A stretch of 64,000 nucleotides of DNA from Apostichopus japonicus (lineage: Eukaryota > Echinodermata > Holothuroidea > Aspidochirotida > Stichopodidae), in assembly GCF_037975245.1 (NCBI RefSeq), contig NC_092565.1, positions 10,343,499-10,407,498 of the forward strand, given 5' to 3'. The position numbers and the translations under genes were made by a program. The notes beneath the pieces were generated by a model, which was not told where the DNA came from, did no database searches, and saw nothing but the letters and a program-made list of their open reading frames with translations. Positions 1 to 64,000 of the stretch are shown piece by piece (within the stretch, counting starts at the first letter, position 1; the number at the start of each line of letters is the position of its first letter).

Positions 1-720
1 CCCAGAATACAGAGATAATAAAACATGGGCTAAATCTTTGTTTGTTTTTATGATCTTTAAAAATATAAAATTTTAGAAACAGAAATGCACTGAGCCAACT
101 TATTTATAGGCCTAATCGTTTTCAGTTGTTATTTTGCTTGCTCACATAACAAGCCTGTTTAGACCTAGGCTAGAGGAGAATCAGTACTTTGTTACACTAA
201 GTTTGTCTTTCGGTCGTTTGATTTAGTCTTACTAGTAGTACTAAAGTATATAATGGACCGGCGAAGACTAGAGAATACCCAGAGTTTTAGCAACTGCGTT
301 AAACTGTATCATCTGATCTATTATTTACGTCAATGAGTTTCATTCAATCTAGGATCAAAAAGAAAAAACTAATTAATCTTAACCTTTAAACTTTGCTACT
401 AAACAGATATGCTTGAATTACAAATAAATGTCAAAAAAACATCATAATCTACGAATCGATGCATATACATGTATACATATACATAAACAGAATAATTTGA
501 ATTCGCGCAAGTGAACCCTGCACTACATTGGACAGAAAAAAAACGTGCAATTAGACCAAACTAAACATACTAAATTTTCCGTTACTTCTACATAAAATAT
601 CAATACAAATACAACAACTTACTCTTTTGGCAGTATACTAAAAGCACATGTTACAGGGATGTAAGTGCAGCCCCCAAAAAAACCCGGAAAACTATTCGGA
701 GAAACCGGGGGAATGCCGTC
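1..720. other. AT-rich non-coding DNA
   Basis: I see no coding exon, RNA gene or clear transposon end here. Open frames are short and lack recognisable domains on either strand. Confidence 0.5.
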
Positions 721-859
721 CTAACACATCCTACTCCTAGCTCTGAATACTTACGCACTATCGTTATGTTGGCTAGCTCAAAAGTATTAGCGCTAACAGT
801 AACACATCCTACCCCTTGTTCTGACTACTTACACACTATCGTTATGTTAGGCTAGCTCC
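721..859. repeat. Two-copy direct repeat, period about 78 bp
   Basis: A segment of about 60 bp starting with CTAACACATCCTAC at 721-781 recurs at 799-859. Both copies carry the shared core CACTATCGTTATGTT followed by GGCTAGCTC. The copies differ by scattered substitutions, so this is an old local duplication with no visible coding content. Confidence 0.8.
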
Positions 860-2113
860 AAGTAACGAATACGTCGCAGCGAAATCCGGAATAAAAAACA
901 GTCTCACATTTGAAAGCGATCACGAATATCGACTATCATATGCGTATCCCGTAGATTTAGCCGCTCACAAATATCACAAGCGTTAATTCCGAAACTTATG
1001 TCGAGCACCAGCAGTTACGAATCAACGTGAATTAGGCAAGGTTTTTCAACGACAGAAATGAGCTATGGCGATTTGAAGTTCGCACGTACGCAACGATGTT
1101 CACATGGCACACACAATGTTGTACAGTGCAATGCGATGTGTAACAGGAAATGGTATTTTGCTTGATCGATGAGTGAAAATTGAAGTTAGCTTGCTGCAAC
1201 GGGCCAGGCATTTTTGCCGCGTTGTGTCTTTGATATTTGTACAATTTTGTGGAACTTTATTGGAATTAAAAAAAAACCGGATTACCGTAAAAATACGGAA
1301 GACTTACATCCCTGATGTTATAATAACTTCAGACTATCAAGCTTTCCTGAGAAAAAACGGTTAATACTTCTTACAGTAAACAAGTCGACCGTGAAGGAAT
1401 GTCGCAATTGTTTCCTGGGCGTGACCGGAAATTAAATACTAAAAAATGATAAATGAAAAGGTTAAATAGAACTGAAGCGTGCATCCTGACTGCTCGCAAC
1501 ATATAATACCGTTGACTAGCCAACATAATTTGTTCAGCCTACTGTGACTGTACGTTTGAAGGTCTAGCCTTGCTTATTCAATATCACAAAGCCTACCCAT
1601 TTAGATTCACATGGGAAATTACAGGAAATCTTTACCAAATGAGTGTAGACTTCAAATAAACTATCGAGACTTATAGTTCCAGCATTTGTTTGGGAATAAA
1701 TTAGAAGATTATGTGCCACTGTTCAATCTAGCCCAATACACACATAAGACATTGTTAATTGGTGTTTAGAATGCACACTTTAGTGTTGAGAATGCACTGC
1801 AGTACCCAGTAGAAGCCTATAGGCTACTCACTGTCATTGCACTTGTGTATTGCGAAACGCCAGCGTGACAACGTTAGCGTTACACTTACCATAATACAGT
1901 ACTAGTGCCAGTGGCCTAACAATTAACTTTAATTTTACCTTCAAGTTAAAGGAATAACAGGTAGGCCGATGATGGCAGTTAATACCTCCATTCTTCTAAA
2001 GACCTTCTTGGGTGATTTACGGTTGAAAGTTGCTTAGAGTGATCGTATGAAACTATGCCAAGTCCAGCAAGCTGCCGTTGCCTCTCGGTTTCCAAATTGA
2101 AGTGAATCGAATT
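860..2113. other. Non-coding DNA
   Basis: No gene-like signal. Two overlapping antisense frames of 60 to 70 codons near 1032-1364 have no domain, no splice context and no compositional bias, and I treat them as chance. Confidence 0.5.
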
Positions 2114-2345
2114 GGGTTAAAATACATTAGTCCGTCGACACCGACTAAGCTACGATTATGGCGTAAATCGGGTGTCCGTATCGTTCTTAGTCCATGGGTT
2201 AAAATACCTTAGTCCGTCGCCACCGACCAAGCTGCGATTATATTTTCCTTAGTCAGTGTAAACTGACTAAGAAGCAGCGATGAAACGAAGATTTTTGCTA
2301 GTCCGTGTGCATTAACTAACGTTACAGACTAATTTAACGTTAGTC
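2114..2345. repeat. Short direct repeats and palindrome built on TTAGTCCGT
   Basis: A unit of about 47 bp beginning GGGTTAAAATAC and containing TTAGTCCGTCG recurs at 2114-2160 and 2196-2242. It is followed by the palindrome TTAGTCAGTGTAAACTGACT (from 2249). Two further TAGTCCGTG words follow to about 2345. The recurring TTAGTC/GACTAA words in both orientations suggest a decayed element with subterminal repeats. Confidence 0.6.
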
Positions 2346-2639
2346 CGTGGCAATATTGACTAGTTTATTTTTTCAGTGTTCATGCGCTTTTTGATATAGT
2401 TCTTATAGGCCTATATAGCTACTCTTCTGAAAATTTGAGAATTTGCTCAATTTAATATTAGAGTGTCGAGAGAGAGGATTCAACCCGAACACGTTTTTAA
2501 TATATGGGCATATTTGATAAAATTTTAAGCTTTGATACTTGTAGTAGCCCAACAAAATTTTGAGCTCATCCCATATCGTCTTTCAAATGAGTTTGATGTT
2601 CTTTGTTTATCAAGACATTCAATATTTACGTATATATTC

Positions 2640-3345
2640 ATACCTGAAAAGCTCCTTTAACATAAAACTGATGATGACGCCAGCTCCTCGGTCAAGGCCC
2701 CTGACATTAATGTTATTTTATTATTTCATAAATTCTAATAACTCTATCAAACAGCATTTCTCCATATACCCGACACATGGCACTAATGGAGAAATCCAAA
2801 TAACATGTCCCTGTCACAAATAGAATAGTTGTGTTGCCTCAGTAAACATATATGCTACGCCCTTAAATCAACAGAGGGCGCTGTCATACCGGTCCTTTCT
2901 AGTTCCGCGAAACTTGACAAGCTGCAGCCTGTGAAATCATCGAGGATTCCTTTGAGGAATCTCTGACGGACACATTTGAGCAGACTACCTGCACTTTCTC
3001 TAATTCACCCAGTGTGTGACATATTCGAGCTTACATTTGATTTTTAACCACTCATAACTATAGCACATTTATGAAATTTTGCCTACCGTTCATTTGGGCA
3101 ACTTTAAACATGTCGGACCGTTAATCAATCAGAAAGCTTCTTTGAATTATTTTCAATCACATCCGCTAACCTAATTTTCAGCTTTGGGCGTCGGTAGAAT
3201 TGTAAACAAGTCTCCAAACTGGAGTTAACTGGAATTATACCTGCGATTCTTCTCGTAGTTATTAAAGACGAGATCATTTGAAACATATTATTCAGATATG
3301 CTACAGCGCTTTGCAAAATCTTTGTATCGACTAATAACAACGACC
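2640..3345. repeat. Dispersed repeat family A, copy 1
   Basis: This stretch resembles two other places in the window. Its first third matches 35440-35700, sharing ACATAAATTCTAATAACTC-like text (CATAAATTCTAATAACTC here). Its last two thirds match 48300-48780, sharing GAAACTTGACAAGCT and TCCTTTGAGGAATCTC and ending in ATTCTTCTCGTA. Similarity is interrupted by indels, as expected for an old multicopy transposon. No terminal inverted repeat or transposase was recognised, so the class is unknown. Confidence 0.7.
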
Positions 3346-6300
3346 TAGGTAGAAACGTTCAAGGTCCACATTTGAATGCCTCAGTGTGGACAACTCCTTT
3401 TTGAGTATTTTCTCAAAAGTGAGTAATTAATTGAAATATGCGCTAATGTGAATTGTGTGTACTGTTATGTTATAATAGTTTACACATGTACCCTTTACCC
3501 TATATAAAGATTGATTTATCAAGTTTGCGTTCAACAAACAATGCCGCTTGTTTACTTATGATAATGTAAGGTGATAAGGCACGTATCAGTTAGTAAGCTT
3601 ACATGAGTGATGTAACCGTGATTCCACGAGTTATTAATGTTGAATAGATATATGCCCCACCATCTGAGCGAGATAATGTGTTTGTGACGGAATTTTGAAT
3701 TGATGATAAACAAGCAGTTCTGTGAAGTTGCAGCAGTGCTTGTTTGAATCAGTGGCGGTAGCCAAGGAAACCCAAAAAATGTTTTCGGACCTTCTAATTT
3801 TTATCACATACACGCAAAGTCTTATACAATGCAACATATACACTATGTACTACAGAAATGGATGGAAATAATTTGGCATCTCATCCGCATTTTACCCAAA
3901 CGAAACATTCAAAAAGTAGGGGGCACCCTCCCTTTAGACCCCTCGCCAGGACTCACATCAGCCGACTTTTTGTGCCCCTCTTTACGGACATCACGTGATC
4001 AGTAGTCAGTAGAACAGTTAGAATTATGTGCCGGGGGGGGGGGGGGGTAGAGGGATGTAGGGGTAATGTTGTTTAAAACTAACTCAGGTGAAAAGTTTAG
4101 GAGTTTATTGGTTGGGGATAAAGGCACCTTTATCCTGTTCGAGAATTTCGTTTTCATCACACCCCGAAACCCATACCTCCCCTTCCCTCTGAACCCCCCC
4201 CCCCCACCCACCAGTTGCGTTGTTGACGAGACTTGATGTAAACCGTAAGAAACGTATGGTGTCTCTCTTGTTACTGTTAGAAAGTGTACATTGTTGTAAT
4301 TGTTATAGGATTGACTGGTGGCCATCAATGTAAACCTTATACGGGAGAGAACATTATTCAACACTGCTAGTCGAAACTCCCATTTCCAGGGGCGGGAATT
4401 GATGTGTGAAAGTGGGGGGGGGCGTGTCCTCCTCCCCTTAGAGAAACTTCGATTTATACAGCCCCTAGATGTAAGTTTGGTGCAGTAGGTAGTTCTCAAT
4501 GCTAGTTGTGTATATATTTGAAAATGTAATCATGCTATTTGTTATTATGCTATCAAAGTGTTGCCGGATTTATTTAGCGACATAAAAAGTAACAAATTGA
4601 TTGAAATAAGTATCGTCACTATGAGTCTGTCTTTTTTTATAGCCTGTGTAATGGCATTATTAATAAGTTTAAAAGTATCGCACATGGTTGTCAGTATTGC
4701 TGTAGCATAACCAACCAAATTACCAATCAAATTGGATAAAAATGCCAACTCAAGATCTTGGAAAAAGTTGGGGCAAGTCCCCCCCCCCCCCTCACCACCT
4801 TCCAGACAAAGTTGTGCTTGTATACCAAATACACGTGAGCATGTGTGTAGCGCGTGCTTTCATCGGTTCCACCGGAAGTTCTTACGGTTACGATTACACT
4901 CACTTCCATCATAAGGGCAGGACGTTACAGATTTACTTCAGTTCCTGAATGCCCGGACTCGCATCAGTAAGTTCGGAATTAATACCATCGTCTTGGAATT
5001 CTAATCATAAATTCCAAGAAAGAAATTCCTCAAGCATAATTCGGTGGAGCGAACTGACTGTTATAGCAGTAATCAACATTGTAACTCGATTAGTTAGTTT
5101 GTTTGATTGATAATTGTTTGTGTTTTTTTGTTTTATGATAGGTTTTTGCTCTCTTCATCTATTTTATTTTCCTCTGAAACAAAGTAGGATCGTGTAGAAA
5201 AAGAATACCTTTTAATGAGATGATTTTTAATATTTTATTTAAGTTTTCATTTTTTTCTTTTTTTCTTTTTTTTCTTTTATTATTAGATGATTTGCATAGT
5301 TTCCGTCAAAATTAGTTGATTTGTACATACTGAAATCATGATTTCATAAGGCTACCCAGTCTCTAAATTCACGTAATACCGATTGACGCCCAACCCACCC
5401 ACGCGACCCCTATATCCCAACCCATATAAGTGCCCAATGTCATCCACATGGAGTCACTTGATCTGGTTTCATAGTTCTATACATATTATACAAGGTTAAA
5501 TATAAAAAACACCAAGATAATGCCATACCCCCCCCCAACCCACCCACCCCCACACTTCCCCGGCTCCTGCACCTTCTACCCAATGGACTAGTATTCCTTG
5601 AAACTATCCGTCTACACGAAGCATACAGAACGCCCAGCAATTAAGCGTATCTCAAAAATCGAATCTTACCAAGGACAGGGCCACTCCAACTAACGAATTT
5701 GCTTTTGTGTATTAGGCCTATACTCTAACCATGAAAATTCGTTAGCATTATGGATACTTCTACCATGCATATTACATCAGACACAGAACTCATTAACGTT
5801 ACAAGGTCGACATATTCATACGTAAATATGGTATGACCTTACTTTGTATTGACCACAGGAATGTATTGCTTCAATTTTTCCTTAATATATTCCATTATGA
5901 CGGCTCGAACCGTAACGCAGAAAACTCCTTCCATTGAGAAATCTTTGACTGCAATGGTATGCGTAATCCTTGCCTAATACTCATTCGTCCACTTGCGTTA
6001 ACCTACTATGGCTTACCGTGATCCTTTACTCCTCATAAATATTCATGAAATACTTGAGATGCCTTTCCATTTGAAGGAAGCACCGTCCAATATCCCAGTA
6101 TCGGTTTCCCTCTGTGAGGTAATGAATAAACATTATGCTGTGACGTCATAAAGAAACAAAATGCCTCTGAACTCAGTTCGAAATCTACACAGGTTGAAAT
6201 GATTCTATTTTTGCATAGTCATAAAAAATATATAAATTTGGGTTACGTCCGTGACAAATTACCCATAGGATAGTTGACTATTTTAGGCTGCGTGCATAGT

Positions 6301-7212
6301 TTTTGAAATACCTTGAAAGTACAAAACATATTTGAAAACATCGATCCATGTCTATCACACTAGGATTGGTTCAGTTGTCATTCATGTTTATGTTATATGA
6401 AAGAGGACAATAAAAGAAACACAATGGTGAAAATACTGTTCAAATATCTTTTTCGGTTAAAGAGATATTCAAGTGTAAAGTTTTATCAGATTGTGTAGAA
6501 ACTGCTGAAATCTGACTAGCTGTGATGTAACATCCTCACATTCCTGAAAAGTCTTTGTTTTTTCTCTAAATATTTTGTGAGATAATCATGACTTTCAACC
6601 AAAAGATATGTCAGGAGATCTCATATTTGTCAAAGGAAGTATTTGAGATTAAACATCTGAAGAATTTTTGATTATATTATTTTCAAATGTGTTAAAAAAC
6701 ATGTAAATAATGTTTAAAGAAATATATTCACAAATGTTAAGGAAGAGAGGATGTGACATCACACCCTCACAGTTAGTCTTTCTACACCAGTCGTTTTCAA
6801 AGAAATTTTGATATCTTCAAAGTGTCATATCTCCTTAACAGAGCATGCTATCATGGTAGTTTCCTCACTGTTCTTTTTGTCTTTTTGTGCTTTTTCATAC
6901 AAAATAGACATGTCAAACACCTGAACCAATCCTTTAAATATTCTCCCGATTCGTCGTTAACGCAATCCAGGGACTCCGAAGGTCACCGTTTGACAGCGAA
7001 ATTAATATTATCCGGAGACTTTGTGTTGCCTTTAAAAGGTGGAATACATAAAAGACACAAACATATAATATCGATTACATGCAGTGATTGTATGATGTTT
7101 CTTCATCATAAAGTAAAGATCTACAACCCAAACAATGCAATATATATTAATGAAAGGAAAGCCACATTTGTTATACGGTGTTTTTGTCTTTCAAAAGTAA
7201 TAAATATCAAGA
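3346..7212. other. Non-coding DNA with long G/C homopolymers
   Basis: No gene recognised. The region holds G or C runs of 8 to 14 bases near 4024, 4196, 4415, 4780 and 5529, a T-rich tract near 5250-5280, and weakly self-similar AT-rich sequence at 6400-6850. Frames of up to 194 codons here run through the homopolymers or the TA repeat and translate to low-complexity peptide. Confidence 0.5.
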
Positions 7213-7348
<136 letters not shown>

Positions 7349-7817
7349 GCGACTTCAAGGGATGTATAGGCAAATTTATTTTATTTTTTTTTATTATTTA
7401 ATTTAACTAAACGCGGTACGGTACTAAACAAACATCCTGATGGAATATGCATGCAATTCCTACTTTGCGAAAGGATAGTTGAAATTGTCACTTTCTACCA
7501 TAAGGCTATAGGGAACTTGGAGCAAACAGGTGTGATTTCAGGTTACACAGTTTCTGCAAATTCTTTCTTTCAATAATTCTCTTTCTTCTAATTGTCTTCT
7601 TCTTGGATTGGATAATGTTCCAGTTTTGCTTTGGGCGAAGTTAAGCTAACAATATATTTAATCAACGGCTATAGAAGAAAATTGGATCTTTGATAATTTC
7701 ATGATATACAACATGTCATACAACATGTGTTACATTCTTTCTCCTAAACACGGTTTGGCTTGCGTCAAAGAGTGATAATTCTGTGTACATTGTCAGATTC
7801 AAAGCACCAGGGGTGCA
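7349..7817. other. Non-coding DNA
   Basis: Nothing recognisable between the microsatellite and the MITE target site. Confidence 0.5.
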
Positions 7818-7825
7818 CTCTATAC

Positions 7826-8184
7826 CAAGGGCGTAGGAACCGGGGGGGCTGGGGGCGCCAGCCCCCAGTGAAAAATGTGGAGGGGCGGAAGTATCATTCC
7901 GCCCCCCCCCCCCGGTTCGCAAGTCAGAAAACCCCTTTTTCATTTCTACATGAGGAAAAAAAATCTCATTTGGAGCATCAAATTGCATCTAAGGCCAAGT
8001 GAAAATACAAAATTAAGTTTACAAAATGGAGTGGGCGTTGAAGTGTGCTATATTGCACCAAATTGCATCTGAGGCCACCTGGAAATGCAAAAAATTCCAA
8101 AGGGGAGGGGGTGTCCCCCCTCCCCCAGGCCGGCCATCAGTCTTCAGCCCCCCCCCCACTCAAAAGTACCTTCCTACGCCACTG
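7826..8184 (+). mobile_element. hAT-like MITE, copy 1 (359 bp)
   Basis: The left end reads CAAGGGCGTAGGAA and the right end, read on the other strand, CAGTGGCGTAGGAA, so the termini are inverted repeats. The element is flanked by an exact 8-bp direct repeat, CTCTATAC, at 7818-7825 and 8185-8192. An 8-bp duplication plus CAG-type ends is typical of the hAT superfamily, and CTCTATAC fits the nTCTAnAn preference. The interior has long G and C runs and no transposase, so the copy is non-autonomous. A second copy lies in reverse orientation at 10379-10760. Short frames inside are not genes. Confidence 0.92.
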
Positions 8185-8192
8185 CTCTATAC

Positions 8193-9002
8193 CATCATAA
8201 CACGTGCGTGTTAGGCGCTTCCAATGACAGATGGAATGCATATATAAACGCATTTACACCATGCAATATGATCATTGTAGGAGAGTTATGGAATTAAATC
8301 TGCGACGCGATTCGGTTCTACCGTTTCGCCTAATGAGTTCGAAAAAGGACGAAACCGGTCGTGAAGGCCTTGTTACCTTTTGAAAAGTTTCAAAGAAACG
8401 TAGTCATAATGTAAATTTAAGGCTAATTCCATCACAATCCCATAAACTAAGAGAATGTGACAACTTGACGATGTGTTAAAACGGTCCACCTATTTGATGT
8501 GTTATAATTATAACACGCAACGTCCCCATGATTACTTTCTCGCTGTATACGTTTACACATTTCATCCAAGTGTACAGCGTGTATACTCATGCATGTGAGC
8601 TTTCTGAAATGTAATATCAGTTCTGCTATAATTGAATGGTGTAAGTTAATATGTTGCAATGTTGCATCTGGCAATTTGCCGATAACCACATTATATTGAC
8701 GTTTTTTTTTTTGGGGGGGGGGGTTGGCATATAGCAACGGTCGTGTCTGTTTATTTTCCTTCCTTACACGTCAGTCTTTATTCATCGATGGCATGTAGCT
8801 TCATTAATGTAGCTTATCAATAATTCTAAGTCGCTGACATATAGATTATAACTTTCAATACCAATAATAAGTAATAACAAGTAAAAGGGTAACCACCCAA
8901 CAACCCAGATCATTGAAATTAAATCGCTGCTTCTACCGATATGCAGCTTGAATTTCAGTTTCAAGAAAGGGAAACATACTATTGTTCAAAGCAAGTGCAT
9001 GC
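8193..9002. other. Non-coding DNA
   Basis: No gene recognised. One T10/G10 run lies at about 8703-8722. Confidence 0.5.
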
Positions 9003-9250
9003 ATTATAGTATATATACATATATATAATAGATACTATTATGTATAATAATATATATATACATATATATATATATTATGTATAATATATATATTATACAT
9101 AATATATATATATAATAGATACTATTATGTATAATAATATATATATATTTATATACATAATAGTATCTATTATATATATATATTATGTATTATAATAATA
9201 TATATATATATTTATATACATAATAGTATCTATTATATTGTATATTACAT
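9003..9250. repeat. TA-rich tract with nested inverted repeats
   Basis: The words ATAGATACTATTATGTATAA (about 9028 and 9114) and their complements ATAATAGTATCTATTATA (about 9167 and 9220) alternate within TATA repeats. The arrangement could fold into a cruciform or hairpin. No coding capacity. Confidence 0.85.
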
Positions 9251-10097
9251 ATTATACATTGTATACTATATTGAATATTGGATATCGTAAAATGGATACT
9301 ATGCGTTTTGTAGGCTATTGCATATTATGTAATGTGCGTTGTATGATGTTTCCTACCCCTACTTCCCTACCCCACTACAACCCACACCAACTTCTGAACT
9401 TACAACGCTGAAGTAGAACGACATCAAAAACCCAACCGTTCTATTCCTTAATTGCAGGTGTTTAACCAATTTACCTTCCTTGGCTTAAGTGACCCTAAGT
9501 GCGCATGCTCAATGGTTCTGTGCAGTTTAACGCAGATTTTATGATTATTTTATTTGCCATCATAGACAGCTTAATGACGTTAATGTTTACTATTGGTGGG
9601 CAGCAATACTTGACGCGACGGATGAGCAAATACACCACGTATCCCGGCCGGGTTTTAAGACGGAGAATGAAAACAAACAAAAATTTATATTCCTACCGTT
9701 GGAACTTCTATCTATATGCTAAAGGTCACCCACCCGTAAAACTATCGAACGTTTACAATGCTAACATCAAGAGCGTAAATATTGAGCTAGAATCTCGCCA
9801 ACGTTTCTGTCATCTCATTTGCTATGAATTCATCCTACAGGATATATTCTACACCGTGCGCCATGATATGCTGAGAGTTTAAAATTATCACGCTGGTCTA
9901 CCGTAGCTTATCTTGAAGCAATGAACTGGGCATGGTTCTAACTTTACCGTTTAATAACAAGTTAAAAATAGACCAACAAACTTGCTCAGTTGCGTGTATT
10001 CAACATTTGTGATGCGACGTTCTAATTGTGACGTTAAAAACCAAACCGTTGTCTGATTGGTGCATTTATGATATCACATGACATCATGACATCACAT
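9251..10097. other. Non-coding DNA with one unassigned open frame
   Basis: A 127-codon ATG frame runs at 9499-9882 (plus). It is hydrophobic near its start and basic in the middle, matches no family I recognise, has no paralogue here and overlaps a 61-codon antisense frame. I do not call it a gene. Confidence 0.4.
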
Positions 10098-10181
10098 GAC
10101 TTCGGTCAGCTTGCGGCTTTGACAAGCCAATGAGGTGAGGCTTCTTCGCGAATTCCTGCTTGCAGAACGGATCTAAAATAT
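10098..10181 (+). repeat. SINE 3' body fragment
   Basis: The text from CTTCGGTCAGCTTGCGGCTT through TTCCTGCTTGCAG to GGATCTAAAATA recurs at 24531-24607 with few changes and one short insertion here (GAGGT). At the other locus it sits 3' of a tRNA-like promoter, so this copy looks like a 5'-truncated SINE. It is preceded by short ACATCA/ACATGA direct repeats. Confidence 0.75.
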
Positions 10182-10378
10182 GTAGGGGGCCTACATACAT
10201 GATGCACATTATCTGATCCGAGTTCACTATTGGTATACTATAGCTGCAAATATCTCGAAAACTGTGCGAAGGAATTGCATGAATATTTCGTTATTGTATA
10301 TCTTTGAATATAAACATGGGCCACATTCATCAATGACCGCAATTAACTTAAATTATAATCCATAGGAATACTAGTTAT

Positions 10379-10760
10379 CAGTGGCGTAGGAAGGTACTTT
10401 TGAGTGGGGGGGGGGGGCTGAAGACTGATGGCCGGCCTGGGGGAGGTGTCTAAGGGGAGGGGGTTCCCCCTCCCCTTTGGATTTGTTTGCATTTCCAGGT
10501 GGCCTCAGATGCAATTTGGTGCAATTTGGTGCAATATAGCACACTTCAACACCCACTCCATTTTGTAAACTTAATTTTGTATTTTCACCTGGCCTTAGAT
10601 GCAATTTGGTGCTCCAAATGAGATTTTTTCTCATTTAGAAATGAAAAAGGGGTTTTCTGACTTGCGAACCGGGGGGTGGAATGATACTTCCGCCCCTCCA
10701 CATTTTTCACTGGGGGCTGGCGCCCCCCCCCCCCCCAGCCCCCCGGTTCCTACGCCCTTG
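10379..10760 (-). mobile_element. hAT-like MITE, copy 2 (382 bp)
   Basis: The left end is CAGTGGCGTAGGAA and the right end is TTCCTACGCCCTTG, the same termini as the element at 7826 but inverted. The flanks carry an exact 8-bp duplication, CTAGTTAT, at 10371-10378 and 10761-10768. The interior is collinear with copy 1 (same GCAATTTGGTGC words, a G/C run at the same relative places) with a 12-bp local duplication of GGTGCAATTT. No transposase. The independent target duplications show two separate insertions. Confidence 0.92.
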
Positions 10761-10768
10761 CTAGTTAT

Positions 10769-11358
10769 GAAAATTCATAACGACTCCTCCTGGTTATAGA
10801 GCACGAGATTGATATGTCAATCCGTGGGTGCATATTCTACTTTGTAGTCAGAACGTATAGACCTATCGTTCATTTTTGTCGACTCTACAATGATCCCGAT
10901 TGATTTCCATTTGTAGTGCCTGACACTTTTATCACCTATGACGAATTATTCCATTGTTGTGCCCACAGTTTTGTCAAACGCTTTGTTGATACCAACCAAT
11001 TCAAATTTAGATTGGCTGATACCATATTTGATGTGATTGCTGATATTAATATTTCTAGTATAAAGTGTGAAACATTTCAGTGAAATTCACCATCTCTTAT
11101 TTTTGTTGGTCAAAACAAGACGGATTTCCTTCAACGCACGATTAAATCATGGCAAAAGGCGCTACCCCCCCCCCCCCCCCTTATAAGTGACAAGCAACTG
11201 GCCTTTATAACATGGCATAGGCCTATAACATGCGGTATGATATCCTCCAGGGGTGCAGTATATAAACTAAAGAGTACAGCACAATAAACACCAACACCAC
11301 AATAACACCACAACAACACCACAATAAAGAGGCAGAGTTTTCGAAAACACCGACCTTA
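10769..11358. other. Non-coding DNA
   Basis: No gene seen. A C16 run lies at about 11165. Confidence 0.5.
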
Positions 11359-11389
11359 TACACACACACACACACACACATACACACAC
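11359..11389. repeat. (AC)n microsatellite
   Basis: About fifteen CA dinucleotides with one T interruption. Confidence 0.95.
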
Positions 11390-11798
11390 GTTGTATCCTT
11401 CCTCTAGTTTATGATTAAAACCGCTATAAAGGCAACTAAAGGTAAAACCGAATCGATAATGAAGCCTGGACAAAATAATATCGTGATCAATAAATTGTCC
11501 CAAAAGCAGCACTTAAATCAAGCATCATCATCAGACAAACGATGCCGTGGTAGTCAGGGGCTTTATAACACATCATTGTGCACTGTTATAAGTAGTATAC
11601 AGTTTCACTGCTTGGAACCTTACGATAAGCATGACTGACATTTAATTAGGACCATTAGATCATGTTTTTTCGAAGGAACGAGCCAAGATGAAAAAGTTAT
11701 AGATTTCTCAATAATTTGAGAAATGATAAATTGGATATAGGACGATAGCTTTCAAAAACATTACTATGAAGATGGCACATTTTGAACAGGGAGCCGGC

Positions 11799-12006
11799 CG
11801 ATTATTATTGAACGCGATATGGGTAAAATACGTTAACAATGTCATGATTTGTAGCTACAACCGATTAATATTGAACGCGATATGGGTAAAATACGTTAAC
11901 AATGTCCTGATTTGTAGCTACAACCACGTAAATTCGTTAACATTGTCCTGATTTGTAGCTACAACCATGTAAAATTCGTTAACAATGTCCTGATTTGTAG
12001 CTACAA
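11799..12006. repeat. Four-unit minisatellite
   Basis: Two units of about 63 bp starting CGATTA at 11799 and 11862 share TTGAACGCGATATGGGTAAA. They are followed by two truncated units of about 42 bp (about 11924 and 11966). Every unit ends in GATTTGTAGCTACAA. The truncated units lack the first 20 bases, which suggests unequal exchange. Confidence 0.9.
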
Positions 12007-13151
12007 TTTTACAAATTATCTGCATGAAAGATCCCGAGCCGAAAATGTACTTTTCTGGAATTATTTTGAAAATACATGTCATCACGTATGTAGACAATTA
12101 TGGTCATTAAATAGGCAAAAATATAATATTAAACTTCAATTGTGAGATTGTTTTATAATGGTGTGTGTGATTAAGTATGTGCTATTACGGATTATGAATA
12201 GCCGTTGTATAAATTTAGACCTTTTCTTCCCATTAGCATTAATCTGGGTCCATACCATGCATTTATAAGGAAACATAAGTAAAGGAATTATAAGTAAAGC
12301 AAGCTAGTCTGTGTCACCAACTTGACCCTTCATTATTGCCAACTCGAACTGAGTGATCCCAACAGGCTATATGATTGATGGTCACCCACTAAACGCCTAC
12401 ACAAAACCAAGGAGTTGTTATAACGACTCCCTGCACAAACAAATGGTGGCGTACATCGTTATTGTGTAGATTCATATCCATGGTAACGTCGTGATCTGAT
12501 TTAAATGTTACCGCACTTTCAGAGCGTATAGTCAGACCAGGGAGTTGTTCCATAACAACTCCCAGCATCTCTCAGCCCAAGTAAACCTGATCTGATATCA
12601 AATAGCTGTCGCACGCAGGTTACGACCTTCGCCTTTAAGGTCGATGCGAGTCATTGCCAGTGACTACGATTCATGATTCATGACTCCGATTGGCTTAGAC
12701 CTACTGTCGTGTGACTCGTATCTAACTCACTATTGGAGGAAAGACTTGGGGTGACTTCAGTGTGACTTTTGAAAGTTCTCCGAAAAACTCACGTCATATA
12801 TGTCACATTACAACACTGTTGCGACATTAATGGATTGCCATGAATGGGACAAAGTCATCTTATTTTGTCAAATTAATTATATGCAATTAAATTACTTTCC
12901 GAAAACAAGTTTTCTTTAAGACTTCCAACCTTAATCCTATAGTTCCAGCCCTTACAACAAGACTAGGCGATACATCTCTATGTACTATATAAATTACCAG
13001 CTCCACATGCGGCCTGTGTTTTTATTTACTATAGTTTACTCGTACTTTTATATGGATTCTGATATTAATAAAATGCCCACAAAATCTGTAGCCTGATATC
13101 ACTAGTACTCCAGTCTTCTGTGTAAACTTAAAATGATACTTTTTAAGAAAA
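12007..13151. other. Non-coding DNA with two palindromes
   Basis: No gene. GGAGTTGTTATAACGACTCC at 12411-12430 and a near-identical palindrome at 12541-12562 share their arms (GGAGTTGTT / AACAACTCC) with a third at 61959-61977. They may be ends of a foldback element or short regulatory palindromes. I cannot tell which. Confidence 0.5.
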
Positions 13152-13331
13152 GTCACCCAGGAAAGATCCTGGGCGCAAAAACCAAACTACCGAACGACTG
13201 ATCCGCGAGTCAACCCCAGTCCCCTTGCATCGAGACTGTGACTGTGTGATCATCGTCGGGTGTGCATCACCATTCCCCTCGAAAGGGTACAGATACTTCA
13301 CATGATCTTAGCCAAAAGGCCGAGAAGCGAT
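13152..13331 (-). ncRNA. U2-like spliceosomal snRNA or U2-headed SINE
   Basis: Read on the minus strand from 13331, the sequence opens with ATCGCTTCTCGGCCTTTTGG followed by CTAAGATCA and AAGTATCTGT. That is the 5' stem-loop I and branch-point region of U2 snRNA. The length (about 180 nt) is close to the usual 188. Differences matter: the GUAGUA that pairs with intron branch points reads GAAGUA, and after AGTATCTGT the normal U2 continuation is replaced by CCCTTTCGAGGG (a UUCG hairpin) and unfamiliar sequence. A possible Sm site, GGTTTTTG, precedes a perfect terminal hairpin, CCCAGGA-TCTT-TCCTGGG. CTTTTCTTAAAAAGTA follows and resembles an snRNA 3' box. It could be a divergent U2-type snRNA, a chimeric pseudogene, or a SINE with a U2 head. 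U2 ancestry of the 5' end is sure; function is not. Confidence 0.7.
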
Positions 13332-14334
13332 CTGTAAAACTAAAATGTTCTCCCTCCTTTCAACACTAGCCAAGGAAGCTCACTACTCTATGCACATGTA
13401 AGCCTAAAACTTGAGATTGTTTACAATGTAGCTGTCGTAAGTTTGCTTCCCAGCTCGGGTACGCTTCAATAATCCCTTAGTTCTACTTCACTTTGTTTAA
13501 TCTGTGACGTCACAAAAAAGTCTACCTTTGAGTTCACACTGCTATGGTCTTCAATTATAAACCAATCTTTCAATAGTGGATACTGTACACCCGTGACGTA
13601 TATATACGGCGTATACAATACTGTAGCCGGGTTTCAACTATCAAATAGTGGTGATCATATTTCATATCTCTACGTTGGTAATCTCATGCAACCTCTATAT
13701 GATGAAGGCTTCATATACCAGCATATTATTGTTAAGTTTTATTGCGGAATCGATCTTCTTTAGGGACACATAATGGATCGATTTTGAAAACGGTCTATGG
13801 GACTTGAAGAACGTACGTGTATACTCGTGTGTGTGTGTGTTTGTACTGAAGCAGTCTTGGTTTATATTGTTCCACCAAAAGATATCAAATACGTGGCGAA
13901 TTATTATACTTGAATCGGTGGATGGTTCATCGGCTATAAGAAAGATGCTACATACCGATCTAAACTGATATACTATGCCTGAGAATCATGGAAGGAATTA
14001 TTATTCTCTACAGACAATGACAAGGTAAGTTTACTAGCGGTTGGTGCATGTGTATCGAGAAGAGTCCCACTGACCTCAAAGCCCGCATAACACAGATATG
14101 GCCTACCGTATGTGGAGGCCCGAAAGGCGCGATTGTCGGATAGTGGCCCTAGCTATATTGTTGACGAAAAACAATTTAGTTACAATTTTCAAAAATTTCC
14201 AAAAGATCAAGATGCAGGTAGGCCTATACTTTATTAGTCATAAAGCTAACGCCATGTTGTCTATACTTCAACTGCATATAGGCAATCAAGTTCCAAATGG
14301 ATGATTAGTTCCTTAAAGAGTGTTTCTTATTATA
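13332..14334. other. Non-coding DNA upstream of the snRNA-like gene
   Basis: The first 100 bp would hold the promoter of the minus-strand snRNA-like unit. I see no unambiguous proximal sequence element or TATA box. The remainder has a short GT run near 13829 and no gene. Confidence 0.4.
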
Positions 14335-14655
14335 GGCGGTTACAACTGTTGAATCTCACCACACTGGAGCTTAGGAGGTTACGTGGGGGACTTGATCCAG
14401 GTTTTCAAGATTGTGTATGGTTTCGATAATTTATCCTTTACCGACTTTTTCATGTTTGCTAACAGTAGTTGTACCAGAGGTCATTGTCTTAAACTCCAAA
14501 AGTCACATAGTAGGATTAATATTCGGCATAACTTTTTTTCTAATAGGGTTGTGAATGAGTGGAATGGTTTGCCTGAGAAAGTTGTACTTGCAAGTAGTGT
14601 CAATGGGTTTAAGATTGCTTTGGACAAGCACTTTAAGCATTGTAATCGGGTCTGA
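14335..14655 (+). pseudogene. Non-LTR retrotransposon: C-terminal end of reverse transcriptase ORF, frameshifted
   Basis: The translation from about 14338 (YRRLQLLNLTTLELRRLRG) and, after a one-base shift in the G5 run at 14385-14389, DLIQVFKIVYGF onward to the stop at 14655 resembles the extreme C-terminus of LINE reverse transcriptase polyproteins. Typical features are an LxxRRxRGDLI stretch, an RGHxxKL-type motif (RGHCLKL) and FFSNRVVNEWNGLPE. The catalytic YxDD region is absent, so this is a 5'-truncated, dead copy. The family resembles those common in cnidarian and echinoderm genomes; I cannot assign the clade. Confidence 0.8.
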
Positions 14656-14752
14656 GTGTTTGTGTCTTCAGTTTTTTTTTCTCTCTCTATAGGGTCCTTG
14701 ATGGGGACTTAAGTGTCCCTCCTGATCCTTTTTTCTACTAAACTAAACTAAA
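14656..14752 (+). repeat. 3' UTR and tail of the LINE fragment
   Basis: A short 3' UTR with GGGTCCTTGATGGGGACTTA and a T-rich tract ends in CTAAACTAAACTAAA. Such a short tandem tail is typical of CR1-like and related LINEs rather than poly(A) tailed L1. Confidence 0.6.
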
Positions 14753-16352
14753 TATAACACATTGCGTACGCCTACTGATATCTGGGTTCCTACTTTACAT
14801 ACGGACGTACTTATACTAAACCACATATTTCTACAACAGGCACGTCTACAAACGCAACGCCATGAATAGATCAACAGCACAACCCCCACCCCACCCCACC
14901 CCCATCCACACGCCACCCCCGCGATTACTCTCTCCTCAGGTTGCCATGTAGAAAGACTGGTACCTCTCAGTCGAAACCCCATCAAGGCTTATATATACAA
15001 GCATTTTACTACACTTGAGTCGCTATCCCTCTCAGAGATACTATTATTCTCTAATCAAACTTCGCCTTCATTAATTATTCATGCAAGCAATGTATTAGTA
15101 GGCTATAGCAGTCAGTTTAGCATGCTAAATATGAAGGCCGACAATGCTGTTGATTTTGAAGAATATAAATGGCCTATAGGTTTTTAAGTCATCGTAAATA
15201 TTCGTAATTTGTTGCTTACATAGCTTTCTTACAATGTTCATTGAAACTTTCTTCGTCTTGAAAATGATTGGCCTATACCAGCTTATTGTTATTGGACCGT
15301 ACGTTAGGGTAATAATCCCGTGTTTGGATCATGTTACGCCATATGATTGCACATATTGTCACAACTAATATGACGTTACCCGTTCTATATAGTTTTATAC
15401 TAAGCGTTCCCTTCTACCACACATTCCTAACTGACTTAATGCAGCCGAATTTATCATAAAACTTGTGATCTAAACACCTGTGATCATGATACATATAACC
15501 CCAATAGACTTAAGTTGTGGGTTTTGTTAATTTCTTTTGGTCATGCATACTGTGTACGTCGTGTGTTATTTTATTTCAATTGAATTAAAAGGAGCTATAC
15601 AGTGTAGTCCGCGAAAGCAATATAGGCTATGTATAGGCGGTGGATTAGCAGACATATATTGTTATATAGGCCTTGAAAAATGCCATTGAAGTATAACCCT
15701 GAGGGTAACAGGCCTACTTCCATGAAAATACTATATTATGGAGAGACCAGGGAATTTTTCCACCGTATGGCAATGAACGGTTTTCATTGTTACCGTAATA
15801 TAATTGTTTATATATATATATATATATGCAACCTTGTTGTTTACCATGACCGCAACCTGTAACTCATACTGGTGATTGAAATGACTCCTATCGCAGTAAT
15901 CGCAATACTCAAGTAATCCTTGACACAGTTTACAGTACACAAAGAAATTAAGCCGGCTGGACAGGAAACGATTAGTAGCCTATTTGAACAAGTACAGATA
16001 CACTAGCCTCGGTTCTTATTTAAAGGGAAGTGGTATATTTACTGTCTGTCCCCCAAATATTCTTAAGGAACCCAATCAGGACATCTTCTATATAGTCCAC
16101 TATCGCTTCACCTTCAGTGGAGAGCTGAATCTATCATACTTTTGTAGTCAGCATCAAGAATTATCACCATTAAGCTATATATTGGACCCAAATCACTTTC
16201 CAAGAACGTGGTTGAAGTTCCAAACATCCACAATACACTATGATCTTACAGGACTGGTTCAAACTCTTTAAATTAGTTGAGAGTGTTCTTACTACAGACG
16301 CTTAAATCCCTAAAATGGGAGGTATGTTTTTAAGGTTGACAGTAAAATGCTT
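14753..16352. other. Non-coding DNA
   Basis: No gene seen. C-rich runs lie at about 14883-14920 and a short TA run at about 15811-15828. A 95-codon frame at 15984-16271 has no recognisable domain. Confidence 0.45.
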
Positions 16353-16360
16353 GTTGAAAC

Positions 16361-17718
16361 CAGCGACGTAGCCAGGATTTTGAAAGGGGGGGGGGAGCAC
16401 TTTTTTTGCGATTGATATGGATTTTCAAAGTTGTAAGCATGACTATCTGAGCGGAGCGCCACCATCGGTTGGCGCGGAGCGTACAAGAAAATATTTTGGT
16501 TTTACAAACCCCCCAGATGGCCGGAAACGGCCCTTCCCGAGTGTACAAACGAGTTAAAATAGTACGTAATTCATACTACATAATGTATTTAAAATTAGCA
16601 AGGTACATGTACAGAGTAGTCTTACTTTTCAACTTCTGATACTTGTAGATACAAAGATAGGCCAGAAATGTCTTTGATACAACTATAGCCAGTAATTGTC
16701 TTTGATGCAACTGTAGCTAGTAAATGTTTAAGTTAGCCTAAAGGCGAGAGCTATCCGACGATTGCCATCTGATGCAAATTTCTCAACTGTTTTCTCAACT
16801 GAAATATTATCTGCGTAAACGGGTTCTTAACTAGATGGTAAAAAAACTGACAAGATCGGATCCTAGTCTTTTTCGGCGGGTAGAGTGTTGAATGAAACGG
16901 CACGCGATAGAAATGACAGCCTAGATGACAGAAGAATAGGTCACCTAATTTAGCCATAATCTCGCTACGTTCATTTCAATAGTTTTTCCTGTCTAGAATC
17001 TTAAACTCGTCCAGCAAGCCTATGGATTTGAAATATGGGTGTTTTAAAAAAAAAGATAACTTGGCCAAAAAAAGTGTATAGGCCCGGACCTACAGTGCTA
17101 CATACTGGCTACGCCCCTGATCATATGATATCATATTATCAGCAGATTTTGTTTCCTGTTGAATTCTTTTACATGTTGTTTTATATAATATATCAGAAAG
17201 ACAAACATAGCGCTCTTTACAATTTTTCCAGTAGGATGATTCTTGTTTATTGTCCAATGTCTGGACTTAGTTTGACGAATTAACTGATAGACAATATAAA
17301 ATATCAGATTTTGTAATATAGCCAGATATGCAGTGGCCTAAAAACAAATATCGTTAGCAGTGTAATAATTATTTATTATTATTACTTTCATCGTTGTCGG
17401 TGTGTTGTGCATACGGTTCGTGACATTCCATAGAGTGCGGTTAGGTAGACAATATGTATTTTATTACGCAGTGGCCAACTGTAGGCTTGTAACAGGCTAT
17501 AGGCTATAGGCTAAATTAAGCTAATTGCATCTGCCAAACTAAGTAAGTAGTTGAATTAGTAGGTGTGAATGTAACTACGATTATAATAGAGTTAACGGAG
17601 CTGACGAGTATTCAAGATCAAAAGAGCACTGACAAAATACCATGCTAAAAAAAAAAAATTCGACACTGAAAGGGGGGGGAGCAGTCGCTCCCCCTGCTCC
17701 CCCCTGGCTACGTCCCTG
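16361..17718. mobile_element. hAT-like element, about 1.36 kb, non-autonomous
   Basis: The left end CAGCGACGTAGCCAGG and the right end CCTGGCTACGTCCCTG are inverted repeats with one mismatch. An exact 8-bp direct repeat, GTTGAAAC, flanks them at 16353-16360 and 17719-17726, which is the hAT signature. Inside, a G9 run follows each terminus. A separate CTGGCTACGCCCCTG at about 17104 looks like the end of a related element nested or decayed within it. No transposase domain was recognised in any frame. Confidence 0.88.
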
Positions 17719-17726
17719 GTTGAAAC

Positions 17727-18814
17727 ATGCAAATTTTCACATGAGTGAGTGTTATATGAGTTTCTAGCGTATAGAAAATGGAGGGGAAGGGGGAGGGGGG
17801 GTCTCCTACGTAGACCTACCTTGTAGTGTAAGTAGGAGAAGGAGAGAAAAACCCCAGTAGGTATGTTGAGGTACTCCGCGAGTATATAAAGTACATAATA
17901 TTTATTTTCTTTGTGTATACGTGAGCTTTTGAGTACTAATAAAGTAATGAGTCCGAGTCGTGAAACATATCCTCGAGTAGGAATATATATACGGACAGGG
18001 CTACTATATGAGTGTCCTGTAAAGCCTTTTAAGGTTTCTATTCTCTCTTTTTTTGTGATAATCTTTCCTTGAGTTTTGTGAGATGTTTCGAGCAAAACTA
18101 TGTGGCCACTGCACGTTGTGATAAACATAATCAGTTTTGTCTCAAAATATGTAAGAGATAAACAACAACAACAACAAACAGTCCATCATGTCCAAAGATA
18201 AGAAAGCATTTTACACGCATCATAAAACACTTTTGACCTCACTGAGAGATTTGCTGGCAATGTTTTGGAGTAATACCATGTGTCAACCGCCGCTCTGGAA
18301 AAGTACTTTTAACAGCTGCCATTAAGTTTTCCAGGTTTACCAGGTTCCACTAATTACAGAATTTCCGGCAAAAAAATTATTATAAAAGAACTGCGTTGAA
18401 CATTATCCATGTAGAAAACAATATTTCAAGATGGGTCGAAAATAAAAAGATTTTGTTTTGTATGTTCTATATACTTCGCATCCACGTATGCACCCTGACC
18501 CCCCCCCCCCCTGCTCCCCACCACTCCTCCGTCTCCGTCATGAATTTTACCCACAGAAAAAAATGTTATGCAGGCGTATCAAGGAGGTCAGAAAGGGGTT
18601 ATTAATCATGCAATGATATCTCATCATAAAAACTATTACATTAATCCGGCCAATAGACACATCTGATCACGTGACACTTCTGATCACTTCTTCAAATGTG
18701 TCTGTTATTTTAGAGAAGTTATTCATTCCTAAACATGCTTATATGAAAATTCCACATTCTTTTTCAATAAACCGTTATTTTCTTCTTCTTTTTTTCTTCC
18801 TTCTCGTATCGCAG
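17727..18814. other. Non-coding DNA 5' of the glycosyltransferase gene
   Basis: Contains homopolymers and AT-rich sequence. The last 35 bp are a strong pyrimidine tract ending TCGCAG at 18809-18814, which looks like a 3' splice site. Any upstream 5' UTR exon and promoter must lie in or before this region; I could not locate them. Confidence 0.45.
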
Positions 18815-18865
18815 GGGAAAAGTACCACATCGACTTTGGAACACGAGTTTGGAAGATTTTCAGCA

Positions 18866-18922
18866 ATGAGAAGCTCCGTAAATGATATTACCGACTTGAT
18901 ATCGATGGTGATAATCTTATAG
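18866..18922 (+). promoter_or_regulatory. Upstream ORF (18 codons) before the GT31 gene
   Basis: ATG at 18866 opens a frame of 18 codons ending in TAG at 18920-18922. It lies inside the presumed 5' UTR between the likely splice acceptor (exon start 18815) and the main ATG at 18959, and it is in the same frame. Its stop is the in-frame stop that fixes the downstream start. If present in the mRNA it would reduce initiation at the main ATG. Confidence 0.4.
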
Positions 18923-18958
18923 GCTTTTTTTTTTGTATCAAGACACCACACATCCGCA

Positions 18959-21088
18959 ATGCCTTCTTTCTTTTGGCGTTTGTTTTTGGTAGTTTGTTTC
19001 TCCTTCTCGGCGGCTAGAGTCTTTCTAGTCATCTTCTATATGCGTGAAGAATGGCCAGCCGAGATCCCATACAACTCAAGACATAGCTACGGAAGGCAGC
19101 GGCGTATTCTAATGGAAGATTTTAATGCAGATTCCATCTTTCATCCAAGTTTCGATAAACTGAAGCCACACGAGGAGGATCCGTCTGATACGCAAGACAA
19201 TTTTAAGAACTTAAGTCGAGAAGAAATACGTCTAATGCAAAAATCTCCAGATCAATTACAAAAAGTTGCTGTGGTTTGGGACGAGAACAACCACGTTCGA
19301 AACGAAGAGTCAGCGAATAGTGGGGTGAAAGCGGTCGATAGGAAATCTCTCTTCCAAAAAACGAGAACTGCAGAATTTCCGATCAATCCACCTAATGTGT
19401 GCGATGAAGAGATTTTGTTGTTAATATTAGTCCATTCCTTACCAAGAAACCATGCCCAACGGGATGCGGCTCGAGGTGCCTACGGGAAAAACTTGACTCA
19501 AATTTTAGATCGTAATGTAAAGGTGGTCTTCTTTTGCCCGGGTACTTCTCCATCAAAAGTTGTGAATGATCAAATTTATACGGAAAGTTTGCGATACAAT
19601 GATTTGGTTCATTCTAAAATTGCTGATTCTATGCAAACATTTCGGCCATCGTCGAAGACAATGCTTTCTGAGTTCAATTGGGTGAAAACATATTGTTCAT
19701 CCGCTAAATTCATCTTATTTGCAAATGATGAACAATTTATAAACTTGGAAGGTATAGTTGCCCGCATGAAACGTCAAGAAAATAAGGATCTAAGCAACTT
19801 TTATCTAGGTCGGGTCAAAAAGGGTGCCAAGCCAAATCGACTAAGGAACGAATGGGATTTCGTACCGGAGTCGGCTTTCCCGGGAGAAGTTTATCCGAAT
19901 TACTGTATCGCTGGTGCAGGGATGATCCTATCCAGTGCTTTCATCCAATCTGTTTACGACCCAGCTGTGTCTTTCATATCGGAGGTTAAAGCATTTCCAA
20001 TAAGTGACGTTATGTTGGGTATAGTAGCTAGTAGGTTGAAAAAGGCACCGATGTACAACGATGAATTCCGTAAAATTGGCGGAGAAGCAGTGTACTGCGA
20101 TTTGAAAGAGACGCTCGTCCTCGGAGATTTCAACAAACCCAATCTTTTACTTGGTGCTTGGGCTAATTTTACCATTCACAAACAAAGTCATTGTCCAAAC
20201 CCTGTCCCTAACGCAACAGAGATTGAAGAGTGGACCGAAGGTGTGGACCACAAATCGTTCCTCAGTGAAGTCCTTTACCTCCATCACAGTCCAGAGGAAA
20301 TTTGTCTGGATGACGAGGGGACCAATAAGGTGTTCCTCTTGGCTCTAGTCAGCACCCATCCGGACCACTTTGAACTCAGGGATGCCATTCGAGAGACGTG
20401 GGCGGAGCCAAGTTATCAAAACAAATTTAAGGTCAAAACGTTATTTGTTATGGCCAGGCCAAGGAAAGACTCGCCTGAAAAACAAGAAAGGATCAGGAAA
20501 GAGTTTGAGGAGCATAATGATTTAGTTCAAGGAGATTTTTTAGAATCTTTTCATAATTTAACTCTTAAAGTAATATTAGGTTTGAAATGGTCCAGTATGT
20601 ACTGCCCAGGAGCGTCTTTCATTTACAAAGGGGACGATGACATGTTAGTCAATTTTGAAGGAATAGTTCGATACGTGAAAGGCCTGGAAGAAAGTCAGGC
20701 GAAAGAACTTTTCTTAGGTCATCTTATGACCTCGAGTCCAGCTATAAGGACGCCCTCAAAGTATCAAACAAAACGAGGACAGTATCCCTTTAAGTATTTC
20801 TTGCCGTATTTTTCTGGTGGAGGTTATATCATGGCACAGCAAGCGGTCAGGAAAATGTATCAGAAAGCTTTAACAACTAAATTTATTCCAATCGATGACG
20901 CTTTCGCGGGAATTTTGGCTTTTCGTTCTAATATTCGTTTAAAGCATTCGGGTGGTTTTATAACGACAGGGTTTAGGAAAGATCACTGTAGATTAAAGTC
21001 AGCTTTCAATTTACATGGTTTTAAGAAGACGGAAGTTATGACAAGTACATGGAAGGAATTTCAACATGTAAACGAAACCTGCGCGTAA
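18959..21088 (+). CDS. Tandem-domain beta-1,3-galactosyltransferase-like protein (GT31)
   Basis: A 709-residue type II membrane protein, uninterrupted in one exon. Residues 5-27 form a signal anchor, followed by a stem rich in charged residues to about 148. Two GT31 (Galactosyl_T) domains follow. Domain 1 (about 150-370) keeps the fold but has NDEQ at 256-259 where DxD should be, and IAGAG at 317-321 replaces SGGG. Domain 2 (about 457-670) has RDAIRETW (474-481), KGDDD (557-561), FSGGG (618-622) and IDDAFAG (645-651), all expected of an active Mn2+-dependent, UDP-sugar-using enzyme. N-glycosylation sequons lie at 178, 403, 418, 533 and 705. It would act in the Golgi on glycoprotein or glycolipid acceptors; donor and acceptor are unknown. 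An in-frame TAG at 18920 and no intervening ATG fix the start. Usual family members have one domain and 300-420 residues. Confidence 0.93.
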   Translation: MPSFFWRLFLVVCFSFSAARVFLVIFYMREEWPAEIPYNSRHSYGRQRRILMEDFNADSIFHPSFDKLKPHEEDPSDTQDNFKNLSREEIRLMQKSPDQLQKVAVVWDENNHVRNEESANSGVKAVDRKSLFQKTRTAEFPINPPNVCDEEILLLILVHSLPRNHAQRDAARGAYGKNLTQILDRNVKVVFFCPGTSPSKVVNDQIYTESLRYNDLVHSKIADSMQTFRPSSKTMLSEFNWVKTYCSSAKFILFANDEQFINLEGIVARMKRQENKDLSNFYLGRVKKGAKPNRLRNEWDFVPESAFPGEVYPNYCIAGAGMILSSAFIQSVYDPAVSFISEVKAFPISDVMLGIVASRLKKAPMYNDEFRKIGGEAVYCDLKETLVLGDFNKPNLLLGAWANFTIHKQSHCPNPVPNATEIEEWTEGVDHKSFLSEVLYLHHSPEEICLDDEGTNKVFLLALVSTHPDHFELRDAIRETWAEPSYQNKFKVKTLFVMARPRKDSPEKQERIRKEFEEHNDLVQGDFLESFHNLTLKVILGLKWSSMYCPGASFIYKGDDDMLVNFEGIVRYVKGLEESQAKELFLGHLMTSSPAIRTPSKYQTKRGQYPFKYFLPYFSGGGYIMAQQAVRKMYQKALTTKFIPIDDAFAGILAFRSNIRLKHSGGFITTGFRKDHCRLKSAFNLHGFKKTEVMTSTWKEFQHVNETCA

Positions 21089-21427
21089 TACTTAGTGAAA
21101 TAATGTAGACAGAATGCATGTTCGTTTTCAAAGATACTGTATGCGACATATATTGGCATAATGTAGTTTTGTTGTTTAGACTTTCCGTCGTTTGATGTTT
21201 CTTCACAATTGTGGCGCCCTTTGGATCTGTTGCCTAGGTGATAAACGCGCGCATTACCTTGATCTCTTTTAAAAAGTAAGAGTTTTGATTGCTCGCTCCA
21301 ACAGTCTCACTATAACATTGTGAATTACGTATAATCAGGCAAGAAAATGTGAAATTTGGCAAGAAAGTTCGAAATTAGGAGTCGGTCGACACACATGTTG
21401 TGGTTGATATCCGTGCTATGGAGGGTT
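21089..21427. other. Probable 3' UTR and flank of the GT31 gene
   Basis: No clear AATAAA signal was found in the first 300 bases, so the transcript end is undetermined. Confidence 0.35.
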
Positions 21428-22163
21428 CGATTGGGGGGGGGGGCTGTAAGAAATTTTGTTAGACTTTTTTGTTTCGGTAAGGGAGATTTAGATTTTACGT
21501 TCTTGTGTTATAAAATGTAAGACATTTGGGAGAACGTCTGAAAACTTTGGGGAGCGGCCGTGTCGACTCCGATACTCCCTACCCCGTGGCTGAGGCCATG
21601 TCTATTAGTAATAGTTTGGTTATTTCCCCTGAATAACAGTATGATATCAATCACGTCGAAAGTAGCAGACATGCAGTACGAGTAAAACGTCATGAGTACG
21701 AGTACTACAGCATGAGTACCACCTCAAGCAAACTTCCACCTTAGTGATATGAGAAAGCATGAGTACCACCTTTAGAAGAATTCCTCCTCAGTCGTATGAG
21801 GTAGCATGAGTACCACCTCAAGCAAACTTCCCCCTTAGTGGTATGACAAAGCATGAGTACCACCCTTAGAGCAGAATTACCCCTCAGTCAGTCGTATGAG
21901 GTAGCATGAGTTCCACCTCAAGCAGAATTACCACTTAGTGGTATGAGGTAGCATGAGTACCACCTCATGCATAACCCGCCCCCTCAGTGGTATGAGTACC
22001 AGAACAAGGACCTAGGCTCGAATACGGATAATTCAGCATGTTGTGGTATCAAATAGCAGATTCATACAATGTCAGGAGTATCCTACCGCTACGAGTACAA
22101 CATCACAAGGTCTCTAATGAGTACATGTGACTATTGCTAGAAGACGATCAGGGACTCACAAAT
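21428..22163. mobile_element. Minisatellite-bearing dispersed element, short copy
   Basis: A left flank (21428-21680; G11 run, TTTTTTGTTTCGGTAAGGGA, GGGGAGCGGCCGTGTC) and a right flank (22002-22163; AGAACAAGGACCTAGGCTCG to CACAAAT) match 43223-43480 and 45191-45350 closely. Between them lie about six units of a 47-51 bp minisatellite with core GCATGAGTACCACCT. The other copy has about 35 units. Unique ends around a variable tandem core resemble the layout of Helentron-type or pearl-like elements of bivalves, but I see no diagnostic end or protein. Confidence 0.85.
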
Positions 22164-24339
22164 CTGATACTAATACAAGCTTATCTGTATAAAGTCATAG
22201 CTTGAATTAATTAACTTTCTTCGCCTTTCGCGAAAGTATTACCGTTTACTTGACGTATTGACCCCCTCATGTATATAATTGCACGTAATTTACATACCAG
22301 ACCTAACTGTTTTCCTGTTTTTCATGTGTGCTTCAAACTCATTGTAACTTATGATCGGTTATAGCTTCATTCGTTCGTTAAATGTTCCCTAGAGCTATAA
22401 AAAAAAATCGTGTGTCCTTTGTTGGTACATTACCAAAAGAAAATTTAAAGGTTTAGATAAATGACGTTGGTTCAATGAAACATTCTAGTGTGGACTGAAA
22501 AGTAGTTACTTACTGAAGCCTAAACTGTAGGATACACAATATATTTAAAGGAATACTTCGGTGAATGCAATTGATTGCTTGACAAAATTAAGGGTATAAC
22601 TTTCTGTTTCTCTTGGTCAAAACTACATCCTCACATCCTCGCTTTTATATCGAGAAGATAATATTTTCTCAACGATAGTAATATTTTGTGAATGCATCTG
22701 GTAACAGCAGAGTAAGTGATGTTACCATGGCAATTAATCTGAAAATGTCTTTTGACTTTCTTTCTATAACTTATTCAGTTGTATTTATCCCAGAGGAAAA
22801 TGATATTTCCATGAAGAGTTACATTATTGATGAAATTCTAAATGCATAGAACATAGACATCTATATAAGAAACCGTAATAGTGTGTGATATTTTTCTATG
22901 TAATATAAATGTTACATTGTCTGGTTGAACAGCCCTTTACGATCTGTCTTATATCTTGTGCTGCATTACATTAGTAAATTGTTTATAAAGGTCTTGATTG
23001 CATTATGTGTCCTATCATGTTAGGAAGGCCACTTGGAGGTTATGTGCTGTATCGTAACATCTTGTGCTGTCGTTGCAAACATAAGAGATGTATTACATGA
23101 AGGGAAGGTTGGGCGGGGAGGGGATGACAAGTTGACATGTTATTTACGAGTTCTAATTTGTTTATAATTTGTATTGCTATATTCATTCTAGCATTTATTA
23201 TTGTTTAAATATCACGAAAGGGCCATTTCCCTCTCGAGATTCCTCTTCCCCGGTCCCATTACCAAAAAAAATAATGGAATAATCCTCCCTCGCCGATAAA
23301 AAAAATGAAAACTTATCAAATTACGTAATGGGGGTTTCAACAAACAGCATGGAATATGTTTCCCATTTTTAAGATAAATGTTACATTGTTTGCCACCGGA
23401 ATATCACTGGCTTAAATGGTCTCGATTTGGGTGTTATTCTTGAGATGGATATAACGCTGTTGTCATTTATATAAAGAGTGTATGGTATAGTGTTGGGTTT
23501 TTGGTGATAAGTGACTCATTATTTCATAATACAATTTCAAGGTACAGGACTTTTTCTCTGTAAGGATGAAATATTAGAAATCATCATTTCTCTCTTTCTG
23601 ATATAACTACCATTGTTCGATACTTATTTAACAGGACACAAACCCAACCATTATCTTTGGCGTATATGGACAGAAGAGCACCTCCCCCCACCCCAACCCC
23701 TCCCCCACCCCAATATCTTGTTCCGTTTGGGAGATATTCTATACTTATATATTCTGATAGCATGTTTAAACCTTGGTATACTTATGTAGGTGATGAGTGC
23801 AATACATTTTTCAACTCGGAATGCATAAATGTCTCGCCATTATTCTATGTAAATGTCAATGATTAGGAGTAATTCGGCTTTACTAGTATACTTTCCCAAT
23901 TGTTACTCAATTGTCATAAAAAAAACTAAGTGACGTTCACATTTAAGAAAATTATTTCTGAAATGTCTTGAATCACCTTCAATCCGCATTATTTTCACAC
24001 AATCTGTTATTTTATTTATATTTATGCTCTTTAACAGACAAGAAAGGAAAACAATGTAAAAATATTACAAGAAGCCCATTCATTATAACATCTAAGGCAC
24101 CTTTATGTATCTGCCTCTCCTCAAAAAATGGTTCGAGCAGTACTTTACCATTGCCCCTCCCTCCCTCTGCCGCCCCCTTCCCCTATGAAAAGTTTTTGGC
24201 CCCCTAAACAAGAAGTCAAGCTACGACCTTGTTGCGAACCTTTGATTTTATTACATAATTTCATATTTCCGTATATTTAACCATATTGACTGTTACCATA
24301 ATTAACGAGTAATTAATGATTCTTCAAGATTCGAAATAT
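22164..24339. other. Non-coding DNA
   Basis: No gene or transposon end recognised. Composition is AT-rich, with C-rich patches at about 23680 and 24160. Confidence 0.5.
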
Positions 24340-24617
24340 CCTGTCGCCTAGACGACCATATAAGATAAGGTTTAACCGCTACCATTTCAGGAAGGCTACG
24401 CCGGTGCCTTCCAATCATAAGGTCCCGAGTTCGAGTCACTCCAAGATTAATGTATGTCGCCAAGTTACAGAGTTGTTGACAATTGACAAGTCATAATTAT
24501 GGACAATAAATATGAATCTAAGAGACTGACGACTTCGGTCAGCTTGCGGCTTTGATAAGCCAATGAGGCTTCTTCGCGAGTTCCTGCTTGCAGGAGGATC
24601 TAAAATACATACATACA
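24340..24617 (+). mobile_element. tRNA-derived SINE
   Basis: A B-box-like GAGTTCGAGTC lies at 24426-24436 within GGTCCCGAGTTCGAGTCACT. An A-box-like GTCGCCTAGACGACC lies about 75 bp upstream, giving an RNA polymerase III promoter arrangement. The 3' body from 24531, CTTCGGTCAGCTTGCGGCTT onward, is shared with 10098-10181, and the end runs into ATACATACATACAATACATA, a simple-repeat tail. The weak A box makes the 5' boundary approximate. Confidence 0.65.
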
Positions 24618-25860
24618 ATACATACATTGTAAAAACACTTGCATTAATTCGAACTTTGCGACTTGCAGACACGGTGAAACGTTTATACGGATATATACAG
24701 GTAATCTGAAAATGGTGATTTTCACGACTGAGATACACGTACACGAGGAGGCTCTGTACAAACGGCAAGAAAATATGACAATTGACATTTTGCACACTTA
24801 GTAAACTGTTTAACCAAAACAGTCAAAATTTCGGATTTTTTAATGCTCTTCGTTATCAAGTCATCTCGTCATGACGGTAGATTGAAAGGGACACAAAGTC
24901 AACAATCATCATTAGCTAATATGACAGAGATCTTTGTGGAGAACAACTCCCTAAAACAGCAAATCAAAATCTGACTGACTGTTTGGGATATATATCGTAT
25001 AGGTTTAAAGTAACTTGTAAATCTATGTTGTAAAAGTGCCAATAGAATATGTTTGTTTTCTTTCAGGAATGTTAAAGGTCGACATTGAAACAAATACCAT
25101 CATTCTAAGTTGACTCCGTGCCCCTTAGTTATAGCCCCCCCTGGAAACCCCTCACCCCCCCCCCGAAAAACCAACACCCTCTCTCGCAAAGCCTGCCACT
25201 CATGGAAATGAAGTTGATTTTGTTTGTTTTCTTAATTGATGTCCGTTTTCACTGTATATGAGTTTCATTTGTGAGCTATTTATATCCAGTATATGTGAAG
25301 CTCACTGGAGGTCAAGTACTTTCTTTGTGAGATGGGAATGTGATAAGATACTTATAAGCTTAACGACTACTATTCTTCCGTTACATATTTGTTAGTGTAT
25401 GTGTAATACAGTGCTGCATGGTTGTGAGACTATTAAGGAAGCAAAACGGGATAAACAATCAACTTATTCAGGAAGTAATTTACTTCAATAGCAGGCAGTT
25501 GTATCAGAGACGTGTTTTATTTTTTAAGATTAACTTCTCTGGGAAACATTTGAAAGACTCTGAGAGTTCAACTGACTTTGATAAATTTATACATTTAGCC
25601 AATGTCTGCTTATATAAAAGAAATAATTTAAAAAACAAATGGCCAAAATCGCAACTTTCTCAATTGACTCCAAAGTTGACTCCAAAGTTTGCACGGCCTA
25701 ATATCACGGCGTATCATTTTTAGGAAGAGAGCTCATCTCTTTATATATCAGGTGTTATAATGTTAGGCTACCATTCGTTCCCATTTGAAACTAAAATATT
25801 ATTATTTGGTATGAAGTTTTATTCATCATTTCAAAACATGAATATGCAAATTGAACTTCA
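24618..25860. other. Non-coding DNA
   Basis: Nothing gene-like. A 101-codon frame at 25418-25723 is lysine and asparagine rich with no recognised domain or exon context. Confidence 0.45.
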
Positions 25861-28390
25861 AACTCAAAAGAACCCCACTTTGAAATCGAGGGGAAAAGTA
25901 TTATTACGTTTTCATAATCCGTAAAAGCACCCTGAGACAAACTGGAGAAATCTCATTTTTGGTCAAAATTTGACAATTTTGCAAAGTATACGCTTCAGGA
26001 AAATCAATAACTGAGATTGAAGAATCCGCATAAGCACCCCCCCCCCCTTAAAAAAAACCCTTACAAAATAGTAAAATTTGACCAAAAATGAAATTTCTCA
26101 AATTTAAGTTAGTGTGCTTATGGTATTTGCTATCATATGGGAAACAATTTAAACATAATTATACCTTTTATAAAAGAAAGAGCCCTCAACCCCATTTGCA
26201 TGAATTTGGGAAGAATTGAAAAAGTCGCGATTTTGGCCAAAGTTTGAAAAATCATAAGGCCCTTACAAATAGTCAAATTTTGACCAAAAATGTAATTTCT
26301 TAAATTTAAGCCAGAGTGATTATGCGGATTCTTTAAGCTCAGTTATTGATTTTCCTCAAGTCTTCAAGTGGATTTCCAGGTAATTTTGAGCTTAATTTCG
26401 CCTTATTAATATATATAAATATCAGAATGGGCCGGTCTATCACATAGGCCTGTTTGGGGAACAATTAAAAAAAAAATACGATTTCGGCCAAAAATTGAAG
26501 AAAATCATAAGGCTATATTACCCTTATCAAAATGTCAAATTTCGACCAAATATCGAATCTTTTATATTTCGATCAGGATGGATTATTTATCATATAGGCC
26601 TGTTTGGGGAACAATTTTTAAAAAAAATCACGATTTCGGCCAAAAATTGAATAAATCATAAGGTCTAACCAAAATGTCAAAATTTCCACCAAAAATCGAA
26701 TCTTTCCGATTTCTGATGTTTAATCCATAAAAACGGTTGTCTGAGCTATCATTTTCCTAAAAATTATATTTGAACATTCATATAAATAAATGGACCTTTT
26801 TTCGCAGTTTTATTGCCTGGTTGGTAGCAGAATGGTTCGCTCTATCACATAGGCCTGTTTGGGGAACAATTAAAATAAATTTCGACCAAAAATCGAATCT
26901 TTCCGATTTCGATCTGGATGGATTATATCGATTCCCGTAACTCATATCTGATGTTTAATCTATAAAAATCGGTTGACTGAGCTATCATTTTTATAAAAAT
27001 GACTGTTGTGTTTTTTATTTTAATTCTGTTTATATTACTTTTAGTATAGCGCCACCCTTTCCTTTCGACTACTCAGAAATTGTTTTGTTTACAATTTGAC
27101 ATGTTTTACATCTCAGAAGCATCGCTTGGTTAAGCCTTAATCTTACTCATTTTTTCTAACCTTGGAGTGTGATAGTCTGTGATTGGTGAGTACATTTTGT
27201 TTTTTCACTGCTTATTTAGGATTACAAAATTGTCAATCATAGTTACTATTGGCCAGTTTTTGCTGTGCTTTGTGAGGTGCCCTAATGTTTTCTATCCTCC
27301 ATTTTATGTATTACCGTATACCAATTCCGCTACGTTCCAGTATTGTTACGGTTCGTGGGATTTATGCGTACTTGGGCTCACACGTTACCTGGTTGTTAGG
27401 GTTTTTTGTTGCAGTCATACTAGGTTGTTTATTGTAGTCATTTTTGGTATCTTTATAATTGCGTGTACTTCACATCTATGTTTGGGAATTCTATTACCTT
27501 AACAACTCATTCAGTATGTTTCTTTACCATTGGGCTTCCAATTACGTGTTATGTTATCATTGTTGTATTTGCATGATGTGCGTAAAGGGTACGTGTAGGT
27601 AAGATTTTGGTTGAATGGAGTTTAGGTTAGACCTTTGTTTATATACAGTAACATATTATGTGTTCCCAACGTTGTCATTGAAGTATATATAGTGGACAGT
27701 TTCGGATAACCACAAGTGGACAGTCAGTACTTATTTACCTTGCCTATGTTATTTTCACAGGCTTGTGCGTCTTGATCAGCACAGGTTATCTGTAGTCAGG
27801 AATGTCACCTTGTGAGTTGTGACATATGTTATGTAGCCTTGTTTTTATGACATGTTTATTATGCTCCCCGTGTTATAAGGACATAGTTTTTCCTTTGTTT
27901 CTTTCAGTTTTACCATCCACTCACCTACATTTACTCAAATTAAACTGCTGGCAAACGTCCATGATCTTGTCACTGTTTATCTTTGTTTTGGGGTTTGAGG
28001 GGAAATGGTTGTCTGGCTGTATAGCGCCCTCAGTTTTTAGCGCGAGCACAGCACAATGACATTTGAACATTCATATCAATATTAATTAATCTTCCTTTAA
28101 GATATGGACCTATTATCGCACATTTATTGCTTGATTGGTAGCAGAATGGGCCGCTGTATCACATAGGCCTGTTTGGGGAACAATTAAAAACTAATCACAA
28201 TTTCGGCCCAAAATTTAAAAAATTATAAGGCTATATATACCCCCCTTTACCAAAATGTCACATTTCGACCACAAATCAAATCTTTTCGATTTCGATCAGG
28301 ATGAATAATATCGATTCCCTTAACTCATATACCTGTATCTGTTGTTTAATCCATAAAAATCAGTTTACTGAGCTATCATTTTCATAAAAA
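25861..28390. repeat. Degenerate tandem repeat region
   Basis: Units built around CACATAGGCCTGTTTGGGGA and ACAATT, then CGATTTCGGCCAAAAATTGA and AATCATAAGG, recur at about 26441, 26591, 26845 and 28160. More diverged relatives start near 25960. The units differ by large indels. A continuous repeat is interrupted between 27004 and 28055 by a probable solo LTR; the text on either side joins into the normal unit (TAAAAATGAC then ATTTGAACATTCATAT). No coding capacity seen. Confidence 0.8.
27004..28055. mobile_element. Probable solo LTR (1052 bp)
   Basis: The insert begins TGTTGTG and ends CAGCACA, that is TG...CA with a short inverted repeat, and is bounded by the 5-bp direct repeat ATGAC at 26999-27003 and 28056-28060. 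It splits a repeat unit whose intact form is seen at 26759-26790, so it is clearly an insertion. TG...CA plus a 5-bp duplication is the hallmark of an LTR retrotransposon. No gag, pol or second LTR adjoins it, so it probably arose by LTR-LTR recombination. A TATA-like GTATATATAG lies near 27682. Frames inside (107 and 77 codons) are not recognised. Confidence 0.75.
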
Positions 28391-30120
28391 TGACATTTGT
28401 ATAACATCACAAGGGAAGCTTGTACAGATTTCATATTTGGTATGTGATTGAACCACATTGGGTACAAGAAGCTCACGAATGTTGTGGACGGAGGTCACTG
28501 GTTCTTTGAGTTCACCAGGGGTCAAATTGTGGAAACCATGTTTTACACAATATTTCAACAAGGACAGATACATGTCATATTTAATATGTTGATGTTTATC
28601 ATCAAATTTAGTGCAAGAAGACCGTTGTTGAGGTCGATGGTCATTTCAGGACAGCCTGTGTCACGGTGAATTTATTTATTGTCACATCACACTGCTTTTC
28701 ACATTGCACCCATCACTATATTCCAATCGCTCTTACCAAATAATAATTTATAACATTTTCAATTCAAAATATTAGGTGTTTCAAATTCTACCTGTGAATA
28801 CATCCTCCCGCATGACTATTAATATGTGAAACCTGCATATGTCGTTGATGATCATTAATTGGTTACTAAACAGCAGAGATAAAGCATTTGCAAGATTTAA
28901 AAAACTGATGTTGTTATCTTGTGTTTTTCACATTACCAGTGGAATCAGTCAGATTTGTGACGTGTTAAGACCTTAAAAGTCATGTATAATTGACTGATTG
29001 TGATTTTAAATGCCTGGCAGATCCACAACAAACTCTGATTCACATATTAAAACATGTCAAGAACAAAGATTTGCCAGTTTTCCGCCACTTTCATAGTCAG
29101 CTAGCATAAGGCCCCATTAGGTCACATAGGGTCGCATAAACATTTAGTTGCATACAATAAAATGATTTCTTTATACAAAAGTTATATAACAGAGATGACA
29201 GCCTAAGTGATGCTAATAAGAGAAAGAAATTCTATAGAATCATTAAACAAAGCAAATGAAACTTAAAGGCCCATAGTAATAAACAGTATCAACAATGTTT
29301 GTGTGATGTTGCAAAGATTACAAATAGTCATTATTACACAAATTTACCAAGCATTCATTAAAATTGATCAATACCCTCGTTTTTCAATGACTTTTAATGT
29401 CAATAAATAAAAATGGTGCTCTTAATTAATGACCACATAACTTTAAATGAAATGAATGTTCAGTGTGATCAGTGAGTGTCTTGGTGTCAGGCAAATGTCA
29501 TTACTGATGATGCTTGAAACTGTCCCATATTTATGTACCTTGAAATATGCATTGCATGCGTCCATGTGTATTTGCAGTGAAAGGACGGCGGGGGGGGGGG
29601 GGGGTGGGATGGGATGCAGGGACAATGGTGCAAGGGAAAAGAGGTTTCAGCAACTTTTGTATCTTTCCAGAAATGTTGAGGTTTTCATAGACATTCCTGT
29701 ATTTTCTAATGCAAATAGCTCTTTCAAATATTCTACTGCCCTTTTCCCTAAGTTGTCAAGTTTAGAGGATAAATCTGTCCTTCGTCTGGACAAACATCAT
29801 ATGTCTTTCCGCAGGTAGGCGTAGTCCCTCCATATATGATGGGCTGTAATTGTTGTACTCCCCAATCCTTACTCCTGTGAGTCCTGTAGCTGACTCACTG
29901 TACCTGTCCCAAATCCCTACCTTTCTCACCCCTCTGGAATCCATTTAAAATTCAACTATTAGACCACACTGCTACTACTGTAGTTGAGCATTAACTAGTA
30001 CATTACGGTGGAGTATTTGCACATGAGAAAAATCAAAATAGAATATTTTGAAAAACAAAAGTCAATAATAAGTAGTTTATTATATTAACAGTATCAGTAA
30101 ATGGAGCAACAATAAGCTGT
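28391..30120. other. Non-coding DNA
   Basis: No convincing exon. A G14 run lies at about 29590. Overlapping frames on both strands at 29456-29944 look moderately protein-like, but I found no splice-consistent model. Confidence 0.4.
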
Positions 30121-32314
30121 AGGGCAGGTCCAAGCTATTGTATCCCTAGAAGCCAAATTTCAAACTTTACTGAAACACCCTAAATGTGGTGTCATGTTAA
30201 AGCTGAATTATTGAAGTTTCAGATTTTCATATTTTTTGAATTTTTTTGCCTATTCAAACAATTACAGCCAGCTAATTTGCATAAATTCAAATTGCAGTGT
30301 GACGTACGGGACATTTGGAATCCTATTTCGCTGCCAGCAATATGAACTTATTGAATATAAGTTATGTGGGACATGATACACCATTCCTTCCAATAATTTT
30401 GACATATTATGTTTGGGGGTTCATTAATTAAATATGCTAATTAGCTAGTGTCCAAATACTGATGTCCCGTACGTCACAATTTTCAGCACTTTTTTCAAGT
30501 TTTGATATGGAGGAACAATTTTTTTTTTTGTGATATTCTATAAAGTTCTAATTAAGAACATTGCTCAACAATATCCATCCCCAAAAAATTGAAATAATAT
30601 TCACTGCAAATCTAATTATCAAATTTAAAAATGTGACGTACGGGACAAAATGTGACGTACGGGACATAGTGTGGTGGAAACCCTGTATATTAAACATGCA
30701 TGGGCTCCAATGGGGACCTCTACTGGAAACCTTCCAACGCAAGTTTATTTTGTTGAAAGCTGGTAGTTGCAACTTGTAATCCCTGCATGCCTGAAGAGCA
30801 CATCATGGCACCAAATAAACTATTGACTGATGACCACCAACAGCCCGGGTGTTGTTTGACTATTGGGAAGTCAATTGTGCGTGTGGGGGATACAGAATCA
30901 TCTACAATGCTATTCAACATTGACACTGAATGAGGACGACTTCAAGAATGTTGAGTTTGCATTTCAAAATTTCGTAGGCCTATTGTGAAGTGTGACTATG
31001 ATAATGTGCAACTATGTTCTTGTTTCCTGAACTTAGATAGTAGACATTGAGATTTTTAGTTACAAGTGTAGAGTTTCGCTCGCCCAATTTTGCATAGGAC
31101 AATCACTCATGAGTTTGTCCAATAACCAGTATTAGGTCTATAGAGTTTTCTTTGTTGTACTATGTAGTTTCATAGATGGACATTACGTGGCATTACTGTG
31201 GACATTTTGGTATACAGACCTGTATTTTGATTTTTGAATGGGATGAATCATATTTCAACTTCAGGGTCATTAGTGGGGAGTATGATACAGTGTTGTACAG
31301 TATATACCAATTTTTAAACAGTTTTGCATCAAAACTTTGCATCTTGAATCATTTGTGGTCTAACAAAGCTAGAATTGATGTTCTGACTATTTGGTCTGGT
31401 AACCAGTATTAGGTCTAAAGAGTTTTCTTTGTTGTACTAGTTAGTTTCATAGATGGACATTACGTGGCATTACTGTGGACATTTTGGTATATTTGAATGG
31501 GATGGATCATATTTCAACTTCAGGGTCAATAGTGGGGAGTATGATACAGTGTTGTACAGTATACATACCAAAACAGTTTTGCACCAAAACTTTGCATCTT
31601 GAATCATTTGTGGTCTAAAAAAGCTAGAATTGATGTTATGAGTACTGATGTACCTGTACTGTATGTGTAGAGTAGATTAATACTTTATGCATTCCATGTT
31701 TTATGTGGAATGATCTCACAAGTACAGTCACTGCTCTTTTCCGTATCCCAGAAAGAAGGAAATATGGCATGAAATTACCAATGACATTGTTCTGGCATAT
31801 CCAAATCAATGTTTTTATGTAGAAATCAGCTTGTTATGGTATATTCAGGAATAAAAATATGAGTTTTCATAGTCAATTTGTATATGGACAAATTGTCCCG
31901 TACGTCACATGTCCCGTACGTCACAGGACAATTTTCATTTGTGTAACCACTGTACTGGAATGGCTTCATATTTTTTTCTAATATGTTACAGCTTAGCCCT
32001 TGGAAGGTTAGGCTATTCACTAGTTATAACAGCTTGATCACTGCCCTCCCAATTTCAGAGCGGTTTCAGCTTTGCTCTTTAGTAAAAAAAACACAAAATT
32101 CTCTGGTCCCGTACGTCACACTGCACATTAATTAAGATGGGACCTAATTAAAGCAAGTGTAGGAAATCTTTATGAGTTTGTAATAAAGTAGCAGCAATAA
32201 CAAATATGAAAACCTGAAAAAGTTTCTGGAAAATAGATTTTATATAACTTTTAGACAAATTTAAGTCTCTGAAATGTCCCGTACGTCACAGTTCAAATAG
32301 CTTGGACCTGCCCT
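30121..32314. mobile_element. 2.2-kb inverted-repeat element with eight copies of a 16-bp motif
   Basis: The left end AGGGCAGGTCCAAGCTATTG and the right end, reversed, AGGGCAGGTCCAAGCTATTT define terminal inverted repeats of about 20 bp. Inside, TGTGACGTACGGGACA occurs at 30298, 30632 and 30651. Its complement TGTCCCGTACGTCACA occurs at 30463, 31894, 31910 and 32275, and with one change at 32105. Outward-type symmetry (forward on the left, reverse on the right) and clustering near both ends fit transposase-binding subterminal repeats. No clear target duplication (at most GT) and no transposase were found, so it is a non-autonomous element of unassigned superfamily. Confidence 0.85.
31124..31640. 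repeat. Internal tandem duplication within the 2.2-kb element
   Basis: AACCAGTATTAGGTCTA at 31124 begins a segment that repeats from 31399 with small deletions. Shared text includes GACATTACGTGGCATTACTG and TGATACAGTGTTGTACAGTA. It postdates the element because neither terminus is included. Confidence 0.9.
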
Positions 32315-33032
32315 GTAACAGAAACCAACAGGGTAGGATGCAGAGATATTTATATATTCAAAGCTTTTATTTAATGCAGTATGGTGCCTTGAATCAGCAA
32401 TTACAGTTTTGATCTACCTGTACTGTAAGTACCCAGTTTATTTATGTTCTCTCATTAGGAATCCGGAGGGGCACAGCCACTATTTCGAGGGAGAGAATTA
32501 GAAATTGCCTTTGATTTTCATTGAGATGGCAGGGCACTACAGCAACTTTGTAGTTTTAGTAGGAAACAAGGCTATTTACATACACTTGTGAAAAGGCACC
32601 AAGGGGCATGGTTTTCAGAGTGAGAAAATGCATGTAGACTTGACAGCTTCTTCAAAACTGTATGTCAAAACCTTATTAAGGAATGTTAAACATTCCTGCA
32701 GGCTGCAGCTGCTCATTATTTACTGGCTCTTGGCATAAATTTTGCTGGAGTTTTGGACAGTCTTAGAGCCCTGACTTAGATGATAAAGCTGTAGGATGAT
32801 CAAGAGGGCACCTAAGGCATTGAAAGGGTTAAAGGGCATACTGCAGTTGCTATCAGTGATGGATGATTATTAAGCTCATTAACTACCACAAGAGGTATAG
32901 TATTTTGCCATCGACCTGCTTCCTGACGTACATACAGTAGTCTTACGTTCATTGAGTGCGTTTTGTTTGTTCTTCTTTTACCCTCTGTCTGTCTACATTG
33001 TTGGTTCTCTTTTCTTTCATCTTCCGCTGCAG
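32315..33032. other. Region 5' of the two-exon gene
   Basis: No recognised exon. The stretch 33001-33032 is a pyrimidine tract ending CCGCTGCAG, a credible 3' splice site, so an upstream exon may exist further 5'. A weaker acceptor-like TTCTCTCATTAG lies at about 32449. Confidence 0.4.
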
Positions 33033-33074
33033 TTTATTCTCCCCACAAAAGGTCGCTATAGAAAATTTGGAGAT

Positions 33075-36000
33075 ATGGCTCAGTCCGAGTACAAGCATGG
33101 CTCATCTCTGAACATGGAGTCCAGTGGTAGCGATAGTTACAGCCTACAGGGACATTTTAACCAGTCATACAGTAAGTAAGTTTTACTCTCTAAAAATGTT
33201 TTATTTGAACCAAGGTTTTGTCAGGCTCTGGCAACATGTTATCTACCTTTTATTCTTTGGTAAAACAATTCAAAAATAAGACACTGACTGGGAAAAGTAA
33301 ATGCAACATACTTTATTGAGACAAGTTATTGGATAATCCCGAACTGAATGTTTACTTACCATAAAAGTAACTGGTTGAAAGGTAACGATGTGTCTTGGTA
33401 ACAACATTTAAACTATCTCAAGTTGTAAAGGATTGGGAAGGTAAATAAAAGTCGATTTGGGGTGGGGTGAGTGGAGGAGGGGTGGGCGGCTAAAATAAGT
33501 TTGTAAAGATATGATTTGTAAATTTACACTCTGAAACAGTTGACTGAAAACTGCATCGTGCATTTTAAAGTAGATCACTATCTATTTCTTGCTGTGAAGC
33601 AGAACTGTTTGTGACTTTGTGTTGAGTTGTTTTAATCTCATCTCCCTTCATATAATGTACAGTATAGGGAGATGAGATATTGTACTTCACCCCACATCAG
33701 AAATGTGAGTGAGTGAGTGTTTGTGTGTGCGTGGGTGGGCGGGTGCGTGGATGGGTAGGTGTGTGTGTGTTTGTGATTGAGTAAGTGAGCAAAATTAAGT
33801 ATGCTGCAAACTCCTCCTAGACTCGAAGTCCTGTCAAGTTCAAGCTTGGTGGGTGGGTGCCTGACCATGTTAACTCAAGCCTGCGTGATTAATGACGTCA
33901 AAGAGGTCGAAGGTCAAGAAATCTAAAAATTGGTTTTTAGCCATTTTCTGCATGCCAACTTGTTGGACAAAGGCATCAACCACATCATATGTAAAGAATG
34001 AAGAGACAAAGTTTAAAACAAGACAGATTTAGCTGTTTAGGCTGTTTAGGTTAAAATTGGACTAAACTGTGCAAAAGAGTGTGTCATGAACTTCTCCTAG
34101 ACTGTGAGTCGGATCAGGTTCAAACTTACTGGGTAGGTACCTGACCATGTACTGTAACTTGATGTTGGGTGATTGGTATAAATTTCAAAGGTGATAGGTC
34201 AAATACCCAGAAACTGTTGCCATTTTCTGCTTGTCAGTATGTTGGAAAAAGTCATTAAACCACAAAATATGTAGACTATGATGGGACAAATTTTAGAACT
34301 TATGCAGTTGTTAAGGTCAAGGTCAAAGTTCATTGTAGATCCGTTCCATCATAAAAGAGATTGATGCCATGGATCGCCATCTTGTCTTATGTTTTAATCG
34401 TTAGAGATGCTAAGATCCCATAACAAGGGAGTTTATTAGGCAAGTTTCATTCGTTTCTGTTTTTCTCGACAGGAAAGATATGATTGGTAAAGATGGCTAC
34501 CTTCAAAGTATGCAAGGAATTAAGATGACTAATGAAGCAATTCCATGACAGAATGAAGGTGAGTGTTGTTAAAATTTATGTCCCCGCCAACCCCACCCCA
34601 CCCCCGGAAAGAAGTATCACTAACCGTGATGAAATATCACTAAGTCATATTCAGGCTTACCGAAGGCGATGGAGTTCAACAGAGTTGAGGAGAGTGGAAT
34701 TTTCCGAACGTTAAAGAATACATCAAGTTTATTTCCTTCGTCCTCAGATTCAGTGTATTTACAATTGGTGAATATTGTAAGGATAACAAGCTCGTTCCCT
34801 TTTTCCTAGAACTGAATAAGTATTCATGCTGTTTTGGATGCAGCCATGGGTGGGACCTAGATTCCCCATCTCTTAGATTTTGTCTGTAACCCCACCAAAA
34901 CACATATCCATTACCACTAAACCCACTCCCAACTCTGTTGCTCCATTTACCTGAGAGAATCTTGCTATGAAATTGACTGACTTGCTACACAAGTGCAAAG
35001 ATGTTGGCCATTTTTTTTTCATTAACAGAAACTCTAGTATTATCATCAATATAATGATAAACAAAATGGAGAAGCTTTCAGCACATGTATTCAAAATAGT
35101 AAACACTTACTTATTGCCTCCACTCCACCCTCCAGTTTATATATTCTGGCTTTGCTCTCTGATTATGGGCAGGTTTGAGATGTAGTACATTTCTCCATCC
35201 GTGTTATTGTCAGATATATAATGAAATGAAATAATGAGAATAAGAATTAATAAAATTGTAAAAGGAATGTTTCCTTCCTCGACAGCATGACTTTATATCC
35301 CTCAATAGTTCAGTAACTACCTAAATGACAAATGTACAGTAGGCTGAATTTTAGACACAATAATGTCATAGTCCACTAGAACCAGGTTAATTTGAGATTT
35401 TACACTCATACACTGCTGATCCAGTTTCAAGCTATTCACCGTTAAAATATGCTAAACCTCTGGTATGTTCCTTAAAAGGCTAACTTGATGATGTTATCAG
35501 CTCTTCTAGTACGGACCTTAATGTTAATGTTAACCCATTGCTTTACATAAATTCTAATAACTCACTCAACCAAAGCTTGATATTAAAACAACAACACCCT
35601 TGCCCTTGCACCCATTGAATGAAAATTAAACACCATCTGTCCAAAAGTTGACAAATATGTACTACCACTGTAAACATGTCATTTGAGACAGGTAAAACTC
35701 TTTTTGTGATTTTGTGTTGCATCTTTGGAACTGAGCTAAATGGTTAAAGTATTAGACTAAATACTGTAGTCTTGTCACTCTAAACCGATGAACCTCGTTT
35801 AATTAAAGGGTCGTTCCCTCAAAAATTAAAAGTGGCATAAAAAATCCAGCCTGGCCGGATAGCACTTTTTTTTTCAACAGTTCAAAATAACTGAGGTTTG
35901 TTCCTAAAGTCATCTTTTTTATGAAGTTTTCCTTCATGTCTTTCCATTGTAATATAGCTTTTAAATCTATTGCAACTCAAATACTTTCGGCCTTGATGTT

Positions 36001-36760
36001 GTAATATATTCCTTTTTTTTTTACATGTATTTTTACATTTCTTAATAATATTCTTTAACTACTGTACTGTAGTTGATACAACAATACTAGACATTTTACT
36101 AGTAGAGGGTTTAAAATGAAATTTTTTGTTGTTGATATTTCTGACATTACATAAGTTAGGAAAATAATTTAATGTTCTTACATCTCTGTCTGTGGCTCTG
36201 GCCCCCTCCCACAAAGAAAGTGCTACTCCCCCTGCTCCTCCCATCACCCAAGGCAATCCGTGTTTGCCCTTAAAATTATTGGCTATCGTCGACTCATTTG
36301 AGTCTTCAAATGTAACATGCATGATCTACACTTTATGCAGAGTACTTTCGTCTACATGGCTTGTGTATTCCTATCTAGTATTTTCTCTCATACTCTTTTT
36401 TTGACAGAACCACCTATGGTGTCCACCATGGAACAGCTCCCCGAGAGACCTCCAGAAGACTTAAATTTGGAAGAGACTTGGGAAGATGACGAAACATCAG
36501 ACAGAGACAATAAATTGGAATCCCAAGCCCCTTTAGCCGATTCAGATCCCTTCTCTAGTCTCATTATGGACATGAAAGCCTCCATCTCATCTCCGAGTAA
36601 ATTACGGTCTAACTCGGACCAGATCAGGAAAGGCTTACCAGACGATAACCTCCAGAAGGCAGAAGAAGACAGAAAAGTTTGTTCCAATTCTGGTAGCGAC
36701 GTGCCGAACCCTTCATCAATCCAAAGAGACAAGCCGATGAGTTTCCTCCAAAGGGATTAG
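33075..36760 (+). CDS. Two-exon gene for a short acidic, probably disordered protein
   Basis: Exon A (coding 33075-33171) ends ACA|GTAAGT and exon B (36408-36760) begins after a pyrimidine tract ending GACAG. Both junctions are phase 1 and join without a stop. With ATG at 33075 (good context, G at -3 and +4) the product is about 149 residues. If an upstream exon joins at the acceptor before 33033, the frame stays open and more N-terminal sequence exists. The protein is rich in Ser, Asp, Glu and Pro with no predicted domain. It has an acidic EETWEDDE stretch and an SDPFSSL motif; DPF and acidic-tryptophan motifs often bind clathrin adaptor ears, which is only a hint here. I do not recognise the family. 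Confidence 0.6.
33172..36407. other. Intron of the two-exon gene, with old repeats
   Basis: Contains a GT-rich and GTGA-rich patch (33700-33775) and a degenerate duplication with a spacing of about 290 bp (about 33800-34020 and 34085-34305; shared CTCCTAGACT, CTGACCATGT, GCCATTTTCTGC). It also holds a fragment of dispersed family A at 35440-35700. An exon-like segment at 34473-34559, bounded by CGACAG and GAAG|GTGAGT, would introduce an early stop if included after exon A. Confidence 0.55.
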
Positions 36761-38708
36761 AAATAGGACTAAAGGTGAAGGAGAATCGGAAAGTGATATA
36801 TGTATATATGTAAGCTTTTCTACTTTTTTGTATGACCATGTGTGTAAATATGAAGCACTAAGGATATGCAGTTTTCTTTCCTTGAAATAGCAAGAGATAA
36901 AATGGAGAATACTGTTATCAAAACTGTACTTAAAACGCTTGAAAAATTGCTTTCCTAAATTTAAAGGAACATTTTGGCAGAATTTTTTCTAGAGAAATCT
37001 ATCTATATTTCATGCATAGTCTTGAATACTTCTGCAATACCATAAGACCATCTCTGCCCTGCACCTGAAAATACCGGTGTTTTTTTCTCTCTTGCATGCT
37101 TTCAAAGTGCTCTTCTCAAGGGTATCGTGTTGAAAATTTTCTCAGATTTACAGATGGAATGTATGAAAGGTTTTTCGTTAAGGATGGTCATGTGATGTGC
37201 TAAAAGATAATCTAATGCATAAAGAGTCTGTAAATTCAGAAGAGAGGAATTCATAAGCATTCTATGCCGGGAATCTTCGATTGATTCCTAGCCAAAGTGC
37301 AAAAGGAATCTAGGCGTGTATGTATGCAGGTAAACGTATGTATATGTGATGTTCCAACTTTGTAAATGGGATGACTCACCAAGCATATCTTGCATGAATT
37401 TCATGAAAATTAGGATGTAAATTTACAGCACTGAATTCTTTGGCTGCTCCAGTTATTGAGCGGAGTCAAAAGTCAATTGAGGTCATCAGCGGCATCTGTA
37501 GCATCGGTAAAATGTCATAGTTAGGTGGTAGGTCTCCCTCACTGAGCATTACACTTTGAGCAGTTCTGTTAAGAGGTCAAATGTTAATTGGAGTCATCAG
37601 CTGCCAAAAGCCTGAAATCCTTGTCGACATAGCTTAAAAATCAAAGCTGCGATTATCCTCATGCTCAGAAATGTACAAGAACTGAATGTTCTAGGAAGAG
37701 GTCAAAGGTTACTTAAGGTCAAATTCTGACCACCTTGATAACTCCAAAAGTTAAGGTTGGATGAATCGCACACCTGGTATGATGGTGCCCCCACTGCGAG
37801 TTCTCCATTGCAATCATTTCCTTTTGGTGAACATAATTTGGTCAACTTCAGTTTTAGTTTGTGAAGTGGCCCAATTTACTAATAGGTCTGAAGTAACCTA
37901 AAACAATGCATAAACAATCAATCAGGTAAATGATATCTGCTTCAGAAGTGATAATCATGTATTGGATGGTCTGAAAACACACCTCAAGTGATCCCTGGCA
38001 GTTGTCACTAGTTGAGTCTCAAGGGGGTAAACAGGTTGTCTGAAAAGTTGCCTTCTGTGTAGTCCATATATACTAGATGGCTTTGGTTTTAAAAATATGT
38101 TAGTTTATTGAAGGGGTAGGTTGGTGGCAGAGCTGATTTGCTAACTCAAAAAAGGTAAAAGGTAATGTCCATTTGCTCATACATATTCAACATCTATGGG
38201 TCTATATTTCACATAAAAGGAAGACTGTTCTTCCTGGATTTTAAACCTTTTTTGGCCATAAAACTTATGTACTGTAAAAACGTTATCAGTGACTGAATAG
38301 GTTGATGTCCAAAGAGTGAGTTAGTACTTTTTGTGGTCTAGGGAGTTTGGAATGTCTGAACATTTCTGGTTATCACTTAATTTCTTGAACAAATGTTAAC
38401 TCACTAGACTCTACATCAGTCAGATAGCCAAGTGGGATTTTATGCAAATTATATTGCAAGGAATCACTATTCTTTGCCCCCTGTCTAGAGAATGCTAAAA
38501 CTCCATTCTTTGGGTGGTTTGATATATATGCAATATTTGGTTGGCACTAAGTGGACATATTTGTTTATTTGTAAGTTTTGGTTAAGTTTTTTTACTTGTA
38601 TTAAAGTATTTAAAGCTATTAAAGTATTAAAAGAAAATGTGAAAAATCGGTGGTAAGTTTTTTTTTTTTACTTGTGCTTTCACTGGAAGAATAAAAAGAG
38701 AACATGAG
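36761..38708. other. Probable 3' UTR and non-coding flank
   Basis: No coding exon seen. Several GAGGTCAAAGGT-type words at 37450-37740 resemble degenerate repeats common in marine invertebrate DNA. Confidence 0.45.
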
Positions 38709-38710
38709 TT

Positions 38711-38767
38711 GAAATTGAACCAGGAACCTTGTAATGCCTAATTTTTTTATCTACCACTAGACCATAT
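38711..38767 (-). repeat. tRNA-like SINE head, type 1
   Basis: On the minus strand TATGGTCTAGTGGTAG (A box) is followed by GTTCCTGGTTCAATTTC (B box) at tRNA-like spacing. The fold is not a complete tRNA. It is the first of three different tRNA-like heads, all on the minus strand, before the tandem array. Confidence 0.6.
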
Positions 38768-38856
38768 GGTGAGATGCTTCAGCAAGATGCATTCCAAATA
38801 TTTAAAGATCCAGTTGTTGGGACTTAGGTGTTTTATAAAATATTTTCTCCTCCACT

Positions 38857-39024
38857 GAACCTTGTCAGGGAGAGGGTAGTAGCCAACTCGCTTCACCCGC
38901 TTGGGAACCTTGTCAGGGAGAGGGGTGGCAGCCAACTCGGGTACCGCTTGGGAACCTTGTCAGATAGAGTGCAGCTCCAAGGCTGCTTGGGAACCTTGTC
39001 AGGGGGAGGGGTGCCAGCAAACTC
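38857..39024. repeat. Four-unit tandem repeat, 39-48 bp
   Basis: Units begin GAACCTTGTCAG at 38857, 38905, 38952 and 38991 and continue GGAGAGGGGTGGCAGCCAAC with variation. The frame through them is an artefact of the repeat. Confidence 0.9.
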
Positions 39025-39050
39025 CTTTTACAGAACTCACTCACCCATCC

Positions 39051-39109
39051 AGGGCTTGAACCGAGCTGCTCAGTACCATCGCAGACGGCACTACCCATTA
39101 CACCATTTT
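39051..39109 (-). repeat. tRNA-like SINE head, type 2
   Basis: On the minus strand AAAATGGTGTAATGGGTAGT matches a tRNA A box and CTCGGTTCAAGCCC matches a B box. The A-box side resembles tRNA-Gln. No complete acceptor stem. Confidence 0.65.
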
Positions 39110-39198
39110 GGTTCCCAATGAAACAACCTTCGTTTCTTACCTTTATACTTCCACATGCTCCAAAGAACAGAAAAGTAAAAGGCTCTGGTTGGGTCTTG

Positions 39199-40583
39199 AA
39201 CTCATGACAGTGTGTTTGTCTGTCTCTCTCAGTCCAGAGCACTAACCACTGCACCACAGCAACTGTTGAGAAATAATGCTCGTTTCTAATATTTCAACTT
39301 CAGAATGGAAGTAGGAAATTGCAAAAGATCAAAATGTTGTCTGGGGATCGAACTCATGGCAGTGCGTTTGTCTGTCTCTCTCAGTCCAGAGCACTAACCA
39401 CTGCACCACAGCAACTGTTGAGAAATAATGCTCGTTTCTAATATTTCAACTTCAGAATGGAAGTAGGAAATTGCAAAAGATCAAAATGTTGTCTGGGGAT
39501 CGAACTCATGGCAGTGCGTTTGTCTGTCTCTCTCAGTCCAGAGCACTAACCACTGCACCACAGCAACTGTTGAGAAATAATGCTCGTTTCTAATATTTCA
39601 ACTTCAGAATGGAAGTAGGAAATTGCAAAAAATCAAAATGTTGTTTGGGGATCGAACTCATGACTGTGCGTTTGTCTGTCTCTCTCAGTCCAGAGCACTA
39701 ACCACTGCACCACAGCAACTGTTGAGAAATAATGCTCGTTTCTAATATTTCAACTTCAGAATGGAAGTAGGAAATTGCAAAAGATCAAAATGTTGTCTGG
39801 GGATCGAACTCATGACTGTGTGTTTGTCTGTCTCTCTCAGTCCAGAGCACTGCACCACAGCAACTGTTGAGAAATAATGCTCGTTTCTAATATTTCAACT
39901 TCAGAATGGAAGTAGGAAATTGCAAAAGATCAAAATGTTGTTTGGGGATCGAACTCATGACAGTGCGTTTGTCTGTCTCTATCAGTCCAGAGCACTAACC
40001 ACTGCACCACAGCAACTGTTGAGAAATAATGCTCGTTTCTAATATTTCAACTTCAGAATGGAAGTAGGAAATTGCAAAAGATCAAAATGTTGTCTGGGGA
40101 TCGAACTCATGACTGTGTGTTTGTCTGTCTCTCTCAGTCCAGAGCACTAACCACTGCACCACAGCAACTGTTGAGAAATAATGCTCGTTTCTAATATTTC
40201 AACTTCAGAATGGAAGTAGGAAATTGCAAAAGATCAAAATGTTGTTTGGGGATCGAACTCATGACAGTGCGTTTGTCTGTCTCTATCAGTCCAGAGCACT
40301 AACCACTGCACCACAGCAACTGTTGAGAAATAATGCTCGTTTCTAATATTTCAACCTCAGAATGGATGGAGGAAATTGCAAAAGATCAAAATGTTGTCTG
40401 GGGATCGAACTCATGACTGTGTGTTTGTCTGTCTCTCTCAGTCCAGAGCACTAACCACTGCACCACAGCAACTGTTGAGAAATAATGCTCGTTTCTAATA
40501 TTTCAACTTCAGAATGGAAGTAGGAAATTGCAAAAGATCAAAATGTTGTCTGGGGATCGAACTCATGACAATGTGTTTGTCTG
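39199..40583 (-). repeat. Tandem array of tRNA-like units, period 152 bp
   Basis: Nine full units plus a partial tenth; unit boundaries taken at AACTCATGA fall at 39199, 39351, 39503, 39655, 39807, 39952, 40104, 40256, 40408 and 40560. On the minus strand each carries TGGTGCAGTGGTTAGTGC (A box), CTCTGGACT, and GAGTTCGATCCCC (B box) about 60 bp on, like a tRNA-Gln-derived pol III promoter. The roughly 75 bp between heads is constant. One unit (39807) has lost 7 bp, including ACTAACC of the A box. Units are over 95 percent alike, so the array expanded recently. Confidence 0.9.
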
Positions 40584-43222
40584 TTGGTGTATAACAAAGA
40601 CAAGGGTATCCTCTACTCCACGTCTAATTTTAATGTCGATAGGTGTTTCAGAGAGGACAAGAGAGGGACTGAAAAATTGTGCACTTATAAAGAACACGTA
40701 TTTCTATCTTGAACTTTGGGACCACGTATCTCCCGAACGGAAGCAGATGTGGACCTGGGAGTTGCAGATTTGGGCTCCTGGGCATCGATTAACTCTTGTT
40801 GCGTCATTTAGGCGAAATCGAGTTTGGGTCAATTTTGGCAAAAATTGCAAGGGATTGCAAGGTATCCTTACAGTTTTTTTTTTAATTAGGTTTTTTGCCT
40901 CCCACGCCCTCACACAACACACAATTCGAAAATAAATTTCACATTCGTAATCAGCGTGTCGCGAACTACCAGAAAAGATACACATTTATCGCATTTGCGA
41001 CAAAAAGTTTTTTCACCTCAAACTTGAAAAAGTAAGACCGAAAAACTTTTACGACGAACAAAGGATTAAAATCTTTTGTTGTCCCTAAAAGTTTTTCGCT
41101 TTTCTATTGTCCCTATGAAATTGCAAACTGGGCAATAAAAGTGTCATAAGAGGGCGCAAAGGCGATAAATGTGTATCTTTACTGGTAGTTCGCGACACGC
41201 TGATTACGAATCTGAAGTTTATTTTGGAATTGGCTACCAAAAAGAAGTACTTTTTTAACTTTTCAAGACAAAACACCCAGTTTTGGCGCAAATAGAAATA
41301 ATATGTACAAAAACCCTTTCCCGGTCATATAATTACACGAAATTGGTGTATAACAAAGACAAGGGTGTCTTCTACTCCACGTCTAATTTTAATTTCGATG
41401 GGTGTTTCAGAGAGGACAAGAGAGGAGGCTGAAAAGAGGAGGTTTTCCAAATGGTGCACTTAAAAGAACACGTATTTCTATCTTGTACTTTGGGACCACG
41501 TATCTCCCGAACGGAAGCAGATATGGACCTGGGAGTTGCAGATTTGGGCTCCTGAGCATCGATTACTCCCTATTACGTCTTTTGGGTTAAATCGATTTTG
41601 GGTCAATTTTTGGCAATTTTTATTTGCGCCCAAAATAGGTTTTTTGTCTGAAAAGTTAAAAAAGTACTTCTTTTTGGTACCCAATTCCAAAATAAACTTC
41701 AGATTCGTAATCAGCGTGTCGCGAACTACCAGAAAAGATACACATTTATCGCATTTGCGACTACAAGTTTTTGCACCTCAAATTTGAAAAAGTAAGACCG
41801 AAAAACTTTTACGACGAACAAAGGATTAAAATCTTTTGTTGTCCCTAAAAGTTTTTCGCTTTTCTATTGTCCCTATGAAATTGCAAACTGGGCGAAAAAA
41901 GTGTCATAAGAGGGCGCAAAGGCGATAAATGTGTATCTTTACTGGTAGTTCGCGACACGCTGATTACGAATCTGAAGTTTATTTTGGAATTGGCTACCAA
42001 AAAGAAGTACTTTTTTAACTTTTCAAGACAAAACACCCAGTTTTGGCGCAAATAGAAATAATATGTACAAAAACCCTTTCCCGGTCATATAATTACACGA
42101 AATTGGTGTATAACAAAGACAAGGGTGTCTTCTACTCCACGTCTAATTTTAATTTTGATGGGTGTTTCAGAGAGGACAAGAGAGGAGGCTGAAAAGAGGG
42201 GGTTTTCCAAATGGTGCACTTAAAAGAACACGTATTTCTATCTTGTACTTTGGGACCACGTATCTCCCGAACGGAAGCAGATATGGACCTGGGAGTTGCA
42301 GATTTGGGCTCCTGAGCATCGATTACTCCCTATTACGTCTTTTGGGTTAAATCGATTTTGGGTCAATTTTTGGCAATTTTTATTTGCGCCCAAAATAGGT
42401 TTTTTGTCTGAAAAGTTAAAAAAGTACTTCTTTTTGGTACCCAATTCCAAAATAAACTTCAGATTCGTAATCAGCGTGTCGCGAACTACCAGAAAAGATA
42501 CACATTTATCGCATTTGCGACTACAAGTTTTTGCACCTCAAACTTGAAAAAGTAAGACCGAAAAACTTTTACGACGAACAAAGGATTAAAATCTTTTGTT
42601 GTCCCTAAAAGTTTTTCCGTTTTCTATTGTTCCTCTGAAAAGTTGCAAACTGAGCGAAAGAAAAGGGCGCTCGACGTATCTTGCCAGTGATACGTGATTT
42701 CAAAGCAGTCAAATCAAACCTTTGTTTGTCATCTTGAGTTTTATCTGGACATTTATGAATAAATTGGTCAGTTCTGGCAAAAACTGAAAGGGGTACGTAC
42801 CTGTTACGGGTTTTTTTAGGTGAAAAAACTTTTGTCGCAAAAGGCGATAAATCTGTATATTTTCTGGTAGTTCGCGACACGCTGATTACGAATCTGAAGT
42901 GTATTTTAGAATTGGGTGTTGTGTAGGGGTGTGCAGGGGGGACATAAAAACTGATTTATGATTTATGAAAAAAATAGAAATTATATAGACAAAAAGCCTT
43001 TCCCGGTCAGATAATTACACGAAATTGGTGTATAACAAAGACAAGGGTGTCTTCTACTCCACGTCTAATTTTAATGTCGATGGGTGTTTCAGAGAGGACA
43101 AGAGAGGGGCTGAAAAGAGGGGGTGTTCGATTACTCCCTGTTACGTCATTTGGGCGAAATCGATTTTGGGTCGATTTTTGATCAGTTTTGGAAAAACTGC
43201 AAATCATGCTTTTTGCCCCCGG
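40584..43222. repeat. Satellite of about 760-bp units with long internal inverted repeats
   Basis: Units begin TTGGTGTATAACAAAGACAA at 40584, 41343, 42103 and 43024 (spacings 759, 760, 921; the last unit is cut off by the next element). Each full unit contains an inverted repeat of about 100 bp arms, for example 41656-41755 against 41917-42022, sharing CAGCGTGTCGCGAACTACCA. Between them is a smaller hairpin around AACAAAGGATTAAAATCTTT. Units 2 and 3 are nearly identical. Frames of 62-83 codons recur once per unit because of the repeat and are not genes. Confidence 0.93.
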
Positions 43223-45350
43223 TCGAGGGGGGGGGGCTATAAGAAACTTTGTGAGACATTTTTGTTTCGGTAAGGGAGTTTTATATGCAAAATTTTACGT
43301 TCTTGTGTTATAAAATGTAAGAGAAAACGTTGGGAGAATGTCTTAAAAAATTGGGGAGCGGCCGTGTCTACTCCAATACTCCCTACCCCGTGGCCGAGCT
43401 AGCCATATCAATTAGCAATAGTTTGGTTATTTCACCTGAATGACAGTTTACTATCATTCATGTCCGAAAGGGCAGACATGCAGTACGAGTAAAACAGCAT
43501 GACTACCACCTCATGCAAACTTCCCCCTTAGTGATATGAGAAAGCATGAGTACCACTTCAAGAAGAATTCCTCCTCAATTGTATGAGATAGCATGAGTAC
43601 CACCTCAAGCAAACTTCCCCCTTAGTGGTATGAGAAAGCATGAGTACCACCCTTAGAAGAAGTCCCCTTCAGTCAGTCGTATGAGGTAGCATGAGTTTTA
43701 CCTCAAGTAGAATTCCTCCTCATTGGTATGAGAAAGCATGAGTACCACCCTTAGCAGAAGTCCCCCTCAGTCAGTCGTCTGAGGTAGCAAGAGTACCACC
43801 TCAAGCAAACATCCACCTTAGTGATATGAGAAAGCATGAGTACCACTTCAAGAAGAATTCCTCCTCAATTGTATGAGATAGCATGAGTACCACCTCAAGC
43901 AAACTCCCCCCTTAGTGGTATGAGAAAGCATGAGTACCACCCTTAGAAGAAGTCCCCCTCAGTCAGTCGTATGAGGTAGCATGAGTTTCACCTCAAGTAG
44001 AATTCCTCCTCATTGGTATGAGAAAGCATGAGTACCACCCTTAGCAGAAGTCCCCCTCAGTCAGTCGTCTGAGGTAGCAAGAGTACCACCTCAAGCAAAC
44101 ATCCACCTTAGTGGTATGAGAAAGCATGAGTACCACTTCAAGAAGAATTCCTCCTCAGTCGTATGAGATAGCATGAGTACCACCTCAAGCAAACTTCCCC
44201 CTTAATGGTATGAGAAAGCATGAGTACCACCCTTAGAAGAAGTCCCCTTCAGTCAGTCGTATGAGGTAGCATGAGTTTTACCTCAAGTAGAATTCCTCCT
44301 CATTGGTATGAGAAAGCATGAGTACCACTCTTAGCAGAAGTCCCACTCAGTCAGTCGTCTGAGGTAGCAAGAGTACCACCTCAAGCAAACTTCCCCCTTA
44401 GTGGTATGAGAAAGCATGAGTACCACCCTTAGAAGAAGTCCCCTTCAGTCAGTCGTATGAGGTAGCATGAGTTTTACCTCAAGTAGAATTCCTCCTCATT
44501 GGTATGAGAAAGCATGAGTACCACCCTTAGCAGAAGTCCCCCTCAGTCAGTCGTCTGAGGTAGCAAGAGTACCACCTCAAGCAAACATCCACCTTAGTGG
44601 TATGAGAAAGCATGAGTACCACTTCAAGAAGAATTCCTCCTCAGTCGTATGAGATAGCATGAGTACCACCTCAAGCAAACTTCCCCCTTAATGGTATGAG
44701 AAAGCATGAGTACCACCCTTAGAAGAAGTCCCCTTCAGTCAGTCGTATGAGGTAGCATGAGTTTTACCTCAAGTAGAATTCCTCCTCATTGGTATGAGAA
44801 AGCATGAGTACCACTCTTAGCAGAAGTCCCACTCAGTCAGTCGTCTGAGGTAGCAAGAGTACCACCTCAAGCAAACTTCCCCCTTAGTGGTATGAGAAAG
44901 CATGAGTACCTCCTTCAGAAGAATTCCCCCTCAGTCAGTCGTATGAGGTAGCATGAGTTCTACCTCATGTAGAATTCCTCCTTAGTCGTATGAGGTAGCA
45001 TGAGTACCACCTCAAATAGACCTCCACCTTAGTGGTATGAGAAAGCATGAGTACCACCCTTAACAGAAGTCCCCCTCAGTCCCCCTCAGTCCCCCATGCT
45101 ACCTCGTATGAGGTAGCATGAGTACAACTTCTTGCATAATCTCCCACCTCTCCCCCCCCCCCCCGCCCCCTAAGTGGCATGAGTAACAGAACAAGGACCT
45201 AGGCTCGAATACGGATTATTCAGCTTGCTGTGGTATCAAATAGCAGATTTATACAATGTCAGAAGTATCCTACGGCTACGAGTACAACATCACAAGGTCT
45301 CTAATGAGTACATGTGACTATTGCTAGAAGACGAACAGGGATTCACAAAT
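43223..45350. mobile_element. Minisatellite-bearing dispersed element, long copy
   Basis: The left flank (43223-43480) and right flank (45191-45350) match the element at 21428-22163. The core of about 35 units (43490-45170; 47-51 bp each; GCATGAGTACCACC, then CTTAGTGGTATGAG or CAGTCAGTCGTATGAGGTAG) shows higher-order structure. The variant starting GCATGAGTTT recurs at about 43689, 43980, 44269, 44466 and 44757, that is every 290 bp (six units) with one 197-bp step. C12 and GCCCCC runs end the core. Confidence 0.88.
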
Positions 45351-48299
45351 ACAAAAATACTCAAAAGGAGGAGGGAGAGGGGGACACCTCCTCACCCAAG
45401 AATCCTTCCCAATGCCACAACATCCCGCCAATACAGGGACGCCAAGATGAAAAGTGCGAAATTTTAGATCACAAAGAAAAAATAGTTTAGAATACTGCTG
45501 CCTATATAGGATGTCAAATCATTTCAGTTCCATACTCCACTCCCTCTTATTTTTTGGCGAATCACAAAAGGGTCCAAAATGGGTTGGCATACCTGATTTA
45601 AAGTAGCAGTATGGCTTACTTATTACAAAAGAAAAGAAAAAAAATAAACCCATCCTTTTCGTTTTATATTCCTTTTTTAATGATTTATTTACATACTACT
45701 AGTTTACAAAGCATTAAAAAAAAATGATAATAATACAACAACAAAATTGAACTAATAAGTGAAATCAAGGGTGGGGATAAGAGGAGAGAGGAGGGTGGAG
45801 AGATGAGGGATTGTCTACCAGTCTGTTCCTACTACACAAGGTAAATATGATATTTGGGTTTGCTTTAACACTAAGGTTAATGTGTTGTCAGAAGTGTAAA
45901 CAACATTTACATTTCATGTTGGATTTTCTTTTCTTTCTTTTTGCTCATTATCTTGTAGTACCACCAAGAGATCGCTCTTGAGGGTGACACTTCATAAAAA
46001 ATTAAAAAATATTCAAGTCTTAGTCAATGGTTTATAAGTTGAATTCTTAAGTAACACTTATTGCAGTTACCAACCTCGATGGCAAAATGAATCAGGGTTG
46101 ATGGTATGTTTGAATGTCAATGTAATCCTAAATCTTTATCTCTTGTTTTTATACACAGCTACCTTGAAGAATATGGAAGACCCTTTCTGTCTTGATTGAA
46201 TTGAAACCTGTTAATAACGTTGTACCGTAAGACTGTGCTGCTCTTTGGCAAATTATTTTGAAGTCAATCCTGTATTTCCTTTTCAGGGCATGACAATAAA
46301 AGTTGAAACACGCTTTAAAAATCTGCTACCAAATATTATCATAGATCTCTGAAGTTTGAACTATCATCAATTAAAATTAATTTTGGTTTTGCTTGCACTT
46401 ATATCAATGACTGAGTACAAATGGCAAAACCAAATGTCAGAACACATTCCCTTTTATTATTAAAGAGAATTTGCATCAGCAGAACAATGTATTAATAAAT
46501 TCAGCAAGAACAGAGTGGGATGAAACGATCGGAAGTAAATAAAGTACAAAAACTTAGCTTTGTACGACATTAATCCACAAATGAGAACAAATCCATTAAA
46601 TTAAAATATTAAAAAGCCTTGTATAGTAATGCTAAAGAAACCAAACATATATATTATATATGAAAGAGATATTCCCAATCTTGGCAGATAAATGTTACAC
46701 TACAAAGAAAAGAAAAATATTCCAAACTGAAAACAGGAATGTACTTTGACTAAACCCTGGATCATTCCCTAGGGCCAGGGGTCAGTCAGGGGGGTCAAGG
46801 AAGTATGAGATACAGTAACAATGTGTTCTCATTTTCATTGAAGACTTCAAAAATTGAGCCCCCCACAGTGACATAACAATGCCCAGGGCCCGACTGGATT
46901 TCCATGCACCTGTTAGTAAGAATGCTATGAGGATGGTTGTATAAGAGAAGTCAAAGGTCAACTTATAGCCTGGTGACCATTTAATGTTTCTGGCAATTTT
47001 GAGGAGTGTCAAAATTGAAACCCCTCGGGTGACCATTTATGATCTCTCTGGCTTATTTGCTGGCAATACTCAGTTACCTTTACTCAAAGACCTTAATGCA
47101 ATCTTGACTGTCAGGTGAATATCGAGGATGTTCTCTCTCTCTCCTCTCAACGATGACTGGTTGATTTCTACATCTCTGTCACAAGGTCATCTGGAAAACA
47201 CCTGAGAAAGAACAGAGAACAATTGAAAAGGTGACTTTATTACTCTCTTCCATATTTGCAAAGCTTATGAAAGAATTCACCTGAACTTTGATATTTCTAG
47301 CCTGTGTGGGTTTGCATGATAAAGGTCATCCGCTTTGATGAAAGCTCGAATTAACCAAAGGCACAGTAATCCTTGCCCCATCCCCCCCCCCCCCAATCAC
47401 CATTTACCAGAATGCCATTAAAAGCATCTACTAATTATGGCAACATCTGTCATACCAGATTAATAAAGCTGGGGTAGTTATTATCTCAGTCTTATCTCAA
47501 TCACTAACACCTTCATTATTAAGCTAAATCAAGGCTGCAAAAAATCGTCCTCAAAATCTGGCAAAAATGTTCTTGTATTTTGCAGAAAACAGCTATTAAG
47601 TAGCTGCATCAAAATCGAATGTTATATATACACAATTATACAAATGCCAATCTTATAATAGCTCCTCTTTGCTGTCATTGCAGTAAATATTTTCTCATAT
47701 TTTGTTGTTTTGTAAATTAAATTGCGGTGCAGCCCTGATGTTTCAATGTTAAGCCAAGGCAAGTTCTAAGTGTCCCTAAAGAAGTTACCTTGACTCTCTC
47801 AATTCTTAATTCAAGCCCTGGCGTGTATGAGTGTACATTCAGCATATTCAACTAATCAAGCCACAATTTTGTTTAACTTTTGTGTTAAATTGCCCCTGAA
47901 TTGTTTTACATGATCGGATTTATTTCGAGCTTGAAACTTAGAAATCTCTTAAAAAAGATTTTGTAGCTTGGGCACTATTTATCTTGAAGTAGGTGGAGGT
48001 GGGGTATGGGGGGGTGGGGGGGGGTAAGGAAGGGTATGACCTTACCTTCCCCACCTCAGCCACTGAAATATACAGTATTACTAAATGAATCCTAAACCTC
48101 CATATCTGCCATCATATTCATCAATTATCTTGACCACAGAGATGCAAAAGTATGCAACAGTAATCAGTAAATTCAGATTGCAGTGAAATTAATGTGACAA
48201 TCTCTATAGTTGTACCGTACAACTTTGCATGAAGGTGATCTCATATTTTGCTCCATGTTTATTACTTAAAGCTACAAGTCAGATCAATGGTGATATCCA
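45351..48299. other. Non-coding DNA
   Basis: No gene found. Directly after the element is a G/C-rich remnant (45365-45430) ending CCTTCCCAATGCCAC, which may be a decayed hAT-like end. The rest is AT-rich with G runs near 48000. Confidence 0.45.
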
Positions 48300-48780
48300 G
48301 CGACATCCTATATCAACACAGAGGGTGTGCTATCATAACTTTCCTCTCTTATTCAGTGAAACTTGACAAGCTACAGTCTATGAAATCATTGAGAAATCCT
48401 TTGAGGAATCTCGGACGGACACCTCTGGGCAAAGGACCTGCACATTACCTAACTCACACATACATAGTGTGACATATTCAAACTAATATACCATTTTGTC
48501 CACTCATAACTAGCACATTTTAGCAACAAAAATGCTGATCACCATTCATTTGGCACCTATACACACGTATGACCATCAAACGATCAGAAAGCGTCTTAGA
48601 GGTATTTTCAATCACGTCCTTCAAACTGAGTTCAAGCTTGGAGCGTCAGTAAAATTGTATCCAAGTCACAGATATGTAATATATTGAACTTAACACGGGC
48701 TATTCTTCTCGTAATTATGGAAGACGAGATCTTTCTAAACATATTTTCACAACTACCACATAGATCAAGATATAAATTTT
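48300..48780. repeat. Dispersed repeat family A, copy 3 (3' part)
   Basis: Matches 2870-3340 in order: GAAACTTGACAAGCT, TTTGAGGAATCTC, CTCATAACTA, CAATCAC, then ATTCTTCTCGTAATTATGGA near the end. Divergence is substantial, with indels. Confidence 0.75.
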
Positions 48781-49370
48781 TTGGGAGATCCGTAAACAGG
48801 ATCACGATCTGTAAACGATCACATTATGCCCAGAGCCGTATCTACATTATTCTCATGACCTATATATTCAGCAACCTCTGCAAAAAACAAGAAAGCTCCT
48901 CAATATCTGTAGGCTGCTGCACCATCCCAACCTGCACCCCTCCATATACCCCCTCCCCCCCTCCTCCTTGGTAGCTAGAACGTTACATCCTGCCAGGGTG
49001 CACACGTTTCTCTTTAAACCTCCTCACACTAACATTAAGCTTTGAAAAAAAAGCAATTTTGATTTACTGCATTACACACCTTGGCAACATACAAACAAAC
49101 AATACTGAAGTGTACTGAATACTGTATAAAGTATACTGAAAATGGCAAAGACTGCATAAGAGCAATGAAAATAGCAGCCAAAAGACTTTTACACTATTGA
49201 TTTTCTGACAATATGTGAACAATCAAAATCAATTCTTGAGTGGCTTGGTCTTATCGCAGTTCAAACTAATGCATTCAAATGAAGCAATAGCAAATGCTTT
49301 TCATTGTGTTAGTTTAATGACAAAAAAAACAAAACATCACGAATACCTTGTTTATTATTGATAGATTAAA
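48781..49370. other. Non-coding DNA 3' of THOC3
   Basis: Likely includes the THOC3 3' end. TTTATT at about 49350, read as AATAAA on the minus strand, is a candidate poly(A) signal just past the duplicated exon end. Confidence 0.4.
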
Positions 49371-49429
49371 CTATGACTCTTTAGGGAAACCAAAGACCTT
49401 GATGGAACCAGCCTCTTTTATGATATTAG
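49371..49429 (-). CDS. Duplicated THOC3 terminal coding segment, candidate alternative last exon
   Basis: Positions 49371-49415 repeat 49537-49581, the end of THOC3 exon 7 including its stop codon, with one synonymous Gly change. On the minus strand it is preceded by a T16 tract and CATTAAAG, a weak but possible acceptor. Splicing exon 6 to 49429 keeps the phase and gives about 18 codons ending in the same 13 residues (AGSIKVFGFPKES) as the main form. That product would lack most of the last WD blade. It may instead be a silent duplication. Confidence 0.4.
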
Positions 49430-49536
49430 CTTTAATGAAAAAAAAAAAAAAAATCACAAACACAAACACAAACACAAACACCCTGTTTGTTATTCCACCT
49501 AATATCTTTCAAAGCGGTCTTACTTTATAGATGGCG

Positions 49537-52500
49537 CTATGACTCTTTAGGGAAACCAAAGACCTTGATGGAGCCAGCCTCTCTTTCGCTATTGTATTTG
49601 TCTTTATCGTCGCAAGCAAAGGCCAGGAGGTGTTTCTTTGGGTGCCAGGCAACTGTGAATGTCGGAGTCTCGCATTTTACCTCGGCTACCTTCTCTCCTG
49701 TGGATTATTCAGAGAAGAGTTAAAATAGATAATGATGTTCAAATTCAAGATCACTTAGAGCTGGGGTGGTCAACCTATGGCCTGCGGGCCACATGCGGCC
49801 CGCCAGTGATTTTTTTTTTCAACCTGTGAGATGTCTCAAAAAAAGAAAAAAAAAGAATCTATTTTACATCATCACAAAAAAAAGAGCTAGCTGCTTAGAA
49901 TTTATCAGCACTAATGATACTGTCAGGTAGTCCTTTTGTCCCCAATAATTATCAAATGTATTGCCATTACGTTTTGGTGAAAACAGATTAAGTGCACACC
50001 TATTGCTTGAAAGTCCTCAAAGTCATAGGTTAGAAATCTATAGCAGGTCATTGGTTAGGTGCAGCCCATTCAATTTTTCACTCCTCACATCTGGCCCATT
50101 CATTCAAAAAGCTTGCCCAACCCTGACTAACAAGTATAGTTTAAAAACTTAAAGGGTTTCAAATCTTCCAAAATAATAAACAGTGATTGGTTTCAACTGT
50201 ACATCCACAAAGTGAGATCATACCCTAGGTTGGAGCTTAAATTAATCAATGGCACAGACAGGACGTACTTCCCCAAAAACATTCCCCTCTGATGGAGGGC
50301 TACAACTGTTTTGCTCCTATAGCGCAAAACTTTGTTTTTTTTAAAATTGTGCACGTTTGGCTGACAATGCAAATCATTAATATGTTTCTTTTGGTCTGTA
50401 CAACAAGTATATTCCTAACGGCATCTGTCATACAACATTTGATAAATAACCATTTTATTATTTTGAAGCAAAATGTTGAATTCCTCACTTATGAGATTTT
50501 AAACATTTTTCTTTTTCACTATGTTGCAAGTCATAATTTCAACAATTTGTTTCATAAATTATTTAAATCAATCTCATCAATTCAACATTTGGCAACAAAC
50601 TGATCAATGACACTCACATCAGTATGTCATAATTTCAACACTTTGCAATAAATGATAAATCGATCATTTAAATAAATCTTGTGAAATCAACATCTTACAC
50701 AAAATTTGATAACTAACACTCGCCTCAGAAGGTACTCATCTCAAAATCTTTGCGGTTAAAATTGTAAACTGCAGCAGAATTGCAGAGAAGAATCGTAACA
50801 TTTTGATGACACCTTAAAGTTTCCGTGGTATCAGTGATGGCGGATGGTGTTGGTTTTCCTTTAATACCAGATCACAGGATACAAACACTTACCGGATTCA
50901 ACATACGCAATGTCGATCATCAAATCTTCCGAGGCTGACGCTAACAGTTTCCCATCGTAACTGAAACTGATCGTTCTCACCGGCCACTCGAGTCTGTTAG
51001 ACAAAAAGAAAATTGCAGCACGCATATCTGATAGAGTTTTCCGACTGTCACAGAGAGCTCCAATGAGCTCCACGACAAACTTAGTCAATGACACTTTCAG
51101 AAGAATACATGAAACCACAGCTAGCTGCACTGATACGGAAAGACTTTCCAACTTCAGCTCTGACCGGAGCAAATACCACCTCTGTACACCAAGCAAGAAT
51201 AATAAATCAACATGTACCGAGTTACCACTTCAGAGGACAGATTTTAAACGAGTACTCCAAACATTCATGAGAACAAAAATATCTTCAACCTGACAAAACT
51301 GCCCTTTGAGGGTGTCCAATAGATCACTTGCTCATTTCCATTTATTCGTTTTTACTACCAAAACGTTTATTTTACCAAATATGATGCATGTCACAAACGC
51401 TGAACATAACAAATTTTGTTCTTTTCAATAATAATCTAACTTCACAGGGAACCTCACAAAGATATGTGGATTTGGAGTGATGTTGAAAACTGGAAAGATG
51501 GAAAGACTGAGTTCAAATTCAACTTCCAAATGTCTTCACTTCTTTTTATTCAACTAACTTCTCTAAGTATGGTTACAACACCACTAAGTCCAGTAGTTTA
51601 AGTCTCCCTTTATGTTGCTATGTCGTTATGATGAAAGTCTTAAGTGTTGTTCTACCTCACTGTAGAACAACCTACCTAATACTCTTAAAGCCAAACCTTC
51701 TTTAAGTGTGTGTGTTTGGGGTGGGGGGGGGGGGAGGGTGAGGGTTTTGAGATTATTAGTGTTCTTTTGATGGTCTTTCTCGGATGTTTCAATAAGGGAG
51801 TATTCTACTTGTTTTAACCACTCAAAGGAGTTGATTTTACTTTCTTAAACACAAAGGGCAATGCCACTTGAACTCAAAAAGATTTTATACCCACTAACAC
51901 TAAATAAGTAAAACAAATTTGAACTTTGAAAAAGGGTCTTGAAGAGGTATATTTCTATCTCTCTCTCTTCTTTAAGAGAAATGTCATGGCTAAATAAAAG
52001 AACGCTATTTGGAATGAACAGTAACCAATCTGAAACGAGACAATATATCACACAATCAACACTTTCCGGCTTATCTAACCTCTCCAAAATTGTGGTTGAC
52101 ACTCACCTGGAGAAAGTCCTGACGCAAACTAGTTCTGCGACATCCCAAAGGCTAACGAGGGCATCAGCGCTTCCTGTGGCAAAGTACTTCCCGGTCGGAT
52201 CAAACTTGAGACAGATACAATTGGCTGGGTGTGCATTTAGCATATCCAGAGGTTTAAGAGCTGGGTAGCTAAGATGAAGAAGAAGAAGGACCATGGGAAA
52301 AAAGAAGAAATTGTTGTTTAACACCTTAATCAACCGTAAACACAGGACATATATGCACAATATTATGTATGCATATCAGGTAACATCAGCTGTACATATT
52401 GCACAGGAAGTTGGAATTTATCGGTGAAAAGTACAGGGATCAAATCACTTTACTATTTTATTTTGTACTCTCCAGTACAGACGGTTTAGAGCTTACATGC

Positions 52501-55500
52501 ATCAACTGTGTTTATTTGCCAATTTACCAGATCACTAAGGAAGACCTTTTCATGAAAGACACTGCTCAACATCTGTGTGCAGCAGAAATATTGAATATTA
52601 TGTCTAATGCAAATCAAAATCAAAAACAAACAAAATCAAAAATTAATATGGAATCACTGTACTCCAAGCATTCTGGTTAATAAACTTTATAATATCTAAT
52701 GGTATTTATTAAGTGTACATAAAAGAACTTCTTATCACTGAGGGTGTAATTTGCTGGCAATGGGCCTTAGCTGCGGTAAAAGTGAATATATTCCATTGGC
52801 AGACATTATTACACTAATCTAATAGAAAATAAACTATTCCACACTTTTAGTTTAAAAACCTATCACAAGCTATCTTGTCCCTAATGTGAGGTGAGGTTGA
52901 TTGTTTCTAACCAACTTTGACTGGATATACTCCCCCCTTCCCTGCAAACTTACTCAAGGAAGTCCAAGCAAAAGAAAACTTTTTCACGGTAATACCCACT
53001 TTTTTCAAAACTGAGGTGAACCAAATAACACTCTATACTGTTTTCCAATAATTGAGTAGTGTAGAAAAGACAGTAATGAATATTCAACGAGCTACTTTAA
53101 GCTATCTAACTGGAAGAATTACATGCTACAATGTTATAACTTATATGTGTTATAATACACAAACACTTATTGAAAGAGATAACAAGTTACACATCAAGTA
53201 CCTTAGAACATTAATGGAACCTTGACCGCTGGTTAGGAAAAACAGATCGTTGTCGTTATTCCATGAGATCTCATTGACTTCATGTTTGAACTGTTGTTCA
53301 TACTGTATTTTGCTTCCCTTGAAATCAATAAAGGTGACCAGATCTTCCTTGTTGCCAACTGCTATTGTTTGGCCATCTGGACTCCAACAGATATTGATAT
53401 TTTCTCCTGAAAAAAACACAGTATGCAGTGAAAAGATGTGATGATTTAAAAACAGAAAAATTCTGAAATCGTTGAGATACTACGTGTGTATGTGGCATAT
53501 TAGGGACAAAGTAAAAATTTTGACTAAGCATCTCAAAAAAAATGTTGTCTTCAAGGTTGAAATTCCAACATTTTTCTAGTTCACTGTAGCATTGCTTCAT
53601 AAAGATGTAGGTACATACAGTAGTGGGGTGGGCAGGGTGAGGTGGGCAGGGTGGGGTGTACTTTGCTTTGTTTGTTTTTTCAGTTCTTACTTCATCCTGT
53701 TTTCTTCTATTCCACAAGTTTTCTTGTTAAACATTCTTAGTAAGTCTCTGTAGTCGTTCAAATATCTATCCAATGCATGCTGTACTCTTCGTTATTTAAT
53801 ACCTACAGGCCTCATACTATTTATTGATCTTCTCACTATTATGTATTAAACTTTTCTCTTTTGTAGGGATTGTTACAATTGACTGACTGATTGAAATTCA
53901 ATTGAATAAAATTTACTTGAAATGAATTTATCTCCTAGCCTAGTGGCATAATGACATCACACATTACCAAACGGCAGCCTCTTGAGATGATTTTTGGAAT
54001 AAGGATACTTTTTCTCCCATTTACAACCACAGGTTCCATAGCTGCTTGGGGTAGTGGTGCATCACAACCATCTCTATCAAATAAAGTACTGATGGCTTTG
54101 CTTCTCCGCTCTAGGCAAAAGCAGAAAAGCTTAAACACAACCAACATTTTCATCTCTTCAATGCCCTTAACCAATCATCAATCTGATGGAATATTGAGTA
54201 CAATTAGATTTATAGCTAATAATACTACTTGAACAGTGAGTCAAGCTTAACAGATATTCACCTTTAGTGCTGATGCTGGCTATCGTCTTTGAACTTCTCC
54301 AATCCCATATACGGACCGTTTTATCCCCAGACGCAGTCACAAAGAGAGAAGGGTCAGATGGGTGCCAACAGAGTTGATCCACACTGTCCGTGTGCCCCTT
54401 GTATGTATGCTCTCGAATCTGTAAGAAAAAATACTTTTTTGAGTTCAAACTACCCGTGGCTATATTACAAAATGTAGAAATACAACTTTATAATGGTTTT
54501 TAACCTAGGGTAGAACTGACAACAAGTTTCAGATACAAACTGTATAATATTCTAACGAGGGATGATATTTAAGGAATTTCCAGAGGTTATACTTTCTTGC
54601 AAGGTTGTCTGATAGACAAACCCACAATTTGGGCAACAAAAGTGCTTAGTTGAATTAATTTTACCTCCATTATCTGTTGATCTTCCTGGACAACCATCTT
54701 TGTTACTTGAGCAGCCTAAATAAAAAGCTCAATTCATATGTGAGAGACAACTAGCATTTTTTTGATATGCTGTGAAGAGTTTTAAGGAATTTGAATATGT
54801 AATGAGCTTGAAGTTCTTCCTTTATATCTAGCTTATATTGTGTTTAGCTAAAACCCTCACACTCTTTCACTATCCTTTACTGTATTCAAAACTTATTCCA
54901 TCCCCCAAGCTGTTGAATTCAAGTAAATACCCTGTATTGTAATCTACTATGTGTGTGTAACACTGAGGGCAACGATATGGGAGGAGGTACAGGTAGAGGG
55001 CCCAAGCTAGTTTCCCATCCATTACCTATCGTCAAGCAGTTTGATCCTGCAAAGAGTAATTGGCAATAGATACCACCGGGGCAACTGTAACATTGAATCA
55101 CAGTCGCACACTTCCCCCTCCCCCCTGCTTTTGGTGACCTGTACTGTAAACAGATAATTTAGAATTAACTTAAAAATTACCCTTTTCAAAAGTCCATTCA
55201 AATTTCAGCTTTCTACAAGGTTTCAATGACAATTCATACAACAAATTGGACTACTGTAGGCTAGAGACCTATTAGCTGGAGGTAGGCTAGAGGTAGTGTA
55301 GTTCACGTTAAGTTACAGCAATTACTGTAACAAAGAAACTGTGTCAGGTCTAGTTGACTTAACTTTGGGAAGATATTTATTTCTTATAGAGTCATTTTTA
55401 GTAAATAAATGACACAGTTTCCCTGGTTCTGCAATAAATGGGTTTAAGAACATGTAAACATTATTCCTTTGACCAGAGTTGCAAGCACTGTGATTTGAGG

Positions 55501-56538
55501 ATGTGGTTACCTCAATCAGGTTTGTGTTTTTACGCCAAAATCTGCGTTTTTCATGACCGCAGATTACATACAGTGCTTACAACCAACAGTATGGTTCCGT
55601 CATAAAAATTAAAGGCAGTGTTACCAACAAACTTCACCAAAAACTCACCAACGATATTCCTGCACTAAACAATCCACCATTTGTCAATATTATTTTAAAG
55701 TATAGTCGATCTGTAGTTTGTATTGTTGTCCTCCTACTCCTATGCTAGGCTGAGATTGGTAACATAATGATGACATACTTTTAAGTATTTTTCTCTAGCT
55801 TGCCCTGCCCCACCTGTTTAGCGTATAATTTGTTACCTTACATAATGCATACATGTGTGATTTGGCAGTGAAGTTAATAAATCTGCAGTACTGCGTTAAT
55901 AATAATCATAGTGCACTGTACTATAGCCAAACATCAACGTTAGGACTAGGCTGCATTTGCCCTATTTGTTTTCTTCTTCTTTTACAAGATATCTTTGAAT
56001 GTTGAAATTCTAATAATTCTTCATTAGCGAAATAATAGGCCATCACTTTATTATGTCAAAAGAGCGGGCTAGACATTGGTAATTAATTAATTAATCAATT
56101 ATCAAAACATGCAAAAGACAATTTATTTACAGTCATGATTGTTCAACAGGAATTTTCAAAGTTACGACCAAGTTTTTCAGTCCGTCGAAAAAAATATTAA
56201 CCGAAAAATTTACGACCGTTTTGTGACTGAACGAGAACCCTGCTAGCCTAATGTTACTTGTTACTGTAGGCCAATGCAACCACTGCAAAAGTAATGAATA
56301 CCTTTCCACTACTACAAATTACAGAAGGGTGTAGTTACGCGAAATTTCTTACCAAGCGGTCTTTGTCGGAGTCAAGCAAATAAACATTTACTGTTTTGTC
56401 AAAAGAACCAGAAGCCAACATTTTCCCATCACAGCTCCAAGCCACAGAATGAACTTTTGCTATGTGAAAGCTGTATTCTTTTGTTCGATCATTTTGCTGA
56501 AAGTAATCTTTCAATTTTTCCACTTCGTGGTTTGTCAT
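49537..56538 (-). CDS. THOC3: THO complex subunit 3 (THOC3/TEX1), WD40 protein
   Basis: Seven exons with GT-AG borders and matching phases: 56353-56538, 54665-54715, 54262-54418, 53202-53406, 52107-52268, 50893-50993, 49537-49697. The product is 340 residues (human about 351). THOC3 is a beta-propeller subunit of the THO/TREX complex, which couples transcription and splicing to mRNA export in the nucleus. WD landmarks include KVHSVAWSCDGK, SGSFDKTVNVY, GHTDSVDQLCWHPSDPSLFV, ASGDKTVRIWD, NINICWSPDGQTIAVGNK, TGSADALVSLWD, RTISFSYDGKLLASASED and TFTVAWHP, matching the family in order. ATG at 56538 has A at -3, and an in-frame TGA with no other ATG lies upstream. The N-terminus is shorter than in mammals. 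Intron 6 holds a hAT-like MITE. Confidence 0.96.
49698..50892. other. THOC3 intron 6
   Basis: Intron with GTAAGT donor (minus) and a CCACAG acceptor. It carries the MITE-like element at 49761-50125. The rest is AT-rich with no exon-like segment. Confidence 0.7.
49761..50125. mobile_element. hAT-like MITE in THOC3 intron 6
   Basis: Starts CTGGGGTGGTCAACC with GGCCTGCGGGCCACATGCGG, and ends GCTTGCCCAACCCTG, so the ends are imperfect inverted repeats (reversed right end CAGGGTTGGGCAAGC). This GGGTxGxCAACC...GCGGGCCxCATGCGGCC opening is familiar from hAT-derived elements. Flanking 8-mers ACTTAGAG and ACTAACAA match only in part, so the copy is old. No transposase. Confidence 0.7.
50994..52106. 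other. THOC3 intron 5
   Basis: Donor CAG|GTGAGT and acceptor TAACAG on the minus strand. Contains a G14-rich patch near 51720-51736. No exon-like segment. Confidence 0.7.
52269..53201. other. THOC3 intron 4
   Basis: Donor AAG|GTACTT, acceptor TCTTAG. Nothing else recognised. Confidence 0.7.
53407..54261. other. THOC3 intron 3
   Basis: Donor AAG|GTGAAT, acceptor TTTTTTTCAG. Nothing else recognised. Confidence 0.7.
54665..54715 (-). CDS. THOC3: THOC3 exon 2, 51-bp in-frame small exon
   Basis: Bounded by TTATTTAG and GAG|GTAAAA, exactly 17 codons, phase 0 on both sides, no stop. It encodes AAQVTKMVVQEDQQIME between the first and second blades, where human THOC3 has only a few residues. Exons 1 and 3 also join in phase without it, so it could be a cassette exon (323 residues when skipped). 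Confidence 0.65.
54716..56352. other. THOC3 intron 1
   Basis: The largest intron (1637 bp; donor TTG|GTAAGA). I see no repeat ends or further exon. Confidence 0.7.
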
Positions 56539-58140
56539 GTTGATCGTAGTGCAAAGTAGTACACATGAAACTATTACGACACCTCTCTCTTCTACATGCG
56601 TTGCATTTAATCAAAGATAATGTTGAAAGAACGCTACTGTACTTTATCGATTACATTGGTATACAATCCAACGCAAGTATAGATCTACGAATGCCAAACG
56701 GAAATCCTTCAACAGAGTTAAATTTATGAGATTAAATAACTAAACTCTCCCCTAATTCCAATTTCACAGATCTCTTCTTTCAGCACAAAATACTAGAGTG
56801 CTAAATTAATTGGACCCTATAACGCGAATATCTCAACACATAGGAGCATTGCTATGGCATGGGCAGATGTGAGGGCGAGGGTGGAGGGGGGGTGGGGGGG
56901 GGGGGTCGAGGGGTGTATAGGGTAGGATGTCGATGTAGAGTGCATAGATTATCGCCAGGTGCTTGAACTTATCTCGGTCTGCATTTAACTCGTTTTCTTG
57001 TCTCCGACTCAGACTGTAACATAGCTGGGCTCGGACTGGGACTCGGATCTGCTGGACTCTGGGCTGGTTATTGTATCAGACCATGCTTACTGCATTGTGG
57101 GGTCGTGTCGAAGACCACTGCATGATGACAATGGATGAATTAAAATCTGTGAAAGGTTGATGACGGGTGACCGACTATAAATTTGTAGATATTATATTAT
57201 ATAGTTATATATCTTTTCTGTATGATGTTGCCAGATTTTATTGGCCTCTAGTCATATGAGATTCCAATTACTAAAGTATAATTCTATTTGGACTAGATTT
57301 ATGACCATTTGCGCGTCCATATCCATGCAAAGTATGAATCATCGTTGCACATGGTATAGATGTTATTTACGACTCATGTGGAGAAGAAAAAACGATCATG
57401 CTTTAAAGCAATTGGGGGACGCCTGCAGTTGTCACGCTTCAATACATACATATGCCTTAACTCGAAGTTGTACGTGGCTTGAATTAAAGTTTTGCAAGTT
57501 GATCACTGACCATAAGACAAAGAGCGCTCCCAGAGAATGAATCGCAACCCCCCCCCCCACACACACACACACACCTCTCCGCCTCCCTGCGCCACCATCC
57601 AAATCTAGCAGCGTTCGTTACTGCCATACACTAACTTCGCTCACTTGATCAAATGGCTCGAGGAGAATGGACGTATATGTGTTCGACACTTATGAACTGT
57701 TATAGCGCCATCATACCCTTCAGAAGACACGGGTAGTATAGGTAGAGAGTATTGGTACGAGCCTGGAGCACGTGTGACACTATCCTGGGGGAGGGGGTAG
57801 AGAGAATTCCCCGATTCTCACAATCTTGACGGAACGTTAAATTTGTCAGTAGAGCTATTAGGTGCACTTTTTCGCCAGAAATTGATAAAATATTGCAATA
57901 TTACTTTCCACATTACGACATAGATTATTTAACAGTAAATGTTGATCCTTTTAGAAAGATCTGCTTTGAAATAATGTTCAACCAATGTTCTCTCTGAGAC
58001 AGTAGAGAGATTATTACTTTGGTGATCAATTTTGCTAAATTGAAAAACAAAACTCTTGCTATGTGGTTTTGAGCATTTTTAACACCCGACTTACTGGTCA
58101 CTTATCAAATTATGTAACCTTCAATATATATCACTGGAAG
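56539..58140. other. THOC3 5' flank and non-coding DNA
   Basis: Presumably includes the THOC3 5' UTR and promoter; no TATA box or initiator stands out. G-rich runs lie at about 56884-56906, and C9 followed by (AC)n at about 57549-57572. Confidence 0.45.
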
Positions 58141-58740
58141 CTAAAGTCGCTGTAAGTCATTTAGACCCCAGATCCTTTTTTTAAACTCTGAGCCGTTTTT
58201 GTTAACAAGGGCGATGATTTTCCCATCGTGTGACCAAGCTGATTTTACCATGGGACAGTTTTTTGTGGCCTTTAGGAGATCTTGGTTAGGCTTCGTAAGG
58301 TCTTCCCTGATGACGATTTTGGTTCCTTTTAGTTTTCTTCGGTTTTTTATAAGTCGATCTCTTTCCTCGTAGTTAGAGAACTTGACTAAGATGGCTCTCG
58401 GTTTATTGGCTTCTTTCTGTCCTACTCGGTGCGATCTGTCAATATCTTTTTGGCTTAGTGTGTAGCCAAAATACTTCGATGCAATTTCACTGATAATAGT
58501 GCTTGTGTTTTCATTCGGCCTGTCTTCAATGCCAAAGACACGTAGACAGTTTCTGCGAGAGTACTGCTCTAACTCATTTATCTCCTTTAGCGAGCGATCA
58601 CATTTTTCTTCGAGCATCCTGATTTTGTTTGTAATTTCCTGCACATCTTTCGACGATTTTTCCATGGTTACCTCTATGTCGTGAAGTTTGCATGAGTTTC
58701 GAGTCGTTCAAGTAGTTCGTCCATTTTTTAGCACAAACCC
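58141..58740 (-). pseudogene. Non-LTR retrotransposon ORF1 remnant, frameshifted
   Basis: Read from 58724, an ATG frame opens with MDELLERLETHAN and shifts by one base near 58685. It then continues as a 174-residue frame from 58665 to the stop at 58141. The latter has an N-terminal coiled coil (about 5-38), then EQYSRRNCLRVFGI, the start of the RRM-like domain of LINE ORF1 nucleic-acid-binding proteins, then SHRVG and PRAILVKFSNYEERD. No ORF2 (endonuclease/reverse transcriptase) follows, so the copy is dead and incomplete. Confidence 0.82.
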
Positions 58741-60915
58741 TGTCAAGACATCACCACGGCATGGGAGCAAAATGAAGTAAACTAAAAAACACCTTTATTA
58801 TCGAATGCAAATTCATTTATCTCTATGCGGAATAAGGTAGATAAATGACAAAAGTGTGCATTTTCAGCTTATTGAAGTCGAATCCTTGAAAACGATATAG
58901 AAGTACATTGACTGCGTTCCAATGTCACAAAAGATACAACAGATACACGGGGGACAAAAAAAAAAACGTTTCAGCACATTAATTCTGTCCTGTAAATATC
59001 ACATGTCCGCCCTCTTTACGATAAAACTAAAGTTATCTTAGGAGATTTCATCTAAGGTTGATACACTTGTTCAAGATTAATAATCTTTTCATACAAACAA
59101 AATGAAGCACACAGTCAATTCGGATCTACTTCAAAGAGATTCTTTCCGACCCCCCCACCCCCACACCTCCCCTACCCCCTTCCAAAGACATTGCCAAGCA
59201 ACCGTCACCAGGAGACAGCCAGGCGAGATGGTAATTATCTCGCAAACTGTATTTACCTTTCATTTGTAAATATCGATGACTCTAATTCACATGTACAAAT
59301 AAACACTTTGTATCAAAGTCATTTTGATTTACTGCTTTATTTCTCTTTACCTTTATTTCAAGACTCACTTTGTGCAATTAATGATCGTGTTTTTTGGCTC
59401 TGGCAATCTTTTTCTTCTTTTCTTTTCTTTTTTTGTAAAACATGAAAATTTGTGACTGAGATAACGAAGAAGTCAAACAGGCGTGCGTGTATAAGTTTAA
59501 TCTATAACTGCGAAAATATGAAGCTACAGTTATTAAAGGGGCTTCGTGTTTGAGTTATGGTTTTGTAACTCCATTATAATACTTTAAAAAAATCTCATAT
59601 CAATACATTTCAATATATTGACAATGGTCAAGTTTTCATTTCAATTAATGAAATAAATGTGTCAAAACGTTTGAAACTTTCCGATGTGACCAACAATTAT
59701 AAATAATTTAATTATGCAAATGTAAAAAATATGAAGAAGAAGGAGATGTTTTCAATTAAAGTGATATTTTTTTAAAGCTACAGCAGTCTGGCTGTGTTTT
59801 CAGTTTAACTTCGCCACCCAGTCACGCTCTGACTAACGTCATAATATATAGACTCAGGCAAATTAGGTTACTTATTTCTATAACTTCTAGCAATAATTAA
59901 TATTTAATAGGCAAATATGAATCCCTCCCTTGAATTAAAAATTACAATCACCTCACGCAAAGCAGACTGAATGGGAAACCTTTCACAATGTACAGGATTT
60001 TGTAGTCTTTTTTCCCTTCAAAATCTATTATGTATATATCAAACTGACAGCTTGAACTATCTGCTATTGAAATTGCCAGATAGAAAGGGGAAAAAAGGTT
60101 GTTTACGTCTCATTTCTATTTTCTAAGATGTTTTAATAATTCACACGTACCTCTATCAGCCAGTGTCTTATACGGTGGTTTTGAAAGGACACACGAGTTG
60201 ATAGAATAATAAATTTGTATAGGTTTGTCAAGTTGACGAGTAACGCTAAAGTTATCAAATTGTGCGGTGGGTGGTGGTGTTTCAATAAACTTGACAGCAC
60301 GTCAAAATACGATATTTTTGGTACAACACGACAATTTGATAATTTTCGCCAATATATCATATTATCGTTACTTGTCAATTCGACAAATATCGAATTATTC
60401 ACGAAAAAAAAGACAAAATAACAACTTGAGGCATCGAATCGTGTTGATAAAATTAAATTATTTCTTCCTCTTAAATATACAATCATTTGGTGAAGACAGT
60501 CATAAGGGAATATTTTTTACACATTTAGCAGGAATGTTGTCGAAATGTCACTTGAATGTCATATTTAAACATTTGTAACTGAAACAAATGATCACTAAAG
60601 GTTTCCGTAGTATACAATAAGACACACCGCTTTAACTTAATTATATCTTCGAGCTATGCAAGATAAAAAACTAATAAACATTTCACTTACTGACTGTTGT
60701 GCAAATATCACAGATATATGCAATTTGACGAGAATTTTGAAAGACGTGACATCAGTCGCGATGGCCTCAAAGTACTTACCCTATATAAAACACGATTGCA
60801 ACACTAATTAATCCTTCTGCAGATTATAAAATAGGGTGAGTTTGACTAGTTGCATCTGTTGAGTAAATACCATCAATGTGTCATCTCATGTGTATTAATG
60901 ACATTTTGTAAGACC
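58741..60915. other. Non-coding DNA
   Basis: No gene-like signal. Complementary frames of 68-117 codons on both strands at 60133-60578 are low-complexity and AT-rich, and I regard them as chance. Confidence 0.45.
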
Positions 60916-60955
60916 AACCCCCCCCCCCCCAACCCCAACCCCAACCCCAACCCCC
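60916..60955. repeat. C13 run and (CCCCAA)n microsatellite
   Basis: A C run is followed by four CCCCAA hexamers. It is an internal simple repeat and too short to be telomeric. Confidence 0.93.
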
Positions 60956-63900
60956 TAAACAAAGCGTTGCTTAAAACTTAAAGATAATCAGTATTGACCC
61001 CAAATTTTAGCTAAGTTGGCAAAAGTTGCTAGCAGTACTTTACTGTTGGTTCTCTATCCCCAAGGTCATAATCAGCTATTGTTAAATAAGACAATTAAAT
61101 GGTTCAGTGAGGGAAGCTACTTTGAGCTTGGCAGTAAAATGATTGAAGCATTTTCGTGACCATTATTCGACATTCTAGCATATTTCAGGTCAATAATGAT
61201 GATCTTAACATCAACCAATTCAATGCAAAATGAGATGAAACAAACAAATATAGCCTTGCTGTTCAGGAGAAGGACAAAATATGTTTTTAAGCTTTTAAAT
61301 GGTATTGCCATAAATTATCCTGGAGGAAAATCAACCTTCTTTTGCGTGAAAGATTACTTCTTCTGTTAAGAACCCAGTTTGCTGATGGGTAGCCGTAGGA
61401 TAACATTACCTCCATTAAGACACTATATGCATATGCGTATATATTGTCTCATTTCCTTACGATTTTTCTTTTGGTATCTATTTTGTCAAATATTTGATAA
61501 TGCCGATGGGTATAATGATACTTTCACTAATGAACAGGAAGAACTGTGTTTACGTCGAGTGATGTAAGATTCATAACGTTAATAGCATGTCATGACATTA
61601 TGAAAGTCAAAAGCAAAACAAAAGCACTATGGAACCAGTGTCTTACCTTTGCTTCTGTTTTTTTTTAAAGCAGCATTTTGCGTCCTTTTCTATGATTTTT
61701 CTCATCCTCACTGATTCCACGATGCCATAACGACATACATAACTAGCTTATCTATTCACATCTTACTTTAAATGGTGGCATAAAGATCGAAAAATTTTAA
61801 CTTTCAACTATGTTTTTCTCCAAGTAATTTTCTGTTGGGATCCCAATTAACCCACCCATAATATGAATATTTAAACACTACGAACGTCATTGACCAATAC
61901 CGTACGTTATACAACACCAAGCTTGATTTGTGTACAGTCTATATGGCAGTTGTACCAGGGAGTTCCATAACAACTCCTGGTTGTACCAACGCAAAGTCTT
62001 GAATCTATTTTTAGCAACGGCTCATAACTAAACCTGCATCTCATGTTGGCAGGGAAAACTTGGCTGATATCTTAGTTTGCTGTTTTGTGATTTATATATG
62101 TAAAATACTCGATGGACATGTCAAAAAAGTAGAAAACGGCGACCAAACGCAAAATGCTGCTTTAAAAGGAGAATGTCTAAATTCCGTACAACGTAAACAC
62201 AACAGACGGCTTAAAATGTTTTGTACATTTTTGCACGAACAAATTTTTCTTCTTAATTTGTTTCTTAACTTAAGCATAATTTTAACATTTATTTCTAAAA
62301 ATAATTATATGAACGGCTGTGACTTATTTAGCACCGTATTATACGATAACACCACATATAAGGCATTATTAATGGTGTAAACCTATATATATGTGTGTGA
62401 GAATGCACTTGTGAATATATACAATCATGTGGGTTGGGAGAAAATCACACAGCATTATCTAGGTTTCAATCTTATATCTTCTAAGTCCCTGGTATATGCA
62501 AACTGGGGTTCGCGACTCTTCTAAGGGGTCGCCAAAATATTTTGGAGCGTTACTGAGCAAAAACAAAACAACTCGAAAAATACAAGGGTTGTATAAGCCA
62601 ATTGGTAATTATCAGCTGGTTACATGTATATAGTTTCATGTCGACGGTTCAGAGTGGTTACATTTTGAAAAGCAAACATTGAAATCTATGAGACATCTAT
62701 TTGTTGGAGCATGGAATTATTACCTGTCAAGGTATTCCACGGTAATATGGAGCCTATCATTAGGGTATAGAGCATTTCTTGAATTAATCTTCGCAAACGG
62801 CTTTAACTATACCGGTATACTTTAAGCAGAGGAACCATAAGTAGTGTAAAAATTGAAATCCAAAATTCTCAATTTCGCTCTAAATATGATTGAAACATTG
62901 ACTCATCCATAGTTTACATTAGTTCCAACCACAATTATCATTGTCATTTATGATCTAGATAATGAACGTTAACAAGAAGGTAAAAATCAAATAATACTGT
63001 TATAAATAATACGGTACTATTTCCGCCGGTTAACCATTCTATATAAAGAAAGCGAAAAAGAAATTATTAAGAGTATCGCAAATGATGTAGTCCTCCACCC
63101 CAACCACCCCCATTCCCCTCCCGTCCCCAGCCGACACTTTTGTTTCATTTACATTTTCATTACTGGTTCCAATTTTCGTTCATGCATATAGTAATAGACT
63201 CTTTTAACAATTTCCACTAGACATCTAGAAATTGTTATATTATTTGATATTAACACTGGTTCAATGATAAAGGTTGGTATAGATATGCTGTGGCGCAATA
63301 TACGTGCAGTGCATAGATCGTGATAATAAGTATGATGTTATGAAAGTCTTGATTCGATTCGATGAATGCATGAGACGATAGCTATATTAACTAATCTGTA
63401 GAGCTTGTAAATTCCAGTCTTTAAGTACTATCAGAAGTTTGCACGTGTAATGGTCTGGCGTCTCAAAATGCTTTAATTCTTTTTAAGGTCATTTGAGAAA
63501 AATTAAGATCAAATCAAACTGACTTAATGTAAAAAACAAAATAAAATTACCATTTTACGAAATCCAGTGAGTTTTCATGTCGTTTAGATTACTAATCTGG
63601 TGAAGCTGTTTATCATTAGCATATCTATTAAAACAAAGAAACGGGGGGGGGGGGCGGGGGTTAATGTAGAATGTTGAGTAATAGGTCTCCCACAAGGCTA
63701 TACCCTAAGCTGATTAATGATTGCCCTTGCATGGGAATTAAAAAGGGAGAATACGTGCAAATATGGACCAAGCAAAGTCGAACTGCAGGGTTCCAGAGTT
63801 GTTAATTCGTTGGATATCGCTCAATTACTGATATCTGCAAATCTTATATCGCTCAAATGATTCCATAACAGAAGATTTACCCATATCTTTTAAGATTGAA

Positions 63901-64000
63901 AAGTCACTCTAAAACTTACTGAAATCTAAAAGCGTTAAAAGTAGAACTGTCTCGGTGACCTATTTTTGGTTTATTTACAAACGAAAATTAGATACAAATA
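60956..64000. other. Non-coding DNA
   Basis: No gene found. Noted: the palindrome GGAGTTCCATAACAACTCC at 61959-61977, shared with 12411 and 12541; a hAT-like opening CTGGGGTTCGCGACTC followed by AAGGGGTCGCC at 62503-62535 without a partner end; and a G12 run at about 63644. Confidence 0.45.

What the first reader, a model, noticed from the sequence alone, without database searches (positions are those of the whole stretch)
13152..13331. Chimeric U2-headed small RNA with its own Sm-like site and terminal hairpin
The first 43 nt are U2 (stem-loop I and branch-point region), but the GUAGUA recognition element reads GAAGUA and the remaining 137 nt do not resemble U2. That 3' part ends as a spliceosomal RNA should: GGTTTTTG, a perfect 7-bp hairpin, and a 3'-box-like CTTTTCTTAAAAAGTA. 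U2 identity and the hairpins are read directly. That it is a lineage-specific variant snRNA with altered branch-point preference, or a new SINE family with a U2 head (as in the crocodilian SINEU type), is inference.
Basis: partly seen in the sequence, partly recalled or inferred. Interest (0 to 1): 0.75.

Follow-up and report, generated by a model that had tools for sequence, protein, structure and literature searches.

The report
U2-headed SINE, also in U2 genes
The odd small-RNA-like sequence is one copy of a short mobile element whose front end is a piece of the splicing RNA U2; close relatives of it sit inside U2 gene repeats next to intact U2 promoters, which suggests that it spreads by borrowing that promoter.

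Summary
The sequence is real, but lies on the minus strand (13331 to 13137) and is longer than stated. It is one copy of a 195-base SINE with a U2 snRNA head, not a variant snRNA gene. The genome search gave 43 matches at 40 places, this one included; only 40 of 2870 candidates were scored, so copy number is unknown. Target duplications exceed the 99% null in 25 of 36 copies tested, this one included. Consensus nt 1-45 equal this species' U2. GAAGTA is a minority variant (2 of 40). The surprise lies elsewhere: a 180-kb U2 array holds seven SINE tails, each followed by U2 from nt 35, where most of the ~5-kb Keno-like LINE inserts there also end. Five SINE-bearing units keep 298-300 of 300 promoter bases; none of 40 dispersed copies shows that promoter. 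Best reading: array copies are transcribed from the U2 promoter as U2-body chimeras that re-insert in U2 genes as sources, or elsewhere as promoterless copies. Unproven: transcription, and the partner LINE (no array LINE shares the SINE tail).

The parts
13137..13331 (-). Whole SINE copy (94% identical to the 195-base family consensus)
   Evidence: blastn against the 40-copy consensus; genome copies
13287..13331 (-). Head, equivalent to U2 snRNA nt 1-45; differs from this species' U2 at nt 34 and nt 44 (both T to A)
   Evidence: RF00004; U2 genes of the same genome; alignment
13176..13286 (-). Body; no Rfam family found in it; begins with a CCC/GGG hairpin whose loop varies between lineages
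   Evidence: Rfam; alignment
13154..13175 (-). 3' hairpin, conserved in the family; proposed reverse-transcriptase recognition element (inference)
   Evidence: columns of the 40-copy alignment
13137..13153 (-). 3' end ACTTTTCTTAAAAAGTA; the last GTA is either the element's own end or copied from U2 nt 36-38 (not decided)
   Evidence: 29 of 36 copies have GTA after the A-run; array copies read AAAAAGTATCTG
13332..13347 (-). Target duplication, 5' side: CATTTTAGTTTTACAG
   Evidence: p=0.002 against mismatched flanks
13118..13135 (-). Target duplication, 3' side: CATTTTAAGTTTACACAG (imperfect)

Best explanation
The window holds a dispersed copy, probably inert, of a SINE made of U2 snRNA nt 1-45, a body of about 110 nt without an Rfam relative, and a 3' hairpin with an A-rich tail. 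SHOWN: the family is dispersed with target duplications; the head of its consensus equals this species' U2; no good Pol III B box was found; seven further copies lie inside units of the tandem U2 array, each followed by U2 from nt 35; most LINE inserts there end at the same place; five units in which a SINE begins the insert keep an intact U2 promoter. INFERRED: array copies are transcribed from the U2 promoter as U2(1-45)-body-tail-U2 RNA. A LINE reverse transcriptase recognises the tail and copies the RNA by target-primed reverse transcription. If the target is another U2 gene, the U2 part of the cDNA pairs with U2 upstream of the cut and gives a seamless new source copy. If the target lies elsewhere, a U2-headed copy without a promoter is left, as in this window.
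For: Dispersed family: 43 matches at 40 places. TSDs: 25 of 36 tested copies above the 99% null, this copy p=0.002. Head equal to U2 in the C16 and C15 genes, with T at nt 30 in both. U2 array: 83 U2 5' ends, 55 exact intact, 1 near intact, 27 interrupted or other. In the 27 interrupted units whose two ends were paired, U2 resumes at nt 35 (20 units) or nt 38 (7 units, one LINE group). Seven exact SINE tails, all followed by U2 from nt 35. Promoter identity 300, 300, 300, 299 and 298 of 300 in the five SINE-bearing units examined; in 40 upstream flanks of dispersed copies only three matches of 14-29 nt at E 0.03. 5' joins in the array, counted from nt 35: 19 nt for two truncated copies, 11 nt ending at U2 nt 45 for three body-complete copies, nt 45 being where the head of the dispersed copies also ends. 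Stacked insertions at the regenerated site. No B box with one mismatch or fewer, while 536 of 1000 shuffles have one; TTTTT before the 3' end.
Against: No LINE insert in the array shares the SINE tail or body, so the partner is unidentified. The array copies are not the parents of the sampled subfamily: body-complete ones are 94-95% identical to the consensus, with loops CCTTAGGG, CCCTCGGG or CCCTAGGG against CCTTTCGAGGGG. Of seven array copies, one truncated copy shows no measurable duplication and one complete copy only 8 nt because of a base change. Variants seen in fewer than 3 copies are about as frequent per site in head (20 in 41) as in body (71 in 135); variants in 4 or more copies are 0 and 6, too few to decide. 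The end GTA does not tell direction. No transcription data. The sample of 40 is biased to close full-length copies. Only the C16 array was read through, and a tandem array may be misassembled.
Confidence: 0.7

Rival explanations
1. Ordinary SINEU family: the U2 head was joined once by template switching, dispersed copies are transcribed by read-through or an unrecognised promoter, and the copies in the U2 array are side insertions by the Keno-like LINEs.
For: More dispersed places (40) than array copies (7) were seen. The array copies are not parents of the sampled subfamily. Template jumps onto small RNAs, including U12 snRNA, are reported for R2 (abstract and passages of PMC3414825).
Against: All seven array copies sit at one site, and five units that begin with a SINE have the U2 promoter, while 40 of 40 dispersed flanks show no such promoter. 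The head of the dispersed copies ends where the 11-nt duplication of array copies ends. No B box with one mismatch or fewer.
Confidence: 0.2
2. Retrocopies of U2 genes that happen to carry an insertion: no SINE life cycle, only repeated passive copying of chimeric U2 transcripts.
For: Dispersed copies have the 5' structure expected of retrocopies of such a transcript.
Against: The body itself moves: the array holds three different truncation points and complete copies with three loop variants. The consensus of 40 dispersed copies ends at the SINE tail, not at the U2 3' end.
Confidence: 0.06
3. A lineage-specific variant U2 snRNA gene with altered branch-point preference.
For: U2 head, hairpins and a 3'-box-like end are present.
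Against: Dispersed repeat with TSDs. GAAGTA in only 2 of 40 copies. No U2 promoter found. Only U2 nt 1-45 present. 55 exact intact U2 genes in the array.
Confidence: 0.02

Closest known systems
SINEU (snRNA-headed SINEs; Kojima 2015, GBE evv100, not held)
   Same: Short dispersed retroposon with a U1- or U2-derived head. Seen in other papers: SINEU derives from U1 and U2 snRNAs (PMC8143547 passage) and snRNA-derived SINEs are reported from crocodilians (PMC8010984 passage).
   Different: Body and tail could not be compared, since the 2015 paper and Repbase are not held. Here copies also sit inside U2 genes at a LINE target site; I saw no report of that in the listings, a library of open-licence papers only.
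R2 SIDEs and R2/R1 hybrid SIDEs of Drosophila (PMC3414825, abstract and passages seen)
   Same: Non-autonomous elements in a tandem RNA gene array that rely on co-transcription with the host gene and on LINE machinery.
   Different: SIDEs are internally deleted LINEs with a ribozyme that frees them from the co-transcript. This body has no similarity to the 22 LINE inserts of the array, and its dispersed copies keep the host-gene head.
Keno and Utopia, U2-targeting LINEs (PMC4640811: passages and sections 6 and 8 seen)
   Same: Target in the same stretch of U2. The paper gives nt 39 for U2 resumption in Phytophthora and says that Utopia 3' flanks equal Keno's. Here alignment resumes at nt 35 or 38, which allows a cut at nt 39 if the elements' own ends are AGTA or A. 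One ORF2 tested has the APE-type endonuclease that the paper gives for Keno.
   Different: They are autonomous LINEs. The tails seen in the array do not match the SINE tail.
U2 spliceosomal RNA (RF00004)
   Same: Nt 1-45.
   Different: The other U2 domains are absent; no U2 promoter was found at the window copy.

Membership tests
SINEU | 5' head derived from U1 or U2 snRNA | tested here: met
   RF00004 hit; consensus nt 1-45 equal to the genome's own U2
SINEU | Short dispersed multi-copy element with target duplications | tested here: met
   43 matches at 40 places; 25 of 36 tested copies above the 99% null
SINEU | Tail shared with a partner LINE | tested here: inconclusive
   No match in 22 LINE inserts of the U2 array; the genome-wide tail searches did not complete
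SINEU | Sequence relation to crocodilian SINEU bodies | not testable with these tools
   The 2015 paper is not held; no Repbase on hand
Pol III SINE (tRNA, 5S, 7SL) | Internal A and B boxes | tested here: not met
   A-box match with one mismatch, no B box with one or fewer; T runs at 15, 150 and 180
SIDE | Internal deletion derivative of a LINE | tested here: inconclusive
   Against the 22 LINE inserts of the array only matches of 15 nt or less, E 1.8 or worse; other LINEs of the genome were not tested
SIDE | Co-transcription with the host RNA gene | not testable with these tools
   Promoter intact in five array units; no RNA data
U2 snRNA gene | Full set of U2 domains | tested here: not met
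   Only the 5' part aligns
U2 snRNA gene | snRNA promoter | tested here: not met
   Window copy is among 40 flanks without similarity beyond 14-29 nt to the array and C15 promoters
Keno (array LINEs) | Insertion in U2 at the Keno/Utopia site | tested here: inconclusive
   U2 resumes by alignment at nt 35 (15 of 22 LINE inserts) or nt 38 (7 of 22); compatible with nt 39, not proven
Keno (array LINEs) | APE-type endonuclease | tested here: met
   Exo_endo_phos and RVT_1 in the one ORF2 tested; its nearest solved protein is L1 ORF2p, E 9e-75, R2 at 9e-14
Keno (array LINEs) | Tx1-clade phylogeny | not tested
   No reference Tx1 sequences on hand

The most novel reading that the evidence does not exclude
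A SINE with a two-phase life cycle and no promoter of its own: copies that land in the U2 array become transcribed sources under the U2 promoter and take U2 nt 1-45 as head, while copies that land elsewhere are dead on arrival. The head would be taken anew from the host gene in each cycle, which would explain how snRNA-headed SINEs exist without a Pol III promoter.
Probability: 0.52. Interest if true: 0.75.

Novelty: new variant of a known kind. Interest (0 to 1): 0.6.

Why it matters
SINEs normally carry a Pol III promoter inside them. snRNA heads are odd because U2 is transcribed by Pol II from an external promoter that retrocopies lose (established knowledge). Copies of this SINE in U2 units with intact promoters give a concrete, testable answer to how such elements are expressed. 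They also link three things known apart: snRNA-headed SINEs, U2-specific LINEs, and parasites co-transcribed with RNA gene arrays. About a third of the U2 5' ends in this array (27 of 83) are interrupted or otherwise not intact, so the cost to the host is also of interest.

Tried and rejected
Variant snRNA gene: rejected (copies, TSDs, GAAGTA in 2 of 40). Internal Pol III promoter: no B box with one mismatch or fewer. Tail donated by one of the array LINEs: no match. U2 promoter upstream of dispersed copies: none in 40 flanks. One search was a first attempt with a wrong lookup; its promoter identities of 86-87/300 and its C15 promoters are void and were redone. Reset of the head: direction as expected, too few sites. 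Target-site table typed by hand: discarded and replaced by a computed one. The first TSD test had a null inflated by adjacent copies (3 of 40 above its 99% point); it was repeated with shorter flanks and without four copies (L018, L022, L025, L029) that have another copy beside them. Five secondary or partial matches of 45 were dropped before the 40-copy consensus. Kojima 2015 could not be read (one search fetched a wrong paper through a misremembered DOI). The organism was not identified. The folding z-scores (-2.1 for the window copy; -4.3 for the consensus) show a stable fold but do not tell a SINE from a functional RNA.

Not reached: genome-wide copy number, partner LINE, and loop variants of dispersed subfamilies, because the genome search answered only.

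Full report
What was checked. The sequence at 13152-13331 does contain a U2 head, but on the minus strand. Rfam U2 matches 13331-13255 at 46.1 bits, just over its gathering score of 46. The alignment shows that only about the first 43 nt match and that most of the rest of the model is deleted. The hairpin, the GGTTTTTG and the A-rich end are present as described.

It is a repeat. A search of the whole genome (671.6 Mb, 35 contigs, unnamed) with the 180 bases gave 43 matches at 40 places, the window copy included; three matches are second pieces beside another copy. Only 40 of 2870 first-look candidates were scored, so this is a lower bound and a sample biased to close, full-length copies. The places lie on 16 contigs. 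Aligning 40 copies gives a 195-base consensus that begins with the U2 5' end and ends CTTTTTCTTAAAAAGTA. The window copy is 94% identical to it over 13331-13137. The base that makes GAAGTA is T in 37 of 40 copies, A in 2 (the window copy and L020) and C in 1, so it says nothing about branch-point choice in the family.

It has target duplications. I compared the 5' and 3' flanks of each copy, with mismatched pairs of flanks as null. 25 of 36 copies exceed the 99% point; the window copy has p=0.002, with CATTTTAGTTTTACAG against CATTTTAAGTTTACACAG. Four of the 40 copies were left out because another copy lies next to them. The duplications of those 25 are 8-23 nt long. In structure it is therefore a SINE: short, without coding capacity, dispersed and flanked by duplications.

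The head is this species' own U2. The U2 genes were found with RF00004: 46 scored matches, 42 in a tandem array on contig C16 with mostly 645-base spacing and 4 on C15. Their first 45 nt, read in the loci fetched, equal the SINE consensus, including a T at nt 30.

The key observation. I fetched 180 kb of the C16 array. Counted by an exact 14-base start, there are 83 U2 5' ends: 55 exact intact genes, 1 near intact and 27 interrupted or otherwise different. By alignment there are 28 partial 5' ends, one of which has its other end outside the stretch. In the 27 paired units U2 resumes at nt 35 (20 units) or nt 38 (7 units). In 22 of these the insert holds LINE sequence: five groups of 7, 7, 4, 3 and 1 inserts, mostly about 5 kb, with two shorter fragments and one composite of 7.9 kb. 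One ORF2 tested has an APE-type endonuclease and a reverse transcriptase and is nearest to L1 ORF2p among solved structures. Endonuclease type and U2 target fit Keno as described in PMC4640811 (passages). The Tx1 clade was not tested, and the other LINE groups were not scanned.

The other inserts are this SINE. Seven exact SINE tails lie in the array, in six units, all followed by U2 from nt 35. Five of these units begin with the SINE (5' ends at 31132509, 31133952, 31134735, 31059492 and 31021932). Their promoters match the consensus of intact units at 300, 300, 300, 299 and 298 of 300 bases. In one of them two SINE copies are stacked, the second in the regenerated target. In the sixth unit a truncated SINE follows LINE sequence, again at the regenerated target. 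Counted from nt 35, two truncated copies have duplications of 19 nt (to U2 nt 53) and three body-complete copies 11 nt (to U2 nt 45, where the head of the dispersed copies also ends). A fourth complete copy has 8 nt because of a base change, and the third truncated copy shows none. The cut may lie up to four bases further on, at nt 39, the position given for Utopia in Phytophthora, if AGTA is the elements' own end; all these lengths then shrink by four.

Why this suggests a mechanism. No U2 promoter was found upstream of dispersed copies: in 40 flanks there are only three matches of 14-29 nt at E 0.03. The consensus has an A-box-like stretch but no B box at one mismatch or fewer, and T runs, the last just before the 3' end, that would be expected to stop Pol III (the effect on Pol III is general knowledge). 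Copies inside U2 units do have a promoter in place, and a transcript from it would start where dispersed copies start. The joins at nt 45 are what one expects if the cDNA carries a U2 head that pairs with the target; that step is inference. The GTA after the A-run (29 of 36 copies; the duplication begins after at least one of those bases in 20 of 25) shows that the element supplies these bases. It does not show whether they were copied from U2 or are its own.

What speaks against it. No array LINE has the SINE tail, so the LINE that copies this SINE is unknown. Body-complete array copies are 94-95% identical to the dispersed consensus and carry shorter loops (CCTTAGGG, CCCTCGGG, CCCTAGGG) than the sampled copies (CCTTTCGAGGGG), so they are relatives and not parents of the window's subfamily. 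One copy on C15 that appears dispersed has another short loop. Head and body carry similar densities of rare variants, and the absence of subfamily variants in the head (0 against 6) is too little data. Transcription was not observed.

Compared with what is known. SINEs with U1 or U2 heads are known as SINEU (Kojima 2015). That paper is not held; I saw it only cited or summarised in passages of PMC8143547, PMC8010984, PMC7245038, PMC5753468 and PMC4640811. PMC5753468 says, citing it, that sequence-specific Tx1 LINEs occur in crocodilians. My further recollection that crocodilian SINEU gained heads repeatedly and depend on a Tx1 LINE comes from no call, and that paper may already discuss how the heads are acquired. 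Elements that live inside a tandem RNA gene and depend on its transcription are known as R2 SIDEs (PMC3414825, abstract and passages); they keep a ribozyme and derive from LINEs. The present element resembles a SINEU in make-up and a SIDE in where its probable sources live. The listings of my paper searches showed no report of a SINE inserted in U2 genes, but the library holds open-licence papers only.

Verdict. The finding is a real U2-headed SINE copy, not a new snRNA. On its own it looks like a new member of SINEU. With the U2 array it becomes a new variant: a SINE whose probable source copies sit in the very genes that give it its head and promoter.

Noticed in passing
L061-L078 (G000:C16:30995001-31175000): The U2 array carries five groups of LINE inserts (7, 7, 4, 3, 1); in at least 12 of 22 inserts both long frames of their group are open from stop to stop.
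   Followed up: partly
L054 (same gene also in L053) and L055: Three of 55 exact U2 genes have a foreign upstream region (70, 91 and 91 of 300 bases like the others). In two of them a poly-A stretch lies upstream of about -13, possibly a retro-insertion in the promoter.
   Followed up: no
L049, L050, L051 (contig C15): U2 genes outside the array whose promoters show no blastn similarity to the array promoter; a SINE copy with its own loop variant lies about 1.4 kb from one of them.
   Followed up: partly
L018, L022, L025, L029: SINE copies next to a second copy. In L029 the second shares only the last 55 nt of the consensus and has a different upstream part, a possible lead to the partner LINE or a sister SINE.
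   Followed up: partly
window 18923-21088, +: A 721-aa open frame that looks like a tandem beta-1,3-galactosyltransferase-type protein, by eye and from recall; no search made.
   Followed up: no
window 58141-58707, -: A 188-aa open frame that resembles a LINE ORF1 coiled-coil protein, by eye and from recall; no search made.
   Followed up: no
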